The notes beneath the pieces were generated by a model. That model saw only the letters and a program-made list of their open reading frames with translations. It made no database searches and was not told where the DNA came from. 64,000 nucleotides of DNA from Crocinitomicaceae bacterium. Lineage in GTDB: Bacteria > Bacteroidota > Bacteroidia > Flavobacteriales_G > Salibacteraceae. Where the stretch lies: assembly GCA_002713215.1 (NCBI GenBank), contig PAVO01000005.1, positions 1 through 64,000 of the forward strand. Reading direction: 5' to 3'. Below, in pieces: positions 1-64,000 of this stretch (position 1 is the stretch's first letter; every line of letters starts with the position of its first letter). Made by a program: the position numbers and the translations under genes.

Positions 1-49
1 AAGGAACCGACGAAGGAGCTCAGTGAAACTAATCTAGTGTTATTTCTAG

Positions 50-84
50 ATTCCTGCTCCCGATAGTTATCGGGACGCAGGAAT
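50..84. repeat. Nested palindromic repeat (ATTCCTGC...GCAGGAAT)
   Basis: Outer arms ATTCCTGC (50-57) and GCAGGAAT (77-84) enclose inner arms CCCGATA (59-65) and TATCGGG (68-74) with a 2-nt loop. The outer arms recur beside the GIY-YIG gene at 30.17-30.29 kb, so this belongs to a dispersed short palindrome family. There is no coding potential. It lies upstream of the hisC-like gene but outside its promoter. Confidence 0.8.
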
Positions 85-173
85 GACGTTTCTTTTTAAT
101 TAGGTAATATTTCTAACCCACATTATTCTTTAATAGCGCCTTTATAATCATATTAAAATATCACACTTATCAT

Positions 174-204
174 TGTAGTGGACTGATGTTGTAAACTATA
201 TTTG
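174..204 (+). promoter_or_regulatory. Bacteroidota-type promoter of hisC-like gene
   Basis: A TTG (-33 type) at 174-176 and TATATTTG (-7 type, TAnnTTTG) at 197-204 are separated by 20 bp, the arrangement known for the Bacteroidota primary sigma factor. The start codon follows 22 bp after the -7 box. Confidence 0.6.
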
Positions 205-226
205 ACCGCATCAAATTTTTAAAGGT

Positions 227-1333
227 ATGGTAACTATCCCTAAGAATATTGAAGAGTTAAAGAGCTATAAACCGGGTAAACCCATTCAACAGATTATTAG
301 CGAGTATGGATTGAAGGAAACGGCCATTCTTTGGAACAACGAAAACAACTTTGGTCCTTCGCCCGAGGCGATGAAACATTTAACCAATGCAATGAGTAAT
401 TCTCATTTGTACCCTGATCCTGCATGCCTCGAACTCCGTGGATTAATTGCGAGGAAGAATAAGGTGGAGATAGAAAATGTGGCTGTAGGAAATGGATCCG
501 AATCCCTTTTCAATAACCTGTTTAATTCATTTTTTAATCAGGGTGAAGAGTTGTTAACGTGTGAAGGAACTTTTGTGGCTGTTTACATATGGGCAAAGGC
601 TAATAAGATCGATGTAAAAACAGTTCCGTTGACTTCGACCTACAATTTTGACCTGAAGGGGTTGGCAAAAAGCATTGGAGAAAAAACCAAAGCAATCTAT
701 TTATCAAATCCGAATAATCCAACCGGGGCCATGATTTCCAGGCAGGAACTTATTGATTTTATGGAGATCGTTCCTCCTCATATTATCGTGATTGTAGATG
801 AGGCCTATTTCGAATTTGCCTGCGACCTTTCGGAAGACTATCCCGATAGTACTTTATTGCGATACGATAATGTGTTGACCCTTAGAACTTTTTCAAAGGC
901 ATACGGTATTGCTGCTATTCGAATTGGTTATGCCATAGCCTCCGAACGTATGATAGAAGCATTGATGAAGGTGAAATTGACCTTCGAACCGTCCAATGTT
1001 GCTCAGGCCGCAGGAGTAGGAGCTATCCAGGATACTGAATACCTCAATCGAACTGTACATAACAACACGAACGAATTGCACAAATATTACCGCGAGCTTC
1101 ACAAGTTGGGTTACAAATACGTTCCCAGTTTTGCGAATTTTGTTATGCTTACCCTGGAAAGCGCTGAACAGGTTCAGGAATTGTTCGACGCTCTTATGAA
1201 AAAGGGAGTTTTTGTAAGACCGTTGCGGGCTTTTGGATTACCTCATTGCTTAAGGATAACCGTAGGGCTCCCGGAAGAAAATGCACTTTGTTTTAAAGCA
1301 TTGGCTGAGTGTAAAGAAGAATTAGGGTTTTAA
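227..1333 (+). CDS. hisC: Histidinol-phosphate aminotransferase-like PLP enzyme
   Basis: A 368-residue fold-type I class I/II aminotransferase of normal HisC length. Visible motifs are NPNNPTG (161-167), the cofactor-pairing Asp191 followed by Tyr194 in DEAY, the Schiff-base Lys224 in TFSKAYG, and an Arg in CLRITVG near residue 344 that would bind the substrate carboxylate. HisC transfers an amino group from glutamate to imidazole-acetol phosphate in histidine biosynthesis in the cytoplasm. No other his genes are nearby, so this may be a stand-alone HisC or an aromatic/other amino acid aminotransferase of the same family. The ATG follows an AAAGG stretch. The 3' end overlaps the convergent nuclease gene by 4 bp. 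Confidence 0.8.
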   Translation: MVTIPKNIEELKSYKPGKPIQQIISEYGLKETAILWNNENNFGPSPEAMKHLTNAMSNSHLYPDPACLELRGLIARKNKVEIENVAVGNGSESLFNNLFNSFFNQGEELLTCEGTFVAVYIWAKANKIDVKTVPLTSTYNFDLKGLAKSIGEKTKAIYLSNPNNPTGAMISRQELIDFMEIVPPHIIVIVDEAYFEFACDLSEDYPDSTLLRYDNVLTLRTFSKAYGIAAIRIGYAIASERMIEALMKVKLTFEPSNVAQAAGVGAIQDTEYLNRTVHNNTNELHKYYRELHKLGYKYVPSFANFVMLTLESAEQVQELFDALMKKGVFVRPLRAFGLPHCLRITVGLPEENALCFKALAECKEELGF

Positions 1334-2505
1334 TGATTCACCAAAATCTTTTGATAAAGAATTTCTAGACCATTTGATTTTACTCTTAAAAAGTAAACAC
1401 CGTTTTTCAATTCTTTTGTCGAATAACTGAACTGTTGATTTTTGACAATGACTCTATCAACTAATTTCCCGCTCGAATTAATAATTTCCAATTCTCCATT
1501 AATTAATTCATTATCCAATTCAATAAATAATTCGTCGCTAACCGGATTGGGGTAAATCGAAAATCCTGGAGCGTGAATCCTTTCAACTGACACGGTATCC
1601 TTGGTGGTGTCTTTTACCTCTTCCTTGTAATGCAGTTTAATGGCTACGGGCCTATGATCAGAGATCATATAATCGTAATCTGACCATTTTCGGACAAGGA
1701 AAGTATCCGGTTGCAGGCAGGCAATTTCAGAATTGTTTTGGTTTAATTTATTGGATACCTCGTTGGTTACAATTATGTGGTCGAGGTGCGAAGGCCAGCT
1801 AGGGTAGGACCAGTTTCGCGAGGGACCGTTTTCCACCATAAGATCGGCTACCCGGTAATGCGTCAAATCGTCAAAAAAGTCCTGAAATACATTGTTCCTT
1901 ACCGCATCTTTTAGAATGTCATTTAAGTCACCTAAAATGATCACATTATCGTTGGGGTGTAACGAGTCTACCCATTGTTTTAATAAACGATTGGCATTTA
2001 ACCTTCTTGTCTCCTCATCACCAGGATCGCTTTTATTGAGACTCCCATCCCCACAACATTTGTAGTGATTGTTGATCAGTAAAAAAGTATCATTCTTATA
2101 TTTCAGTTCCATAACCAGAGGCCTCCTTGGGAAGGGAGAACTGTATTGCGAGCTCTCATAAATCCGATAAACTTTGAGTACGTCTACCTGCTTTTGGTTA
2201 TAAACGTAAGCCAGGCCTCGTTGTGCCCCGGTACCGGTGGCGATGGAATAGTCAGAAATTTGGTTGACTACATTTCGCAATTCATTCAGGTCATTGATTT
2301 CCTGCAGGCCCCAGACATCTATTTCAGCAGCCTTCATAATTTGAGCCACAGAATCTACGGTTGTTTGCCCTCTTTTGGGAAATCGTTCAATATTCCAGGT
2401 AGCGATATCTAAACTGCTATCTGATCCGAATTGCAGAAAGCTAAGGTTTTGTGCCTGAACATAGGAAAATGAAATAAGAATTAGGGTAAGTAGTTTGCAT
2501 CGCAT
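1330..2505 (-). CDS. Secreted endonuclease/exonuclease/phosphatase-family protein with T9SS sorting domain
   Basis: 391 residues. The N-terminus is a signal peptide ending near YVQA-Q. The body is an EEP (DNase I-like) fold with motifs in family order: IATWNIE (metal/Asn), VWGLQEI (catalytic Glu), GDLND, LDHI and SDHRPV (catalytic Asp-His near the end). The C-terminal ~75 residues form a T9SS type A sorting domain that starts with YPNPVSDELFIE and ends with a GVYFLRV strand and Lys-rich tail, so the enzyme should be exported and surface-attached or released. Likely an extracellular nuclease or phosphodiesterase; the substrate cannot be told from sequence. It is convergent with the hisC-like gene. 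Confidence 0.85.
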   Translation of the reverse strand: MRCKLLTLILISFSYVQAQNLSFLQFGSDSSLDIATWNIERFPKRGQTTVDSVAQIMKAAEIDVWGLQEINDLNELRNVVNQISDYSIATGTGAQRGLAYVYNQKQVDVLKVYRIYESSQYSSPFPRRPLVMELKYKNDTFLLINNHYKCCGDGSLNKSDPGDEETRRLNANRLLKQWVDSLHPNDNVIILGDLNDILKDAVRNNVFQDFFDDLTHYRVADLMVENGPSRNWSYPSWPSHLDHIIVTNEVSNKLNQNNSEIACLQPDTFLVRKWSDYDYMISDHRPVAIKLHYKEEVKDTTKDTVSVERIHAPGFSIYPNPVSDELFIELDNELINGELEIINSSGKLVDRVIVKNQQFSYSTKELKNGVYFLRVKSNGLEILYQKILVNH

Positions 2506-2595
2506 GGTGCAAAGTTACCTCATTGTGGATTGGGGTTATGAAATAACTTTTCAGAAGAAATAAAACTAACTTCGTCGTGAATTAAACAGTTTATT

Positions 2596-5500
2596 ATGAG
2601 TTTATTAAGGCCATTCTTCTCCGTTGTATTAATTATTCTTTTTACTGGCAGTGTGTTTTCCCAGGAAGATACATTAGTGGTTCAATTGACAACTTTTGGC
2701 GATGGTTTAGATAATAGGCGGGCATGGCGCGTATTTCCTCCAAAGGGAGATAGTTATAGAAGAATTTTAATGTACCAGACCTTAAAATGCGACCCGGCAT
2801 TGATTAGTAACCCCACAAACTCAGGTTGCGGAGAATGGGATGCAGGGGCAAATTTTGTACTTAGAAGACACATAAACAGAGATAGCTTGCGCTATTTGGT
2901 CAACCGATCTTATCCGGAAACCATTAAATATTTGACTCTTCCTACTGAATCTTACATCCGATTGCAGCAAAAACAGATTGGTTATTCCAGCACCTCGGGT
3001 GAAACCATTTATTCAGTTGGATCAGGATCTCAAACCATTTCAAATGGATTGAAAACCGGGAACAGGAGTGGGCGGTCGCAATACATTTACAAATCTTCTG
3101 AATTGACAGCCAGTGGGTTAACAGCAGGCAAAATTGATAAGGTTAAACTGGATGTATCCAAATTGGGTAGTGGTCTTGGCTCATTTAAAATTAGAATGAA
3201 AGCAACAACCAGGGACTCCATTTCTGATGCTCAATTTGAAGAATACAACTTTACCACAATCTATTATAAAAACACTTCTATATCCTCAACTGGAAAGCAT
3301 ACCTTCGATTTGCATCAACCGTTTAACTGGGATGGAGTTTCTAATGTTTTGATTGACTTTTCCTTTTCCAATAAAAAGGAAGGTACTGATTTTGAACTCA
3401 AAGGGACCCAAACCACAACCAACCAGGGGCTTTATGCACAAGGTGACGACGCATATATGGAATTTGATGGAAACGATTACATAGATGTGGATAATGGAAT
3501 TGCATCAACGCTAAAAAACGAACTAACGATATCCACCTGGATATATGGAGACCCTAATGCACCAAGCCAGCACAAGATTTTGATTAATGCCATTGCCAAA
3601 TTAGATGCCGACCGGAATAAGATTCTTGCGTATGTCCCTCAGGCAAATGGAAAGGTGGATTGGCGAGCCGGCTATACAACCAAGTTGGATGGAGTAAACG
3701 GAGGTCCGGTGGCGGATTCAACCGTAAAAGGCAAATGGAACCATTGGGCCTTCACCAAAAATGCATTAAGCGGTGAAATGCACATTTATCACAATGGAGT
3801 TAAGCTTTATTCGGCTTCCGGTAAGACTCAGACACTTGAGGATATTGCAGTCTTTAGGATTGGAAACTGGTCTCAGGATACAAAAGATCAACCGTACTAT
3901 GGAAAGGTTAACGATTTTAGGGTCTGGAATAAGGAACTAGACGCGGCCACTATCAAGGATTGGATGTACTCCGATGTAGTACCGTCTCATCCCAATTACC
4001 AAAACCTGGTAGCTTATTTCAAAATGGACAGCTCCTCCGCAACGCAGGTGTTCGATCATGCAAAGAATCATCATGGGGAGCTACTGGGAATTCCTCAAAA
4101 GCATTATTCCAGGGGAGAAGAATTGTTTAGAAACGGGGTTAAAACCAACAAGCGACCTAACATTGAATTCATCAGAGGTACTTATACCAGTTCGGTCTCA
4201 ACGATTACAGTAACCGATACGATTACCGATGAACCTATGAGTATTGCAGTTAGCAAGTTGTATAAAGACTTTAACAAAGAGGGATTGCAGGATTTATTCT
4301 TAGATACCATGTATGTGTGGCAGGAAGGATATTCATTCACCAGGGATTTGCAGGGAAATAAGTTGGATTCGGTTTATCATACCGGAAGTCAAACGCTGGT
4401 GAACCATTACGACGAAGGTCAATTTCGTGTAGTTAAGTACATAACTCCTTATGGCAATAACCTGGACCTGGGAGAAGGTTTTACCTGGGTTTATGACGTT
4501 ACGGATTATGAACCATTGCTTCATGATACACTAGATTTTCAAGGAGGTGATCATCGCGAACTGATCGATTGGAAATTTGTGTTTATTAAAGGAACACCGC
4601 CCAGAAAGGTAAACCAGGTAGAGCAGGTTTATGGCGGTGGAGCGCAATATGAAGACATTGTAATAAAACCCGTAGGTAGAAATGTAGTTCCTGATGCTAA
4701 TTCCAAAATGTTCAAAATAAGAACTATGGTTACAGGACATAAATTCAATAACCCGACCAATTGCGCTGAATTCTGTTTTAGAAAACACTTTGTTACCATT
4801 GATGGAAGTAAGACCACCGAATGGGTCAATTTTACTGAATGTTCTACCAATCCGTTATATCCTCAAGGTGGTACCTGGATATACGATAGAGCAGGGTGGT
4901 GTCCCGGTGCTGGTGCCAGTGTTATTCATTCTGATGTAACCAACAAAATAACTGCTGGAGTTCCTGTACTTATTGAGCAGGGGGTAGAAAAAGATCCTAC
5001 GGGAACTGAATACGGCAGTTGGAATATAGAGTGCCATTTCATTGGTTATGATTCCCCAAGTTATTCTCTCGATGCAGAAATGCTGGATATTCTTTCACCC
5101 AATAATTGGGAATACTACGGCAGAATGAATCCAATTTGTGCTAATCCGGTAGTAGTTATTCGAAACAGTGGTTCAACCGATATGACCAGTGCTGAAATTG
5201 AATTCGGTACGGATGGAGTTGGGCTTCGCACCATCAAATGGACCGGGCATTTAAGGTTTGCTGAAACAGATACAGTTCTGCTTCCTACCATTACTGATGT
5301 TCTATGGAATGCCAAAGATTCAATCGGACATTTTGTTGCGAGAATAAAATCGGTGAATGGTTCTACCGATGAGCATAAGTATAACGATCAGCTTAGAACG
5401 AGATTCAATAAAGTGCCCGCTTATCCAGATGAGTTGATAATTACCTTCAGAACTAACACTAAGGAAAAGGAGACTTCCTGGAATATCAAAGACCAATTTG

Positions 5501-6048
5501 GAAAGGTGATTGCTTCTTCCGATTCGGTATTACAGGCTACAACCGTCTATAACGATACCGTGAAATTAGACATAGGTTGTTACACCTTTAACGTTGAAGA
5601 TAAAGATGACGATGGCTTAAGTTTCTGGAATAACTCTGATGGATCCGGCTTCATTTTAATTCGGGATTTGGCTGGGACTTTTCAGCAGGCATTTGAGCAG
5701 GATTTTGGAAGGAATATCCATTTTCAGTTTTCTGTTGGAGCCCTAAATAACATAGGACAAGAAGAGATTCAGGGCCCTAGAACCTTTGAGAATAAGCCCT
5801 TCCTGCAACTATTCCCAAATCCTAATGATGGAAATTTCCAAATTGAATTCAACGGTTTCTCCGGCGAGTACCTTACTTTACGGGTAGTTAATTCGTTGGG
5901 TAAAGAAGTTCTTGTTGAACGCTGGAAGAATTCACAGCATTTTGATTCCCGTAACGTTTCCATGAGAAATCAACCAACCGGAATATATAAGATCTTGATT
6001 TCGGATGGCAAAAATGTGTTTTCAAAGTCACTGATCATTCAGGAATAA
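2596..6048 (+). CDS. PNGase F-like secreted protein with inserted LamG domain and T9SS sorting domain
   Basis: 1150 residues with a signal peptide ending near SVFS-Q. The first ~280 residues carry a PNGase F N-domain-like signature with Cys residues around GCGEWDAG. A concanavalin/LamG-type domain lies at about 284-497 (FDGNDYIDV ... ITISTW-like ... FRIGNW). Peptide-N-glycosidase F C-domain-like sequence resumes at about 640-830, including the conserved GGTWIYDRAGWCPG. A T9SS type A domain occupies about 1070-1150 (LFPNPNDGNFQIEF ... GIYKILI). PNGase F removes N-glycans from glycoproteins; activity here is inferred. It is much longer than classical PNGase F (about 350 residues) because of the LamG insertion and the tail. 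Likely used in scavenging eukaryotic glycoproteins. Confidence 0.75.
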   Translation: MSLLRPFFSVVLIILFTGSVFSQEDTLVVQLTTFGDGLDNRRAWRVFPPKGDSYRRILMYQTLKCDPALISNPTNSGCGEWDAGANFVLRRHINRDSLRYLVNRSYPETIKYLTLPTESYIRLQQKQIGYSSTSGETIYSVGSGSQTISNGLKTGNRSGRSQYIYKSSELTASGLTAGKIDKVKLDVSKLGSGLGSFKIRMKATTRDSISDAQFEEYNFTTIYYKNTSISSTGKHTFDLHQPFNWDGVSNVLIDFSFSNKKEGTDFELKGTQTTTNQGLYAQGDDAYMEFDGNDYIDVDNGIASTLKNELTISTWIYGDPNAPSQHKILINAIAKLDADRNKILAYVPQANGKVDWRAGYTTKLDGVNGGPVADSTVKGKWNHWAFTKNALSGEMHIYHNGVKLYSASGKTQTLEDIAVFRIGNWSQDTKDQPYYGKVNDFRVWNKELDAATIKDWMYSDVVPSHPNYQNLVAYFKMDSSSATQVFDHAKNHHGELLGIPQKHYSRGEELFRNGVKTNKRPNIEFIRGTYTSSVSTITVTDTITDEPMSIAVSKLYKDFNKEGLQDLFLDTMYVWQEGYSFTRDLQGNKLDSVYHTGSQTLVNHYDEGQFRVVKYITPYGNNLDLGEGFTWVYDVTDYEPLLHDTLDFQGGDHRELIDWKFVFIKGTPPRKVNQVEQVYGGGAQYEDIVIKPVGRNVVPDANSKMFKIRTMVTGHKFNNPTNCAEFCFRKHFVTIDGSKTTEWVNFTECSTNPLYPQGGTWIYDRAGWCPGAGASVIHSDVTNKITAGVPVLIEQGVEKDPTGTEYGSWNIECHFIGYDSPSYSLDAEMLDILSPNNWEYYGRMNPICANPVVVIRNSGSTDMTSAEIEFGTDGVGLRTIKWTGHLRFAETDTVLLPTITDVLWNAKDSIGHFVARIKSVNGSTDEHKYNDQLRTRFNKVPAYPDELIITFRTNTKEKETSWNIKDQFGKVIASSDSVLQATTVYNDTVKLDIGCYTFNVEDKDDDGLSFWNNSDGSGFILIRDLAGTFQQAFEQDFGRNIHFQFSVGALNNIGQEEIQGPRTFENKPFLQLFPNPNDGNFQIEFNGFSGEYLTLRVVNSLGKEVLVERWKNSQHFDSRNVSMRNQPTGIYKILISDGKNVFSKSLIIQE

Positions 6049-6175
6049 TTTGGAACTGACCATTCTGTTAATTCTTGGCTAGCATGTACGCCAATCGACA
6101 TTTGTTTTTCTAATTACCATTTCTTGGTCATTAGCGTTTAAATTCGTTGTTTTAACACAAACGTTTAATTGGATA

Positions 6176-6742
6176 ATGAAAACACTGGTAGATATGGATT
6201 ATGGTCCCCTGGTAGACCTGATTGGGACCTGGGAAGGAGATAAAGGCAAAGATGTTGCACCGGAACCGGATGGGGAAGAAGTAAATCCTTATTACGAGAC
6301 CATTGTATTTAAGGATGGAGGAAGTGTTACCAATGGCGAAGAACAAGATTTAGCATTGGTTCATTATGAGCAGTTGGTACAGCGAAAAGGTGACAACAAA
6401 GTAATCCATCACGAAATAGGGTATTGGATGTACGATCCAACAACCCAGGTTATCATGCATTCCTTAGCAATACCGCGTGGTTTGTGCTTACTTGCCGGAG
6501 GAAATTTTAGCAACGAAAAAGACGAAAACGGTAATTGGGTATTGGATGTGTCGGCTTCAGTTGATGATCCTAAATGGGGAATAGTACAATCGCCTTTCCT
6601 GACCCAAAAGGCACGAACTTTATCTTTTAAACACAAAATCTTGCTCACCAATAATAAGCTGAGCTATGCTGAAACTACCGTGGTTGATATTTATGGAAGA
6701 GTATTCGAACATACTGATGCCAATGAACTAACCCGAGTTTAG
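6176..6742 (+). CDS. Heme-binding beta-barrel (nitrobindin/FABP-like) protein
   Basis: 188 residues, no signal peptide, so cytoplasmic. The N-terminal LIGTWEGDKGKD matches the GxWxGxG signature of the nitrobindin/THAP4-like heme-binding beta-barrel family. Downstream HEIGYWMYD and MHSLAIPRG are typical barrel strands of that family. Homologues bind ferric heme and are linked to nitric oxide or peroxynitrite chemistry; the function here is inferred. It is monocistronic, with a TAAATTCG -7-like box at about 6138 and ATG at 6176. Confidence 0.65.
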   Translation: MKTLVDMDYGPLVDLIGTWEGDKGKDVAPEPDGEEVNPYYETIVFKDGGSVTNGEEQDLALVHYEQLVQRKGDNKVIHHEIGYWMYDPTTQVIMHSLAIPRGLCLLAGGNFSNEKDENGNWVLDVSASVDDPKWGIVQSPFLTQKARTLSFKHKILLTNNKLSYAETTVVDIYGRVFEHTDANELTRV

Positions 6743-6804
6743 CAACGGGTGAACCGTTCAGATTTTTTAAAAATAATTTATCTACTTGACCCGTATATTT
6801 GCGT

Positions 6805-8754
6805 ATGTCGTTACGTGTATTGATTCTTGCTGCCTTTCTAATCCTATCAGGCTATATATTTGCTCAGGCTGTTGGAGATGTCCGCGAAATAAGCGAAGCG
6901 GAAGCCAAAGCGTTTCAATATGCATTTAGCAGGGGTGAAAACAATGAATCAGGCATAGGAGATCGAACTTACTTCGATGTAGAAAAACAAGAGATTGTTG
7001 TAGATGTTGATCCAACCGTAAAATCGGTTAAGGGTAAGGTAACCACCACATTTAAAGTACTTAAAAGCGGGCATAAGTCCATTCTGTTGGATTTATCCAA
7101 TAAGCTGGTATTAGACTCCATTCAATCAGCTAGTGGAAATATTTCGTGGAAACATGAAGATGGATTTGTCGACATTCAATTTGCAAATGAATTGACTGCG
7201 AATCAATCCAATTCGATTACCCTTTTTTATCGCGGTAATCCTGATGGGGGAAGGGCTTTTAGCATAGATACTACAACTGCTGGAAGCCCTGTACTTTGGA
7301 CTTTATCGGAGCCTTATGGTGCCAAGGAGTGGTGGCCCTGCAAGCAGGATCTACAGGACAAAATTGAAAAACTGGTGGTTACAGTTCGTAATCCGATGCA
7401 GTATAAGGCCGTGGCAAATGGAATTAAGCAATCGGAGCAGGTTGTAGGAGGAATTCGGGAAACCAGGTTTGAACATAACTATCCTATAGTTTCCTATTTG
7501 GTTGCATTCGCAGTTGCCGATTATCGTGAGATACGAGATACCCTTGACTATAACGGGAAGAAAATGCCATTCGTTAATTATGTATATCCGGCTTCTGAAG
7601 CACAGGCTAAAAAGGACCTGGTTAATTTCGACAAGACATTGGCCTTATTCGATTCCTTGTTTGGTGAATACCCCTTTGCAAATGAACTTTATGGCCATGC
7701 TCAGTTTACTTGGGGTGGAGGAATGGAACATCAAACCATGAGCTTCATGTATAATTTCGATCATGGACTGGTTGCTCATGAATTAGCACATCAGTGGTTT
7801 GGAGATCAGGTTACCTGTGGTTCCTGGCAGGACCTTTGGCTCAATGAAGGCTTTGCAACTTATGCTGCAGGCTTAACTTACGAATTTTTATTTTTTGATA
7901 ATAGTTGGTTAAACTGGAGGCAGAATACCTTGAATGAGGTGTTGAAAAACACGGATGGTTCTGTTTTTATTGAAGATACCACTGACGTAAGGAGAATGTT
8001 TAATCCTCGGCTGACCTATCAAAAAGGAGCTTACCTGCTACACATGTTGAGGTATAAAATAGGGGATGAAGCATTCTTTAAAGCAATTAGAACATACTTG
8101 TGGGACCCCAAATTAAGTTATGGTTTTGCCAAAACTGAAAACCTTAAGCATCATTTAAAACTAGCCGGTGGGGAAGACATTGATGAATTCTTTGATGACT
8201 GGTACTATAGAAAGGGGTGGCCCAGCTATCAGATAGACTGGTATCAGGATCAGTCAAATAAGCTCTACCTGGTTGTGAATCAAGAACAAAGCTACATATG
8301 GGAAGGTACTTATTTTAGAATGGACCTACCAATTTTAATAAGTGGAAATGGGTTGGATACCACACTTCGATTAGAAAATATCAGGCCTAATCAGGAATAT
8401 ATAATTCAGTTGGATAAAGAAATTATAGGTGTGAATTTTGATCCGGACTTGTGGCTGATTAGTGGAAACAATACTGTTGAACAAGTAGATTATAAGCATG
8501 AGTTGATTGGTTATAAAATTGCTCCCAATCCGGTGAAGAACGAACTGGTTGTTTTTTCCTCTTCTCCTAACTTACCGCTATCCAATATGGAAATCTATAA
8601 CGTTGAGGGAAAAGTTGTTTGGAAGGGTAGAGTAGATCAAGGCCTGTCTTCAAGTGGTTTTAAGATTAGTCTGGAAAAACTGAACCCCGGGATTTACTTC
8701 CTAAGGGTTTCTGATTTCTATTCGACCAGCCTGCTGAAATTTGTGAAGATGTAG
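6805..8754 (+). CDS. M1-family zinc aminopeptidase with T9SS sorting domain
   Basis: 649 residues from ATG 6805. An in-frame TTG two codons upstream is less likely. A signal peptide ends near YIFA-Q. The M1 N-terminal beta domain is followed by the exopeptidase loop GGMEH (305-309, where most relatives have GAMEN), the zinc motif HELAH (325-329) and the third ligand Glu348 in NEGFA. The C-terminus is a T9SS type A domain (IAPNPVKNELVVF ... GIYFLRV). It should cleave N-terminal residues from peptides outside the cell. A TATATTTG box (6794-6801) ends only 3 bp before the ATG, which would give a leaderless or nearly leaderless transcript if used. Confidence 0.85.
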   Translation: MSLRVLILAAFLILSGYIFAQAVGDVREISEAEAKAFQYAFSRGENNESGIGDRTYFDVEKQEIVVDVDPTVKSVKGKVTTTFKVLKSGHKSILLDLSNKLVLDSIQSASGNISWKHEDGFVDIQFANELTANQSNSITLFYRGNPDGGRAFSIDTTTAGSPVLWTLSEPYGAKEWWPCKQDLQDKIEKLVVTVRNPMQYKAVANGIKQSEQVVGGIRETRFEHNYPIVSYLVAFAVADYREIRDTLDYNGKKMPFVNYVYPASEAQAKKDLVNFDKTLALFDSLFGEYPFANELYGHAQFTWGGGMEHQTMSFMYNFDHGLVAHELAHQWFGDQVTCGSWQDLWLNEGFATYAAGLTYEFLFFDNSWLNWRQNTLNEVLKNTDGSVFIEDTTDVRRMFNPRLTYQKGAYLLHMLRYKIGDEAFFKAIRTYLWDPKLSYGFAKTENLKHHLKLAGGEDIDEFFDDWYYRKGWPSYQIDWYQDQSNKLYLVVNQEQSYIWEGTYFRMDLPILISGNGLDTTLRLENIRPNQEYIIQLDKEIIGVNFDPDLWLISGNNTVEQVDYKHELIGYKIAPNPVKNELVVFSSSPNLPLSNMEIYNVEGKVVWKGRVDQGLSSSGFKISLEKLNPGIYFLRVSDFYSTSLLKFVKM

Positions 8755-8772
8755 GATCACATGGTATCCTAA

Positions 8773-8801
8773 ACTGGCACGGGTTTTAAATCCGCGCCAG
8801 T
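8773..8801. repeat. REP-like 29-bp imperfect palindrome between convergent genes
   Basis: The segment from ACTGGCACGG to CCGCGCCAGT is almost its own reverse complement around an AT-rich centre, with the few mismatches mostly compatible with G-T pairs. It sits between two converging genes, where it could act as a bidirectional transcription stop, although there is no T-run. The sequence resembles REP-like palindromes (GGCACGGATT-type) found dispersed in Bacteroidota genomes. Confidence 0.6.
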
Positions 8802-8836
8802 AATGGAAATTTAAACCTTTCAATTGTATTCGTGTA

Positions 8837-9889
8837 TCAGGCTGCGTGTTTCGACAAATACTTGTCTACCGCCTTATTCCAGTTGTCCAGGTTTTGTGAA
8901 CGTTTGTTGTTTAGTTCGTTGTTTTTCGAATTGTATTCATTTATAGCGCTGTTGTAGTCGTTAATTGCCTTGTTGTATTCATCAACGTCCGCCTTGGTAC
9001 GACTCGATTTCTTCTTGGCTTCAAAGGAGGCTTTAACCTTTTCAAAATGTTCCTTTTTCATGTAGAAGTCAAGTATGGTTTGGGCATCAACCTTGGCTTC
9101 CTGAATGTAGAACTGCATCATTTTATCTGCCGCCAATTTCATGGAAGGATCGTTGTTCAATGTTTTTGTTGCACGTAGTTTGGTTCTACCTTCTTCTGCA
9201 AAATCTAACAGGCTGTTTTTATTTTGTTCAATAGCATTCACATCTTGTGCCGTCATTGCTTCAATTAAGTAAGCTTCCTGCTTGTAGGCCTTAAAGAAGA
9301 TGAGGTAAATCTCGTTGTAATATTTAAACACCTTATTCGCCCTCTCGAGCTTCTTTCCAATCTTAGTATCCTCTTCAATCAGGTTTACGTTGTTATCGAC
9401 AGCAAATCGCTTGGTCTCCATGTTAAGAGCAGTATTGGATTGTTGCATGTGCTCGCTGGCTTTCTCTTTTGCCAGCAAGTATGCCTCCATGTTGTCATAC
9501 GATTGTTCTGCAATCTCCTCCAGGTCCATAATTTTTCCGTACTCTTCTTTTAGAATTATCTGAGAAGTTTTAAGCCACTCAACCACCTGGTCACGCAATG
9601 CTTCGTCTCCTTCCCAGTCCTTAGCCCGGGCAGCGGAACGTTCTCCCTGTGAAAGCGATAACAATAATTCCTGTCGTTTTTTATCAATTTTCTTTGCCTT
9701 TTTTCCTTTTGCAACGCTACTCGTATAATCCCACATATTCTTTTGAATTGGCTTATAGAGTTCATTAAAATGGTTCATGTAGGTTCCGGCATTGCTCATG
9801 TCCTGAGCTTTTACACCGCAAATTGAAATCCATCCGAAAAGGATTGTCGTTCCAAGGGTTATTAATTGTTTATTCATAATTCTATTCAT
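8837..9889 (-). CDS. LIC11966-like secreted/surface protein, paralogue A
   Basis: 350 residues with a signal peptide ending near GVKA-Q (start possibly 4 codons later, MNKQ). The mature part is mostly charged alpha-helix. The start of the mature protein (HFNELYKPIQKNMWDYTSSVAKGK) and a KKRQELL stretch match the LIC11966-type surface protein family as I remember it. The C-terminal third is coiled-coil-like, rich in Asn, Lys and Tyr. It overlaps the upstream S41 protease gene by 8 bp, so the two are co-translated. A paralogue with the same plan (12046-13074) lies on the other side of the protease. Function unknown; possibly a periplasmic or surface partner or substrate of the protease. Confidence 0.6.
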   Translation of the reverse strand: MNRIMNKQLITLGTTILFGWISICGVKAQDMSNAGTYMNHFNELYKPIQKNMWDYTSSVAKGKKAKKIDKKRQELLLSLSQGERSAARAKDWEGDEALRDQVVEWLKTSQIILKEEYGKIMDLEEIAEQSYDNMEAYLLAKEKASEHMQQSNTALNMETKRFAVDNNVNLIEEDTKIGKKLERANKVFKYYNEIYLIFFKAYKQEAYLIEAMTAQDVNAIEQNKNSLLDFAEEGRTKLRATKTLNNDPSMKLAADKMMQFYIQEAKVDAQTILDFYMKKEHFEKVKASFEAKKKSSRTKADVDEYNKAINDYNSAINEYNSKNNELNNKRSQNLDNWNKAVDKYLSKHAA

Positions 9890-11984
9890 TATTTACATTA
9901 ATTAAATCCATCATTATGTGATAGGTCTCGCGTAGGAGAAAATCACCTTGTATTTCGTTTATTGTTTTGTCTCTGATTTTTTGTTTCTGATCACTCAACT
10001 GGTAAATCACTTTATCATATTCCGGGGTAGATACGGTAAAGTCACTGTGCTTTAATTCCTTTAGCTGATCATAATCCAAGAGCAGTTCATCGGTCTTTAA
10101 AAGCAACTTTACAAGGGGATAAAATGAAAGATTTAGGCTATCGTATTTACTATTATGCTTTTCAATAACATCATAACTGGAATCTATTTTGGCAAACCGG
10201 GATTCTGTCTTGATCCTGGAAGCACTTTTTTCTTTTAATTCCTGAATTGGGAAAACAGGGTAGGGCGTGTAATAAGTTTTCTTAATGATGGAATCAGGTT
10301 CAATGTAGGTTGTATAATCGTTTTCGTAGTAGGTAAACTTATCGTAAAGAGATGGAAACTCTATATCCGGAGATACTCCTACACCCTGATGCGTTGAACC
10401 TTTAAGGTTGTAATACTTCCCAATTGTAAATTTTACATACCCCGCCGTAGAGTCATTAATAGACATGGAGTGTTGATCCGGTGATAGGGTGAAATCCAAC
10501 GGTACAATTACCTGCCCCGTTCCCTTACCAAATGTTCTGTTACCGACGATAAGTGCCCTGTTGTGGTCCTGTAAAATACCGGCGGTTATCTCCGAAGCCG
10601 ATGCACTCAACTCGTTAACCATTACAATTAAAGGGCCGGTATAAACCCGGCCTCGGTGTGGATCTTTTAGTAGCCTGGGTTTGGAATCTTTTTCTTTTTC
10701 AATAGCCAGACTTCCTTCTCCAATAAAAGTTCCGGCAATTTGTAACGCCTCTTCTACCGATCCTCCTCCGTTGTATCTTAGGTCGAAGATGAGCCCCTGA
10801 ATATTTTCTCTTTTTAGTTTTAAGATTTCCTTTCCAATATCATTGGCGCTTCCAAGGCGATTTTCGCCGTTCCATTCGGTGTAGAAACCAGGTAGGCCGA
10901 TGTAACCAAATTTGCCCTCTCCTTTCAAAACATAGCTTTTAATAATGTTTTCCTCGTTCTCAAGAATCTCATTGATCAATTCTACCTCTTTTAATGTTCC
11001 TTCCGCCTTCTTTAGTTTAAGCTTAATAAGTGTCTCAGTTGGGAAAACGAGCGCACTTTGCAGTGTCCTGGCTGTAGCACAGGTTGTTGCGATTTCCTTA
11101 TCGTTCTCCAATTTTACAGATACAATTCGATCTCCTTTGTGAATTTGATTGGATTTCCAGGCAGGGCTACCGGGTACAATCTGTTCAATTACTATTTCCC
11201 CATCCTTCGAATTGCTAAGCTCTATACCATAAGACAAGGACTCCCCGGATAAATCAGAAATGAAGTTGTCGTGCTGATTCTCGTTAAAATAAGTAGAATG
11301 AGGATCGTAAGCATAGCAATATGCAGTGAGTAAGGTATTTTCCAGCTTGTTAGTCACCTTATCAGGAAACAGCTTATAGTCCATTATCCTGCATCGATAA
11401 TACTCTATGGCGTCATCGATATTGTCTTTGGGGTTTAGATCCTCAACCGAGGAGCTATCCGTGTCAATTTTATTGGCTGAAAGAACAGCATTTCTAACCT
11501 TAATTCGCATTCTCCATTTCTGGTATAGCTGGGAAGAACTAGATTCGTAAGGATTGGATTCGTCGTAATAAAAGAGTTCGTTCTTATTGAAATCGAAGGA
11601 GTGTTTTTCAAGTTCTTCCAATATGCTGTCGGTTCTCACCAATGCATTGCCATAAGCGTTCTCTACTTCCTTGTAAAAAACACAAGCCTGGGTATAGGGA
11701 AATTGGAGTAGGGTGGATTCATAATCTCTAAGCTCATCAATTTCCGGTTGAAGGAAATAATAACCGTTGGGATCCAGATCGTCCAGAATGTCGTTGAATA
11801 TAATCTTTGAATTTTCCTCTGTAGAAGCAACTGGTTCAACGTGGTATTTGTCCAGCAAGTCAATTAATTTTTCGAGTTTCTCGCAATAGGTTAATTGTCC
11901 ATTGGCCCATGTTGGAAACACCATTAAGTAAACCAGTAAGAAACCAGAAGTAATATGAAATACTGTTGGATACTTAATTAGCAT
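9882..11984 (-). CDS. Tail-specific (Prc/CtpA-type) S41 serine protease
   Basis: 700 residues with an N-terminal signal/anchor. The N-terminal helical region (from KLEKLIDLLDKYHVEP) matches the Prc N-domain. A PDZ domain lies at about 245-320 and the S41 catalytic core follows, with the catalytic Ser in SASAS (460-464) and the general-base Lys487 in FGKGTG. Such enzymes act in the periplasm on unstructured C-termini and control envelope proteins. It is the middle gene of a three-gene operon between two paralogous exported proteins, 61 bp after the first and overlapping the second by 8 bp, which suggests a shared pathway. Confidence 0.85.
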   Translation of the reverse strand: MLIKYPTVFHITSGFLLVYLMVFPTWANGQLTYCEKLEKLIDLLDKYHVEPVASTEENSKIIFNDILDDLDPNGYYFLQPEIDELRDYESTLLQFPYTQACVFYKEVENAYGNALVRTDSILEELEKHSFDFNKNELFYYDESNPYESSSSQLYQKWRMRIKVRNAVLSANKIDTDSSSVEDLNPKDNIDDAIEYYRCRIMDYKLFPDKVTNKLENTLLTAYCYAYDPHSTYFNENQHDNFISDLSGESLSYGIELSNSKDGEIVIEQIVPGSPAWKSNQIHKGDRIVSVKLENDKEIATTCATARTLQSALVFPTETLIKLKLKKAEGTLKEVELINEILENEENIIKSYVLKGEGKFGYIGLPGFYTEWNGENRLGSANDIGKEILKLKRENIQGLIFDLRYNGGGSVEEALQIAGTFIGEGSLAIEKEKDSKPRLLKDPHRGRVYTGPLIVMVNELSASASEITAGILQDHNRALIVGNRTFGKGTGQVIVPLDFTLSPDQHSMSINDSTAGYVKFTIGKYYNLKGSTHQGVGVSPDIEFPSLYDKFTYYENDYTTYIEPDSIIKKTYYTPYPVFPIQELKEKSASRIKTESRFAKIDSSYDVIEKHNSKYDSLNLSFYPLVKLLLKTDELLLDYDQLKELKHSDFTVSTPEYDKVIYQLSDQKQKIRDKTINEIQGDFLLRETYHIMMDLINVNNE

Positions 11985-12045
11985 TCGACCAAATTAATTA
12001 AATGACAGAAATTGTCGTGGATTTCGAGATGAAAATACGTCGAAC

Positions 12046-13074
12046 TTACAAGGCGTTTTTTGAAATAAATTCTTCCACCGCCAAATTCCACTCCCTTAGC
12101 TCTACTTTACGGCTATGATTGAACAATTGCGTGTTTTCGTTAAACGCCGGGGCCAGCGAGTTTCTCTTTTTTACCAAACTGTTGTATTGGCTTATTTCAT
12201 CTGGGGTTAAATCTTCTCTTTTCTTGGAGCTTACGACCGCTTTTATCTCATTAAAATCAGACTGTACTTTATAGAATTCCAGTACCTGTTTCCCATAAGA
12301 ATCGGAAGTAGTTATATAGGAGTTAAGTATATTAATTGCTGCGTATTTCAAAAAGGGATCGTTGTTGAAGTTGTCTATGGCTAAAACATTATTGAGGCAT
12401 GTTTCTGTCACTTTCTTAAGTAAATCCAGCTCCAGTTTAACGGTATCGTAGTTTTGGGTATTAACCGCCTGATTAAATCGGGCTTCGTGTATGTAGGCCT
12501 GAAAGAAGTTGATGTAGATTTTGTCGTAATACCTAAAGGCTTCGTTGATTCGCTTAATTCGAACTCCTATTCGTGTATCCTCTTCAACAATTCGCAGGGA
12601 ATATTTATTGGCAAAGGCTTCTGCTGCATTATCCAAATTTTCATTGGCCTGTTCGAGCTTAGTACTCCATTGCTCCTTCGAATTCAGATAATCAATCATA
12701 GATTCTACTGAGTTTTTAGCCATTGGTTTTTTGAGTATGATTTGATTATACCCTTTTTTAAAAAGGTCTTCGGATGTTGTGATCCATGTATGAACAGCAA
12801 GGCGCAAAGAAGAGTCGTTTTCAAAGTTTGGACTTACCCCAACAATTGACTTGTAGCGATTCAACGTTTCGAGGAGGTCATGCCTTCGCTTTTCCACCAC
12901 CTCACTTTTATCTTCCTTAGCAACCGATATGGAAAACTGCCACATGTCTTTTTGAATGGGGACATACATATCAAAGTAGTGCTTCAGGTAAATCTTAGAA
13001 GGGGAGTCCTTTTGAGCCAATATTGCGTTAGCAAAAAAAATGACAATGAAGAAGAAGGATAACCTTGTAGCCAT
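12046..13074 (-). CDS. LIC11966-like secreted/surface protein, paralogue B
   Basis: 342 residues with a signal peptide ending near AILA-Q. It follows paralogue A closely in layout: a YFDMYVPIQKDMWQFSISVAK opening block, KRRHDLLETL, an EEDTRIG block in the middle (EEDTKIG in A), an FNNDPFLKYAA block near residue 230 (LNNDPSMKLAA in A), and an Asn/Ser/Lys-rich C-terminal helix ending in VEEFISKNAL (VDKYLSKHAA in A). This is therefore an old duplication. First gene of the operon with the S41 protease. Function unknown. Confidence 0.6.
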   Translation of the reverse strand: MATRLSFFFIVIFFANAILAQKDSPSKIYLKHYFDMYVPIQKDMWQFSISVAKEDKSEVVEKRRHDLLETLNRYKSIVGVSPNFENDSSLRLAVHTWITTSEDLFKKGYNQIILKKPMAKNSVESMIDYLNSKEQWSTKLEQANENLDNAAEAFANKYSLRIVEEDTRIGVRIKRINEAFRYYDKIYINFFQAYIHEARFNQAVNTQNYDTVKLELDLLKKVTETCLNNVLAIDNFNNDPFLKYAAINILNSYITTSDSYGKQVLEFYKVQSDFNEIKAVVSSKKREDLTPDEISQYNSLVKKRNSLAPAFNENTQLFNHSRKVELREWNLAVEEFISKNAL

Positions 13075-13125
13075 ACCTTTTAGTTGGGTTGAACTACAAA
13101 GCTAGTGAAAATAGAGTTTTCGTTT

Positions 13126-14157
13126 TTACATCATTAATCCCTCTTGGGGTTGAATGGGTTTAGGAATGTTTTCTTCATTGATCATCTCCAGCAAGTCTAT
13201 TTCAATGGTTCTACAGATTGAAAGCATAGGTACGTCATTAGGGAGCCCCTCAAAAGGGTTCTCGCTGTAGTCACCAATTAATTCCATAAGAACAAAAACC
13301 CACCCAACCAGAGTTACAAATGGTACGGTAAGCCAAATGAGTTCTTCGGCCAGCTTTTCGAACTCCGTAACCATACCAAAGGGGAGTAAAAAAATAAAAA
13401 TACCAATGAAATAGATACTGCCGGTGGCATATTGCCTTGGGAAGGGGAACTTCTTAATTCGCTCACACTTGCCTTGTTCGGCGTATTGATTGTTCAGTAA
13501 ATTCTGAAGTTGAACGTGTCGGTAATCACTTATAAGTCCTCTTTTTCGAAGTTTCAGCAATTCTCCCGAGTTAATATCTAACAACTGGGTAGCAGCGTTA
13601 GCCCTTCTGTTTTTTATCTGCTCTTCTGTTAAATCAAATTGTTTTAGAATTTCAATAATGTCATCATGCCCAAAGAGTTTTTTAATCCGTGCTTGCCTTC
13701 GGTTATTGATCCAACCAACTCCTCTCTTAATTTGAGAATGTTCCCATCCTTCAGGCCTCAGCAATTGAGCTCGTAATACATAGAGCCAAGCAATGTGCTT
13801 CCGAATTAAATTACGTTGAATGCTTTTTAATTCATCCTTATCTACCTTTTTTTCAGCGTCAAGATCGTTTACAAAGTTTTTGACCGAAGAACCCCACATT
13901 CTGCTGGTATTTACAATGGCCCCCCATATTTTTCGAGCTTCCCAAAGTCGATCATAGGAGGAATCCGTTTTAAAACCTACAAAGAAAGAGACGGCGATAC
14001 CTATTACAGATACCGGAAGCCATGGAATGCTCACCCAATGAAGATTAAAGTGAACGTATAACGAAACGGCAAAAGTCCCCCAAACGGTTAGCCATACAAT
14101 ATGTATCCAGGTAAATTTCAGGAGGCTAATCCAGGAAATATTCTTTCTTACGTACAT
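13126..14157 (-). CDS. Bestrophin-family anion channel, paralogue 1
   Basis: 343 residues from the ATG at 14157. An in-frame ATG 27 codons upstream would add an extension that aligns with nothing in the second bestrophin of the window, which begins MYTQSKYSA where this one begins MYVRKNISW. Four hydrophobic segments are visible in family order. Conserved blocks include SYDRLWEARKIWG, IVNTSR and the C-terminal NPFEGLPNDVPM, which corresponds to the acidic clasp of bestrophins. Bacterial bestrophins form pentameric ion channels in the inner membrane. It is divergent from the MFS gene. Confidence 0.8.
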   Translation of the reverse strand: MYVRKNISWISLLKFTWIHIVWLTVWGTFAVSLYVHFNLHWVSIPWLPVSVIGIAVSFFVGFKTDSSYDRLWEARKIWGAIVNTSRMWGSSVKNFVNDLDAEKKVDKDELKSIQRNLIRKHIAWLYVLRAQLLRPEGWEHSQIKRGVGWINNRRQARIKKLFGHDDIIEILKQFDLTEEQIKNRRANAATQLLDINSGELLKLRKRGLISDYRHVQLQNLLNNQYAEQGKCERIKKFPFPRQYATGSIYFIGIFIFLLPFGMVTEFEKLAEELIWLTVPFVTLVGWVFVLMELIGDYSENPFEGLPNDVPMLSICRTIEIDLLEMINEENIPKPIQPQEGLMM

Positions 14158-14263
14158 CCAATTTTGTTTACAACAAATTAAATCGATTTTTACTGAATTA
14201 AGCCCCTGTATCCGTAAATCTTGTTTTCTTCGCAGCACAAACTAAAAAAGAGGAATTCACTTA

Positions 14264-15502
14264 ATGGCATTCAAACGCAAAACGGCGTCCATCATTTTTA
14301 TTTTCATTACGGTTTTGGTCGACATTATCGGTATTGGAATAATAATACCGGTTATTCCGGACCTTATTATTAGCCTGGACCCAAGCTTAATTAAACTAAC
14401 CGATGAAGAGGCACTTAGTAAGGCTTCTGAGATAGGAGGATGGTTGATGTTTGCTTTTGCTTTTGTGCAATTCTTTTTTGCCCCTGTTTTAGGAGAGCTG
14501 AGTGATCGTTTTGGGCGAAAACCAGTTCTTATTATGGCATTATTCGGGCTCGGCCTGGATTACATTTTTCATGCTATGGCTCCAACCGTTTTCTGGTTAT
14601 TTGTAGGTAGAGTTATTGCCGGTTTTTTTGGAGCGAGTTATACGGTTGCCTACTCCTACATTGCTGACATTAGTAAGCCCGAAGAAAAGGCGAAGAACTT
14701 TGGTATGATTGGGGCCGCATTTGGGTTGGGCTTTATTATAGGACCTGTTGTGGGTGGAGTAGCTGCACAGTGGGGGATTTATGTACCTTTTTACGTTGCT
14801 GCAGGACTTAGTTTACTCAATATGGTTTATGGTCTTGCGGTGCTTCCAGAATCATTAAAAAAGGAAAATAGACGAAAGATTGAGATTAAGAATTTGGTTC
14901 CCGGCGGTGCCTTATTTGCACTTAGAAAATACCCACAGATTCTTGGCCTGGTGGCGGCATACTTTTTTATTTACCTGGCAGGGAAGTCGGTTGAATCCAT
15001 ATGGACCTACTATACCATGTTTCGTTTTGAGTGGAGCGTAACGCAAGTTGGTTATTCTTTGGGCGTGGTAGGTATTCTGGTCACCATAGTTCAGGGAGGT
15101 TTAATTGGAAGAACAGTTAAGTTTTTCGGTCAGAAAAAAACAATCCTGATTGGTTATATTTTCTGGGTAAGTGGCCTCATTTTATTCGGACTCGCCAATC
15201 AAGGTTGGATGATGTATGCCTTTACGGTGGTGTATACCATGGGAGGGGTGGCTGGCCCTACCATTCAAAGTTTAATGAGTAATGAAGTGGCTGATGATGA
15301 ACAAGGTGAGCTACAGGGTGCATTAACCAGTTTAGTGAGTATTACTACTATACTTGGCCCACCACTTTTCACCTTTATTTTCTCCTATTTTACCTCCGAT
15401 GCATCACCGATTTCGCTCCCGGGTGCATCATTCTTTTTAGGGGCTTCACTGGCTTTGGTGTCAATGATTTTTGCAACAAAATCGCTATTAAAACATCACT
15501 AG
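14264..15502 (+). CDS. TetA-like MFS drug/metabolite exporter (DHA1 family)
   Basis: 412 residues with about twelve hydrophobic segments. The MFS motif A between helices 2 and 3 reads GELSDRFGRKPV (about 76-87), and the motif C-like GFIIGPVVGG in helix 5 is typical of antiporters. N-terminal DIIGIGIIIPVIPDLI resembles TetA/TCR relatives. It probably exports a small hydrophobic compound in exchange for protons across the inner membrane. Resistance cannot be assigned from sequence. Monocistronic, with ATG 26 bp beyond the 5' end of the long bestrophin reading frame. Confidence 0.8.
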   Translation: MAFKRKTASIIFIFITVLVDIIGIGIIIPVIPDLIISLDPSLIKLTDEEALSKASEIGGWLMFAFAFVQFFFAPVLGELSDRFGRKPVLIMALFGLGLDYIFHAMAPTVFWLFVGRVIAGFFGASYTVAYSYIADISKPEEKAKNFGMIGAAFGLGFIIGPVVGGVAAQWGIYVPFYVAAGLSLLNMVYGLAVLPESLKKENRRKIEIKNLVPGGALFALRKYPQILGLVAAYFFIYLAGKSVESIWTYYTMFRFEWSVTQVGYSLGVVGILVTIVQGGLIGRTVKFFGQKKTILIGYIFWVSGLILFGLANQGWMMYAFTVVYTMGGVAGPTIQSLMSNEVADDEQGELQGALTSLVSITTILGPPLFTFIFSYFTSDASPISLPGASFFLGASLALVSMIFATKSLLKHH

Positions 15503-15625
15503 GCTAACGTTTTTTCAGCGTGTTAAATTGATTTAACCCAACAACGATTTTTTGGTTGGCTTACAATATTTTAAGCTTTTGCCCAGTTATAATTACGAGT
15601 TCTTTGTAAAATCAAAATTCTGGGT

Positions 15626-17371
15626 ATGAAAAAGTTATTGATAGGAGTAGGTGTGCTTTTGCTATTGAGCTTAAGTGCAGAAGCAAGTAAAAAGGTCATA
15701 AAGATGTCGGTTTATTTTGAAACCGATAAACATGAACTGAACGATCGGTTTATTAATGAACTGAAGCACTTTGTCCAGGAGAATACAAAGGGAAAAGATT
15801 TTGAACTGCTTGTACAAGGACACGCAGACCACCGAGGAGATTTAGCATACAATGATGCTCTTTCTCTACGAAGAGCCAACACTGTCAAGAACTTTATTGG
15901 GGAACAGGGAATTTCGAAAAACTTAATTGAGTTGTCTTTTTATGGTGAACGAAACCCAAAGAATCATTCAAAGTCCAGTCAACATTTATCACAAAACAGG
16001 CGGGTAGATGTTATCCTTAATATCTACGAATTTGAAACCCTTGAAGAAATTCAAGACGCATTAAAGGAGAATAGTGTTTCTAGTTTTGAGCTGGACCCCA
16101 GGCAAGAAGTACTTTTAAAAGCAAACAATGGGAGTAGGGTTTATATTCAGCCCAACAGTTTTGTCGATCAAAATGGAAATTTGGTTAATGAGAGGGTAAC
16201 CGTAGAAATTAGCGAGGCCATTAAAACAGAAGAGTGGGTTGCCAATAACCTTTCAACAAAGACCAATGGTGAATTGCTTGAAAGCGGTGGAATGTTGAAA
16301 ATAAGTGCGATAACTGAATCGGGGACCCGGGTTAATATTGATCCTAATAAACCGATATTGGTATCGATACCCAAGAGAAGCAATGGAAGAGATCAAAGAA
16401 TGGAAATGTTTACGAGCAATGCTGGAAACATATGGGCACCAATTGGGGAGCGACCGCTCAATTTATCAGGAGTTGAAATGCGAGAGGTTCCTAAACGAAG
16501 ATATGCCAATTTAAATTACCCAAAATACAAAGTTGATCAGAGTTCTGCTCCAAAGCGGCCCAAGCGCCCCAATCAACCCAGTGAACCACATGTTCCGCCT
16601 GAAATTGATGTGCATTGGAACGTACATTGGTATACCATTTTCAAACAAAAAAAGGTAGATAAGAACGTAGCCGAATACAACAATCAACTGGAGAAGTACT
16701 ACAATAGGCTGGAGCGATATAAGCGAAATCATCGCCGTTATAGATTAGCTGAGTTAGAATATGAAAAGAAACTCAGGAAATACGAGAGTGATTTAAAGCT
16801 CTGGAATGCCAAGGTGAAGTGGGAAAGAGAAATGTGGTACAGCACACCTGAGTTTAAGGCTGCAAAACACATCCACGACTCAACTGATAATGTTTATGCA
16901 ATGGCCTATAGAAAACAGATAGCCAAATGGAAAGAAGAACGACTTGAGAAAATAGAATCCCTGGCAGGCAAAATGGATGACCTGGGATTGACCAATAATG
17001 ATGCATTGAATACCTATGTTTTTACCATGAACGAATTAAGCTGGATCAATGTGGATCGATTTATGAAATATCCGGCAAATCAGAAGAGAGACGTAATTAT
17101 TGCGGACAACGATACTACGCGAAAGAAGGTTATGTTGGTTTTTAAAGACATGAATAGCACCTTGCAGTTGGCTAAGAATAACAATCATTATTATAAAAAT
17201 GAACTCCCCAAAAACCAGAAAATATATGTGTTTGCTTTTAAAGTAAAAGATGGTAAACCCCAGGTATTCTTAAAACCTTTAGAATCTGAAGTACGTGAAG
17301 TTAAACTCAATTTCCGCCCCAGTTCATTCGCCGAAATCAAGAAAATTTTGGCTGACTTTGATCGAGGGTAA
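15626..17371 (+). CDS. OmpA-domain envelope protein with ZU5-like middle domain and shared C-terminal domain
   Basis: 581 residues with a signal peptide ending near SAEA-S. An OmpA C-terminal peptidoglycan-binding domain comes first (about 30-137; GHADHRGD, LSLRRA, NRRVDV). Next is a beta-rich domain (about 160-285) that starts with VYIQPNSFVDQNG and contains NGELLESGGM. A Tyr/Arg/Lys-rich coiled-coil region follows (about 320-440). The C-terminal domain (about 460-581) contains INVDRF and RDVIIAD. Both the middle and C-terminal domains recur in the lipoprotein at 23469-24932. Having the OmpA domain at the N-terminus is unusual. It ends 2 bp before the convergent DUF2490 gene. Likely an outer-membrane-to-wall linking protein; exact role unknown. 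Confidence 0.7.
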   Translation: MKKLLIGVGVLLLLSLSAEASKKVIKMSVYFETDKHELNDRFINELKHFVQENTKGKDFELLVQGHADHRGDLAYNDALSLRRANTVKNFIGEQGISKNLIELSFYGERNPKNHSKSSQHLSQNRRVDVILNIYEFETLEEIQDALKENSVSSFELDPRQEVLLKANNGSRVYIQPNSFVDQNGNLVNERVTVEISEAIKTEEWVANNLSTKTNGELLESGGMLKISAITESGTRVNIDPNKPILVSIPKRSNGRDQRMEMFTSNAGNIWAPIGERPLNLSGVEMREVPKRRYANLNYPKYKVDQSSAPKRPKRPNQPSEPHVPPEIDVHWNVHWYTIFKQKKVDKNVAEYNNQLEKYYNRLERYKRNHRRYRLAELEYEKKLRKYESDLKLWNAKVKWEREMWYSTPEFKAAKHIHDSTDNVYAMAYRKQIAKWKEERLEKIESLAGKMDDLGLTNNDALNTYVFTMNELSWINVDRFMKYPANQKRDVIIADNDTTRKKVMLVFKDMNSTLQLAKNNNHYYKNELPKNQKIYVFAFKVKDGKPQVFLKPLESEVREVKLNFRPSSFAEIKKILADFDRG

Positions 17372-17373
17372 TG

Positions 17374-18000
17374 TTAGAACTTGAAGTTATACATAGTCCC
17401 AAAAACAAATCGATGTTCGGGAGCCTCAACATTTTGTTCAAACTCGTATCGATAAAACACATTAAAAAAGTGTCCCAACGCAACCCGAAATCTGGTTCCT
17501 GCAGTGTATCGTTGCATGTCCCAGGTCTGCAAGTTAAATCTGCTTGAGTAGAAGTATTCGGCTTTTCCATATACGTTAAGCCGTTTACTGAACTTGTGGG
17601 TGTATGCAAATCTAAACCGGATACGATCTTCCAAAGTTGTGTTAAGTCCAAATTCCCGCTGAAGCCGAACCCTTAGCTCCATAGTTTCCTTATCAACGGA
17701 ATGCCTTAAGAAATTATCCAAATCAATTCTATTGGTGTTTGTGATTCCCCAATCAGAAAACCGGTAGTTTAGTCCAACTTTATAATATTTGGTGGGTTTG
17801 TATTGTAATCGGGTTTGAATCAAATAGCGATAGAGGTTAGTGGCATTTTGGTCGAAACGAGCTTGTGTACCAACATTCACAATATACTTCTTATCAAAAG
17901 TTTTGGTTGCATTAGCACCTACCCACAATCGAAAATCCTTGCTTTGTGAGTTAGCAAGTATGGGAATACTAATTAGTGATATGATTATAAGTCTTTTCAA
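17374..18000 (-). CDS. DUF2490-type outer-membrane beta-barrel protein
   Basis: 208 residues with a signal peptide ending near ANSQ, then alternating beta strands rich in Tyr and Arg (NYRFSDWG, RIRFRFAY, VFYRYEFE), ending with a Phe as outer-membrane barrels do. This matches DUF2490 proteins. It is the last gene of a five-gene operon, 5 bp after the DUF4956 gene. An outer-membrane pore or structural barrel serving the product of this operon is plausible but unproven. Confidence 0.65.
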   Translation of the reverse strand: MKRLIIISLISIPILANSQSKDFRLWVGANATKTFDKKYIVNVGTQARFDQNATNLYRYLIQTRLQYKPTKYYKVGLNYRFSDWGITNTNRIDLDNFLRHSVDKETMELRVRLQREFGLNTTLEDRIRFRFAYTHKFSKRLNVYGKAEYFYSSRFNLQTWDMQRYTAGTRFRVALGHFFNVFYRYEFEQNVEAPEHRFVFGTMYNFKF

Positions 18001-18005
18001 ATGAA

Positions 18006-18653
18006 TTATTTTGTTCTTTTATAATAGATCATAATTTTAGCCGAGTCCCTCAAAAAGTCTGCTTCCAGTATGTCATAGCGTTCTATGGTGGTGCCAATTC
18101 TTTCTTCCAGGTCTGCTTTTAACGCATTGGCATTTTCCGGTTTAATGTTTTCTACTTTTTCGTAATGAATCAATTGGGTAATTATTTCCGAACCAAATAA
18201 AAACCGTTCGAGGAAGAATGTAAGTCCAAGGATAGCAACATTGGTAAAAATGAGCTCGGCGTAACTAATTTTCTTGGTGCTAATGGCATTGATTACAGCC
18301 ACGGCTATTATAATGAACATATAGCTCATTTCTTTTACCGGAATAGTAGTAGTACGGTACCTAAGAATGGAAAAAACGGCAAACAATCCAAATGCAAAGC
18401 CTATGCTCAATTTGGTAGAAGCAAACATGTGGCAGATAAAGAACACCACAGGGCTAAAAATCAAGTAAGTAAAGAGGTATTCACTATCCTTTTTTGTTGC
18501 GTTAAATACTTTAAGAATAATGGTGTAGGAGATAAGGATATTAAAAGCAAACCTTACCAGTAACTCCAAAAAATCCTTATCATAAAATTTAATGTCGAAT
18601 AGTCTGGCCTTGGCTAAAACCATAAGGGTTATATCATTAAGCAGCAATTCCAT
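18006..18653 (-). CDS. DUF4956 integral membrane protein
   Basis: 215 residues with about four to five hydrophobic segments in the first 150 residues, including FLLVRFAFN-like and GFAFGLFAVFSILRYRTTTIPVKEM, the best-conserved block of DUF4956. The C-terminal ~50 residues form a soluble alpha/beta tail with NANALKADLEERIG. It overlaps the upstream VTC-domain gene by 17 bp, which indicates translational coupling. DUF4956 and VTC genes are regularly adjacent in bacteria, so the two proteins probably act together at the inner membrane. Confidence 0.8.
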   Translation of the reverse strand: MELLLNDITLMVLAKARLFDIKFYDKDFLELLVRFAFNILISYTIILKVFNATKKDSEYLFTYLIFSPVVFFICHMFASTKLSIGFAFGLFAVFSILRYRTTTIPVKEMSYMFIIIAVAVINAISTKKISYAELIFTNVAILGLTFFLERFLFGSEIITQLIHYEKVENIKPENANALKADLEERIGTTIERYDILEADFLRDSAKIMIYYKRTK

Positions 18654-19407
18654 TCTCTAATCTTATTTTTTCAAGTTTTGTAACAATGGGTTTAAATCGG
18701 TTTCTCTTTAATTGACCCTGATAGTGCATTACCGTGGCACAGTACTTTGAAAAGGAGTGGGGGTGAATCTTTAATTCTTTTAATGCCGTAACAAAAACGC
18801 TATTATAAGAAAATCGCTCTTGTTTTACCTCGGCGATAACCAAATTTTCAAACCTATGCTCCTCATTGTTTACAGACCCGGTTAAATTAAGGTCCAATGT
18901 AAACTTCTCTGTCATTTCCTTATTAGCAAAGGTCATTCTCTGATAATTCACATCTGATTTCATAGGAAGTTGATCAAATCCATAACCCAGCCTTTCTTTT
19001 AAAAACTGGTCGGTTAATTCACTTTCAATGTTGTCGAAAGAGGGGAGGCTGACCCGATCTTTAATCGTTAGGCCTTTATTGGACTTTGTTTTGATCTCGA
19101 ACACGAAAGGGCCTTGCTCACTGTATTCCCTTGCACGAATTTTAATTCGATTGAGGTAGCCTGCGTGGTGTTGACGAAAGAACTCAAAGTTGGCCGTATC
19201 GAAGTACACATTTTTATAATCAAAAATGGCATTACCTCCCAGGTTAAGAATTACGACATGGTCTTTAATTCGATTTAGAAATTGCGCCAATTTATTTGCA
19301 TGGAAAATGTACTTGGTATCAATTCTACCATCAAAATCAACCGATGCAAGTTGCTCCAGGCCAATGCCTGAAACAGAATTAATTATAGGGAGTGCAGTTT
19401 CCTTCAA
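18637..19407 (-). CDS. VTC-domain (polyphosphate polymerase-like, CYTH/TTM fold) protein
   Basis: 256 residues, no signal peptide. Tunnel residues of VTC/triphosphate tunnel enzymes are visible: DTKYIF (30-35), YFDT (68-71), RIKIRAREY (87-95), EIKTKSNKG (104-112), an acidic LDLNL and VIAEVKQE near residue 195. In yeast the VTC domain polymerizes ATP phosphate into polyphosphate. In bacteria the domain is mostly found with DUF4956 and CotH/lamin-tail proteins, where the real activity is uncertain. Its neighbours here are the lamin-tail protein, a carbohydrate-binding-like lipoprotein, DUF4956 and DUF2490. Confidence 0.8.
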   Translation of the reverse strand: MKETALPIINSVSGIGLEQLASVDFDGRIDTKYIFHANKLAQFLNRIKDHVVILNLGGNAIFDYKNVYFDTANFEFFRQHHAGYLNRIKIRAREYSEQGPFVFEIKTKSNKGLTIKDRVSLPSFDNIESELTDQFLKERLGYGFDQLPMKSDVNYQRMTFANKEMTEKFTLDLNLTGSVNNEEHRFENLVIAEVKQERFSYNSVFVTALKELKIHPHSFSKYCATVMHYQGQLKRNRFKPIVTKLEKIRLENGIAA

Positions 19408-19414
19408 ATCGAAC

Positions 19415-20164
19415 CTATTTGATAACTACTACCTCCAGTTTAGGTATGTTTACTTCTGTGCTCGACGCTGTTACCTCAAAGTCAACATATACAGGCTCTA
19501 TTCCGTTGGCACAGTATAAACAGTCGGAGTAGGCAAAAGCCCGGTATTTACCTGGTCTCAATTCCGTAAAATGATAAGACCCATCAGAACTTGACCGAAC
19601 GTCATCACTGCTTGTGGTACCTTCTCCATAAACCAGGTATACCCGTTGGTTTAGTAGTTGTCCAATACTAAGGGTATCTCCGTTATTGCCATTTATAAAT
19701 ATAGCGCCCAGGTTTCCTTTAGCCGTAGCTACACCTCCTTTTCCCGAGCCTTCACAATACCTATTGCCGTACAAGTCAATCTTCAACTCTCCAACACTTA
19801 CATTTCTATCTTTCTTACCTATTTCAACAGATTTTGATACTTCACGAAATCCTGTGGAACAAGTATCACACTCGGATAGGATAGATACACGATACGTACC
19901 AGGGTTAAGGTATTTAAATTCAAATTCACCGTTTGTTCCGGTTCTCATGTCGTCGTCGTAATAGGTTCCGCCACCATAAGAAATAAAAATACGTTCACCC
20001 GGTGCTCCGGATATTGCTCGAATGGATCCGTTTTCTCCACAGTAGAATGTGGCCACAACAGCTCCTTTAAGTGTGGATTTTCCACCCTTTCCTGCCTCCT
20101 TTTTACAGGAGAAAAAGAGCATTGAAACCATAATTGAAGCACTAATAATAATCGTCTTTTTCAT
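19415..20164 (-). CDS. Lipoprotein with two tandem Cys-pair beta-sandwich repeats
   Basis: 249 residues. It has a signal peptide with lipobox FFSC, so lipid-anchored. The mature protein is a duplication. Each half has a VYLVYGEGTTSSDD-type block (FISYGGGTYYDDD in repeat 1), an SDGSYHF / TNGEFEF block, a PGTYR or PGKYR block and a CxxC-type pair (CDTCSTG and CLYCANG). The PGxY layout resembles SdrD B/prealbumin-like domains. The duplicated Cys pairs could form disulfides or bind metal. Second gene of the VTC operon, 7 bp before the VTC gene. Function unknown. Confidence 0.55.
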   Translation of the reverse strand: MKKTIIISASIMVSMLFFSCKKEAGKGGKSTLKGAVVATFYCGENGSIRAISGAPGERIFISYGGGTYYDDDMRTGTNGEFEFKYLNPGTYRVSILSECDTCSTGFREVSKSVEIGKKDRNVSVGELKIDLYGNRYCEGSGKGGVATAKGNLGAIFINGNNGDTLSIGQLLNQRVYLVYGEGTTSSDDVRSSSDGSYHFTELRPGKYRAFAYSDCLYCANGIEPVYVDFEVTASSTEVNIPKLEVVVIK

Positions 20165-20201
20165 ACTAGTTGTTTAATATCGTTTTGTATTAACTGCTGG
20201 A

Positions 20202-20939
20202 CTATTGCTTAACAATTTTATAAATATTCTTTCCTATTTGTAATTCATATTTCCCTGGTTCCAGTCCGCCCAGGTCTATCATACCGGTTTGATCTTCAAT
20301 CTTAGAACGATGGAATACCTGATCCTTGCTATTTCGAAGTATCACCCTTACCATTTCACCGGTATCGTTGTATACTACAAAGCCTGATTTCTCCGCATTT
20401 ACATGCAATTTAATCTTTTGCTTATTGGCCTTGGTATAATCAAATCCAAGAACCTGAGTAGAAAGGTTTTTCTTACCGATGGATACATTCATGTACCTTT
20501 TTTCAGTACCACCGTCAGGAAACAATCCATAGCTTATGTCTCGATATTGCCTTTTGAATTTTAGTTTATGAATAAGGTTCCCCTGCTTGTCTGATAAGTA
20601 AAGGGTTTCTCCTTTTGAACTTAGCTTGAAATTAGTGTGAAAACCTCCCTTATTTGGTTGGTTATCGGCCAGTACCAACAAAAAACCTTTGCTTTTGATA
20701 ATCACATTTTTTGGGATGGCCCATTTGCTTAGCATGGTTTTGTCATCGGAGAGGAAATATCCGCCAACATTCATATTCTCCGAACTTCCATTGTAGATCT
20801 CAATCCAATCCTCGTACTTACCTTCCTGGTTTTTTACCGCCGTTTTATTTACAGCAAGAACCTCATTAATAAAAAGGGATTGGCCGATTCCACTTACCGA
20901 ATAAAAGCCAATGGTTAGAGCAACAATAATCTTTTTCAT
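20202..20939 (-). CDS. Secreted lamin-tail-domain (LTD) protein
   Basis: 245 residues with a signal peptide ending near GIGQ. The mature N-terminus FINEVLAVN, then EDWIEIYNGS, GGYFLSDD and WAIP are classic for the lamin tail domain (about 22-140), an Ig-like fold used extracellularly in bacteria. The C-terminal ~90 residues form a small beta domain ending in LEPGKYELQIG. In many bacteria LTD proteins next to VTC/DUF4956 genes also carry a CotH kinase domain, which is missing here. First gene of the five-gene operon. Confidence 0.75.
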   Translation of the reverse strand: MKKIIVALTIGFYSVSGIGQSLFINEVLAVNKTAVKNQEGKYEDWIEIYNGSSENMNVGGYFLSDDKTMLSKWAIPKNVIIKSKGFLLVLADNQPNKGGFHTNFKLSSKGETLYLSDKQGNLIHKLKFKRQYRDISYGLFPDGGTEKRYMNVSIGKKNLSTQVLGFDYTKANKQKIKLHVNAEKSGFVVYNDTGEMVRVILRNSKDQVFHRSKIEDQTGMIDLGGLEPGKYELQIGKNIYKIVKQ

Positions 20940-21140
20940 ATATCAGTCAACAAGTCGTAAAAGTAAGGTAAAGCTTTTATACTGTCATTCAAATTACATA
21001 AAACTGGAATATTTTTTATAAACGGAAAACACGGTTTGATGAATTGACATAGGCACTCAAATTTTGTAATTCAACAGGTACTTTTAAAACAGTTACTCTG
21101 GATTGTTACTTTAGCCATCTATTTATAAAACATTAATTGA

Positions 21141-21818
21141 GTGTTAATAGCCGAACAAATTCTTTCATTTATTCTTAACCTCGAAAGTCCTATTTTGACG
21201 TTAGACGAGGTTGTTACCATGAATCCTTCTCTTAATTCTGAAACTCGCGAATTGATTCGTCAGTTTTATACCAAATATTATGTTGATGATAACAAACGAA
21301 TGGCATTTATTGGGATAAACCCAGGGCGATTAGGTTCAGGATTGACAGGTATTGGCTTTACTGATCCGGTTAATCTGGAGAAGGTGTGTGGAATTCCTAA
21401 TTCATTCGACAAAAAGCATGAATTGTCTTCCAGGTTTATATACGATATGATTGCTGAATTTGGTGGCACTGATAGTTTTTATAAACATGTATATATTACT
21501 TCGGTGGTCCCATTAGGTTTTACCAGAAACGAGATTAATTTAAACTACTACGATATTAAAGAATTGGAAAATGAGCTCATTCCTTACATTAAGGAACAAT
21601 TCGAGAAGCAGATGCCATTCCTGCGAAGAGATGTCGCATTTTGTATAGGGAGAGGAAAGAACTTGAAATTCCTCGAGAAGTTAAACAAGCAGGAAGGCTA
21701 CTTCGAAAAGATTGAAGTTTTGCCTCATCCAAGGTGGGTTATGCAGTACCGGCTAAAACGGAAACAAGAGTTTATTGACGAATTTGTTCGCGTTATTTCA
21801 TCTTACTGCGTAGATTAA
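21141..21818 (+). CDS. Uracil-DNA glycosylase superfamily protein (SMUG2-like, DUF4918)
   Basis: 225 residues from a GTG start; the region before the first internal ATG (Met27) contains family-typical sequence, so GTG is preferred. The active-site loop is FIGINPGRLGSGLTG with GINPGR at 58-63, followed by FTDP. The DNA-intercalation loop is HPRWVMQYR near residue 190. These match SMUG2-like glycosylases, which remove damaged or deaminated bases from DNA. Cytoplasmic. It ends 5 bp before the convergent pseudouridine synthase gene. Confidence 0.75.
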   Translation: MLIAEQILSFILNLESPILTLDEVVTMNPSLNSETRELIRQFYTKYYVDDNKRMAFIGINPGRLGSGLTGIGFTDPVNLEKVCGIPNSFDKKHELSSRFIYDMIAEFGGTDSFYKHVYITSVVPLGFTRNEINLNYYDIKELENELIPYIKEQFEKQMPFLRRDVAFCIGRGKNLKFLEKLNKQEGYFEKIEVLPHPRWVMQYRLKRKQEFIDEFVRVISSYCVD

Positions 21819-21823
21819 TTGAC

Positions 21824-22405
21824 TTACAACTTCAGTAACCGAATAATTTGCTTACTCTCCACTGATTTTAGTTCACCAACATCCAGATCTTCAAGTCTCA
21901 TTTCTTCAATACCAACCCTTACTAACCTTAAACAAGGATAACCCACGGCAGCGCACATTTTCCTCACCTGTCGGTTTTTTCCTTCAATCAGCTTTAATTC
22001 AATCCAAGAGGTTGGCACCGATTTACGGAACCGAATAGGAGGGTTTCGTTCCGGCAATTGAGGCTCGTCTATGCTCCTTACTTGTGCGGGGAGAGTATCG
22101 TATCTTTTCTTTCCCACTTTAATGTTTACCCCTTTTTCCAATTGAGTAATTGATTGCTTATCAATATTTCCTTCTACTTGGGCATAATAGGTTCTGTTGT
22201 GCTTATTGTTTGGATTTAATAATTTGTTATTCAGTAATTTATCGTTAGTTATTAAAAGTAAACCTTCACTATCTTTATCCAACCTTCCTACGGGGTAAAC
22301 ATCCTTTTCAAGCTGTATCAATTTTGCCAGTCCAGGGTTATTTCCTTCATCCGTAAATTGGCTCAAATAGCCAAATGGTTTGTAAAAAACGTAGTATTTA
22401 TTCAT
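21824..22405 (-). CDS. rluE: RluE/RsuA-family pseudouridine synthase
   Basis: 193 residues from the ATG at 22405 (MNKYYVFYKPFG); an upstream in-frame ATG would add nine poorly matching residues. Motifs are KPFGYLSQF, the catalytic Asp motif GRLDKDSEGLLL, WIELKLIEGKNRQVRKM and LRLVRVGI, all in RsuA-family order. There is no S4 domain, as in RluE, which modifies 23S rRNA. Hence rluE-like; the exact uridine is not determined. The divergent XRE-S24 gene shares its upstream region. Confidence 0.8.
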   Translation of the reverse strand: MNKYYVFYKPFGYLSQFTDEGNNPGLAKLIQLEKDVYPVGRLDKDSEGLLLITNDKLLNNKLLNPNNKHNRTYYAQVEGNIDKQSITQLEKGVNIKVGKKRYDTLPAQVRSIDEPQLPERNPPIRFRKSVPTSWIELKLIEGKNRQVRKMCAAVGYPCLRLVRVGIEEMRLEDLDVGELKSVESKQIIRLLKL

Positions 22406-22458
22406 TAGTTCAAAAGTGTTTAAAAATACCAATCATCCTATTTTGTAATCAACAAAAA

Positions 22459-22488
22459 CTAATTATATTAGCATACTAATAATATTAG
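22459..22488. promoter_or_regulatory. Tandem operator-like palindromes CTAAT-N3-ATTAG
   Basis: Two copies of the same 13-bp palindrome, CTAATtatATTAG (22459-22471) and CTAATaatATTAG (22476-22488), are separated by 4 bp, which gives 17 bp centre to centre. They lie between the rluE-like gene and the XRE-S24 regulator, 66 bp before the regulator's ATG. This is the expected layout for an autoregulatory operator bound by two repressor dimers. Confidence 0.6.
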
Positions 22489-22554
22489 TAATTGAATTAA
22501 CCTTTTGGAAGTGTATAATATGGTTGTCAAAAGGAATAGAAAGGAGCTGAAATT

Positions 22555-23355
22555 ATGTATATCGCAAAAAACCTCAAGTTTATCCGCAAACGAGAAAATC
22601 TAACTCAGTCTGATTTTGCCAAGAAAATTGGAATCAATCGCTCTCTGGTTGGAGCCTACGAAGAAGGTAGGGCGGAGCCAAAGCTTAAGACCTTGATGAC
22701 CATTGCCAAACTATTTGCCTATTCACTGGATAGCCTTGTAAGTACTGAACTGGAGAAAGTGAAGAACGATGACATTTATAGGGTAGATGTGCCTGGTAAT
22801 TCATTACGCATTCTTCCGATTGCAATTGATCGGGGAGAAGATCGGGAGTTGGTGAGCCTGGTTCCCATTAAGGCTGCGGCTGGTTATACAGCTGGATACG
22901 GAGATGTGGACTACATTGAGTCCTTGCCCAGGTTTATGATGCCTTTTCCGGAATTACCGCAGGATAGAACCTATCGGGTATTCCAGATTCAAGGTGAGAG
23001 TATGTTGCCGCTTCTTTCCGGCTCATACATTCTTTGTGAATATGTACAGGACTGGAAATCCATTAGAAGCGATGAATGTTATGTGTTGCTTACCAAGGAT
23101 GATGGGGTTGTGTATAAACGGGTTATTAACCGAATCGATGACGGTCAGGAGTTGCTTTTAAAATCGGATAACCCAAAGTTTGAGCCTTTTGCGATTCCTG
23201 TTGATCAGGTATTAGAGATATGGAAGGCAGTTGGGTATACCAGCTTTCAGTTGCCTGATGGGAATTACCAGCCTGTCGGAATGCAGGAACTTACCCAATT
23301 GGTTATGGAAATGAAGCGTGAACTGGACGATATTAGGCCAGGTAGGGTGAATTGA
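22555..23355 (+). CDS. XRE-family regulator with S24 (LexA/CI-like) peptidase domain
   Basis: 266 residues. The N-terminal XRE helix-turn-helix (about 7-62) contains NLTQSDFAKKIGINRSLVGAYEEG. The C-terminal S24 domain has the nucleophile Ser149 in QGESMLP and the general-base Lys188 in VVYKRV, so the catalytic dyad is intact. An AAAGY stretch before it fits the hinge or cleavage zone. Such proteins are CI/LexA-like repressors, some self-cleaved during DNA damage. No prophage genes are near, so it is a stand-alone regulator, probably controlling its own promoter through the tandem palindromes just upstream and perhaps the lipoprotein gene downstream. Confidence 0.8.
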   Translation: MYIAKNLKFIRKRENLTQSDFAKKIGINRSLVGAYEEGRAEPKLKTLMTIAKLFAYSLDSLVSTELEKVKNDDIYRVDVPGNSLRILPIAIDRGEDRELVSLVPIKAAAGYTAGYGDVDYIESLPRFMMPFPELPQDRTYRVFQIQGESMLPLLSGSYILCEYVQDWKSIRSDECYVLLTKDDGVVYKRVINRIDDGQELLLKSDNPKFEPFAIPVDQVLEIWKAVGYTSFQLPDGNYQPVGMQELTQLVMEMKRELDDIRPGRVN

Positions 23356-23468
23356 TGTTAGAGAGATATTGAGTTTTAGATCAAGGATATTAGATACGTT
23401 TCATCCAATGCTATTCTAACAATGATTCCTTTAGTTTTGCGTTAAAGGTTTAAAAATCCAATTAATAC

Positions 23469-24932
23469 ATGAATCGCTTTATCATTTTCACCTTCGTACT
23501 TAGTTTTTTGATATTTTCTTGTCAAGAGTCAACCAGTCCAGAAAACCAATCGAGTCGGGAAAACTCAAATAATCAATCTGGAATTAATAATTCAGACACG
23601 CAAAGTCAGAATCAGCCTGAACAGCAAGATTCTTCAAGAGCTTCTATTACAGCTAATGATTGGACCGAATCCTTTGCTAATCATTCCATGACCTACCAAC
23701 CGGTAGACTATTCTTCGTTAAAACCCAAGCGGCAAGTTTTTAAGATTTCTGGTACCAATGACAACATAATAACGACAAAAAACGGGGTCGATTTTTTTGT
23801 TCCTGCCCAATGCTTTATCAACAACAAAGGGGCCGTAGTTAAAGGAGAAGTAGAAATGCAAATTACCGAATACCTTGATCAATTCGATTTGGTTGCTAAC
23901 CGACTCACTACTACTAGTAATGGAGAACCGCTTGAGTCGGAAGGCATGTTCTACATTAGGGCAATTTCTGAAGGTGAGGAGCTTTCGCTTAAACCTTATT
24001 CTGAATTGGTAATGCAATTACCTAGAGAGGTAGATACCAATATGAGGATATATGCTGGTAAAAGAGACCGAAACAACCAACTGAATTGGGAGCGCGACCC
24101 TTATTCTACTCAACCTTATCCCTGCATGGTAACGGTTGGTGGTAAATATGGTGAACTTACCAAAGACTTTTTTGAAAACAATTTTCGATTTTCCAAGAAA
24201 AGCATGCTTAACCTCCTAGACAGCTCAATGGGGTACTCGGTATCGTTTGGTAAAAAGGGATACGTAATAGGTACCCATGTTTGTGATAACAGTTTTAATG
24301 AGGATAGGAATGTGGCCTGCAGTAGGTTTATGGAGCTTGCTGAAGTGTTGAGGGACACATTTCCAGACCAATTAAACAGAAGCATAAAAACGGAGTTTAG
24401 CTTTAAACTTATGCAATATGATAACTATAAGGCCTACCGCGAGGCCAAACGACAAGAACGCCTTGAGTTTGAAGCAAAACTAAAGCATGAGGAAGAAACC
24501 CGTGAGATGCAGCGTACCATAGGTGAAGCTCTTCGTGAAGATAAAGCCATTGAAACTTTTTATAAAAAGAGGAGAAGTTTTTTTATTGGCAACTTGGGGC
24601 CTATTAATATCGACATGAAACTTGCTCCTGAAATTCCCAGGGGCGACGTCATTATTGCTGATGAAGAAAGATGGAAAGATTATCATTTGCTTGTAAAAAA
24701 CAGAAGGGCACTGTTTTTAGCAAATTACTCGGTCAAGGGTAACTACCTTTTTTCCAACCTACCACGCAATAAAAATGTTACACTTATTTCGTCTTACATG
24801 AAAGATGGTCAAATCTATTTTGCCAGTACAAATTTTAAGACCAAACCCAATACTGTGATTTCATCCTCTGATCTAAATTTCAGGCAATTGGCGAGTCTTG
24901 AAGAGCTTAAAGAGGTGATTAATTCGCTCTAA
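23469..24932 (+). CDS. Lipoprotein with ZU5-like domain, related to the OmpA-domain protein at 15626
   Basis: 487 residues. A lipoprotein signal peptide has lipobox LIFSC, followed by a Ser/Asn/Gln-rich linker (about 20-65). The beta domain (about 90-215) has FFVPAQCFINNKG, VEMQITE, NGEPLESEGM and MQLPREVDTNMRIY, colinear with the middle domain of the OmpA protein. A helical Arg/Glu-rich segment (about 315-370) precedes a C-terminal domain with INIDMK, GDVIIADEE and LEELKEV that also matches the OmpA protein. The two are paralogues with swapped anchors, a lipid here and peptidoglycan there. Function unknown; envelope. Confidence 0.65.
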   Translation: MNRFIIFTFVLSFLIFSCQESTSPENQSSRENSNNQSGINNSDTQSQNQPEQQDSSRASITANDWTESFANHSMTYQPVDYSSLKPKRQVFKISGTNDNIITTKNGVDFFVPAQCFINNKGAVVKGEVEMQITEYLDQFDLVANRLTTTSNGEPLESEGMFYIRAISEGEELSLKPYSELVMQLPREVDTNMRIYAGKRDRNNQLNWERDPYSTQPYPCMVTVGGKYGELTKDFFENNFRFSKKSMLNLLDSSMGYSVSFGKKGYVIGTHVCDNSFNEDRNVACSRFMELAEVLRDTFPDQLNRSIKTEFSFKLMQYDNYKAYREAKRQERLEFEAKLKHEEETREMQRTIGEALREDKAIETFYKKRRSFFIGNLGPINIDMKLAPEIPRGDVIIADEERWKDYHLLVKNRRALFLANYSVKGNYLFSNLPRNKNVTLISSYMKDGQIYFASTNFKTKPNTVISSSDLNFRQLASLEELKEVINSL

Positions 24933-24940
24933 GCCCAAAG

Positions 24941-25996
24941 TTAGAACTGGACACCAGCTGGTGCTGGAAATTGTTCAGGAATTTCATCGGGAGATTCTCC
25001 AAGATTCTGTCTTAAATCAATTTCAATTCCCCTTGCGATAGTGGAAATTGGGACATCGTTGGCTGTCCCTTCAAAAGGGTTTTCACCGGTTCTGCCAATC
25101 CGTTCCATGGTATGAAAGATCCAGGACACCGCGACGTAAAAAGGAATGGATAACCAAATAAAATATGTGCTGATCATGGGATAGCTCTCACTCATATTGT
25201 TGCCAAGTTCTGAAAACTGAGGCACCATAGCCAGGGGGAGCATGAGCAAAAATATCCACATAAAAAAATGATTCAGTGTCGCAAAGTGCCTGGGGTAGGG
25301 AAAGTTTTTTATTCTTTCGCTTTTGCCTTGTAAGGTAAATAGCTCCTTTACCATACCTTCTAATTCCAGGAATGAAAATTCCCATATAATTCCTCGCTCC
25401 TTAAGCTCTCTTAGATGATGGGATTGCAGATACAAAAGGGCTGTTTGTTTGTTGCCTTTATTCTTAATGTATTGAATATCCTTATCGGAAAGATAGGGAA
25501 GGAGGTCGTTATCGAGGGTAGATTCCTGTTCTGGAGTTTTAATTCCCCATTCCTGGTTGGTACGGTGAGAAGAAGTGGTTTCCCAGGGTTTTAACACGCG
25601 CATGGCGTGTCGTAAAGCGGTCATCCAAGCTATATGCCTGTAGGTAAGTACTTTTATTTCCTTTTGGAGTTCTTCGTCCGACACCGATTGTTTTGCGTAC
25701 TCGTTAGTAACCATGTCCTGAATTGCCATTCCAAAAGTTCTTGACGTATTTACTATGCCGCCCCATATTTTGCGAGCCTCCCAAATTCTACCGTATGAAG
25801 CATTATTCTGGAAGCCGATTACAAAAGCTACCGCCGTACCGATCAATGCTAAAGGTGTCCACGGAATTTGAAGCCAATCTAGGTCTAGAAAATAGAATGC
25901 AGTTGCCCAAGCTGCTCCTATGGCGATAAATGTAAAAGTTTCGAAACGAGTCCAAAGGACCATTGCCTTGGCCGAATATTTACTTTGTGTATACAT
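24941..25996 (-). CDS. Bestrophin-family anion channel, paralogue 2
   Basis: 351 residues with four hydrophobic segments. Conserved blocks SYGRIWEARKIWGGIVNTSR, YRHIAWMTALRHAMR, PYPRHFATLNHFF and NPFEGTANDVPIS are colinear with the bestrophin at 13126-14157, although the sequences differ clearly in the loops. Two bestrophins 11 kb apart indicate an old duplication. It should form a pentameric inner-membrane ion channel. Convergent with the lipoprotein gene, 8 bp apart. Confidence 0.8.
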   Translation of the reverse strand: MYTQSKYSAKAMVLWTRFETFTFIAIGAAWATAFYFLDLDWLQIPWTPLALIGTAVAFVIGFQNNASYGRIWEARKIWGGIVNTSRTFGMAIQDMVTNEYAKQSVSDEELQKEIKVLTYRHIAWMTALRHAMRVLKPWETTSSHRTNQEWGIKTPEQESTLDNDLLPYLSDKDIQYIKNKGNKQTALLYLQSHHLRELKERGIIWEFSFLELEGMVKELFTLQGKSERIKNFPYPRHFATLNHFFMWIFLLMLPLAMVPQFSELGNNMSESYPMISTYFIWLSIPFYVAVSWIFHTMERIGRTGENPFEGTANDVPISTIARGIEIDLRQNLGESPDEIPEQFPAPAGVQF

Positions 25997-26089
25997 AGTT
26001 AAGTGTTAAATCAGAACATAAAAATAGATTTTCTATACCAAAAACGAATACTGAAAACATGAAGAAGGGAATACGTAATCCTATACTGA

Positions 26090-28345
26090 TTATGCTTTTG
26101 CCTTTGTAATTCTGAATTTTATTCCGATGTAAAACTCCCGGCCTCGGGTTGGTCCCCATACAGAGGAAGTATCGAAATAGGGACTGAATGGATCTTCCCA
26201 ACTAATTATAGGGCGTTTTTGCCTGAAATCGAAAATATTCTCACAACCAATGTAGGTTTCAAATCGTTTGAAATTATAAGTGAATTGGGCATTCACAACC
26301 GTGTAGGGTTTTGAATAATCGGGCCGTTGATGCTGAGATGGGTTCGATTTGGTATCAGGCAACCTGCGTTCGCCATACCAATGAATATTAACATCAATAT
26401 GGAATTTTTTAGATAAGGGTTTAAAACTTAAGGCCGAAATAATTTTGTCTTTTGGATTAAAGGGAAGGACCTGTTTCTCACCTTCAATGATGCGGTAAAC
26501 ATCCAGGTAGTTATACCCGACCTTAGCTTCAATCCTTTTCCAGAGTTTTACGAAAGCTTCGATTTGAAACCCGTTACTTACACTTGTTCCAGTAAAGTTT
26601 TTTATGATGGCCTTGGTTGGATCGGTATCATAATCCGGGAATATTTGGTTCTGAAATTCTGTTCGATAAAAGTCGGCACTAATGTAACCGTCAATGTTCT
26701 CATTTTTTGTGTCAAACTTTTGCGTAAGGTTAACACCGTAGTTTATTGCCTGTTCTGGATTTAATGATTCAGTAAATATGATATCCCTGGAGCTAACCAG
26801 TAAGCCAATGTTTTCACTAAAAGGATTAGCCGTACGCCAGCCTGTACCAAAGTTTGCACGAATAACGGTTCGAGGAGCAAAGTTGTATTTCAATAGGGTA
26901 CGTGGACTAGCCATAAAGCCAAATTGGTTGTGGTGGTCAACTCGGGCTCCAAGCATCCAGGTTAGCCTTTTGTCGATGAATTGCATTTTATTTTCTGCAA
27001 AAAAACCAGGAATATATTCCAGCTTATTGTAGTTACCATCATAAGTTCTGGATAGAGCATTACTGGTAAATCCAACATCCTCATTCAGGTTCATATAGCG
27101 ATAGCTAATTCCGGTTTTAACTTCATGTTTAGAATATTTGTATTCATATTGAAGATTACCGTAGAAATTGGTCTGTTGGGCATCGTATTTCACTGTTCCG
27201 AAATAGGAATTTTGTTGCTGATGGAATGCTGAGGCAAACAAAACCACATTGCTCTTATCATTGAATCGATATCCAGTCTTGGTCCAAATTTCGGGTTGAT
27301 CGAAATTTACTGTTTGGCCATATACCTCAGAACTTCCTTTGTCTGTTTCAGGATTAAAATGAGTTTGACCTCCGGTTCGCTCTTCGTTGACATAACGTAT
27401 CGCAATGCTGGAGTTCCAGCCCCAATCATTGGAGTTTCCGTATTTCAATTTGTTGAATACAGAGTATCGGGTGATTAAAGGAAGGTCCAAAAAGTTATCA
27501 TCATCCCGATCAAATTTATTTGCAGGCTGCGTGGTATGAACCGCAGTAAGGTTGCTCCATTTTCCTTTTTTAAAGCTGTAATTGGCATTGAATTGCTTTT
27601 CCATAAAGCTGTTCATGTAGGCATTGATCAGGAGTTTGTCGGTTTTATCCGGCTTGAGGGTAAGTACATTGATTTGACCGCTTATGCTTTCGAAACCTTG
27701 TAAGATGCTATTTGCACCTTTAGCAATAAAAATATTGTTGACAAGAGTCCCTGGAATGCTGCTAATACCGTAGGTGTAGCTCAATCCCTGAATCATTGGA
27801 AAACCATCGATCAATACCTGGTTATACACCCCGGAAAGCCCTAAAATTCTAAGTTCCTTCGAGTTAGTGATAACATTAGTGGTTTGAGGTTGCACGGTAA
27901 TTTGGGTTTCAAAACAACCAGCCAAATCACAACAAGCCGCCTTACTTAATTCTAATTGTGTGATCTGTTCCGTTTTGTAAGGGGTAATGGTTGAAACCAC
28001 AATTCCATCCCGTTCACCGGTAACAGTTACTTCATTAAGCGAAGTTGTTTCAATGAGTTTAAACTGAACATAAGTCTGGTTTTTAACTTCGATAGTATCG
28101 GGCTTATAACCTACAAAACGAGCAATAAGTCTCTTGTCTTTGATGTTAGCGCTGGTCAATTCAAATTTTCCATCCACATCCGTGGAAACGCCGATGCTAG
28201 TTCCTAACCAGTAGATATTCGCCCCGATGAGGGACTCGTTGTTACCTCCAGTTACTCTTCCCTTTATTGTTTGAGCATGAAGTATAGGAGTGATCAACAT
28301 CCCTAAGAAAAGAACCGTATTTCTTATGGATATTGAATAGGACAT
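26090..28345 (-). CDS. TonB-dependent receptor, metal-linked
   Basis: 751 residues with a signal peptide ending near LHAQ. An N-terminal CarboxypepD_reg-like domain (about 25-110) is followed by a plug domain with LRILGLSGVYNQVLIDGFPM and SGQINVLTL, and a ~22-strand barrel to the C-terminus (REFYIGIKFRI plus five extra residues). Just before the plug is a Cys-rich KAACCDLAGCFE, a signature seen in Bacteroidota receptors located beside HMA-domain genes. The gene is 37 bp downstream of a small exported HMA protein, which points to copper or another soft metal, or a metal chelate, as cargo. Confidence 0.8.
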   Translation of the reverse strand: MSYSISIRNTVLFLGMLITPILHAQTIKGRVTGGNNESLIGANIYWLGTSIGVSTDVDGKFELTSANIKDKRLIARFVGYKPDTIEVKNQTYVQFKLIETTSLNEVTVTGERDGIVVSTITPYKTEQITQLELSKAACCDLAGCFETQITVQPQTTNVITNSKELRILGLSGVYNQVLIDGFPMIQGLSYTYGISSIPGTLVNNIFIAKGANSILQGFESISGQINVLTLKPDKTDKLLINAYMNSFMEKQFNANYSFKKGKWSNLTAVHTTQPANKFDRDDDNFLDLPLITRYSVFNKLKYGNSNDWGWNSSIAIRYVNEERTGGQTHFNPETDKGSSEVYGQTVNFDQPEIWTKTGYRFNDKSNVVLFASAFHQQQNSYFGTVKYDAQQTNFYGNLQYEYKYSKHEVKTGISYRYMNLNEDVGFTSNALSRTYDGNYNKLEYIPGFFAENKMQFIDKRLTWMLGARVDHHNQFGFMASPRTLLKYNFAPRTVIRANFGTGWRTANPFSENIGLLVSSRDIIFTESLNPEQAINYGVNLTQKFDTKNENIDGYISADFYRTEFQNQIFPDYDTDPTKAIIKNFTGTSVSNGFQIEAFVKLWKRIEAKVGYNYLDVYRIIEGEKQVLPFNPKDKIISALSFKPLSKKFHIDVNIHWYGERRLPDTKSNPSQHQRPDYSKPYTVVNAQFTYNFKRFETYIGCENIFDFRQKRPIISWEDPFSPYFDTSSVWGPTRGREFYIGIKFRITKAKA

Positions 28346-28382
28346 GGAATTAAACCTAATTTCTAAAAGATTAAGTGGACAA

Positions 28383-28706
28383 CTATTTTCCTTTTACTTT
28401 ATAGGGGCGGTCGTTAGGATTTTCACAGCCTCCGGTTTTTTCTATTGCCGCATAGATTTCTTCCTTACTCACAAGGGTGGGATTGTAGTTTACTTCAAAG
28501 GTTGCCGTGGCTCCCTGTTTTAGTGTTTTACATGAAGTTACTCCCTTGAGTTTTTCAACATTGGAAGAAATCGTTTTCAAGTCATTGGAACAAGTAATGC
28601 CTTTTACTTTCACTTCGCTTGTTAAAGTGCTATCAGATTGTGAAAAGCCAATGTTGGACATTAAAAGCAGCAAAGCTGCAATTGCGAGCAGTTTTAAAAA
28701 TTTCAT
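28383..28706 (-). CDS. Exported HMA-fold protein with a single-Cys metal motif
   Basis: 107 residues with a signal peptide ending near GFSQ. The remainder has the ferredoxin-like HMA pattern (KVKGITCSNDLKTISSNVEKLKGV ... ATFEVNYNPTLVSKEEI ... AIEKTGG). The usual CxxC is degenerate: only the first Cys remains in GITCSNDL, with further Cys residues at TSCKTL and GGCENP. It may bind metal differently or have lost binding. It is co-transcribed with the TonB receptor downstream and divergent from the AraC gene, so it is probably part of periplasmic metal handling. Confidence 0.7.
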   Translation of the reverse strand: MKFLKLLAIAALLLLMSNIGFSQSDSTLTSEVKVKGITCSNDLKTISSNVEKLKGVTSCKTLKQGATATFEVNYNPTLVSKEEIYAAIEKTGGCENPNDRPYKVKGK

Positions 28707-28927
28707 TTCTATGTATTAACTAGCTGATTAATATTTATTTAGAAAGATTTGAATTTGATCCGTCAACTCCCTATCAGCTTAACTTTTTAATGCTGCGAAG
28801 GTAGTGAAATCAACTGTTGGGTTCTATGTAAATGCTTAGCATAGAATCTGTAATAAGTGTTAAGCAAAAAGGAAATAGTGTTTCTTGTTCTAGTCACATA
28901 TTCAGATATTTGTCCAAAATCTCTACC

Positions 28928-29836
28928 ATGTCAGATGAAATTGTAAGAATTAACAGCATAACCCAGCTTCACCAAATGTTTGGTTGGGAAAAACCTAAAC
29001 ATCCTTTGGTGAGTGTTCTTGATGTAGCCAATCTTAAAAGTATGAACAACTGGGTTGGTGTAAAAATGACCAGTGATTTATACGTGATCACACTTAAAGA
29101 CCATGATTGTGGGATGCTCTATGGTAGAAGTCATTACGATTTTGAGGAAGGTGTGCTTGCATTCTACGAACCCGGCCAGGTTGTTACTCAGACAGAAGAG
29201 ATTAATGAAGAAGAGCAAAGTGGTTGGATGTTGTTCTTTCATCCTGATTTATTGCGAAAATCTGCGTTAGGCAGAAAAATCCAGGAATATTCGTTTTTTT
29301 CTTATGGTGTAAATGAGGCACTGCATTTATCGGATCAGGAAAGGAGAATGCTGTACGATACTGTTTCAAAAATTGAATTTGAATACAACCAGAATATTGA
29401 TGGACATACCCAGGAACTAATTGTAAACAACATTGAATTGCTTCTGAATTACAGCAATCGATTTTACGAAAGGCAATTCCATACCCGAACCAATACACAC
29501 AAAGATGTAGTTATTCAATTTGAAACCTTGCTGAAGGCCTACATGAGCTCGGATAAGCTGGTTAATGAGGGTATTCCCAGCGTGGCCTATTTTGCAGATC
29601 AGGTACATTTATCTGGCAATTATTTGAGCGATCTCTTAAAAAAGGAAACTGGAAAAAACGTAAAGGATCACGTTAATAATTTGTTGATTGATAAAGCAAA
29701 AACCATGTTGCTAAGTTCAGGTGACACGGTAAGTGAAATAAGTTATAAGCTTGGTTTTAACTACCCCCATTATTTTACCAGGATGTTTAAGCTTCACACG
29801 GGTCAAACTCCAAATGATTACAGAACCATAAATTGA
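28928..29836 (+). CDS. AraC-family transcriptional regulator
   Basis: 302 residues from ATG 28928 (MSDEIVRINS); an in-frame ATG 32 codons upstream would add a poorly matching extension. The N-terminal ~170 residues form a cupin-like sensing domain (FYEPGQVV, GWMLFFHPDLL). The C-terminal ~100 residues contain the AraC double helix-turn-helix, with GNYLSDLLKKETGK, VSEISYKLGF and YFTRMFKLHTGQTPNDYR. It is divergent from the HMA/TonB receptor pair and upstream of SDR genes; relatives often control a neighbouring oxidoreductase. Target not determinable. Confidence 0.8.
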   Translation: MSDEIVRINSITQLHQMFGWEKPKHPLVSVLDVANLKSMNNWVGVKMTSDLYVITLKDHDCGMLYGRSHYDFEEGVLAFYEPGQVVTQTEEINEEEQSGWMLFFHPDLLRKSALGRKIQEYSFFSYGVNEALHLSDQERRMLYDTVSKIEFEYNQNIDGHTQELIVNNIELLLNYSNRFYERQFHTRTNTHKDVVIQFETLLKAYMSSDKLVNEGIPSVAYFADQVHLSGNYLSDLLKKETGKNVKDHVNNLLIDKAKTMLLSSGDTVSEISYKLGFNYPHYFTRMFKLHTGQTPNDYRTIN

Positions 29837-29866
29837 TTTACTAAGTGATATTGGTATTTTAGGCGA

Positions 29867-30169
29867 ATGGAGCGTGGAGGTTATATTTATATAATGGCTA
29901 ACAGGATCAGGTCTGTATTGTATGTCAGGGTAACTTCTCAACTTTCAATACGAGTTGATAATCATAAAAATGGAATAGGATCTCAATTCACTTCCAAATA
30001 CAAGTGTATCGACCTTATTTATTATAAAGGTTTTCCTTTTATTGTGGAAGCCATTAAAAGGGAAAAGCAAATGAAAAAGTGGAAACGGGACTGGAAAATG
30101 AATGTTATCCGAGAATTGAATCCAAATTTGGATGACTTATCGTCTATAGTTTTTAAAGAAAGATTATGA
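29867..30169 (+). CDS. Small GIY-YIG nuclease-family protein with altered YIG motif
   Basis: 100 residues, the usual length of single-domain GIY-YIG proteins. GYIYIM (5-10) is the GIY half. The second half reads YVRVT (19-23) where the family normally has YTGVT or YIGVT, so the conserved Gly is replaced by Arg. The catalytic Arg29 (LSIRVDNHK) and Glu67 (REKQMKKW) are kept. Its stop codon overlaps the start of a 120-bp inverted-repeat element, which suggests a gene-repeat unit. Activity is uncertain because of the Gly to Arg change. Confidence 0.7.
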   Translation: MERGGYIYIMANRIRSVLYVRVTSQLSIRVDNHKNGIGSQFTSKYKCIDLIYYKGFPFIVEAIKREKQMKKWKRDWKMNVIRELNPNLDDLSSIVFKERL

Positions 30170-30287
30170 GATTCCTGAATCCACTTCGCTCCTCAGGAAT
30201 GACATCTAGTAAAAATACTTTTGTTGTTGGGGTTTTAATTATTTCAGCGACACCCCAATCGTCATTCCTGCGAATGCAGGAATCTCA
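30168..30287. repeat. Paired palindromic repeat element downstream of GIY-YIG gene
   Basis: The 120-bp element begins GAGATTCCTG and ends CAGGAATCTC, so its ends are inverted repeats. Each half is itself a hairpin: ATTCCTGA (30171-30178) with TCAGGAAT (30193-30200), and ATTCCTGC (30264-30271) with GCAGGAAT (30276-30283) across a 4-nt loop. The same ATTCCTGC/GCAGGAATGAC core is at 50-84. It starts on the GIY-YIG stop codon and could also end transcription. Confidence 0.8.
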
Positions 30288-30321
30288 AAGTCTTATAAGA
30301 TAAAGAAGTAAACTAAGAGTT

Positions 30322-30987
30322 ATGAAGGTAATTATTACAGGAGCAACCGGAATGATTGGAAAAGGTGTTTTATTGGAGTGCCTCGATCACGAGAGTGTAA
30401 CCGAAGTATTAAGCATTTCCAGAAGATCACTTGAAATAGATCATCCTAAATTGAAGGAACTGATTCACGCTGATTTTTCTGAATTTGATTCTGTAAAGGG
30501 GCAACTGGTGAGTTACGATGCAGTATTCTGTTGTATGGGAGTTAGCGCGGCTGGAATGACCGAAGAAAATTATACCCGTTTAACTCATGATTATACCATG
30601 GCATTGGCTAGAACTCTTATAGCCATAAACCCTGAAATGACACTGACTTATGTATCGGGTCAGGGAACTGATTCATCGGAGAAGGGGAGAAGCATGTGGG
30701 CCAGGGTAAAAGGAAGGCTTGAGAATGACTTGCTCAGGCTTGGTTTTAAGGGAGCCTTTATGTATCGGCCCGGAGGAATTATTCCACTGAAAGGAATTCA
30801 ACCAAGTTCTAGGCTTTACCGGGTATTGATTACCTATTTAAAATGGTTGCTTTATCTAATGAAAGCATTGGCCCCTAATTCCATTGTCGATACCACCCAA
30901 ATTGGTCTCTCAATGATTAATATAGTACAGACCGGTTACGAAAAGAAAATCATTGATCCAAAAGACATCATTGCTACAGCTAAATAA
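30322..30987 (+). CDS. Atypical SDR NAD(P)-binding protein (HTATIP2-like epimerase family)
   Basis: 221 residues. The N-terminal VIITGATGMIGKGVLLECL is a Rossmann glycine-rich loop (GxxGxxG). CCMGVSAAG and YVSGQGTD follow the pattern of the atypical short-chain dehydrogenase group that includes HTATIP2-like proteins, which often lack the full YxxxK dyad. Cytoplasmic, with a hydrophobic stretch near residue 170. Substrate unknown. It stands alone between the repeat element and the next SDR gene. Confidence 0.7.
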   Translation: MKVIITGATGMIGKGVLLECLDHESVTEVLSISRRSLEIDHPKLKELIHADFSEFDSVKGQLVSYDAVFCCMGVSAAGMTEENYTRLTHDYTMALARTLIAINPEMTLTYVSGQGTDSSEKGRSMWARVKGRLENDLLRLGFKGAFMYRPGGIIPLKGIQPSSRLYRVLITYLKWLLYLMKALAPNSIVDTTQIGLSMINIVQTGYEKKIIDPKDIIATAK

Positions 30988-31106
30988 TTACCGATCTGCT
31001 GTTCAGTAATTTGTGTTAGCCTTTCTGTAATATATGTTTAATCCAGCATTCTTATGTTTATGACCTTTGTACCACAAAATTGTAGAACTCTATTAATTGA
31101 ATTAAA

Positions 31107-32174
31107 ATGAAGCAGATTGATAAAACAAAATCCGTAATGGTAACAGGTGCCAATGGATACGTAGCCAGTTGGTTGGTAAAAAAGTTATTGGACGAAGGCA
31201 TGACGGTTCATGCTGTAGTTCGGGACCCAAACAATGAAAAAAAGATTGGTCATTTAAAGAAGGCGGCTGAAAATGCCAAGGGTAAGCTAACGTTTTTTGC
31301 CGGTGATTTACTAAAACCCGGTTCCTATACCGAAGCCATGCAAGGATGTGAGTTGGTCTATCACACAGCTTCACCGTTTACGACTACAGTAAAAGATCCT
31401 CAGAAAGAATTGATCGATCCGGCGGTTAATGGAACCGTCAATGTATTGAGTTCCGCCAATGAAGTAGATTCTGTAAAGCGGGTAGTGGTAACCAGTAGTT
31501 GTGCTGCCATTTATACTGACGCTATTGATACGGTTAATGCACCCGGAGGAAAACTAACTGAGGAAGTCTGGAATTCAACTTCATCCCTTGACTATCAACC
31601 TTATTCGTACTCTAAAACCCTTGCTGAAAAAAAGGCGTGGGAAATGGAAAAAGCACAAGTTCGATGGGACCTAATCACAATAAATCCATCATTTGTAATG
31701 GGCCCGGCATTAAACCCAGCCAACACGACCTCTGAAAGCATTAACGTGCTAAAAATGTTTGGAGATGGAGAGATGAAAATGGGAGTGCCAAAAATGGGAG
31801 TCGGGGTAGTTGATGTTAGAGACCTGGCAGAAGTGCATTATAGAGCAGGATATACTCCAGAGGCTAAAGGACGTTATATAGCATCCGCTCATAACACGGA
31901 TTTTCTGGAAATGAGTTCCGTGTTGATCCCTAAGTATGGAGCTAAATTCCCACTGCCTAAAAGGGCATTGCCCAAGTGGTTACTCATGATTGTTGGGCCA
32001 ATGACCAACAAGCTTTTCACCAGAAGGTTCTTAAGGAATAATGTTAATGTGCCATGGAGAGCGGATAACTCAAAGATTAAAAGAGAGTTGGAAATGAATT
32101 TTAAACCTTTGAAGGAGACTATGGAGGATTCGTTCCAGGTACTAATTGATGAAGAAATATTGGTAGCAAAGTAG
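31107..32174 (+). CDS. Extended SDR aldehyde/dihydroflavonol reductase-like protein
   Basis: 355 residues. VMVTGANGYVASWLVKKLLDEG is the NADP-binding Rossmann motif (TGANGYV, about 13-19). VVTSSCAAIY carries the catalytic Ser, and YSKTLAEKKAWE supplies the YxxxK pair, as in dihydroflavonol 4-reductase and cinnamyl-alcohol-type reductases. Bacterial relatives reduce aldehydes or ketones with NADPH. The N-terminus has a short pre-sequence MKQIDKTKS. Possibly under the AraC regulator encoded 1.3 kb upstream, but two genes lie between. Confidence 0.75.
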   Translation: MKQIDKTKSVMVTGANGYVASWLVKKLLDEGMTVHAVVRDPNNEKKIGHLKKAAENAKGKLTFFAGDLLKPGSYTEAMQGCELVYHTASPFTTTVKDPQKELIDPAVNGTVNVLSSANEVDSVKRVVVTSSCAAIYTDAIDTVNAPGGKLTEEVWNSTSSLDYQPYSYSKTLAEKKAWEMEKAQVRWDLITINPSFVMGPALNPANTTSESINVLKMFGDGEMKMGVPKMGVGVVDVRDLAEVHYRAGYTPEAKGRYIASAHNTDFLEMSSVLIPKYGAKFPLPKRALPKWLLMIVGPMTNKLFTRRFLRNNVNVPWRADNSKIKRELEMNFKPLKETMEDSFQVLIDEEILVAK

Positions 32175-32245
32175 TTGTTGTTATGTAAGAATGAGTTGGT
32201 TAGTAAAAGGTTATTCACACCATCAATTCTTATATTTACCTGAGA

Positions 32246-33142
32246 GTGAGACGTCGTGATTTTATATCATCAATTCTGTTAACCGGAGTAGGTATGAGTG
32301 CATTTAGTCAATTGAAAAACATAACTGAGAGTTTACCCCTGCAGGAAAAGCTAATGCCCGCACTTTTTATTGGCCACGGGAACCCCATGAACGGCGTCAT
32401 TGACAATGAGTTTAGTCGTTCTTGGAAAAATATGGTAAAAGATATTCCGAAACCCAACTTAATTTTATGTGTTTCGGCGCATTGGTTGACCCGAGGTACT
32501 TCGATAACAGCCATGTCAAAGCCAAAAACGATTCACGACTTCGGAGGTTTTCCAAAAGAAATGTATGAGGTTCAATATCCTGCTCCGGGCCATCCTGGTT
32601 TTGCGAATGAGCTTCACGAATCAAACCCGGAAATTAAACTCGATCAGGACTGGGGGCTGGATCATGGTTCATGGACAGTGATTCGTCAAATGTATCCCTA
32701 AGCCGATATTCCTGTGCTACAACTTAGTATCAATTACCACATGCCTGGTAAATATCACTATCAGCTTGGGCAACAGTTGAAAGCACTCCGCAAAAGGGGA
32801 GTACTACTTATTGGAAGCGGTAATATGGTACATAACCTTAGTATGGCTGGAGCTCCCGGAGGAAAAAGGCCTACCATGGAAACCGCAGATGAGCCCTATG
32901 GCTATGGTTGGGCCATTGAGATCAATGAAACGTTTAAAAAACTCATCAGGGAAAAGGAACACAAGAAGTTAACCGCATATCAACAATTAGGAGAGGCAGC
33001 TAAGTTGGCCATACCGACTCCGGATCATTATTACCCTTTGCTCTATGTTCTGGGGATGCAGGAGAATAATGATCAGGTTGAGATATTTAATGATGTTTGT
33101 TTGGCTGGTTCGTTGAGTATGACCTCAGTTAAGATTGGATAG
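32246..33142 (+). pseudogene. ygiD: 4,5-DOPA extradiol dioxygenase (YgiD-like), interrupted by one in-frame TAA
   Basis: Two open segments, 32246-32701 and 32714-33142, are in the same frame and separated by TAA at 32699-32701. Read through, they give one class III extradiol dioxygenase of about 298 residues: FIGHGNPMN, VSAHW, the DWGLDHGSW motif, MYP-stop-ADIPVLQLSI, GSGNMVHNL and a normal C-terminus. The GTG start gives a twin-arginine-like signal (RRRDFISS). All metal-binding His positions I can recognise remain, and no frameshift is seen, so one nonsense substitution separates it from an intact gene. Either a very young pseudogene, a base error, or readthrough. Confidence 0.8.
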
Positions 33143-33147
33143 TTTAC

Positions 33148-34095
33148 TTAGCGCTTAACTTTAGGATACCAGTGTTTTGCAGCTTCTGGGTCAACCGGCT
33201 TCGGAGGGTCTTCCATATTGATTTCCGGGAATAATTTGGTCTTAAAGCCCTCATAATCCTTTGCCCATTCTTTATGTTGATAGACGCATACAGGCAGGCA
33301 TATTGAGCAATAGTTGTGTTTTGCAAAATAGGGAAAGCATTTGCCAGTATCAACCATGTACCGATCATTACCCAGGTGATCTTTTCCCGCTTCTGGCGAT
33401 CGATCATCAGGAATAGCTTTAGCCGGGCAGTAGATTCTACAGGCCCTGCAGATATCGCAGAATTTAGCAATACCAGCATCTATAGGTTGGTCAGTCTTCA
33501 GAGGCATACAGGTAATAACACTTCCCAATCGAAATAAGGGACCCATGGTTGGGTGGATAATAGAACCATGACGCCCCAATTCACCAAACCCAGCTTTTAG
33601 GGCCAATGGAATGTGCAATACATCGCTATCTCCAATAGGATGTTCGACCTTGCAGGTATATCCAAGGTCACGAACGTACTGAGCGAGTTTAATGACCACT
33701 TCGCCTAAAGAAAAATAAACCCTTAGACACTCGACTGCTGATTCATGAGAGGGTACCTCCTGAAATTTGCGCCAAAGCATTTTCTGGCCAACCACAATGG
33801 CATATTTTTCATCTATCTGTCTTCCCTTGTAAATATCGCTTGCTTCAATTTCAGCGATGCCAACTTCGGTTGCACCTAGCTCTTTTGCTTTTTCCTTTAT
33901 GGCTTGTGAAGCCTGGGACACATTTTCGAATTCCTTCTGGTCTGGGTTTACTTCACCGGTGAATCTAGGGTATTGAAGTTCTTTGATTTGCTTGAGAATT
34001 TCATCGGCCTCTGCAATATCGATTTGCCTGCCACCTATGGAAGCATACCAGGTATCCCAGTTAAATGCAGGAGGGGAGGTACTAGAACCGATCAC
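33148..34095 (-). CDS. 4Fe-4S double-cluster protein (reductive dehalogenase/QueG-like fold)
   Basis: 315 residues from a GTG start. A central domain resembles the corrinoid-binding part of reductive dehalogenase/epoxyqueuosine reductase relatives (AGFGELGRHGSIIHP, LFRLGSVIT). Two cluster motifs follow: CDICRACRIYCPAKAI, and a second with Cys residues in KCFPYFA, CSICLPVC. No Tat signal is seen, so probably cytoplasmic. It could be a redox enzyme acting on small organics; corrinoid binding is not evident from sequence. Convergent with the broken dioxygenase gene, 5 bp apart. Confidence 0.7.
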   Translation of the reverse strand: MIGSSTSPPAFNWDTWYASIGGRQIDIAEADEILKQIKELQYPRFTGEVNPDQKEFENVSQASQAIKEKAKELGATEVGIAEIEASDIYKGRQIDEKYAIVVGQKMLWRKFQEVPSHESAVECLRVYFSLGEVVIKLAQYVRDLGYTCKVEHPIGDSDVLHIPLALKAGFGELGRHGSIIHPTMGPLFRLGSVITCMPLKTDQPIDAGIAKFCDICRACRIYCPAKAIPDDRSPEAGKDHLGNDRYMVDTGKCFPYFAKHNYCSICLPVCVYQHKEWAKDYEGFKTKLFPEINMEDPPKPVDPEAAKHWYPKVKR

Positions 34096-34146
34096 GACTT
34101 AATTCTGGTTTATTGCGAAACGACTTCGACATTATTTGTCAGATAT

Positions 34147-34551
34147 TTATTTAAAATAATCCCTAACCCAGGCTATTAGCTGATTGTTGGTTTGGCTGTC
34201 CGCTGTTTCAACGCCTTTAAGTTTACCATATAAATCTTTGTGATGATTTGAGAGTTCACTTGATAGTTTTTGACCGGTTTGTGAAGGGCCAAAAATCACC
34301 AAGGATTCAACAACCGGTAGACTGGTAATTACTTCATTGAAGTACGCTTTCAATTGGTGTGTTTCCCGCTCTAAAAATTTACCGTCCTGGACAACATCCT
34401 GCGGACCTCCCTTCATTTTAGTACCACTTCCTCCTTTAGGGTGATATTCTTCCACCTTGGATTTTACCGTTTTCATGAGTTCTCCACCATTTTCTGCTGA
34501 AATAATTTTTGCCGATCTTTTATCTATCCAAATTCCAATCTTTGTTGCCAT
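34147..34551 (-). CDS. baeRF-like (bacterial release-factor-domain-like) small protein
   Basis: 134 residues from ATG 34551; an ATG two codons earlier is equally possible. The opening KIGIWIDKRSAKIIS resembles the first strand-loop-strand of bacterial eRF1-domain-like (baeRF / host-attachment-type) proteins, and a later VVESLVIFGPSQTGQKLSSEL fits their second half. There is a basic, Gly-rich loop with KGGSGTKMKGG in the middle. Function unknown, possibly ribosome- or stress-linked. A TAAATTTG promoter box lies at 34645-34652. Confidence 0.5.
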   Translation of the reverse strand: MATKIGIWIDKRSAKIISAENGGELMKTVKSKVEEYHPKGGSGTKMKGGPQDVVQDGKFLERETHQLKAYFNEVITSLPVVESLVIFGPSQTGQKLSSELSNHHKDLYGKLKGVETADSQTNNQLIAWVRDYFK

Positions 34552-34644
34552 ATCCATTTTATTTAATCATTATACAAGTCGTTCTTGACGCTATTTCATT
34601 ATTCAATTTCAAAGCTTAACTCGATATAACATCCCATTTCCTTC

Positions 34645-34652
34645 CAAATTTA
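34645..34652 (-). promoter_or_regulatory. -7 promoter box (TAAATTTG) upstream of baeRF-like gene
   Basis: On the minus strand the box reads TAAATTTG, the Bacteroidota TAnnTTTG consensus, 94 bp before the start codon. No good TTG is seen at the usual distance upstream. Confidence 0.4.
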
Positions 34653-34775
34653 AGGCAAATTGCTGTGTACATATAGCAGTTTATTGCGGTAAGGTTTGAT
34701 ACACAAGATGATCCTTCAAATAAGAAGAGGAATGGCCTGAATCGCTTGACGAAATATTGATGTAACAGTTATTGG

Positions 34776-35795
34776 TTATTGCTTTTTCATCCAACCCGCA
34801 AATTCTTGTAATCGAGTTTCGTTTTTCTCAAGCCATTTCCTTGAATTTGCGTTATTGCCTTGAGTAATGTATTTGCAATAGGTTTCCAAATGGTCGCTTT
34901 TTGCAATTTCGTAAAAGAATGGGGTGTAGAGCCTCCACCATATGTCTTTGTTTTTATCCTCCCTTAGTTCGCCCATAATCTTAAAAAAGGACTCCGTATT
35001 TTCAACAAACATTTCATCATCGGTTTTTCCTTTATTCTCTTCAATTGATTTGGAGGCTTCTAACATTGAAATCATTAACTCTGCTGCTGCAAATTGAGTG
35101 TCATTATTTGGCGAAACCATTATGTTTATAGTATTAGGATCGCCTTCTTTGGTTGAAACATTGCCTCCAAAATTCCTTTGTAGCATTTCATAGGCATCAG
35201 AGGATCGTTTGGAGTTTGGTTCCAGCAATAGGAAGTAATGTGAAGCCAATATGGTTTGAACCTTGTTTCCTTTTTGATCATGTATTAATGCCAGCATCAG
35301 ATGACTGCTCGAATGGCTTGGATTGTCTTGAACGGCGTTAATTACATTTTCTTCAGCTTTATCAAGGTCATTTAATTTAAAATAGTTCAGCGCTAAATTG
35401 TAATAAAGCAAATAATGCCCCTCTGTCTTATTAAGAGCCTTTTCCAGTAGTTTGATCGATTCTTTAGTTTTCCCCAACATGTCGAGCGCCGAACCCTTGG
35501 TCATATAAGCTTGAATCATGTATTCAACGTTTTGTTCCAATACGGCGTCTGAATATTTTATGGCCTGTTTGTATTCTCCCATCGTGAAATAGGTGAGGGC
35601 AAGCTCATAGTTAGCCAGAGCAGAATTGGGATCAATTTTAAGTGCCTGCTTGTATGATTCAATTGCATTGTCATAATCACCTGCGTCGTGATATTGAACT
35701 CCTTCTTTTATAAGCTCCTTAAATTCGGATTGCGCAACGGATTGTATGGAACCTAATAGAAGTGCCATAATGATTCCCGAATGAACTATTTTCAT
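34776..35795 (-). CDS. Exported TPR-repeat protein
   Basis: 339 residues with a signal peptide ending near SVAQ. About five tetratricopeptide repeats run from residue 27 to 200, with the pattern seen in HDAGDYDNAIESYKQALKIDP and YYNLALNYFKLNDLDKAEENV. A C-terminal ~130-residue domain is not a TPR and has SMLEASKSIEENKG and WWRLYTPFFYEIAK. TPR arrays bind protein partners, so this is likely a periplasmic scaffold. The partner is unknown. Confidence 0.75.
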   Translation of the reverse strand: MKIVHSGIIMALLLGSIQSVAQSEFKELIKEGVQYHDAGDYDNAIESYKQALKIDPNSALANYELALTYFTMGEYKQAIKYSDAVLEQNVEYMIQAYMTKGSALDMLGKTKESIKLLEKALNKTEGHYLLYYNLALNYFKLNDLDKAEENVINAVQDNPSHSSSHLMLALIHDQKGNKVQTILASHYFLLLEPNSKRSSDAYEMLQRNFGGNVSTKEGDPNTINIMVSPNNDTQFAAAELMISMLEASKSIEENKGKTDDEMFVENTESFFKIMGELREDKNKDIWWRLYTPFFYEIAKSDHLETYCKYITQGNNANSRKWLEKNETRLQEFAGWMKKQ

Positions 35796-36042
35796 GATAT
35801 CCAGTTTTTAAAAGTATTAATGTCTTTTATAATTATTCATTCCCTTCAAGCCATAAGCCAAGAAAAATGGTGAATACTTTCACTTTGGTCCGGGTTTATG
35901 ATGTCGAATTTCAGTTAATTCAAATCTATAATATTTGAACCTACGAGGTGAGCACAGCATTATTTTATACTGACTTAGTGATTACGAGAGTAGTTAGTTT
36001 GGATAAAATGGCGGTTGATTTTCGCCGTACTTGGGTACCATA

Positions 36043-36075
36043 CGCCCTTTTCATTTTAGCCATTGACGTTATTAT
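36043..36075 (-). repeat. Weak attC-like half-box 3' of the 36076 gene
   Basis: Read on the minus strand, directly after the stop codon, the sequence is ATAACGTCAATGGCTAAAAT followed by GAAAAGGGCG. This resembles the leading half (TAAC...GGC-AAATGA-AA-GGCG) of the structured elements at 57-62 kb. No matching closing half is seen. Low confidence. Confidence 0.25.
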
Positions 36076-36570
36076 TCATTCTTTATATCCAAATCGAACT
36101 TCTTCTGATACGACGTCATTCGGGCTTGACATAATTACAGTATATTTTTTTCCGTCAATGATTCTTTCGTACGTGGTTCCATGGATGTTTTTCATTTGAT
36201 AGGTGTCAGGCATTTGAGACCTATATTCATCCATTGTTTTTTCTTTCCTTACGAGGTCCCACCATAGGAGTCCCACCATGTCCAATTTGTAATCATAAAT
36301 GGATAGATGCCAGGTCTTGGGGAATTCGCCCTTAATGTACATAAGAATGCCACCTTCATCTCCCCATTGGGAATATCCAAGTCGTTTCATTTCCAGTTCC
36401 CAATTTGTTTTGGATAGTTTTAGCATGGCTATAAAATTGGCGTCACTAAAGTGGATGTAACCGCTATCGTTGGTATTTATAGTAACTTTTACTTGTGGCT
36501 CATTTTCTTGGGAATGAAGAGCTGTTATACAAAGCGTGCTAAGTAAGAAGGATATAAGAAAAGGTCTCAT
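36076..36570 (-). CDS. Exported protein of unknown function, coupled to a serine hydrolase
   Basis: 164 residues from ATG 36570. A signal peptide ends near ALHSQ, and the mature part is a small alpha/beta domain with NTNDSGYIHFSD, YSQWGDEGGILMYIKG and YERIIDGKKYTVIMSS. I do not recognise a family. The ATG shares one base with the TAA stop of the upstream beta-lactamase-fold gene (TAATG), which means translational coupling and probably a joint function. A longer ORF start 10 codons upstream would lie inside the upstream gene and add a poor signal sequence. Confidence 0.6.
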   Translation of the reverse strand: MRPFLISFLLSTLCITALHSQENEPQVKVTINTNDSGYIHFSDANFIAMLKLSKTNWELEMKRLGYSQWGDEGGILMYIKGEFPKTWHLSIYDYKLDMVGLLWWDLVRKEKTMDEYRSQMPDTYQMKNIHGTTYERIIDGKKYTVIMSSPNDVVSEEVRFGYKE

Positions 36571-37646
36571 TAGTTTATCAATAAATTTATTTTTTCCCAA
36601 AGTGTATTATCAAAACCTGATAACGCAAAGTTGGAGCCGTTTGAACCGACTGCCATACCCATTCTAATAACCACCATGTTTTTACTTGGAACGACATAAA
36701 TACGTTGTTCATTTGCTCCCATTGCAGCATACATGTCAGCTGGTGCATTAGGAACCAATGTACTTGAGTATACGGTTTGTACACCGGGAATCATATAACT
36801 CGCTTTTCCGTTTAACCACCATAGATAACCATAAGAGGGGTTCATGTTTTGAGATGAGCTAATGCTTTGTGAAAAGTAAGATTCATTAATGATTTGCTCA
36901 CTTTTCCATTTGCCACGGTTTAGTGCGAGCAGGCCATACCTGGCCATGCTTCTTGTACTACTGTGGTAAATTGTATAGACCAACCCTTCATTCCAACGAC
37001 CATCCATGCCTATTTTGTTCTTTATTTTCTCATTGAAATAGGCTTCAAATTTTGCGTTACTTGCTTTTGTTACTATGTCCATCAGTTTTTGGAACACATT
37101 TCCATAGGCCCATCTTGTTCCTGCATCGGCAACGTAAACCAGGTTGTTTTTTATTACCAGTTGTTTACTGTCTTCAATGCCCGAGGTCATTGATAGCAGA
37201 TGCCTTACTGTTATTAAGTTTTCCTTGTCCAATGGCATATTGGTCCATTCTGTACCCAAGTAATCAGACGCCTTATTATTAATATCAATTAAACCTTCCT
37301 GTTGCGCAATTCCTATGGTTGATGATACCAGAGTCTTTCCCGAACTATTCCACTGCCAGGATGAAGCAGCGGTGTGGCCATTGAAATACTCTTCCATAAC
37401 TATTCTACCGTTAACAAGAATCATAAATGACTTCGTATTTTTCTCCACCAGGAAGTCCTTAAGTGGCTGTATCGCATCTTGGTTCCAACCCAGGTTGGCG
37501 ACAGAAGTTGTTTCCCATGTAGAACCTGTGTTTGCTGGAAAATACATGGATGAGTCTGAATTGTCGGGAGTAGGATCCTCATCTTTTCTACAGCCTACCA
37601 ATATTGTAAGCAACAATATGCTCAGGAGAATGCTTGTTTTATTCAT
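36570..37646 (-). CDS. Class C beta-lactamase-fold serine hydrolase, lipoprotein
   Basis: 358 residues from the ATG at 37646 (MNKTSILL; six codons longer is possible). The lipobox LVGC gives an acylated Cys. The penicillin-binding/AmpC-type fold shows SSGK (SxxK nucleophile and base), YGN (YxN) and HLLSMTSGIED. Such lipoproteins are usually esterases, amidases or D-aminopeptidases rather than true lactamases. Translational coupling to the small exported protein downstream. A TAAATTTG box lies at 37672-37679, 26 bp before the start. Confidence 0.75.
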   Translation of the reverse strand: MNKTSILLSILLLTILVGCRKDEDPTPDNSDSSMYFPANTGSTWETTSVANLGWNQDAIQPLKDFLVEKNTKSFMILVNGRIVMEEYFNGHTAASSWQWNSSGKTLVSSTIGIAQQEGLIDINNKASDYLGTEWTNMPLDKENLITVRHLLSMTSGIEDSKQLVIKNNLVYVADAGTRWAYGNVFQKLMDIVTKASNAKFEAYFNEKIKNKIGMDGRWNEGLVYTIYHSSTRSMARYGLLALNRGKWKSEQIINESYFSQSISSSQNMNPSYGYLWWLNGKASYMIPGVQTVYSSTLVPNAPADMYAAMGANEQRIYVVPSKNMVVIRMGMAVGSNGSNFALSGFDNTLWEKINLLIN

Positions 37647-37671
37647 CAGATTTATTCCATGCATACCGTTT

Positions 37672-37679
37672 CAAATTTA
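37672..37679 (-). promoter_or_regulatory. -7 promoter box (TAAATTTG) of serine hydrolase operon
   Basis: Minus-strand TAAATTTGAAAC, matching TAnnTTTG, lies 26 bp before the preferred start codon 37646. It would be only 8 bp before the longer alternative start, so it supports the shorter start. Confidence 0.5.
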
Positions 37680-37759
37680 GCCAAAACTCAGGTTTAAATA
37701 AATCATGAATCAACTTCCAGGATTTGGATTCTCAAATACTTTAAGTATCTATGTGCTTC

Positions 37760-39109
37760 ATGTTTAAACGAGCTGTTATAGTTGTTGGAATTACCTTTTT
37801 AAGCTTCCATATGGTTTCTCAGGGAAGACAAGATTCGATCAAGCCACCAATCACCTTGAACGCAGGTTTTTTCAATGACTCTCAAAACGGGAGTATTTCC
37901 CCAAACCGTGATGATTACAGAAGTTTTGGCTTTGATCTTCGGGCTAATATTAAAAACAAATTATTCGTTACGTCCAGCTATTCTGGCCTCACCAACCAAA
38001 GTTGGCAAGATACTTCTCTTCAAGGCCGTTTGGATGAATGGATAACCCTGGTGAGTTGGCGTTGGAACCTGAATGATGCAACAATAGATCCAATACTCGG
38101 AATGGCACTATCAGGAGATTTGGGTGGTGAAGGTATCCAGAACGATGTTCATGCAGCCAATGACGAACCTATGTATTTTTTTCAATACGATTACGAGAGT
38201 CAGGTGAATCTGGTTTTGGGCTCCAGGCTGGTTCATACTTACCAACCCTTTAAGAATACGCTTTGGAAACTTAGAAGCAATGCCACCTGGTATTGGGCAA
38301 TCGATTATTCCGTGTTTATCAATGTGGGAGCCCAAATATATTGGGGAAACCGGAATTTCGATCATGTAGGATTTGGGATTGCTTATCAACTGAATGACAT
38401 GTATTCCAGTAAAACAGCCGCCGCCGTAGGGGATCAGGAAACTGGTTTAATGCTTTCTTACCAACAACAATGGTCGTTCCTATCGTATTCCTGGGATATT
38501 TATCTTCCTTCCGGTTTTAGTACGGGTCGAATTGGAATCAATTTACTGCAGTTGAACCAGCCACATAAACGATTTAGGGAAGAAACGGTTCAAACAGACT
38601 TTAAAATGTTATTTGAACGTGGAGGGTATTTGTTTGATATGAAATTCCCGGTTCGAAAGAATGATCTTTTGCCGATCTATTTACGGGTAGATCACCTTAG
38701 CGGAGTTCTGCCTCCCAATCAACTGCCCAATTATCCAAATGTTCGTGGGCAGCATCTTAATGTTGGAGCAGGAATTGAGACAAGCTTGTTTCAACCTCGC
38801 TCCAAGTTTCAGGTCAATCCCTATGCGGCAATCGGTCTGGGATTACGAGTTGAGCAGCTGTATGCTGGAATGGATTATAATTTCCAATCCACAAACTTTA
38901 CGAGTCCAACTGGTTTTGCCGATGCTGGAATTGCCCTTACCGGACCACTGCTATTTATCAGTAAAAATGCACTAATAGGATTTCAGTTTGGCGGATATTA
39001 TAATTACCCTTTTAAGGAGTACCAACACACTGTTTACAATCAAAAGGTGAACTACCAGCAACCTACGTTTGCGGCTTATATTGGATTGCGTTTTTCCCTG
39101 GATATATGA
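37760..39109 (+). CDS. Outer-membrane beta-barrel protein of unknown function
   Basis: 449 residues from ATG 37760 (MFKRAVIV), with a signal peptide ending near MVSQ. The rest is a run of amphipathic strands rich in Tyr, Trp and Gly, ending in AAYIGLRFSLDI, a typical barrel terminus. NRDDYRSFGFDLRANI at the start and QPRSKFQVNPYAAIGLGLR later recall lipid A deacylase/DUF2219-like barrels, but I cannot confirm that. Divergent from the serine hydrolase operon. Confidence 0.55.
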   Translation: MFKRAVIVVGITFLSFHMVSQGRQDSIKPPITLNAGFFNDSQNGSISPNRDDYRSFGFDLRANIKNKLFVTSSYSGLTNQSWQDTSLQGRLDEWITLVSWRWNLNDATIDPILGMALSGDLGGEGIQNDVHAANDEPMYFFQYDYESQVNLVLGSRLVHTYQPFKNTLWKLRSNATWYWAIDYSVFINVGAQIYWGNRNFDHVGFGIAYQLNDMYSSKTAAAVGDQETGLMLSYQQQWSFLSYSWDIYLPSGFSTGRIGINLLQLNQPHKRFREETVQTDFKMLFERGGYLFDMKFPVRKNDLLPIYLRVDHLSGVLPPNQLPNYPNVRGQHLNVGAGIETSLFQPRSKFQVNPYAAIGLGLRVEQLYAGMDYNFQSTNFTSPTGFADAGIALTGPLLFISKNALIGFQFGGYYNYPFKEYQHTVYNQKVNYQQPTFAAYIGLRFSLDI

Positions 39110-39140
39110 TTTATAGGTATAGTAGGATAGGGAGACTTAG

Positions 39141-39617
39141 TCAGTCTTTGCGTGATACTTTTACCAGCTCAAAAAACGCTTGAACCTTGGCTTCATCATA
39201 GTTGGATAGGTTTAATTGTATCCATTTTCCACTTTTCATTTTAATGTTTAGTCTTTTAGGTGTTTTTATTCTAAATCCAGGTGCTACAAATGACAAGGCC
39301 AACAATTTCCATTTAAAGGTGGGCCTTTCATATTCAACTTCACTTATTTCAGTCATCAGTATGGCTTTAGGTTTTACAAAATAGTCGAATATTCTTCCCT
39401 TTTTTTCAACCAATGAATTTCTGCTTAGTACAAGCGAAGATCGTGAGGTAATGACCATTAAAGACCCAACCAACAATAGCAATGAGAAGATGGTAGGGTT
39501 AATCTCAAATTTATAGGCACCAAACCCGATAAATATTACTCCTACAAGCTGATAAATTCTATGGCCCAACATGGATTCCTTTATTTCCATCAGGTCCTTG
39601 TTTGAATAAGATGCCAT
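39141..39617 (-). CDS. Small membrane protein, PH-like cytoplasmic domain
   Basis: 158 residues. Two adjacent hydrophobic helices (about 18-60; YQLVGVIFIGFGAY and FSLLLLVGSLMVI) are followed by a basic beta-rich tail (SLVEKKGRIFDYFVK, KLNIKMKSGKWIQLN). The layout resembles bacterial two-helix plus PH-like domain proteins, as at 45636 in this window. Function unknown. Confidence 0.5.
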   Translation of the reverse strand: MASYSNKDLMEIKESMLGHRIYQLVGVIFIGFGAYKFEINPTIFSLLLLVGSLMVITSRSSLVLSRNSLVEKKGRIFDYFVKPKAILMTEISEVEYERPTFKWKLLALSFVAPGFRIKTPKRLNIKMKSGKWIQLNLSNYDEAKVQAFFELVKVSRKD

Positions 39618-39678
39618 AGGCTCTATAATAATTTTTCAATATCTGATTTAATACTATTACGTTACCCAAATGGGCTTT

Positions 39679-40491
39679 TTATTTTGTTCCAAATAGCCTA
39701 TTCCAAAGCCCTTTGTTTGATTTCTCTGTAATTCTAGGTTCTTCAATCAAACTCCCGGAAAGCCAAAATTGTCCATGAACAACGCCTCCAGTTTCCGGTG
39801 CATTGTTTTCGAAGAATCTCAGATCAGCTAATACATCCACCTCACCTCCAAGGGTATCAACCAGCATCCAATAAAACTCCTGTCCAGTCAGCTGATTTTT
39901 CATTTTTTCAGCTTCACTTATAATGCCTGCAAATAATCCGAGGGCTTCCGGTGGATCAGGGGCTTCACCACCTCCAGGATTAAATAATCCACTTGGAATA
40001 AATGATTGAGAGGTCCATTTTGGTTCGCCTTCCTGTTCATTCTCAAAGGCATTTTCGGACTTATAATATTCAAACTCCTGAGCAAAAGCAGCGAGTTGAA
40101 TATCCAACATTTGAGGAATTTCAATGCCATCATATTTCTTGTGGTTGGGAACATCAAAAACAAAAGGGTAGGCTCCACTTTCAGGATTATCATCATCCAT
40201 TGGATTGGCCCAGGAATGAAATGCGCCATCTAAAATGCTTTCAGGTCTGTTAATGGTTGATGTAATTGCAACTTTATGTTTACTTTTTCCTTTGAAGTGT
40301 GGGTTTGCACCTATTAACTCGTTCCTCTTATTCATTTGTATCCAAAGCTCAGCGCCTGATTCATCAGAAAACCGATAATAGGTTCCTTTATTAGTTTTTA
40401 GTGGAGTAGACCTTTCATATGCTTTTTTCAATAAAGCATGGAATTCTTCCTCGCTTTGTATATCAAACCCAATATCCGATAGATTACTCAT
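39679..40491 (-). CDS. Cytoplasmic protein of unknown function
   Basis: 270 residues with no signal or membrane segment; acidic. It begins with SNLSDIGFDIQSEEEFHALL, has SGAELWIQMNKRNELIGANPHFKG, and a Gly/Pro-rich loop (FNPGGGEAPDPP) in the middle. The pattern suggests two related beta-sheet halves but I recognise no family. It lies 8 bp after the 100-residue ORF at 40500-40802, so the two form an operon. Confidence 0.5.
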   Translation of the reverse strand: MSNLSDIGFDIQSEEEFHALLKKAYERSTPLKTNKGTYYRFSDESGAELWIQMNKRNELIGANPHFKGKSKHKVAITSTINRPESILDGAFHSWANPMDDDNPESGAYPFVFDVPNHKKYDGIEIPQMLDIQLAAFAQEFEYYKSENAFENEQEGEPKWTSQSFIPSGLFNPGGGEAPDPPEALGLFAGIISEAEKMKNQLTGQEFYWMLVDTLGGEVDVLADLRFFENNAPETGGVVHGQFWLSGSLIEEPRITEKSNKGLWNRLFGTK

Positions 40492-40499
40492 TTTCTTCT

Positions 40500-40802
40500 T
40501 TAGTTTTTTCCGCTGTTGAATTCAGCAATGATTTCATCAAGGCTTTTCTGCTTCCATATAAGCTTTTCTTCATTGAGCTTTGTTATGTTGATTCCAGATG
40601 GCTTATTTTGAAATTCCATATCAATGTGGTAATGCTGCCTTGCTTTTATCAGGGACAAATTAGCATTTCTATATTTCTCTGCTAAATTTTTGATTGTATG
40701 TTTTGGTTTACCATGAAGTATTGCAAGCCTGAGCTCTTCAGAACGATCTAACAGCTGCTCTTTTTTTCTTGTAGGATTCTCTCTGGGTACGAAACTTGGC
40801 AT
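40500..40802 (-). CDS. Small basic protein of unknown function
   Basis: 100 residues, cytoplasmic, mostly helical, Lys/Arg-rich at both ends (PRENPTRKKEQLL, ILHGKPKHTIKNLAEKYR). First gene of a pair with the 270-residue unknown protein. A TAAATTTG promoter box lies at 40810-40817, 8 bp before the ATG, so the leader is very short. A two-gene unit of a small basic and a larger acidic protein is a common layout for interacting pairs; I cannot say more. Confidence 0.45.
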   Translation of the reverse strand: MPSFVPRENPTRKKEQLLDRSEELRLAILHGKPKHTIKNLAEKYRNANLSLIKARQHYHIDMEFQNKPSGINITKLNEEKLIWKQKSLDEIIAEFNSGKN

Positions 40803-40809
40803 ATAGGTT

Positions 40810-40817
40810 CAAATTTA
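40810..40817 (-). promoter_or_regulatory. -7 promoter box (TAAATTTG) of the 40500/39679 pair
   Basis: Minus-strand TAAATTTGAAC, 8 bp before the ATG at 40802, implies an almost leaderless transcript. Confidence 0.4.
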
Positions 40818-40911
40818 TTGCAAACTTGCATTTACATCATTTCAAATGGTCTTTTATTGAATAGAAACATCAATATTTACTCAGAAATTGAAGTAATACA
40901 ACGGTCTAATT

Positions 40912-41307
40912 TTATTCCCAGACTGCTGTTGTTGATTGGCCTACCGGGTGATACTCCTTATCGTAAAGTTGAAATCGAAATGTTTTTGGTTTAGAGCAAC
41001 TGTTTGCCAGCACCGTACTTGTTTTAGTTATTGGGAGTGTTCTGATCTGTTGGTCATTTTGAAATAACAGAACCCAGGCAATATTATCAGGATGAATATA
41101 GGTTCCACTGGTGTCAATCTCAAAACTGAGGTGGAGGTCACAAGATTGTCCAACTCCCTGGGTACTAAATCCTTTGAAGGTTACAGTTTTTATATCCGGG
41201 TAGGCATTTCCATATCTATTGTCAGGCAATACAAAATCTTCATATTCTTTTTTTAGACATGAATTACAGAGTAAAATAGGGATCAGGAGTATAAATAATA
41301 CTTTCAT
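40912..41307 (-). CDS. Small lipoprotein of unknown function
   Basis: 131 residues with lipobox LCNSC and acidic-basic flank LKKEYEDF. The mature domain is beta-rich (VTFKGFSTQGVGQSCDLHLSFEI), with two further Cys in QSCDL and ANSCSK that could pair. The ATG overlaps the upstream PEGA gene stop by 4 bp, so the pair is translationally coupled. No family recognised. Confidence 0.5.
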   Translation of the reverse strand: MKVLFILLIPILLCNSCLKKEYEDFVLPDNRYGNAYPDIKTVTFKGFSTQGVGQSCDLHLSFEIDTSGTYIHPDNIAWVLLFQNDQQIRTLPITKTSTVLANSCSKPKTFRFQLYDKEYHPVGQSTTAVWE

Positions 41308-42044
41308 GGTCGATTAATTTTCCAGGTTAAAAATGCTTGAGAATTAATTGGGTCCAACATGAACTCAGCTCTTGACAACAAAGGTTGCTCTTTGTATTCC
41401 AGCTTCTTAAATTTACTGGCCCACCAAATTGAAAAGCCTGAAATTATTGCAGAACTGGCTATTTTGATAGTTGAAACAGTAACAAATCGATTGTATTCTT
41501 CAATTTGCTTGTTGTAGTTCTCTATTGCTCTTTCATTAGCCGCTTTATGATCATTTACTGTATTTATAGTGGTAGCGTTTATATAATTTAACCTAGTAGA
41601 TTCAACTTCATTTTTTGATGTTTCAACCTGTTGTTTCATTTTGGGTTCCTTAATGAAATACTCTGCTGTAAATCCAATTAACAAGGCGGATGGAACAACT
41701 AACAAAGCGGTTTTAGCAAGTGTCTGCCTTCTATAGTTCTTTTTAAATGCTCTGTATTCATCAGAATAGCCAATGTATTGTACCTTCCTAACTGTACTAT
41801 CAGCTTCTACGTAAATAGTATCTTCTATCAGTTTATGCATTGGTGCCCAGCATTGCATCACATGGTTTCCGCTATCCAATTCAATGGTTAAATATCCATT
41901 TTGATCTCGTTCCACGTATTTTACTCCGTCAACCTTTACAATGGCGTCGGACGGAAAAACCCTCAGTAGCAGGGTGCCTTTTTGTGATTGTGAATGGCCC
42001 AAAAAAACGGATAGAAAAATGCTCAGTAGTAGGGTGTATTTCAT
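41304..42044 (-). CDS. PEGA-domain exported protein with coiled-coil and membrane helices
   Basis: 246 residues. A signal peptide ends near GHSQ. A PEGA-like beta domain (about 22-85; LLLRVFPSDAIVKVDGVKY ... GNHVMQCWAPMH) is followed by a hydrophobic helix (about 112-130; TALLVVPSALLIGFTAEYF), a coiled coil (about 135-185) and a second hydrophobic stretch (about 190-210). PEGA domains are found in Bacteroidota surface proteins. First gene of a two-gene operon with the lipoprotein. An 11-bp inverted repeat lies 17 bp upstream of its start. Confidence 0.55.
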   Translation of the reverse strand: MKYTLLLSIFLSVFLGHSQSQKGTLLLRVFPSDAIVKVDGVKYVERDQNGYLTIELDSGNHVMQCWAPMHKLIEDTIYVEADSTVRKVQYIGYSDEYRAFKKNYRRQTLAKTALLVVPSALLIGFTAEYFIKEPKMKQQVETSKNEVESTRLNYINATTINTVNDHKAANERAIENYNKQIEEYNRFVTVSTIKIASSAIISGFSIWWASKFKKLEYKEQPLLSRAEFMLDPINSQAFLTWKINRP

Positions 42045-42060
42045 CTTGTCTATTTATGAA

Positions 42061-42091
42061 TTGATAATTATTGACTTTGTATAATTATCAA
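42061..42091. promoter_or_regulatory. Perfect 11-bp inverted repeat upstream of PEGA operon
   Basis: Arms TTGATAATTAT (42061-42071) and ATAATTATCAA (42081-42091) are perfectly complementary across a 9-bp spacer. The repeat is 17 bp upstream of the PEGA gene start and 47 bp downstream of the GNAT stop. There is no T-run, so a regulator binding site (two half-sites about 20 bp apart) is more likely than a terminator. Confidence 0.45.
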
Positions 42092-42137
42092 ACCCTACAA
42101 ACATTAAACCAATTTATTCTGATTTACTTATGAAGTA

Positions 42138-42557
42138 TCAGTAGCTGTTTTTGATCGTCTTATACATCCCGGGTCGATCATCGGGACGTTCAAGATACCC
42201 GAATTTATAGTAAAACTCTTTGACATTGGCAGCGGCCATTAGCCCAATAAATGAATTGTTGTTAGCTGTCTTAGCAATAAATTTTTCAATCTGATTCATA
42301 ATTAATTTGCCAATGCCTTTGTTTTTATATTCGGGTAAAACAATAACATCCTGAATGTAAAAATAAATGGCTCCATCGCCAATAATCCTGCCCATGCCAA
42401 TTGGCTTATCGTCAGAAAACACGCATATTGAAAAAAGGTCTTTTTCCAGTGCTTTTTCAACAACTTTATCGTCAATGAAGTCCCAGCCTGTAGTATCTCT
42501 AAACAACTGATATTCAGGAACTTTTAGTTTTCTCTTTTCAATGGTAATGTTATTCAT
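42138..42557 (-). CDS. GNAT-family N-acetyltransferase
   Basis: 139 residues. Motif A, YKNKGIGKLIMNQIEKF, provides the acetyl-CoA pyrophosphate loop (Q/R-x-x-G-x-G/A form). IGMGRIIGDG and IQDVIVLPEY are the preceding strands, and the C-terminus FYYKFGYLERPDDRPGMYK is typical of small cytoplasmic GNATs. Substrate unknown. A TAAATTTG box ends 7 bp before the ATG. Confidence 0.8.
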   Translation of the reverse strand: MNNITIEKRKLKVPEYQLFRDTTGWDFIDDKVVEKALEKDLFSICVFSDDKPIGMGRIIGDGAIYFYIQDVIVLPEYKNKGIGKLIMNQIEKFIAKTANNNSFIGLMAAANVKEFYYKFGYLERPDDRPGMYKTIKNSY

Positions 42558-42564
42558 AGTGTTT

Positions 42565-42643
42565 CAAATTTACATTATAGTTGACGTCGGTCTTTCAGTA
42601 GACAGGTTTCTTGTTTGGGTGTTGTTAGTGGTAGCATTGCTAC
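42565..42643 (-). repeat. attC-like half element with promoter, upstream of GNAT gene
   Basis: On the minus strand CACTAACAACACCC leads into AAACAAGAAACC, closely matching the leading part of the element at 57 kb (ATAACAACACCC then AAATGAGTAA). A TAAATTTG box follows at 42565-42572, next to the GNAT start. A 13-bp palindrome GTAGCAtTGCTAC lies at 42631-42643. No minus-strand gene precedes it, so it looks like a stranded remnant. Confidence 0.35.
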
Positions 42644-42683
42644 GGAATAGGTATAAGTGAGATTTCATTCTAAATTCGCAAGT

Positions 42684-44048
42684 ATGAAAACTATACATGC
42701 TATCCTCCTGAGCCTGTTTCTTATTCCCGGAGCCATGGCCCAGGAAATTCAGGATTCTATTTTCATTCGTAAAATCTATGACGATGCTTTAACGCAAAGT
42801 CCGGCGTACGAAAACCTACGAAGTTTATGTAAGGATGTAGGAGCGAGAATTACAGGTTCTGCTGAGGCTGAAATGGCTATTTATTGGGGTAAAAAGTTAC
42901 TGGAGAGCTACGCTTTTGATACGGTATACTTACAAGAAATAAAGGTGCCTCACTGGGAAAGGGGAAATAAAGAATCTGCCTGGATTGTAGATGAAAGCGG
43001 TAATATAAGTAAGCTAGACATTATTGCGCTGGGCGGATCCATAGGTACCAATGGTGTTCTGGAAGGAGAAATAGTTGGTGTGCAGGGTTTGGATGAACTT
43101 AAGCAATTGGGTGAGGCAGCATTAAAGGACAAGGTTGTGTTCTTTAACCGGCCTTTCGATCAAAAAATGATCAATACCTTCAGGGCATATGGCACTTGTG
43201 TAGATCAACGTTGGGGTGGGGCAGAAGAAGCCTCCAAGTATGGTGCAAAGGCTGTTATTATTCGTTCTTTGGCCCAACAAGATGACGATCACCCACATAC
43301 CGGATCCATGGCTTATAAAATGGACCGACCAATTCCTGCTGCGGCCATGAGTACCAACAACGCAAACCTACTTACCGAATGGCTGGCTAAAGGGAAGGTG
43401 ATATTGAAAATGGAAATGGATTGTCGGTTTTTTGCGGATATGATTTCCTACAACGTGATTGCCGAATCAAGAGGAAAAGATGAAAAGGTCATCACCTTTG
43501 GTGGACATTTAGACAGTTGGGATGTTGGGGAAGGAGCACACGATGACGGTGCTGGGATTATCCATTCCATAGAAGCACTTCGAATCTTAAAAGAATTGGA
43601 CTATAAACCAAATCATAAATTGCGTTGCGTGCTATTTATGAACGAAGAGAACGGAAATTTTGGAGGAAAGGGTTATGCACAATGGTGCATCGATAACAAG
43701 GAGGAGCATATTTGTGCTTTGGAAAGCGATCGGGGTGGTTTTCTTCCATTGGGCTTCGACGTAGTGGGTTCTAACGACCAATTGAAATTGGTACAATCCT
43801 TTAAGCCTCTCCTTGCAGATTACCGCCTTTATAATTTCGAAAAAGGATATGGTGGGGTAGACATAGGCCCATTGAGGAAATTCTATCCTAACATGTTGCA
43901 ATTGGGTTTAAACCCTAGCTCGCAGCGCTATTTCGATTTTCACCATGCCGAAAGTGATGTATTTGAGAACGTAAACAAACGGGAGCTTGAATTGGGAGGT
44001 GCAGCCATGGCGACCATGGTATATCTTATGGATAAGTACTATAAATAG
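42684..44048 (+). CDS. M28-family carboxypeptidase Q-like zinc peptidase
   Basis: 454 residues from ATG 42684; an in-frame GTG nine codons upstream is unlikely. A signal peptide ends near GAMAQ. A PA-like insert comes before the catalytic core. Zinc ligands and base are all present: HLDSWD, GAHDDGAG, NEENGNFGG (catalytic and bridging Glu), ALESDRGG and HHAESD. This is the pattern of M28 plasma glutamate carboxypeptidase-like enzymes, which release C-terminal residues outside the cytoplasm. A TAAATTCG box lies at 42671-42678, only 5 bp before the start. Convergent with the aminotransferase gene. Confidence 0.85.
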   Translation: MKTIHAILLSLFLIPGAMAQEIQDSIFIRKIYDDALTQSPAYENLRSLCKDVGARITGSAEAEMAIYWGKKLLESYAFDTVYLQEIKVPHWERGNKESAWIVDESGNISKLDIIALGGSIGTNGVLEGEIVGVQGLDELKQLGEAALKDKVVFFNRPFDQKMINTFRAYGTCVDQRWGGAEEASKYGAKAVIIRSLAQQDDDHPHTGSMAYKMDRPIPAAAMSTNNANLLTEWLAKGKVILKMEMDCRFFADMISYNVIAESRGKDEKVITFGGHLDSWDVGEGAHDDGAGIIHSIEALRILKELDYKPNHKLRCVLFMNEENGNFGGKGYAQWCIDNKEEHICALESDRGGFLPLGFDVVGSNDQLKLVQSFKPLLADYRLYNFEKGYGGVDIGPLRKFYPNMLQLGLNPSSQRYFDFHHAESDVFENVNKRELELGGAAMATMVYLMDKYYK

Positions 44049-44066
44049 GTAGGGATTTTAACCCAA

Positions 44067-45308
44067 TCAAATACCCACATCCTGCTTGTATTCCTCGTAA
44101 ACCTCTTTAAAAAGTTGAACATCACTTTCAAAAGTTTCCGGAAGTAACGGGCCGAATGAAAACCGGAAGAATCTACTGTAAGGGGATACGTAATCCGGGT
44201 CTTTGGAGTGTGGCCTTCCCATGTCACAGTCCGAAGCGCATAGAATAGCTGCTCCTCTTTTAAAGAGACGGTTGTTAAGCTCTGTGTTGGTCATACCCTC
44301 GGGAAGCTCTAACCAATGATAGAAACCGCCTTTTCCAGTGTAGATTCCAAGCCCCATTTCTTCAAAGGCTTTTCCATATCGTTCCCGCTGCCAGGTGTAA
44401 TGTTCTTCAACTGCTTTTCTAGCTTGCTTTACTCGGTTTGGCTCCAGCAGCTTCACTGCATAATGCTGAGATGGATGACTAACGCCGCCCATTCCAAAAC
44501 TTGAATAGTTTGACAGGGTTTCAATGTTTTTCTTACTGGCAACCATCCAGCCGATACGTATACCAGGAGATTGAAGTCCTTTGGTGCAGGCACCGGCAAG
44601 AAATACATTGCTGTTGTCCAGGTCTTTAACATATTGAATACCACTTACCGATGGAGAATGAAACATCTCGTAGGCCTCGTCCAGTAGTATCCCGCATTTG
44701 GGCTGTTCAGCCATTTCAATCAGTTCTTTCAATTCATCTCCGGAGCGTGTTTGACCTGATGGATTTTGTGGATTTGAAATAACGGGCATAACACTCGTTT
44801 TGTGGTTAAGCCCGGCCCGATCAAAGTACTCTGAATTACTGGGATGGAAGTTGTTTTCTTTGGTGTAAGGCACGATTTGCGCATTGGTTTTGGTCTGATG
44901 TAATATGTCGAGGTATGCCGGCCATTCGATATTTCCGATCCTGACCTGAACGTGCTCTTTGAGGAATGCAAGAACTGTGTAGATGCCAGGTCTTCCACCG
45001 GCAAATACCATCACGTTCTCCGAGGCAATAGCAGAACCGTAATGGGAGTTGTAGTAGTTTGCGATGGCTTCCCTCAGTTTTGGGTGGCCCCAGGCTTTAG
45101 GATAGAATCGATCCTCCCAGTTAACTTCTATGCTTTCCGGTATTGAAGGACCGTTGAATTTTTCCAATGGAGTTGTGAGTGGAAAACCCTGTGACCAGGG
45201 ATGTGTACCTTCTTCTCCCATGAATCTGCCAAAGGAGTCTTCGAAGGCATATAAAGTCTCATAAATCCCCATTGGGGGGCAATTATCTGATAAGAATGAT
45301 TCAGCCAT
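44067..45308 (-). CDS. Class I/II PLP-dependent aminotransferase
   Basis: 413 residues. Motifs in order: NPQNPSGQ (substrate/PLP loop), ILLDEAYEMF (Asp pairing with the pyridine nitrogen), CTKGLQSPGIRIGW (Schiff-base Lys), and a C-terminal Arg in FRFSFGPLLP. It differs clearly from the hisC-like enzyme at the left of the window. It probably acts on an amino acid/keto acid pair; the substrate is not determinable. Convergent with the peptidase gene and 327 bp from the next minus-strand gene. Confidence 0.75.
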   Translation of the reverse strand: MAESFLSDNCPPMGIYETLYAFEDSFGRFMGEEGTHPWSQGFPLTTPLEKFNGPSIPESIEVNWEDRFYPKAWGHPKLREAIANYYNSHYGSAIASENVMVFAGGRPGIYTVLAFLKEHVQVRIGNIEWPAYLDILHQTKTNAQIVPYTKENNFHPSNSEYFDRAGLNHKTSVMPVISNPQNPSGQTRSGDELKELIEMAEQPKCGILLDEAYEMFHSPSVSGIQYVKDLDNSNVFLAGACTKGLQSPGIRIGWMVASKKNIETLSNYSSFGMGGVSHPSQHYAVKLLEPNRVKQARKAVEEHYTWQRERYGKAFEEMGLGIYTGKGGFYHWLELPEGMTNTELNNRLFKRGAAILCASDCDMGRPHSKDPDYVSPYSRFFRFSFGPLLPETFESDVQLFKEVYEEYKQDVGI

Positions 45309-45635
45309 GTTTTGAAAATTTTACGCAGTAATTAATCTTGTTTTGGTGGACGATAAAAGTATGTTTTTTCAATAGGAGAGAACCATTCAATTCTTAAAAT
45401 GACAGTTACATCAAATGTGGAGGGAGTTCTAGGATTTCTAATTAAAGGAAAAAAGAGAAAAAACTTTAAAACTAACTGAAATAGGTACGGTTTCTAATAG
45501 AAAGTGGCTAAAATGAAGAAGCTTCAAAGTGCATAAGGGGTAGAGTATGGCAATAATACTATTGCCAAAATGTGCTTACTTGGAGACCACCTCATAAAAG
45601 CATAGCTATTGGCCCACTTTTGAGTACAGCTGCAC
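45309..45635. other. Gene-free 327-bp interval with one short hairpin
   Basis: No ORF on either strand looks real. The only structure I see is GGCAATA (45549-45555) with TATTGCC (45560-45566) across a 4-nt loop, about 70 bp after the stop of the 45636 gene on the minus strand, possibly a weak stop signal. This interval marks the boundary between the mixed region and the minus-strand array. Confidence 0.5.
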
Positions 45636-46160
45636 TTAGTTCCTGGAAGTTTTGTCAATCAATAGCTGTACAATATGTTTGGCTTCGGCGTCGTCTAACC
45701 CCAATCCAAACGAGTATGTTTTAAAGCCATAGTCAAACTGTATTTTACCAGGGCCAAAGCCATATACAGCCCAGCGATTCCCTCCCATAAGTCCGGTATT
45801 GATTTTTTCAAAGCGGAATTCTTTTAGTTCAGACTTTTTTAATCGGGACTTGATTCCAATTCCAAATACTGATTTTTCGAGTAAAGCTGTACTACCACTA
45901 ATGATAAACCTTTCGATTCCGAAATATCCCCAAAGTAAAAATACCGTAATAAAACAACCTCCAATGGTCCAACCAATTAACCAAAAGGTTATAAAACCCG
46001 AAGACCCGCTATCGAACATTCCTAGTGCTCCGGTAAACCCAAAGAACCAACCACCCATCCATGCAGTTGCAAACAAAAGAAAGAACCAGTTTTTCTTCGA
46101 AGGTAATTGAATGCTTATTCCATTAATTGATTCTTTAATTTTTGCTTTTCCGTTATTCAT
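45636..46160 (-). CDS. Two-helix membrane protein with PH-like tail, unknown function
   Basis: 174 residues. Two hydrophobic helices (about 26-50 and 58-80; FLLFATAWMGGWFFGF and ITFWLIGWTIGGCFI) are followed by a basic beta-rich domain (FIISGSTALLEKSVFG, KKSELKEFRFEKIN). This is the same plan as the 39141 protein, though with no close sequence match. A minus-strand TAAATTTG box lies 40 bp upstream at 46201-46208. Function unknown. Confidence 0.5.
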   Translation of the reverse strand: MNNGKAKIKESINGISIQLPSKKNWFFLLFATAWMGGWFFGFTGALGMFDSGSSGFITFWLIGWTIGGCFITVFLLWGYFGIERFIISGSTALLEKSVFGIGIKSRLKKSELKEFRFEKINTGLMGGNRWAVYGFGPGKIQFDYGFKTYSFGLGLDDAEAKHIVQLLIDKTSRN

Positions 46161-46194
46161 AATTCGGGTTTATTTGTTTGATTTGTTCGAGGCA

Positions 46195-46245
46195 CAGTTT
46201 CAAATTTAGTCTAAACTGGCATTCATCATTGTTTCCGTTGTTCAG
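46195..46245 (-). repeat. Degenerate attC-like half element with promoter
   Basis: After the stop region of the 46242 gene, the minus strand reads GAACAACGGAAACAATGATG then GAATGCC and TAAATTTGAAAC (-7 box 46201-46208). The box lies about 30 bp from the AAC motif, as in stronger elements. No closing GTTA half is visible before the next start codon. Confidence 0.3.
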
Positions 46246-47153
46246 TTGTGGACTGTAGCACCCTGAAGAGTACTATAGCTATCCGGTTTTGCTTTATATA
46301 GTTTATTTATCCTGTATTTAAATTCCAACACTTTTAAATTCCACAACGTTAAAGTCTGTTTCGCAGTAACGCAATCATTCTCAGAACTAACTATTAGTTT
46401 GTCTTTAAACGATCCAATGTACTTGGTCCATATGTTCCCTTTTGAATCATTTAGTAAGAAGTAAAAACCACTATCGCCAAGTTTTCTTCCTGATGATACT
46501 AAGATGAGTTCACCTGTTTTCCCAACTTCAGGTTTTAATATAACCGTTGCGTTTCCGTTAGGCAAAGGGAAAATAGCTTTTACACAGGTTTGCCCATTGG
46601 GTATTGTACAAGTTTCATAGACTCCCGAATATACAACTTGATCAGAGTTTTTGAAAGTTCTTAGCCATATGGTTCGTCTAATTTCCCTCGTGTTTTCGTC
46701 CATTAAATGGATTATTTCACTTTCCAGAGCTCTTGAATCATTACTATATTTCATTGGTAGGTTTAGCTGCTCAATTCGATTACTGAACAGTACCTTCAGT
46801 AAACCACCAAACACCTTAAAAAATGGGTTCCACCTGACCCTTAGGTCAAATTCATAATTATTGGTGTTTTCGTAAAAATCAATTACATCTTCAGACAAGC
46901 TGCCAAGCTCTTTTTTAGGCAGGTTTAGTTGCTTTATTGACCGAATTAACCCTTTGTCACTTTTACTCTTGTCAATTTTTAAATGTTCGTCTTTCGCTAG
47001 TTGGTTTATAAATTTCAAACCAATTCCTTCAGTCTTTCCAAAAGGGCCTAATAACCATTTATTTTGATTGGGAAGAATCTTTTTTCCAAATAATATAACC
47101 CATTGTTGAGTTAACCAATCTTGAAAGTTTTGATTAAAAGGTGCGGTTGCCAT
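46242..47153 (-). CDS. Protein of unknown function
   Basis: 303 residues, no signal peptide or clear membrane helix. An N-terminal helical part (QNFQDWLTQQWVILFGKK, FINQLAKDEHLKID) is followed by a beta-rich second half (GVYETCTIPNGQTCVKAIFPLPNGNATVILKPE). It shows no motif I recognise. The CDS ends close to a degenerate attC-like half element, as genes in this array do. 128 bp separate it from the upstream gene. Confidence 0.5.
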   Translation of the reverse strand: MATAPFNQNFQDWLTQQWVILFGKKILPNQNKWLLGPFGKTEGIGLKFINQLAKDEHLKIDKSKSDKGLIRSIKQLNLPKKELGSLSEDVIDFYENTNNYEFDLRVRWNPFFKVFGGLLKVLFSNRIEQLNLPMKYSNDSRALESEIIHLMDENTREIRRTIWLRTFKNSDQVVYSGVYETCTIPNGQTCVKAIFPLPNGNATVILKPEVGKTGELILVSSGRKLGDSGFYFLLNDSKGNIWTKYIGSFKDKLIVSSENDCVTAKQTLTLWNLKVLEFKYRINKLYKAKPDSYSTLQGATVHN

Positions 47154-47281
47154 TTACTTTGGTTAATTCTTCATGAGGTTTGGGATAATGTTTTCCTTCC
47201 CTTTCCAGGATCCAAATTCAGAAATAGGCTTGAAGCGTAAGGTTGTGAATTCAAAATGAAAGCTTCTCCGTTCCCTTTCTT

Positions 47282-47872
47282 TCATGGCATCTGAATGTCT
47301 TTTTGGTTTGACATAGCACTATGACCGTGAACCATGTTGGTCATTTCTTTTTCCGTTTTCCAAATAGAAAACGTAGATACTATATTTGGAAATCTCAATG
47401 AGGCTAATGAAAACAAGGTTCCGGAGTGATCGCGAACCAATTTTTCAACGGGTCTTCCCCAACGTATGAATCTTGGAACTTCGAAAGGTTTCATTCTAGC
47501 TATAGTAACAGCAACAACGGGAGAGGAGGCATTTTCCAATTCTTCTTTCATTTTTGGAAGTTTGAATCCGCTTATTGCACCCCATCCTCTCATAAAAGCT
47601 AAACGAATGTGCCAACCTTTTGCTAAGGTTCTACCAAACTTATTTTTATCTAAGTAGTTTTCTAAAGCTTGTTCGTTCTCCCATTGTGCAAAAATTGCTA
47701 CTTGGCCCAATAAAAATCGAGAAGGAGATAGAACACGCGAACCCAATGTCATGCAGGTCATATATTCCGAATGAATCAGGCCTTTGGTATTCTTAGAAAT
47801 GGGATTTGAGAATAACTCCTTTATCGCAGATAAAAATGGTTTTTTTACAAGATGATAAGAAAATATACTCAT
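47282..47872 (-). CDS. Spheroidene monooxygenase (CrtA)-like protein
   Basis: 196 residues. The C-terminal pattern VVAVTIARMKPFEVPRF then SLASLRFPNIVSTFSIWKTEKEMTNMVHGHSAM matches the CrtA-like/heme-dependent family (LTRATIR ... FW ... G-GE-P ... TFSIW ... H). RLAFMRGWGAISGFKLPKM corresponds to the family's RGxWSGxxPF. True CrtA oxidises carotenoids; small relatives without carotenoid genes are common and of unknown role. No carotenoid genes are in the window. Promoter box TAAATTTG at 47895-47902. Confidence 0.6.
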   Translation of the reverse strand: MSIFSYHLVKKPFLSAIKELFSNPISKNTKGLIHSEYMTCMTLGSRVLSPSRFLLGQVAIFAQWENEQALENYLDKNKFGRTLAKGWHIRLAFMRGWGAISGFKLPKMKEELENASSPVVAVTIARMKPFEVPRFIRWGRPVEKLVRDHSGTLFSLASLRFPNIVSTFSIWKTEKEMTNMVHGHSAMSNQKDIQMP

Positions 47873-47889
47873 ACGTATTAAATTCCTAT

Positions 47890-48005
47890 CCTTTCAAATT
47901 TAATCCAATTCAACATTTGTTTTAAAGCCGCAATGCTATTGCAAGCGTGGTTAAAGCAAATTTAAACCAAACTAGCATGTGCCTTTTAGCAGCTATTACC
48001 AGCTG
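47890..48005 (-). repeat. Degenerate attC-like element with two promoter boxes
   Basis: Just 3' of the 48011 gene the minus strand reads GGTAATAGCTGCTAAAAGGC, echoing CTAACAGCAGCCAAAAGG of the element at 60.2 kb. A TAAATTTG box (47957-47964) lies about 32 bp from the first box, as in strong elements, and a second lies at 47895-47902. A GCAATAGCATTGC hairpin is inside. No GTTA closing box was found. Confidence 0.35.
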
Positions 48006-48010
48006 ATTGA

Positions 48011-48574
48011 TTATTGGTTTTCATTTGCCTTTTTTAAGGCTTTTACTATTGGACTTTTCCAATTGTTGTTTTCATTTTGTTGAATCCCCTCAATTTTTAA
48101 TATGATCTCGCCCAGGTTAATCTGATCATGAATTGGGCTTTCCAACTCATGAATAATTTCATTGTATGAAATATTTGGGTTGGTGGAAAGGACTATCAAA
48201 ACCATTTCAGGGTTTCTGATTAAGACTTTGAACAACAGTTCGTTTGACCATTCAGAATACTCGACATTATTTCGACAGCTTTCATGGAAAGTGGATAAAA
48301 AACTGTCTACCAGGTTAATGTTCAAACTATCCAATTGGCTTGAGGTTTTTAGGAGAATTCTTGAAGAGCACCAAAGCGTAGAACCGGCTAACTCTTGTGG
48401 CTCTTTATTCACTAAAATTGGTTTCTTATCGAACCGTTGTTCCTTATTTTCTCTGTCACTGTCAAGTGAACTAAACATCTTATATGGAAGGTAAAATAAG
48501 CCAACAACAGCAATAAGGGGAATAATCATAAGGTAGTAGGGGACTACTAGTTTATTTGCTTTACGGTTTTTCAT
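48011..48574 (-). CDS. Membrane-anchored protein of unknown function
   Basis: 187 residues. A basic start (KNRKANKLVVPYY) precedes one hydrophobic helix (about 14-30; YLMIIPLIAVVGLFYLP), so it is an inner-membrane protein with the C-terminus outside or a signal-anchored protein. The remainder is helical with two Cys (STLWCSS, ESCRNN). Only 22 bp follow the T9SS gene upstream, so the two are co-transcribed. Confidence 0.45.
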   Translation of the reverse strand: MKNRKANKLVVPYYLMIIPLIAVVGLFYLPYKMFSSLDSDRENKEQRFDKKPILVNKEPQELAGSTLWCSSRILLKTSSQLDSLNINLVDSFLSTFHESCRNNVEYSEWSNELLFKVLIRNPEMVLIVLSTNPNISYNEIIHELESPIHDQINLGEIILKIEGIQQNENNNWKSPIVKALKKANENQ

Positions 48575-48596
48575 GATACTTGCTGGTATTCTCCAG

Positions 48597-49937
48597 TCAT
48601 TGCTTAATAAGCTTTCCGGTTTTCAGTGTCCCTTTAGCATTCCTTAACTCATAAAAGTACATACCATTCCTCATTTGCCCTGTGTTTATCGTTGTGGAGT
48701 TAGAAAATGTTTGTTCCAAAATTTGCCTGGAGTTAAAATCGTAGAGAACAAGTGTTACGGGTTCGTTGTTTGAATAGGTAAGGGTGAATTGAGAGGAAAA
48801 TGGATTTGGAAAAATGGATTCTGTTTCCTCTGTATCCTGTCCTGATATACTTTGAATTAGCGGCGTGCAATCCACCTTTCCGAATTTGTAATATTGAGAA
48901 TTGGCAAAAAAATACCCATGAACATAAATACTGCCGTTATATTCAAATATTCTATGCATATTACGAGTAGTAACTCCTGTAAGAGTATCAAACCCCAATT
49001 GATTATCATATAGGGCAAGTCCGTTGGGAATAGCAAACGTATTGTTTACAATTACAAAGAGACCACAGGAACTAGCCAATAAATACTGAAGTTCATTTGT
49101 ACGACTTCTTAGTGTATCCCAGGAAATTCCATCAAAATAAGAAATCACACCATGGTTAGAAGGGTTAATATGAGAGACAAATATTTTTCCATTTTGCTTT
49201 GCCAGGCCTGTTTTAACTCCCCATGTCGCAGAATTGGGCAAACCATTTCCCAACGCCTTCCATTTGCCATTTTTATAGTGGGCAACTTGATTTATTACCA
49301 GCTGGTCGATTTGTTTGAAATCCCCGGCTATATACAATGCAGTACTATCCTCAACCGTAATACTGTGAATCCTGTGGTATTGGTTAGTACCTCCGTTACC
49401 ATAAACCGAATTATCGAAAGCCGACCAAGTGGAATTGTTTCTGACAATCAGCGGGGTATATAGTCCTCCAACTTCAAAAGTGCCTCCCATTAAAAATTTA
49501 TTGCCCCATACCACCATATCAAATACTTCGTGACTCATAACTGTTCCCGGAAAAATGTCGTTTGATTTAGTAATTGTCTTGTTGCTTAAGGAATACTTAA
49601 TTAATGCCTTCGACAAAATATTTCCATTTATCGTATCAAACCCGCCACCTATGTATATTTCGTTGTTGTAATAAGCTATGCAATAAGACGTGCCGTATGG
49701 ATTAATCCGAAAAGAATCAATTGGGTAAAAGTTAATCCCATCAAAGCGATAAAGAAAAACGGTGTCGTTAGGGTAGCCTTTTTCAAATAAAAGATAGTGG
49801 TCTTTTCCTCCATCACATTCAGCTCGCAGAAATGGATAACTAGGCGAAGATATTGGCGTAAAGGATTGCGCTTGTAGCTGCTGGCTTGCAACTATTAAAC
49901 TTACAGTAACTGTCAGACGGAGCAAAAGTGTTTTCAT
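48597..49937 (-). CDS. Secreted beta-propeller-like protein with T9SS sorting domain
   Basis: 446 residues with a signal peptide ending near QLQAQ. The body has repeated Gly-rich blade-like units (IYIGGGFDTINGN, FLMGGTFEVGG, LYIAGDFKQID), similar to delta-60/Kelch-type repeats. The C-terminus is a T9SS type A domain (SIFPNPFSSQFTLTYSN ... NGMYFYELRN ... GKLIKQ). Surface or released protein, perhaps adhesive; no enzymatic motif. Downstream neighbour 22 bp away. Confidence 0.7.
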   Translation of the reverse strand: MKTLLLRLTVTVSLIVASQQLQAQSFTPISSPSYPFLRAECDGGKDHYLLFEKGYPNDTVFLYRFDGINFYPIDSFRINPYGTSYCIAYYNNEIYIGGGFDTINGNILSKALIKYSLSNKTITKSNDIFPGTVMSHEVFDMVVWGNKFLMGGTFEVGGLYTPLIVRNNSTWSAFDNSVYGNGGTNQYHRIHSITVEDSTALYIAGDFKQIDQLVINQVAHYKNGKWKALGNGLPNSATWGVKTGLAKQNGKIFVSHINPSNHGVISYFDGISWDTLRSRTNELQYLLASSCGLFVIVNNTFAIPNGLALYDNQLGFDTLTGVTTRNMHRIFEYNGSIYVHGYFFANSQYYKFGKVDCTPLIQSISGQDTEETESIFPNPFSSQFTLTYSNNEPVTLVLYDFNSRQILEQTFSNSTTINTGQMRNGMYFYELRNAKGTLKTGKLIKQ

Positions 49938-49987
49938 GGTATCAAGTTTACTTTTTATCGCTAGTGTCGCGGTGATTTAACTTGCCG

Positions 49988-50134
49988 ATAACGTTCATAA
50001 ATAAGAAACGTACATGTTGGGGTATAAGGTTGGCATTGGAGTAGTGGTTGTCTTCAAGGTTTCAGTCTTCCAAATTTACATCGGCCGTCCTATGTTGCCT
50101 ATTGGTAGCTTTGCACTTTTTCTTCTGTTACCAG
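49988..50134 (-). repeat. Degenerate attC-like element between lipoprotein and T9SS genes
   Basis: On the minus strand it begins GGTAACAGAAGAAAAAG 3' of the lipoprotein stop, has TAAATTTG at 50071-50078, and ends GAACGTTATCGGC before the next gene. So both boxes (TAAC and GTTA) are present, but arm pairing is poor and the next start is 50 bp away. Probably an eroded copy. Confidence 0.35.
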
Positions 50135-50137
50135 TTT

Positions 50138-50626
50138 TTACCTTTTGAATAACCAATCAACTTTGTCATTTCCGTTTAAAGGTCTCCCAGTACAGGTACT
50201 ATCAATGCAAAAAGCTGCCTTCCATCCGGATTTAAGCTCAACATAATGCCCCCAACCTGGCATAGTCCTTATTTTATCAAATTTTGATACATCTATTTCC
50301 TTCAATTTCATTCCTGCTTGAATCTTTTCAGGGGTAACAAAATCATGGCAACTCGTTGATATGTATTTAACACCTCCATAAGAACTCCAGGCAATTTCAA
50401 ATGTACAGCCCTCGTACATAAAAGCGCTAGCGGGCCAAGTTTGGCTACTTGTCACCAGGAGTTCGTAGTTACTACTTAATCCAATTGAATCATGTATTGG
50501 TATTGGGTCGCCAATCTCCGGTATTTTTCCTAAAACAAAAAGGTTGTTATTCTGAACAGAATCAGTATTGAGTGTTTCAGTGCATCCAAAAGTTAAAAGT
50601 AAAATTAACGGAACAAAGTGTTTCAT
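50138..50626 (-). CDS. Small lipoprotein of unknown function
   Basis: 162 residues with lipobox TFGC (Cys15). The mature part has four further Cys (EGCTFE, TSCHDF, AFCIDSTCTG), suggesting two disulfides, and IGLSSNYELLVTSSQTWPAS. It ends near an eroded attC-like box. No family recognised. Confidence 0.5.
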   Translation of the reverse strand: MKHFVPLILLLTFGCTETLNTDSVQNNNLFVLGKIPEIGDPIPIHDSIGLSSNYELLVTSSQTWPASAFMYEGCTFEIAWSSYGGVKYISTSCHDFVTPEKIQAGMKLKEIDVSKFDKIRTMPGWGHYVELKSGWKAAFCIDSTCTGRPLNGNDKVDWLFKR

Positions 50627-50740
50627 TATACTTTGTCAGGTGTAGTTGTTTTAAACTTTAGATTCATATTTCTTATTCCATTTGTCTTATTTCTTAAACC
50701 ATTGTCAGTCCCTATATTTTATATGCTTTGTTGTGGTACG

Positions 50741-52564
50741 TTATTTTTCAATTTCTTTAATTAATTCGTCTTGGTCATACTGTATTGCTAGCTTTTTAAG
50801 ACGTTGTAGAGCGGCTTCCTTATGGTTCGACCGTGTTATGATTGTTATGTCAAAATAGTTGTCAATATCGTTTTTAAGGTTGTGTAATAATTTCAGAGCT
50901 ATATTATTTCCCTTTTCAAATTCATTCATGCTATAGTAATCCTCAATTATGGGAATCATGAAAAAATCGTAATAGACAATTTCATTTGGCATTATTTCAA
51001 TACACTTATCAAGTACTGCTTTTGCTGAGTCCAGTTTGTTTTCCTTGGTTAGTGCGTCAGCCAATCGGTGGAAATTATTTCTATAATTCATACAAAGTAA
51101 CTTCCCATGTGAGGTTATTGTCTTAACGCCTGACCAATCGAATCTATTCATAAGATTATTATACATTATTGACGTGCTTACAAATCCTGTTTGGTCATTG
51201 GTTTCTTCCTGTTCTGTTGAAACGAGCTGATATGCCAGCCCTTCTAATTGAAAATATTTGGTCAATCCAAAATATGAATCTATCCCCATGGTAATGGCAA
51301 AATATACAGGCCTTTCCCATTTATTGGAAGCCATTATATCAAGAACCATCAAGTGGTTACGCAAGAAATATCGCTTATTAACTTCCCATGCCATAACGTT
51401 TTCCTGTTCTTGCAATGAAAACTTATTTGATGGAACATAAAAATAATCCGTTTTCCCGTAGGTTTTTACATGTTCATCATTTTTTACGAACGAAATCAGT
51501 TCGGTCAAGTCCATTGGTTCATTGCCCTCCTTGTCAATTAAAATTAGCTCTCTTTTTCTGCCGGCAATTTCTTCCGGAGTAAATGAGAGAGGAAGACCAG
51601 GAGCATCAATAATTGTTTCGCGAAGGCTATTTATGTACCTGTCTGTATTAAGCAGACTCATATTTACAACCAGCACATCTGTTCTGAAACCGTATTTGGA
51701 TTGTACATAAAGTAAAGGATAAGTGTCATTGTCTCCGTTTGTGAACAAAATAGCATTTGGTGAACATGAACTCAGGTAATTCTTAGCTGCGGCTATGTAA
51801 AACTCCGGGTAAAGTCCTTTGATAATCTCTTTATTCGCCTGTTCTTCATTCTGATACATTCTCATATCAAGAAATGATGTCAAGTATTCGTTAGAAGCCT
51901 TAACCTGAATGGCCCCAACTATGGTTTCGTATTTTGGGTTTAATTCTGCTACCTGATTGAATTTCTTAATAGCACGATGCCTGTAATGTCTGTATTTCTC
52001 AAGTTGTTGGCCTGACATGGCATTCTTTCCATTTGGCAATTTAAACCGGTTCTTATCGTCTGCCAGCCCACTGTTGTTATTTAGCAAGTTGCTTGCATAA
52101 GAAGAATATGCACGCCCTAAAGCATATACTATTGAATCAGGTAGGTTAGGTGTGTTCTCAAATTCTTGAATTACATCCCAGTCCCAACCGGGGTAGCCAT
52201 AGTATGGGCATATTCTGTAATACCTTTTTGACCACTCATTTTTATACTTGTCAATCTCTTTTTGATTTTCGTCTGTGTTTTTCAGTTTGTCAAAATCAAT
52301 CTTTTTGAATTTACCCTTTTCATTTTCCCAGAATAGTTCGTCCTTAATTGTTTTTTGCTCTCCTGAATAGTCAATAACCGCAATATGCCAACCGGTTGGC
52401 CTTTTCTGAAACTTAATATGGGCAGTAGGAGGAATATCCTTTATTGAGTACTTACTATAAAATTTGGTAACAACGAGATCATAATCCGGATATTTTAAAT
52501 AATCACCCTGTCCCTTAATTGTTAAGGCCATTAATAATGTTAGTATGGCAATCGGTCCTTTCAT
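50741..52564 (-). CDS. Exported soluble protein carrying only the C-terminal domain of DUF2723 proteins
   Basis: 607 residues from ATG 52564 (five codons longer is possible). A signal peptide ends near IKGQ. Around residues 265-295 the block PNAILFTNGDNDTYPLLYVQ followed by FRTDVLVVNMSLLNTDRYI is the hallmark of the non-membrane C-terminal region of large DUF2723 glycosyltransferase-like membrane proteins. KWERPVYFAITMG further on is also from that region. No transmembrane helices of the DUF2723 N-domain are present. The last 130 residues are TPR-like helices. Possibly a secreted helper or a split-off domain. Confidence 0.65.
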   Translation of the reverse strand: MKGPIAILTLLMALTIKGQGDYLKYPDYDLVVTKFYSKYSIKDIPPTAHIKFQKRPTGWHIAVIDYSGEQKTIKDELFWENEKGKFKKIDFDKLKNTDENQKEIDKYKNEWSKRYYRICPYYGYPGWDWDVIQEFENTPNLPDSIVYALGRAYSSYASNLLNNNSGLADDKNRFKLPNGKNAMSGQQLEKYRHYRHRAIKKFNQVAELNPKYETIVGAIQVKASNEYLTSFLDMRMYQNEEQANKEIIKGLYPEFYIAAAKNYLSSCSPNAILFTNGDNDTYPLLYVQSKYGFRTDVLVVNMSLLNTDRYINSLRETIIDAPGLPLSFTPEEIAGRKRELILIDKEGNEPMDLTELISFVKNDEHVKTYGKTDYFYVPSNKFSLQEQENVMAWEVNKRYFLRNHLMVLDIMASNKWERPVYFAITMGIDSYFGLTKYFQLEGLAYQLVSTEQEETNDQTGFVSTSIMYNNLMNRFDWSGVKTITSHGKLLCMNYRNNFHRLADALTKENKLDSAKAVLDKCIEIMPNEIVYYDFFMIPIIEDYYSMNEFEKGNNIALKLLHNLKNDIDNYFDITIITRSNHKEAALQRLKKLAIQYDQDELIKEIEK

Positions 52565-52609
52565 TTTAATGAGCCACAATTTTCACACAGATTGTCTTGC
52601 GGCTGGAAC

Positions 52610-52634
52610 CCTGCCCGACGGTCAGGCGGACAAC
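52610..52634. repeat. Short dispersed-type hairpin (CCTGCCCGACGGTCAGG)
   Basis: CCTGCCCG pairs with CGGTCAGG with one mismatch. It resembles GC-rich REP-like hairpins frequent in Bacteroidota genomes and is clearly richer in GC than its surroundings. It lies in the 135-bp leader of the DUF2723-like gene. Confidence 0.4.
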
Positions 52635-52698
52635 ACCAAAATTACATGTGGGTTTAACTTCGGATTTATTCACTTGCTTCATTTGTGGCATTTCGTTT

Positions 52699-52746
52699 CA
52701 AATTTACATTATCGCTAGCATTTGTTTGTAGCTGGTGTTAGCCCTG
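52699..52746 (-). repeat. attC-like half element with promoter box overlapping a stop codon
   Basis: The minus strand reads GGGCTAACACCAGC, then AAACAAATGCTAGCG, then TAAATTTGAAAC (-7 box 52699-52706), about 31 bp from the box. The TAA of the -7 box is also the stop codon of the 52704 gene, and the gene's last 14 codons lie in the element. The closing half toward the next gene is not recognisable. Confidence 0.5.
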
Positions 52747-52997
52747 TTTATCATATTCTGATTCTCTGTAATGAATTGTTTTAGAAGCTCTGAATTCGAA
52801 ATCTTCAAATCAGTTAGGAGATTTAAATAGAACTGGTACACCTTAACTAAGTAGAATTTTTGAGGACTGTTTTCGATGTAGTCAACTAACGAAAGAATGT
52901 CACTATCGGAGATTTCAAGTTCAGGGAATTTCTCATTGATTTTCTTGTACCAACTCTCGTGAAGAACTTTTGTGATTGGATTTTCAAATAGATTCAT
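52704..52997 (-). CDS. Small helical protein of unknown function
   Basis: 97 residues, cytoplasmic, helical, acidic at the start (FPELEISDSDILSLVDYIENS). Its C-terminus (RANTSYKQMLAIM) is encoded by an attC-like half element and its start lies 24 bp after a full element (53020-53150). It is thus bounded on both sides like an integron cassette gene. No family recognised. Confidence 0.5.
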   Translation of the reverse strand: MNLFENPITKVLHESWYKKINEKFPELEISDSDILSLVDYIENSPQKFYLVKVYQFYLNLLTDLKISNSELLKQFITENQNMINRANTSYKQMLAIM

Positions 52998-53019
52998 GAT
53001 TTAAGTTCCGCACTATGAA

Positions 53020-53150
53020 GGCTAACGGTCTCGTGTATGAGCAGTAGCAGATTTTATATGACTACTTTTCAGACTACAATATACTCTAATAAAATGAAAA
53101 AACGGTTCGAGTTTGCACTCAAACCGCTATTGCTTATACACAATGTTCTC
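53020..53150 (-). repeat. Full attC-like structured element (family 2) below the copper operon
   Basis: Plus-strand arms GTGTATGAGCAGTAGC (53033-53048) and GCTATTGCTTATACAC (53126-53141) pair with 14 of 16 matches. The boxes are GCTAAC at 53021 (GTTAGC on the minus strand, 24 bp before the 52997 start) and AGAAC near the other end. A second hairpin (53103-53126) with a T-run on the minus strand lies inside. It is closely related in plan to the element at 62.5 kb. Confidence 0.7.
53091..53126 (-). terminator. Rho-independent terminator of the copper operon
   Basis: On the minus strand CGGTTTGAGT, a 4-nt loop and ACTCGAACCG form a 10-bp stem with one mismatch, followed by TTTTTT. It lies 45 bp after the stop of the last operon gene, inside the attC-like element. 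Confidence 0.7.
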
Positions 53151-53170
53151 TGCTGGCTTTTTTGGTTCTC

Positions 53171-53383
53171 TTAACTGATAACTTCTGCCTTGAAGCCCTT
53201 ACTTTGAACAATTTCTATTACCTCTTCTTCAGTTATTCCTTTGGAACTCAAGGTAAGGATTTTGTCGCTGTTGTCTGTATCAACATTCCAATGACAAATA
53301 CCTTCGGCATTATCAAAGTCTGATTGTACTTTAGATACGCAACCACCACAATTGAGGTTTGTTTTGAATTTTAATTCTTTCAT
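53171..53383 (-). CDS. CopZ-like copper chaperone (HMA domain)
   Basis: 70 residues, a single HMA domain with LNCGGCVSKV, the CxxC copper site, and the ferredoxin-like beta-alpha-beta pattern ending KGFKAEVIS. It delivers Cu(I) in the cytoplasm to the P-type ATPase. Last gene of the unit AraC-CopA-DoxX-CopZ, 111 bp after DoxX. Confidence 0.85.
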   Translation of the reverse strand: MKELKFKTNLNCGGCVSKVQSDFDNAEGICHWNVDTDNSDKILTLSSKGITEEEVIEIVQSKGFKAEVIS

Positions 53384-53494
53384 GTTAGATTAATTTTAAT
53401 TATTACTCTTTTAGTTTTAATAAAGTCTGAGGTACTATGGTAATTTGACTTTGGTTTACAAACCATCTTGCTTTTCAAACTCGATTTAGATGAT

Positions 53495-53884
53495 TTAAAG
53501 TGATTTAGTTAGCCTGATTAATTCAGCAAATGCTTTACGTCTATATACCATCAGATAAACATAAAGTGCAGCAACTCCCAGTCCGGGTAAGATACCATGT
53601 AGATCCACAGCGAAGTGAAACGCAAGAATTCCAAATATTACAGGTGTTAAGGCAGTCAATACCACAATAATATAACGTCCTGAGATCAAGATTATACCTG
53701 TAACTAACTCCACAATACCGACCGTTGGTAAAATAAATTTGTTTGCTAATAAACCTTGATATGCGGACATTAGTTCTTCAGTCATTACATGACCGTGAGG
53801 GACAAATGCTAAAAATTTATCAAGCCCAAAAACTACCAAAACGATTCCTAAAACCATTCTTACTATTATTTCTACTTTTTTCAT
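53495..53884 (-). CDS. DoxX-family membrane protein
   Basis: 129 residues with four hydrophobic helices (IIVRMVLGIVLVVFGLDKF, ILPTVGIVELVTGIIL, VVLTALTPVIFGILAF, GILPGLGVAALYVYLM). FGLDKF and VGIVELVTG match the DoxX/MauE-like family, quinol- or redox-linked membrane proteins. Its position inside a copper resistance unit suggests a role in envelope redox balance under copper stress, which is inference. Confidence 0.75.
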   Translation of the reverse strand: MKKVEIIVRMVLGIVLVVFGLDKFLAFVPHGHVMTEELMSAYQGLLANKFILPTVGIVELVTGIILISGRYIIVVLTALTPVIFGILAFHFAVDLHGILPGLGVAALYVYLMVYRRKAFAELIRLTKSL

Positions 53885-54027
53885 AATTATTTAAGTTATA
53901 TTATTAATTATATTTCAGTGGTTTTCAATCTTAAACTATTGATTACTACTGACACACTGCAAATTTCGTTACCATTCCATTCTTTATTGTTGTACAATTT
54001 TGGAATTGATTTGTAAGATTTACTGTA

Positions 54028-56247
54028 TTACCTTTTCCATTTCAATCGCAAACTATTACTTACAACACTTACGCTACTCATTGCCATAGCTGCTCCTGCA
54101 ATCATTGGATTGAGTAAAAAACCATTAATTGGATATAAAATTCCTGCTGCAATCGGAATACCAATCAGGTTATAAATAAATGCCCAAAACAAGTTTTGTT
54201 TAATAGTCGCTACTGTTTGTTTGGATAGTTTGATAGCTTGTGGTATTTTGGTTAAGTCGGAAGAAATAATAGTCATTTTAGCTACATCCATTGCAATGTC
54301 TGAACCTTTTCCCATAGCGATACTTACATCTGCTGTTGCCAAAGCTGTGCTGTCATTGATTCCATCGCCTACCATTGCTACTGTTTTTCCTTGCTCTTGC
54401 AGTTCTTTTACAAAATCGGCTTTGTGTTGTGGTAATACTTCGGCTTTGTAATGTTTAATACCTGTTTGCTTGGCAATGGCTTTTGCTGTGGCTTCATTAT
54501 CGCCTGTGAGCATATACAAATCAATACCCATTTCCTGCATTTCTTTAATAGCTTGTGCAGATGTTTCTTTTATTTTATCGGAAATAGCAATTACCGAAAG
54601 GGCTTGTTTATTGTCGGAGAACCAAATAATGGTTTTGGATAATTTACTCCAATCATCAGCTTGTTGTTGTAATTGTTCGGGAACAATGATGTTGTTTTCA
54701 AATAATAACTTTTTGTTTCCTACAAAATAGGTTTCATTATTATAGTCTGCTTTTGCTCCTTTACCTGTAACACTGTCAAAATTGGAAAGTGTAGCTGGAT
54801 TGACTTCTCCCAAATATTTTACAACCGCTCCTGCCAATGGGTGTTCAGATTGCTTTTCAATACTCAACAATATATCTTTTGTACTACTATCATTATTCAA
54901 CCATTGTATATCAGTAATTTGCGGACGACCTTCGGTAATGGTTCCTGTTTTGTCTAAAATGATTGCATTAACCTTTTTAGCTAACTCTAAACTTTCAGCA
55001 TCTTTAATTAAAATGCCTTGTTCGGCACCTTTGCCAACGCCTACCATTATGGCTGTTGGAGTAGCCAATCCCAAGGCACACGGACAAGCAATAACCAATA
55101 CTGTAACGGCTGCCAATAATCCTTGAACTATGGCATTATCACCGCCAAAAATCATCCAAACGATAAAAGTAAGTAATGCAATGCCCATAACCACAGGTAC
55201 AAATATTCCTGCTATTTTATCCACCAATTTCTGTACAGGTGCTTTGCTCCCTTGTGCGTCTTGCACCATTTTGATGATTTGGGCAAGCATTGTTTCCTTA
55301 CCGACTTTTACAGCCTTAAATTGGAAACTACCTTTTTGGTTTATCGTTCCTGCAAATACTTTTTCGTTTTCATTTTTCAATACGGGAAGAGGCTCTCCAC
55401 TCAACATACTTTCATCCACATAAGAATTGCCCGAAATGACTATACCGTCAACTGCAATTTTTTCACCAGGCTTTACTAAAATTACATTTCCTTCAATAAC
55501 TTCTTCAATGGGCGTTTGTTTTTCTGTTCCGTCTCCTTGAATAACAATAACTGATTTCGGTTGTAAGCCCATCAGTTTTTTAATGGCAGAAGATGTATTG
55601 CCTTTGGCTTTTTCTTCCAATAATTTTCCCAACAATATGAAAGCGATAATTACGGCTGCGGCTTCAAAATAAACGTGAGCGTGTAAACCTCTTTGATGCC
55701 AAAAATCTGCAAACAACATATTGAACACACTAAACACATAGGCAATACCTGTACTTAATGCTACTAATGTATCCATGTTGGCTTTGCGGTGTTTGGCTTG
55801 TTTCCACGCATTTACGAAAAAATCTCTTCCCAACCACAATACAACTGGTGTTGAAAATGCCCACATAATTTCATTCCCGTAAGGCATATCCATAAAGAAC
55901 ATCCCTATTATAACGACAGGCAAAGAAAGAATGACAGCCCAAATGGTTTTATTTTTGAGTTCTTTAAATTTCTTTTTGTGAATGGTTTCAAGGGACTCCT
56001 GTTGTTTGGATTCGTCTTCAATTAATAAATTATATCCTACACCTTGAACTGCTTTTCGTAGTTTTTCGGAATTGGTTACGTTCGAAAGAAATTCAACGAT
56101 AAGATTACCCGTAGCATAATTGACAGATGCACTCACCACTCCCTCTTGATGTGTTACGATACTTTCTGCACTACTCGCACAAGAAGCACAGGTCATTCCC
56201 AATACAGGGAAAGTCTGCGTAACTGTATTTTGATTTGTTGTTGCCAT
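54028..56247 (-). CDS. copA: Cu(I)-exporting P1B-1-type ATPase
   Basis: 739 residues. One N-terminal HMA domain with [10 protein letters not shown] (Cys20, Cys23). The translocation motif is Cys388-Pro-Cys390 in IACPCALG, the phosphorylation site Asp432 in LDKTGTI, and SEHPLAGA and [10 protein letters not shown] are in place. The last helices contain FIYNLIGIP and [13 protein letters not shown], the YN and MxxSS features of Cu(I) ATPases. It pumps copper out of the cytoplasm across the inner membrane. It begins 90 bp after the AraC-HMA regulator gene. Confidence 0.9.
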
Positions 56248-56336
56248 ATCTCAATTGTTTTTAATTAAAATACAAAGTTGACAACAATGGGTAGTTTATT
56301 TATTGTGGAATTTTGGAAATGATTTGTAAGATTTAC

Positions 56337-56900
56337 TTATACCTCATCCAAAGGTTTTCTTCTATATTCACGGATTTTTTTAAAATGACTGGGGGAAAGT
56401 CCTGTTACTTTCTTAAACTGATTACTCAAATAAGCAACACTTGAATAATTTAAACGGAATGTGATTTCGCTCAAAGACAATTCATCATAAACTAATAGCT
56501 CCTTTACCTTTTCTATCTTTTGAGCAATAAAATATTTTTCAATGGTAGTGCCTTCTACTTCAGAGAATAGGTTGGATAAGTAGTTGTAATCATGATGTAG
56601 TTTACTGCTTAACACATCTGAAAGATTGGTTTTCGTTTCATTATCTTGATGATGTACCAAGTCAATGATTATTGTTTTAATCTGCTCAATCAGACGACTT
56701 TTTTTGTCATCAATCATTTCAAAACCTAATGACACCAACGTTTTACTAAATTTTTCTTTTTCTTGTGTTGTGGGATTTTTATCAAGCACAATCTCTCCAA
56801 GCTTGATGTCTTTTGCCTTCAGGTTTAATTTTTCCAATTCATTTCTCACCACCATAATACAACGGTTGCAAACCATATTTTTTATATAGAGTGTTGTCAT
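56337..56900 (-). CDS. AraC-type regulator fused to an N-terminal HMA-like metal-sensing segment
   Basis: 187 residues. The N-terminus TLYIKNMVCNRCIMVVRNEL has the HMA CxxC signature (Cys11, Cys14), followed by a short HMA-like region. The C-terminal ~85 residues form an AraC helix-turn-helix (EITFRLNYSSVAYLSNQFKKVTGLSPSHFKK). A metal-sensing activator or repressor of the copper genes is likely: Cu binding at the N-terminus, DNA binding at the C-terminus. First gene of the unit; a full attC-like element lies 50 bp upstream. Confidence 0.75.
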   Translation of the reverse strand: MTTLYIKNMVCNRCIMVVRNELEKLNLKAKDIKLGEIVLDKNPTTQEKEKFSKTLVSLGFEMIDDKKSRLIEQIKTIIIDLVHHQDNETKTNLSDVLSSKLHHDYNYLSNLFSEVEGTTIEKYFIAQKIEKVKELLVYDELSLSEITFRLNYSSVAYLSNQFKKVTGLSPSHFKKIREYRRKPLDEV

Positions 56901-56950
56901 ATTTTTTTCGAATACTTCAATTTTTTCACGAATATTTTTTTAGCTTGCAG

Positions 56951-57082
56951 ATAACGCCCCGCAGCCATGAGTAGTAGGCCTTCCGTGGCACACTCTTCAG
57001 TTCTCGGGTTTGGGTTGTTAAAGATCATCAGTTTCAAATCTAAACAACTTGGCCCATTACTCATTTGGGTGTTGTTATGTGC
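56951..57082 (-). repeat. Full attC-like structured element (family 1) upstream of the copper operon
   Basis: Plus-strand ATAACGCCCCGCAGCC opens the element and GTTGTTATGTGC closes it. Arms CATGAGTAGTAGGCC (56966-56980) and GGCCCATTACTCATT (57051-57065) pair at 12 of 15 positions. A minus-strand promoter box TAGATTTG lies at 57035-57042, 32 bp from the closing box. The GTTA box is 50 bp before the regulator start. Confidence 0.75.
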
Positions 57083-57230
57083 TTTTATTTTTTCTATCTA
57101 CTAATACAATTTCTTTCGACATTCGTTTATTGTAACCAACTACTTTGTACATTGTTTTAGCCACTCTGACTCGTAAATATAGAATGAATATGGGCCCTCT
57201 AAACGATCTTCGATTTCACTTCGTATTACC

Positions 57231-57238
57231 TAATTTTG
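57231..57238 (+). promoter_or_regulatory. -7 promoter box (TAATTTTG) of the FG-GAP gene
   Basis: TAATTTTG matches TAnnTTTG and lies 24 bp before ATG 57263. No good -33 TTG is found. Confidence 0.45.
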
Positions 57239-57262
57239 GGCTTGTATCCAAATTATTTGTTC

Positions 57263-59032
57263 ATGCGTATATTATTCCTTCTTTTTCAAATTTCAATTTC
57301 TATATCCCTTGTTGCACAAGATTTTCAACTTAAACAGAAGTTTGTTCCAAACGATTGGAATCATAGAGATGAATTTGGTGGAGCCGTAGCTATTGATAAA
57401 GAATATGCGGTCGTAGGAGCTAAGTACCATGATTTTGGAGCTAATGGAGGCGACGAATTTGCGAATACTGGTGCCGCCTTTGTTTTCAGGAAACAAAAAG
57501 ATGGAACTTGGTCTGAAATTCAAAAACTATATGGCGATTTTAGGTCAAGTAGGAACAGCAACACTTGGTTTGGATATTCAGTAGATATAAGCGGGGATTA
57601 TATAATTATAGGAGCCGTGTATGATAATACCGACTTAACAGGGCAAAACAGTCTTTATCAGTCTGGGGCTGCATTTATTTATGAACGTACTTCTGATACA
57701 ACCTTTGGTTTAAAGTCCAAAATTATTGCGAGTGATAGAAAAAGAGATGGTCAATTTGGTTATTCGGTGAGCATATATAGTTCCGGTGTTGCTATGGTTG
57801 GTGGTCCAAAGAATGCAACTAATTCAACCCGAAATGGTGCCATTTTTTTCTACAAAAGAAGTGCTCCGGGTAGTTGGGTATTTGACAAAAAAATGGATTC
57901 TAGACACGGCTATTCTGCTGATATGACAAATAGTTATGCTGTATCTGGCCATATAGGTGGAACCCAGATTTACACTTTCAAAAAAGATGGCTCAAAGAAT
58001 TGGGTCGATGCCCAGACTATTCTTCCACCAAATTCTTCAGCTAGTGATTTAGTTGGGTCTTCGGTTGCGTTGACAAACCAGTGGTTATTTATCGGAGCTC
58101 CTGAAGAGGACGAAGACGAAAATAACATGAATACCATTTTGAACTCGGGAGCCGTATACGTCTACAAAATTGATCAAAGTGGGATGTTTCAATTCAGCCA
58201 GAAAATTGTTTCTCCGAATCGATCAGACTCACGTGGTTTTGGAATTTCTGTAGAAATTGATGGCAATACGGCAGTTGTGGGTTTGCCATTTGATGAAACC
58301 AATGAAAACTTTGTTGATACTATTATTAATGGAGGCTCGATTATGATATATGAATTGGATTCAACAGATGGAAAATGGAAGTTTAAAAGTAAGCATGTAA
58401 TGCCTGATCGTATGATTAGTGATATGTTCGGTTATGATGTTGCTGTATCCGGAAATTTTGTTATGTCGGGTTCTATTGGTTCTAAATGGTCAGGAATCGG
58501 AAAAGGTCGGGCTAAAATTGATGCAGGTAGTGTGTATTTATATCAAAATTGCAGCAACCTTCAGAAAAGCGCCACAATAACTCAGAATGGTACTGAACTG
58601 GTTGGTGCTGAAGGGTTTGATGCTTATCTTTGGTGGAATTGTAACCTGGAAGAGATAATTGCAGGTGAAGAAGGTAGAGTATATGAGCCATCTAAAGGAG
58701 ATACGTACGCACTCATTGCTTTTAAGGAAGGTTGTGCTGATACAAGTCATTGCGAACAATTCACTCCTCTCAATTTAGAGGAAAGTGGATTATCAAAAAA
58801 GGTATTGATTTATCCAAATCCATCTAAGGGAGCGTTCTCAATTGAGTTTGAAGGTGAATTGGCAACACAGCTCACAATTACTGACATTTCAGGTAAAATA
58901 GTGCTTGATGAGCCTGTTGTTAGTGCAAAAAATAGGATTCATTTAAAGGCAAATTCTGGAGTTTACTTTGCAACCTTTACGTTTGAAAAAGGCACAGAAC
59001 AAAAGACTAAGTTGATTCTTCTGAATCGTTAA
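57263..59032 (+). CDS. Secreted FG-GAP repeat protein with T9SS sorting domain
   Basis: 589 residues from ATG 57263 (MRILFLLFQ); an earlier in-frame TTG is unlikely. A signal peptide ends near SLVAQ. Seven or so FG-GAP-like units follow, each with FGxxVxxxGxxxxxGA or similar (FGGAVAIDKEYAVVGA, FGYSVDISGDYIIIGA, FGISVEIDGNTAVVGL), making an integrin-like propeller with Asp-rich loops. A short PKD-like part (about 435-500) precedes a T9SS type A domain (LIYPNPSKGAFSIEF ... GVYFATFTF). The only plus-strand gene between 45 and 64 kb. Confidence 0.8.
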   Translation: MRILFLLFQISISISLVAQDFQLKQKFVPNDWNHRDEFGGAVAIDKEYAVVGAKYHDFGANGGDEFANTGAAFVFRKQKDGTWSEIQKLYGDFRSSRNSNTWFGYSVDISGDYIIIGAVYDNTDLTGQNSLYQSGAAFIYERTSDTTFGLKSKIIASDRKRDGQFGYSVSIYSSGVAMVGGPKNATNSTRNGAIFFYKRSAPGSWVFDKKMDSRHGYSADMTNSYAVSGHIGGTQIYTFKKDGSKNWVDAQTILPPNSSASDLVGSSVALTNQWLFIGAPEEDEDENNMNTILNSGAVYVYKIDQSGMFQFSQKIVSPNRSDSRGFGISVEIDGNTAVVGLPFDETNENFVDTIINGGSIMIYELDSTDGKWKFKSKHVMPDRMISDMFGYDVAVSGNFVMSGSIGSKWSGIGKGRAKIDAGSVYLYQNCSNLQKSATITQNGTELVGAEGFDAYLWWNCNLEEIIAGEEGRVYEPSKGDTYALIAFKEGCADTSHCEQFTPLNLEESGLSKKVLIYPNPSKGAFSIEFEGELATQLTITDISGKIVLDEPVVSAKNRIHLKANSGVYFATFTFEKGTEQKTKLILLNR

Positions 59033-59117
59033 AGCCTGAATTCATATTTAATATATCGACACAGCCAATATTTACACCATTCACCCATTAGCCTCATGAT
59101 ACAGGTAATTTTCCAGT

Positions 59118-60056
59118 TCACTTTTTATAGAGAACAATAGGTTTTTCGTTTTTGATTAAAGTTAAATAATGCTTAGTGCGGTTCAATTGTTCAGTCCAAT
59201 GAGAAGTTAAACCATGATTACCTTGTTCAAAGGTTTCTAGCAATACAGAGTGATTTGTTGATTCAAGGTTTTTCTTAAATTCCAAAGCCTCTTCATAAAA
59301 TGATTTTTTATCATCAGTTCCGTGAAATATAACAATTGGTGTTGTTTGTGAAATATTCTTAGTCCACAAAGCGGGAGACCGATTGGTTAATTCTGATTCA
59401 CGATTGGCCCAATAATTATCAACAAACCTTGGAAGTATAACGTTTTCCATTTCAGGTCTTCTTTCAACATTAGTAAATAAGTTGTATGGGCTATACATAA
59501 GTATCGCTAGCTTAATTCTGTTTGTTTTTGCCAAAGCTTGACATGTATTAATTCCACCTCGACTTACACCAATCATTACAATTTTGGAAGTATCGGCATT
59601 AGGTAATTCATTAATCAGCTTGAACAAGCTTAATACATCCCTAGTATCGTTTCCCCCAACTTCGTCTTTTCCTTCGCAACCAACGCACCACCTCTATATT
59701 GACTGGCAACAACCATAAATCCTTGAGATGCATACTCAATAAGTTTGGCTGTAAATGCATTCGTCATTGAACCAATTTCTCCATGACCTCCTCTGTTAAA
59801 AATAATGCACGGATAAGTTCCCTTCTGCTTAGGCTGAATTAACTAGCCATGAACTGGAATAGAATTGCTTTGATAAATTATTTTTTTCACATTTTAAGGC
59901 ATTCAAGTTTTCCTTCAGACTAGGCTAATAATCGATTCTTGAATCAATGTCTTTATTTAATAACTGATAAGCTGTTCTAGTAATTAATATTGAGTTTTGC
60001 GCTAATAATCCGAATGGCAAGACGAAAATGAAAATGAAAATCTTCTGGGTCAACAT
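59118..60056 (-). pseudogene. Decayed secreted alpha/beta hydrolase (prolyl oligopeptidase-like)
   Basis: Three reading frames together give one protein: a signal peptide from ATG 60056 (MLTQKIFIFIFVLP), SLKENLNALKCEK, then IIYQSNSIPVHG, a TAG stop (59843-59845), LIQPKQKGTYPCIIFNRGGHG and MVVASQYRGG, a frameshift near 59690, then CEGKDEVGGNDTRDVL and the open 169-residue tail with GVSRGG (GxSxG nucleophile), HGTDD and GNHGL. At least two nonsense codons and two frameshifts are visible, so it is a pseudogene, or the assembly has several local errors. The start lies 10 bp from an attC-like element, as in neighbouring units. Confidence 0.8.
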
Positions 60057-60065
60057 AATAATTGC

Positions 60066-60272
60066 ACATAACGCCCCGCAGCCAAGGCAAGTAGGGCAAA
60101 GGAAGTATGTTGTGCGGCAGGGCCGAAGGCTCTTGTCACTCTGATAGAGCGGGCGGGCAAAAACATACTGACTAATGTACTCACTTGGAAGCTAGGTTTA
60201 AAGGTTATTAAATCTCTTTCGTTTCAAATATATCACAAGCCGCCCTAATTGTCCTTTTGGCTGCTGTTAGGC
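60066..60272 (-). repeat. Full attC-like structured element (family 1) between 60245 gene and hydrolase pseudogene
   Basis: Plus strand opens CATAACGCCCCGCAGCC and closes GCTGCTGTTAGGC. Outer arms at 60081-60097 (GCCAAGGCAAGTAGGGC) and 60242-60261 pair with small bulges. Inner arms AGTATGTT (60104-60111) and AACATACT (60162-60169) are perfect. Minus-strand promoter box TATATTTG at 60225-60232, 34 bp from the closing box. The stop codon of the upstream gene (60245) lies inside it. Confidence 0.8.
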
Positions 60273-60907
60273 AATTGTTTTACCATTCCATTTACTTCGA
60301 ACTCTAATTTGGGTTTTGTTGGTTCTCCTTTCTCCCAAATTGTCAGTTCCTTCATTAAAAAATTATCTTCAATACATTGAGATTTCACATCAGAGATATG
60401 GTAGTATAGAATTTCTGAACCATGTTTGACCCCTTTCTCCATTTCAGTTTTTGACGAATCTTGATTTAAAAGAGAATGATTAAATCTTCTTGGTAAGCCT
60501 TTATAAAATTTAATACTTGATTCTTTTATTACAGACAAGTCTTTTACAATTAAGGTATCGATTCGGTAGTCATTCTCACGCATTTTTCCATATTGGATTG
60601 CCGAGTCCAGAATACTGTACCAAACACTGTCCTTAGAGGTGCGTGCAATGTAGGTAAATGGAGGTAGGTTGATTGCTTTTATCGAATCTTTATGAGTGCA
60701 TTCTAAAAATTCCATATGGAGAGTAAAATATTTAATGTCCAGTATTTTGGAATACTGACAATCCATAACGATTAGTAAATCTGACTTGTCTTCGAATTCA
60801 CATTTAATAATCGAGCTGTTATACTTTGGATAGTAGGTTGAGCAGTTGTCCTGCGCCATAAGTTGAACACTGGCAAGAAAGAATATCGTTAGTAGTAGAT
60901 TTTTCAT
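60245..60907 (-). CDS. Exported protein of unknown function in a cassette-like unit
   Basis: 220 residues with a signal peptide ending near QLMAQ. Mature sequence contains three to four Cys (DNCSTY, IIKCEF, MDCQYS, LECTH) and many charged residues; no family recognised. The last nine residues (LPNSSQKDN) are encoded by the attC-like element downstream, and the start codon lies 8 bp after the GTTA box of the next element. Confidence 0.55.
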   Translation of the reverse strand: MKNLLLTIFFLASVQLMAQDNCSTYYPKYNSSIIKCEFEDKSDLLIVMDCQYSKILDIKYFTLHMEFLECTHKDSIKAINLPPFTYIARTSKDSVWYSILDSAIQYGKMRENDYRIDTLIVKDLSVIKESSIKFYKGLPRRFNHSLLNQDSSKTEMEKGVKHGSEILYYHISDVKSQCIEDNFLMKELTIWEKGEPTKPKLEFEVNGMVKQLPNSSQKDN

Positions 60908-60914
60908 AAATATT

Positions 60915-61117
60915 GCCTAACGCCCCGCAGCTATGGCAAGTAGGCAGGAAGCAAGTTGAGCGTTGCGCCGAAGGCTCACACCACCCTGATTGAGCGCGTG
61001 GGCAAAAACTTGCTGATCGAGGCACATACTTAGAGGCTTGGGTTTAAGTTTCATAAATTTCTATCCTTTCAAATTTACACCAAAACGCCTATTTGCCATG
61101 TAGGTGCTGTTATGGGC
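60915..61117 (-). repeat. Full attC-like structured element (family 1) between 61110 and 60245 genes
   Basis: Plus strand opens GCCTAACGCCCCGCAGC, a perfect RYYYAAC box, and closes GTGCTGTTATGGGC. Outer arms ATGGCAAGTAGGC (60933-60945) and GCCTATTTGCCAT (61087-61099) pair at 12 of 13 positions; inner arms AGCAAGTT (60950-60957) and AACTTGCT (61007-61014) are perfect. The central part (GCCGAAGGCTC ... GAGCG) is shared with the element at 60.1 kb. Promoter box TAAATTTG at 61070-61077. Confidence 0.8.
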
Positions 61118-61901
61118 AGTTGGTTTCTATCCAATTATATAATAGGTCAAATTCTTTTCTATTTATTTGGGCTTTTGGGTGACCACTTCCGTTAGACACT
61201 TTCTTCCAATATGATTCATTGTCAAGTTTCTCAGAGCTACATTGCAATGGAGGACCAATGAATTGCTTGTCAGTTTTATGGCAAGAAGCGCAATTTGCAC
61301 GGAACAGACTTTGACCTTTGTCGTTCATTGCAAGTTTTGATTCATTTAGCTTGAACACTTGATATTTGGTTTCGTTATAAATCTCGGGAGACTTGTTTTT
61401 AAGCCCGTTCTTAAAATCATACGAATAGACTAATTCATCATCAATAAAGTAAAGCTCTGAATAATCGCAATTGTCCGACCCTCTTTCACAAGGTGTCTCA
61501 TATACCCGTAACATTAAGAATCCACCAGCCTCGTTAAAGTACTTTGTTGTATCAACTAGGAAGTTGTTTTGCCACATTTCAGTTCTTTGAATGGTTCCAT
61601 TTGTTCGGTAACAAGTGAATTTTCCATTTAGCTTTCCTTGTGAGTAAAACTCTTTGAATATCATTATTCCGTTTTCATTAAAAGTTTTACCGTATCCGTT
61701 TCGCTGATTGGAGACAATTTGGTATTCATTATTTAGTGTCCCATTTTTGAAATAAATACGTTCAAGAATAGTGTCATACTCAGGGAACTTAATTCTCTCT
61801 CTCATTACGGAACCATCATCGTAAGTATTTAAAACTGATTTTTTCTGCGCCATTGTGAAAAGGCCAAAAAGTAAAAATGATAGTAGGAATATCGGTCTCA
61901 T
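61110..61901 (-). CDS. Exported MORN-repeat (YwqK-like) protein with C-terminal cytochrome c motif
   Basis: 263 residues from ATG 61901 (MRPIFLLS), 10 bp after the GTTA box; the longer ORF would run into the element. A signal peptide ends near FTMAQ. Central MORN/YwqK-type repeats (NGYGKTFNENGIMIFKEFYSQGKLNG, NGTIQRTEMW) are followed by a c-type heme motif CASCHK near the C-terminus (FRANCASCHKTDKQFIGPPL). The fusion is unusual. The stop codon TAA lies inside the attC-like box. Role unknown, possibly surface redox. Confidence 0.7.
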   Translation of the reverse strand: MRPIFLLSFLLFGLFTMAQKKSVLNTYDDGSVMRERIKFPEYDTILERIYFKNGTLNNEYQIVSNQRNGYGKTFNENGIMIFKEFYSQGKLNGKFTCYRTNGTIQRTEMWQNNFLVDTTKYFNEAGGFLMLRVYETPCERGSDNCDYSELYFIDDELVYSYDFKNGLKNKSPEIYNETKYQVFKLNESKLAMNDKGQSLFRANCASCHKTDKQFIGPPLQCSSEKLDNESYWKKVSNGSGHPKAQINRKEFDLLYNWIETNCP

Positions 61902-61910
61902 GCTATTGCC

Positions 61911-62124
61911 CATAACGCCCCGCAGCCATGAGAAGTAGGCGAAAAGCAGTAAGTGGCGCGTAGGCCAAATATTCATTCCTATTGCGTTTTTTTTTGTCGC
62001 GCGTAGGAACCAACACACTTACTGCCCGTGGCAGACTCTTGGGAACTCGGGTATGGGTTATTAAATTTCATTCGTTTCAAACTTGCAACAGAACCGCCTA
62101 TTTCTCATTTGGCCACTGTTAGCA
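61911..62124 (-). repeat. Full attC-like structured element (family 1) between 62105 and 61110 genes
   Basis: Plus strand opens CATAACGCCCCGCAGCC and closes CCACTGTTAGC. Outer arms 61927-61941 (CATGAGAAGTAGGCG) and 62095-62109 (CGCCTATTTCTCATT) pair at 13 of 15; inner arms GCAGTAAGTG (61946-61955) and CACTTACTGC (62016-62025) are perfect, followed by GCGCG with CGCGC. A weaker promoter box CAAGTTTG at 62078-62085. The stop of the upstream gene (62105) is inside. Confidence 0.8.
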
Positions 62125-62500
62125 AACGTTTTATTACTTGGTTGTACATAATTGCTTCAAAAAACAGGACAATAAGAATGAACTCCAAATAGGAATTAGC
62201 TCCACTTTTTTGAATCATTACGAAGTGAACAATTCCAATGGTCAACCAAATCAATGAAGGCAATTCGAAGGCAATGAAGGTCTTCTTGTTTTTTAACGAA
62301 ACAAAATTTAGAGAGTTGATTATCATATTCAAAATTCCGAACTCCAAAGCACCTATGAATGATAACGCCATTCCAGATTTCCCTAATTCTGTCCAGGCAT
62401 TTGAATAGGGCAAGGATCTCAAACTCTCAGATACCACAAAAGCAAGAAGGGTTATCAGCCCAGTTTGAATAAAATAATATGTCTTGATTTTGGGCTTCAT
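62105..62500 (-). CDS. Four-helix membrane protein of unknown function
   Basis: 131 residues with about four hydrophobic helices (TGLITLLAFVVSESL, GMALSFIGALEFGILNMII, LPSLIWLTIGIVHFVMI, YLEFILIVLFFEAIMY). No family recognised. The last codons (LLTVAK) and stop lie within an attC-like element and the ATG is 9 bp after the GTTA box of the next one, so it fits a single-gene cassette. Confidence 0.5.
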   Translation of the reverse strand: MKPKIKTYYFIQTGLITLLAFVVSESLRSLPYSNAWTELGKSGMALSFIGALEFGILNMIINSLNFVSLKNKKTFIAFELPSLIWLTIGIVHFVMIQKSGANSYLEFILIVLFFEAIMYNQVIKRLLTVAK

Positions 62501-62508
62501 TAATGTTT

Positions 62509-62643
62509 GCTAACGGTTTGCATATGGCTTGTGGCGGTTTCGAAGGACTTTCTTGTCCACCGAAACTGAAGCTGGCTACGGAGCGAAAACTTTGCTGGTA
62601 GCTGTTCACCCGTCATAAGCTATATGCCTTGTTGTAAGGCGTT
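62509..62643 (-). repeat. Full attC-like structured element (family 2) between 62652 and 62105 genes
   Basis: Plus strand opens GCTAACGGTTTGCATATGGC and closes CTATATGCCTTGTTGTAAGGC. Arms GCATATGGCTTGTGGCGG and CCCGTCATAAGCTATATGC pair almost throughout. Inside, GGTTTCG pairs with CGAAACT and GGAC pairs with GTCC. The GTTAGC box on the minus strand is 9 bp before the start at 62500. No promoter box was found. Confidence 0.75.
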
Positions 62644-62651
62644 TTCTTCTT

Positions 62652-63035
62652 TTAAAAGTCAGCGTCTGTAATAACTAAAACGTATTCGTGACTAGCTACT
62701 GTTCTCTGGTCATCTACGTCCGAAGTCCAATTAGATAACAACTTGTAATTTTTTGTCAAAGTGTCGCCTGAGGCATTTGTGATTACTAAGTCATTCCCGA
62801 ACATAGTAGTTGGGTCAAAATAGTCGGTTTCCTTTCCCCGTTTACTCCAAGCGGCTACATCCTTTTTCTCGTTTTGGTTTATTGTTTGGTCTATATCGGT
62901 AGAATTAATAATGTCTGAACCGTCAACTGTAATTACACTTGAAGATTGGTTGTCGATATAGTAATCGAGGTATGTTTCCTTTTCACAAGAACTGAAGAAA
63001 ATAACTGCTAAAAATAGAATTGGTAATCGTTTCAT
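62652..63035 (-). CDS. Small lipoprotein of unknown function
   Basis: 127 residues with lipobox FFSSC and mature start EKETYLDYYIDNQ. It contains ITVDGSDIINSTD and a C-terminal HEYVLVITDADF beta strand. No family recognised. The stop precedes the family 2 element by a few bases and the start is followed upstream by a very short attC-like element. Confidence 0.5.
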   Translation of the reverse strand: MKRLPILFLAVIFFSSCEKETYLDYYIDNQSSSVITVDGSDIINSTDIDQTINQNEKKDVAAWSKRGKETDYFDPTTMFGNDLVITNASGDTLTKNYKLLSNWTSDVDDQRTVASHEYVLVITDADF

Positions 63036-63051
63036 AATATTTATTTTTTTT

Positions 63052-63100
63052 GTAACGCTATCCTACGCGTTTTATTGTTTAGGTAATTTGTTATATAGCG
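63052..63100 (-). repeat. Short attC-like element between 63091 and 62652 genes
   Basis: The plus strand has GTAACGCTATCC at one end and TTTGTTATATAGCG at the other. CGCTAT (63056-63061) and ATAGCG (63095-63100) are inverted. The stop codon of the 63091 gene is in the GTTA box. At about 50 bp it is close to the size of short classical attC sites but the support is thin. Confidence 0.35.
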
Positions 63101-64000
63101 ATTTCTATTTTCTCTTTAAAATCGTTAGGTTCGTCAATATGTAATCCAAGTAGGTTGAATCTCTTTTTCATTCCATAAAGACCAACTAATTGGTTCTCTT
63201 TTTTCAAATGAATTATGATATTATGACTTTCAAGTTCTCCAAGTGGCGAAAGTGTTTTGGTCAATTCATTCTTCTCTAGTAATTTTCTTGATAGTTCTAC
63301 TTTGTCAATATCTGAAAAGGGAATTTCAACTTCATTTAAAATACCATATTTTAAAGTCAAACTGTCTTTGTTAATTGAAATAGGTCTTTTGGAAAGTGAT
63401 TTTGCAAATCCGAACACTTGAATAGCAGTGTAAAAACTTAATGCCGTTAAAATCCAAGCAGCAACTATACTCCAACGAGCAAGTAAGAAATGAAATGCAA
63501 CTGTTTCAATTCCAATTATCATAATGAATCCGCCAAATAGTGCTGGTGTTCCACTATTTTTATGATAAGTAAATTCATTTTCATTAATTTCTCTTGTTTT
63601 CCAATTTATAAAGCCATAGTAGAAAACAGCAACCTCTGTTGCAAATGGTAATACAAGTTTTTTTGGAAGAATTTCGCTGCAAACCTTTTTTAAGGCATCA
63701 TAAAAGTCTGGTGTTGCACTTTTTAGTTCTTTGTAGGTTTTAACAGCTCTACGGACTTTAATTATAACGAAAGTTAATATTGAGATTTCAATTACTGGTA
63801 AAGCCCAAGTTTTGAAGATTGATAAATATGTTTGACTTTCTTGCGGTAAAAAATATGAACCGACTAAAAGTCCAATTATCATAACAGGAATAACCGTGGT
63901 ATTAGGTATTTCGGATTTTCGAATTAGCAGAAAGTAAACAAGTGGAACCATCAAAAGCAGGTCAGCCGTTATTGCAAAGTTCAAAGTATCATTCCCATTT
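63091..64000 (-). CDS. Polytopic membrane protein with PH-like C-terminal domain (5' end outside window)
   Basis: At least 297 residues; the frame stays open to the window edge, so the true start is probably outside. The N-terminal part has hydrophobic helices (ADLLLMVPLVYFLLI, VIPVMIIGLLVGSYF, WALPVIEISILTFVII), then a soluble stretch and two more (GFIMIIGIETVAFHF, WILTALSFYTAI). The C-terminal ~90 residues (SINKDSLTLKYGILNEVEIPFSDIDKVELSRKLL) look like a PH-type domain. Function unknown. Confidence 0.6.
   Translation of the reverse strand, partial: NGNDTLNFAITADLLLMVPLVYFLLIRKSEIPNTTVIPVMIIGLLVGSYFLPQESQTYLSIFKTWALPVIEISILTFVIIKVRRAVKTYKELKSATPDFYDALKKVCSEILPKKLVLPFATEVAVFYYGFINWKTREINENEFTYHKNSGTPALFGGFIMIIGIETVAFHFLLARWSIVAAWILTALSFYTAIQVFGFAKSLSKRPISINKDSLTLKYGILNEVEIPFSDIDKVELSRKLLEKNELTKTLSPLGELESHNIIIHLKKENQLVGLYGMKKRFNLLGLHIDEPNDFKEKIEIAI

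Follow-up and report, generated by a model that had tools for sequence, protein, structure and literature searches.

One of the closest known systems is the yeast vacuolar transporter chaperone (VTC) complex, in which the catalytic subunit Vtc4, a cytoplasmic polymerase, lies beside a partner in the membrane whose basic residues are conserved. Its activity is abolished by the triple replacement of R264, R266 and E426 (PMC9911596). An association of VTC, DUF4956 and CotH has already been published for Gram-positive pel loci, where CotH-polyphosphate polymerase-DUF4956(-DUF4832) are found as accessory genes (PMC7112168). In Bacteroides thetaiotaomicron the adjacent genes BT3498 and BT3499 carry the DUF4956 and DUF2490 annotation that is also found side by side in our locus, and they are annotated only in an iron-response table (PMC10434189). 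For the outer membrane, the KdgM/NanC porins, barrels for acidic oligosaccharides, are the nearest described proteins, DUF2490 being a separate Pfam family. Bacterial VTC proteins carry annotation as polyphosphate polymerases. A literature search for functional studies or measured activity of bacterial VTC-type proteins found none, and a search on VTC together with CotH gave nothing relevant beyond PMC7112168 and PMC11677781.

The window, a stretch of 64,000 nucleotides from a Crocinitomicaceae bacterium (contig PAVO01000005.1), carries an operon on the minus strand at positions 17374-20939. The five genes are transcribed in the order LTD, lipoprotein, VTC, DUF4956 and DUF2490, and the Pfam matches of all five proteins exceed the curated cut-offs:

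20202..20939, minus strand: LTD protein, 245 aa (Pfam LTD, 2e-13)
19415..20164, minus strand: lipoprotein, 249 aa (Pfam CarboxypepD_reg, 9.8e-10, two copies)
18637..19407, minus strand: VTC-domain protein, 256 aa, TTG start (Pfam VTC, 7.1e-23)
18006..18653, minus strand: DUF4956 membrane protein, 215 aa (Pfam DUF4956, 7.7e-44)
17374..18000, minus strand: DUF2490 outer-membrane beta-barrel, 208 aa, TTG start (Pfam DUF2490, 2.3e-16)

The five tightly packed genes of the earlier note are thus all present as co-directional, Pfam-supported reading frames. From LTD to DUF2490 the junctions measure 37, 7, -17 and 5 nt, the negative value being the overlap of the DUF4956 reading frame with VTC. A scan for promoters and terminators gave no more sites than shuffled sequences.

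With yeast Vtc4, the VTC protein of the window shares the family of the catalytic domain, the active-site residues and the fold, and the polymerase is again encoded beside a membrane protein that has conserved basic residues. In difference to the yeast complex, neither SPX nor DUF202 was matched among the five proteins, DUF4956 replaces the Vtc1-type helices, the target would be the bacterial inner membrane and envelope parts are added in the operon. The pel accessory genes have the VTC-DUF4956 pair and the CotH association in common with our system, whereas the window has a lipoprotein, DUF2490 and LTD where pel has DUF4832, and its CotH genes lie outside the operon. As the exporter PelG had no match in the own genome and none above the cut-off in the set of 80 relatives to which this genome belongs, a role as Pel accessory was rejected.

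Conservation of the gene order was surveyed in 79 VTC operons and in an independent set of 79 further, named DUF4956 loci. The latter carry VTC in 69, DUF2490 in 56, the lipoprotein in 33 and LTD in 7 cases, and the gene neighbourhood proposed for VTC-DUF4956 therefore passed this check. The overlap of VTC with DUF4956 recurs in 86 of 135 close gene pairs. Since this gene order was found again both in related genomes and in the independent named loci, the arrangement is far beyond chance, and the operon is conserved and widespread in Bacteroidota. Together with the gene overlap and the VTC residues described below, the survey bears out the view of the earlier note that the genes form one conserved transcription unit reaching from cytoplasm to surface.

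The VTC domain scores 81.8 bits against a Pfam cut-off of 23. In an alignment of 42 sequences the residues K32, R91, R93, E104, K106, K116, R157, E193 and K221 are invariant. The first five align with Vtc4 K200, R264, R266, E279 and K281, and the remaining four with K294 and with three residues whose Vtc4 numbers we take to be R361, E426 and K458. The structure model (pLDDT 94) has the tunnel fold of Vtc4, which was the top Foldseek match (3g3r/3g3q, E 1.3e-11, TM 0.61); the best-matching entries are Vtc4 bound to an ATP analogue and Vtc4 bound to phosphate polymer. At lower scores the fold search also found triphosphatases, which belong to this superfamily too, and a comparison of the sequence profile with the PDB matched only Vtc subunits. 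Because all catalytic residues of yeast Vtc4 are kept and the model is closest to Vtc4, the protein is likely an active polyphosphate-type polymerase, predicted to be cytoplasmic, and synthesis of polyphosphate is strongly indicated. Its first description as polyphosphate-polymerase-like therefore stands. The own genome also encodes PPK1, so another route to polyphosphate is possible.

The DUF4956 protein is predicted to span the membrane with five helices and has a beta-alpha-beta-beta domain on the cytoplasmic side (model pLDDT 79). In two alignments R98 and R100 are invariant and R185 is near-invariant, and the protein is encoded in all 37 VTC-positive relatives. Searches of the PDB for its fold gave no convincing match, from which novelty of the fold does not follow. 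A weak likeness to the profile of MgtC-like membrane proteins (hhalign prob 31%, P 5e-4; controls <0.5%) is no more than a lead.

The DUF2490 protein starts with a signal-like sequence. On its profile matches in the PDB, all of them outer-membrane barrels, DUF2490 is an outer-membrane barrel. The best match, KdgM, is weak (E 0.0012). When the KdgM family profile was used, the window protein gave no match at E 0.1, and 6 of 26 operon copies matched weakly (best 8.7e-4). A C-terminal Phe was considered as barrel signature and is not general (25/92). Five arginines (R48, R80, R91, R110 and R128) are invariant and R164 is near-invariant, which suggests an anionic substrate class as in the KdgM/NanC porins. 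These arginines were tried as an operon-specific mark, and this was rejected, as five of the six columns are family-wide. Only R80 and a basic residue at position 130 (R/K130) are extra in those copies that are linked to VTC or CotH and form a subtype; R80 is present in 26/26 operon copies and 5/5 CotH-linked copies and absent in 26/26 unlinked ones. Since these extra basic positions are conserved in the linked subtype, its sequence suits the handling of an anionic substrate.

CotH was searched with a profile of the kinase domain alone, leaving out LTD and sorting domains. The earlier note had described the locus as being without CotH, and indeed none is encoded within 17374-20939; however, the own genome has three CotH genes (at C53, C21 and C5:239738), and absence from the organism was rejected. 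As far as location is concerned, they answer to the CotH gene, elsewhere and co-regulated, that the earlier note had named as evidence against its proposal. They cluster with CotH genes that lie within VTC operons or next to them, and one belongs to a clade whose other members adjoin the operon in four related genomes. Within the operon CotH occurs in 27 of the 79 VTC loci and 19 of the 79 named DUF4956 loci. Among the relatives CotH is present in 37/37 VTC-positive and 11/43 VTC-negative genomes (Fisher p 2.7e-13, shared ancestry uncorrected), and across the phylum in 47/48 genomes with VTC and 60/248 without (Fisher p 1.8e-23, likewise uncorrected for shared ancestry). A genome-size effect was rejected as explanation, since the control PPK1 is not enriched in VTC genomes (23/37 VTC-positive versus 34/43 VTC-negative relatives). 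A system that works without CotH is therefore not supported: genomes with VTC nearly always have CotH, and one of the own genes groups with genes that flank the operon in relatives. The tie is nearly fixed at genome level, even with the genes apart. CotH and DUF2490-CotH pairs also occur in genomes lacking VTC, thus CotH does not depend on VTC.

Because the operon is widespread and CotH is almost constantly present with it, the operon may make or deliver a phosphate polymer for work at the surface. We tentatively regard it as the form that the VTC-DUF4956-CotH module takes in Bacteroidota, a line for phosphate-polymer synthesis and export, which seems possible rather than probable. From ATP, cytoplasmic VTC would build polyphosphate or a closely similar phosphoanhydride, and DUF4956 would take the chain at the cytoplasmic face and carry it across the inner membrane, the part that membrane helices play in yeast VTC. 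In the envelope the lipoprotein might hold or direct the polymer, the arginine-rich DUF2490 barrel might bind it or let it cross the outer membrane, and at the surface the secreted CotH kinases and the LTD proteins could either draw phosphate from it or act on a target that they share with it. That all of this holds in its strictest version, with VTC-DUF4956 exporting polyphosphate, DUF2490 handing it over the outer membrane and CotH using it as donor where ATP is missing, appears distinctly unlikely. Arguing against the export line are PPK1 as a second source of polyphosphate, the CotH genes and DUF2490-CotH pairs of genomes that lack VTC, the want of a clear fold match for DUF4956, the family-wide nature of five of the six DUF2490 arginine columns and the weakness of the KdgM match. 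The tie of VTC to CotH leads to a direct test of an old puzzle, the phosphate donor of an extracellular kinase, and the envelope-spanning gene set offers a first candidate route from cytoplasm to surface for a phosphate polymer in Gram-negative bacteria.

Polyphosphate could also be made and translocated for its own sake, for storage, metal chelation or, within the periplasm, protection from stress, and CotH would then co-occur by shared lifestyle. The fold and active site of VTC agree with this, as do the DUF2490-CotH pairs without VTC and the entry of BT3498-BT3499 among the iron-response data, where they stand without significance (PMC10434189). However, the presence of CotH in nearly all VTC-positive genomes, often in the operon itself, and the grouping of the own CotH genes with operon-linked ones argue against it, and we consider it somewhat unlikely. 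It is unlikely that the operon makes or modifies a different anionic surface polymer, e.g., a polysaccharide or protein that carries phosphate, in which case VTC would transfer phosphate and DUF2490 would be the exit through the outer membrane: PelG is missing as stated above and the window operon contains no glycosyltransferase, although the pel association (PMC7112168), the likeness of DUF2490 to KdgM and a common neighbour of the distant loci L036 and L044, O-antigen-ligase-like (Wzy_C) in the L036 copy, speak for it.

A different role for VTC as a tunnel metalloenzyme, that of a triphosphatase or signalling enzyme, with DUF4956 as a membrane sensor, would be consistent with the triphosphatases of the fold search and with the cytoplasmic domain and MgtC-like match of DUF4956. 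It is nevertheless very unlikely, given the exclusive profile matches to Vtc subunits and the complete set of Vtc4 polymerase residues. The idea of five neighbours without common function is almost certainly wrong; the named loci vary in whether they include LTD and the lipoprotein, but the constant order, the overlapping reading frames and the wide spread seen in the survey contradict it.

Returning to the proposed export line, the lipoprotein carries a lipobox Cys20 followed by two carboxypeptidase-regulatory/prealbumin-like domains with one CxxC each. A family alignment of 27 sequences was made. Among the homologues GxGG soon after the lipid-modified Cys is found in 59/61, double length in 21/61 and a CxxC-like pattern in 23/61. 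The duplicated Cys-pair protein described before is therefore confirmed for both halves of the window copy but not family-wide, and the pair was rejected as defining redox motif because only a minority carries it.

The LTD protein consists of a signal peptide, a lamin-tail domain and about 60 C-terminal aa like a degenerate type IX sorting domain, which gave no Pfam or NCBIfam match and scored 3.6e-4 with a custom profile. Its orthologue at locus L008 keeps a genuine sorting domain (Pfam 2.1e-8, TIGR04183 5.5e-9). The CotH and LTD genes of the module stand in the operon in many relatives, with CotH elsewhere in the own genome. The window LTD protein resembles the LTD-plus-tail half of proteins that combine CotH, LTD and a sorting domain.

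The five open reading frames of the operon lie on the minus strand at the positions given by the earlier note, and all five were matched by Pfam above cut-off:

20202-20939, minus strand, LTD (lamin-tail domain) protein
19415-20164, minus strand, lipoprotein
18637-19407, minus strand, VTC, TTG start
18006-18653, minus strand, DUF4956
17374-18000, minus strand, DUF2490, TTG start

The junctions measure 37, 7, -17 and 5 nt in gene order. The starts of VTC and DUF2490 are uncertain because these TTG codons come from a mechanical list of open reading frames.

The survey for VTC covered 80 relatives and 296 genomes of the phylum, and 80 loci and the window were annotated with profiles made from the window proteins. 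In this first set VTC was detected in 80 loci and DUF4956 in 77; CotH was found in 27/79, DUF2490 in 36/79, the lipoprotein in 26/79 and the LTD protein in 25/79 VTC operons. Of 79 named DUF4956 loci in a second, partly overlapping set, 69 operons contained VTC, 56 DUF2490, 33 the lipoprotein, 19 CotH and 7 LTD. The neighbourhood survey proposed in the earlier note thus shows that DUF2490 and the lipoprotein recur beside VTC-DUF4956. The commonest order is [CotH-LTD-sorting domain] > lipoprotein > VTC > DUF4956 > DUF2490 [> CotH], and neighbours often overlap (VTC>DUF4956 in 86/135 close pairs, lipoprotein>VTC in 19/32, DUF4956>DUF2490 in 41/71). Genomes G038 and G040 share the gene order of the window. 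In six loci (L031, L033, L035, L039, L045, L049) a conserved secreted protein (~190-206 aa), in which YD-like strands are repeated, lies inside the operon, between or near lipoprotein and VTC; the one copy scanned had no Pfam match. In loci L041, L050 and L066-L082, which hold the other VTC subfamily, with a longer domain, a protein of ~350-375 aa (cluster of 17 ORFs, one member weakly HlyD-like) regularly adjoins VTC-DUF4956.

CotH, described before as absent, is indeed missing from the operon, but the genome encodes three CotH genes. In a tree of 41 CotH domains the gene on contig 53 falls into a clade with VTC-operon-adjacent genes of four related genomes, and that on contig 21 groups with the in-operon CotH-LTD of locus L017 (support 1.000 each). 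In the window the slot beside DUF2490 is filled by an OmpA-like gene (15626-17371). Relocation of CotH, into or out of the operon, is more probable than its loss. It occurs in 37/37 VTC-positive versus 11/43 VTC-negative relatives and in 47/48 versus 60/248 phylum genomes, in tests that ignore shared ancestry and score G021, a genome with a sub-threshold VTC fragment, as VTC-negative. The control PPK1 showed no positive link to VTC across genomes. A VTC-DUF4956-CotH association, of unknown function, is reported for Gram-positive pel operons (PMC7112168), polyphosphate-polymerase-domain proteins are annotated with CotH in NELoc-2 of Clostridium perfringens (PMC11677781), and DUF4956 adjoins DUF2490 in B. 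thetaiotaomicron (PMC10434189). In the open-access literature no paper was found that treats the Bacteroidota operon itself, the CotH link at genome level or the DUF2490 subtype described below.

A VTC profile of 42 homologues matched only Vtc subunits in the PDB, with the yeast catalytic subunit Vtc4 as best hit (1.7e-14), and the family-invariant residues map onto Vtc4 tunnel residues. R91, R93 and E193 of the window protein are the counterparts of Vtc4 R264, R266 and E426; the exchange R264A/R266A/E426N kills activity of the yeast VTC complex (PMC9911596). The predicted structure (pLDDT 94) best matches Vtc4 with an ATP analogue and with a phosphate polymer. Conserved residues and model suggest that the window VTC is an active Vtc4-type polymerase.

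VTC would then synthesize the polymer in the cytoplasm, DUF4956 would let it pass, the lipoprotein and the DUF2490 barrel would handle it and secreted CotH and LTD proteins would use it, each step after synthesis being our inference. What speaks most against CotH using this polymer as phosphate donor is the occurrence of CotH, and of DUF2490-CotH pairs, in genomes that lack VTC.

The DUF4956 model has five membrane helices and a cytoplasmic beta-alpha-beta-beta domain. R98 and R100, invariant in 50 sequences, probably lie at the cytoplasmic face according to the predicted topology. As the enzyme-to-channel path of the yeast complex is lined with basic residues (PMC9911596), a similar role for both is plausible by analogy. 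The fold search gave no convincing match, and likeness to MgtC is a lead only. DUF4956 occurs in 37/37 relatives that have VTC, and also in six that gave no VTC match (G020, G045, G053, G054, G061, G068); therefore it may act independently of VTC, unless VTC was missed there.

In the PDB the DUF2490 profile matched outer-membrane barrels. The best hit was the oligogalacturonate porin KdgM (0.0012); the KdgM/NanC class has acidic sugars as substrates (PMC4849052). Among 26 operon copies five Arg are invariant and one nearly so. Of these six Arg, five recur in almost all of 26 DUF2490 proteins outside such operons. The other, R80, is present in 0/26 of the latter versus 5/5 copies beside CotH away from VTC, which defines a CotH/VTC-linked DUF2490 subtype with additional basic residues. 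The genome of the window encodes another DUF2490 of this subtype, whose gene overlaps the third, lipoprotein-type CotH gene (locus L172:6574-8737, contig 5, ~239 kb). In several relatives DUF2490-CotH pairs lie away from VTC, same-strand or convergent.

The lipoprotein has a prealbumin-like domain and is single in most genomes. Its duplication in the window, seen before, holds and recurs in some others, but the Cys pair is present in a minority of homologues. The LTD protein corresponds to the tail half of proteins built as CotH-LTD-sorting domain; a clear type IX sorting domain is retained in one orthologue but not in the window copy.

Elsewhere in the window, the genes at 15626-17371 (OmpA domain) and 23469-24932 (no Pfam match) share a similar central region (VEISEAIKTEEWVANNLSTKTNGELLESGGMLKISAITE / VEMQITEYLDQFDLVANRLTTTSNGEPLESEGMFYIRAISE). 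Those at 13126-14238 and 24941-25996 encode similar-sized, paralogue-like membrane proteins, both with WEARKIWGxIVNTSR and ENPFEGxxNDVPx.
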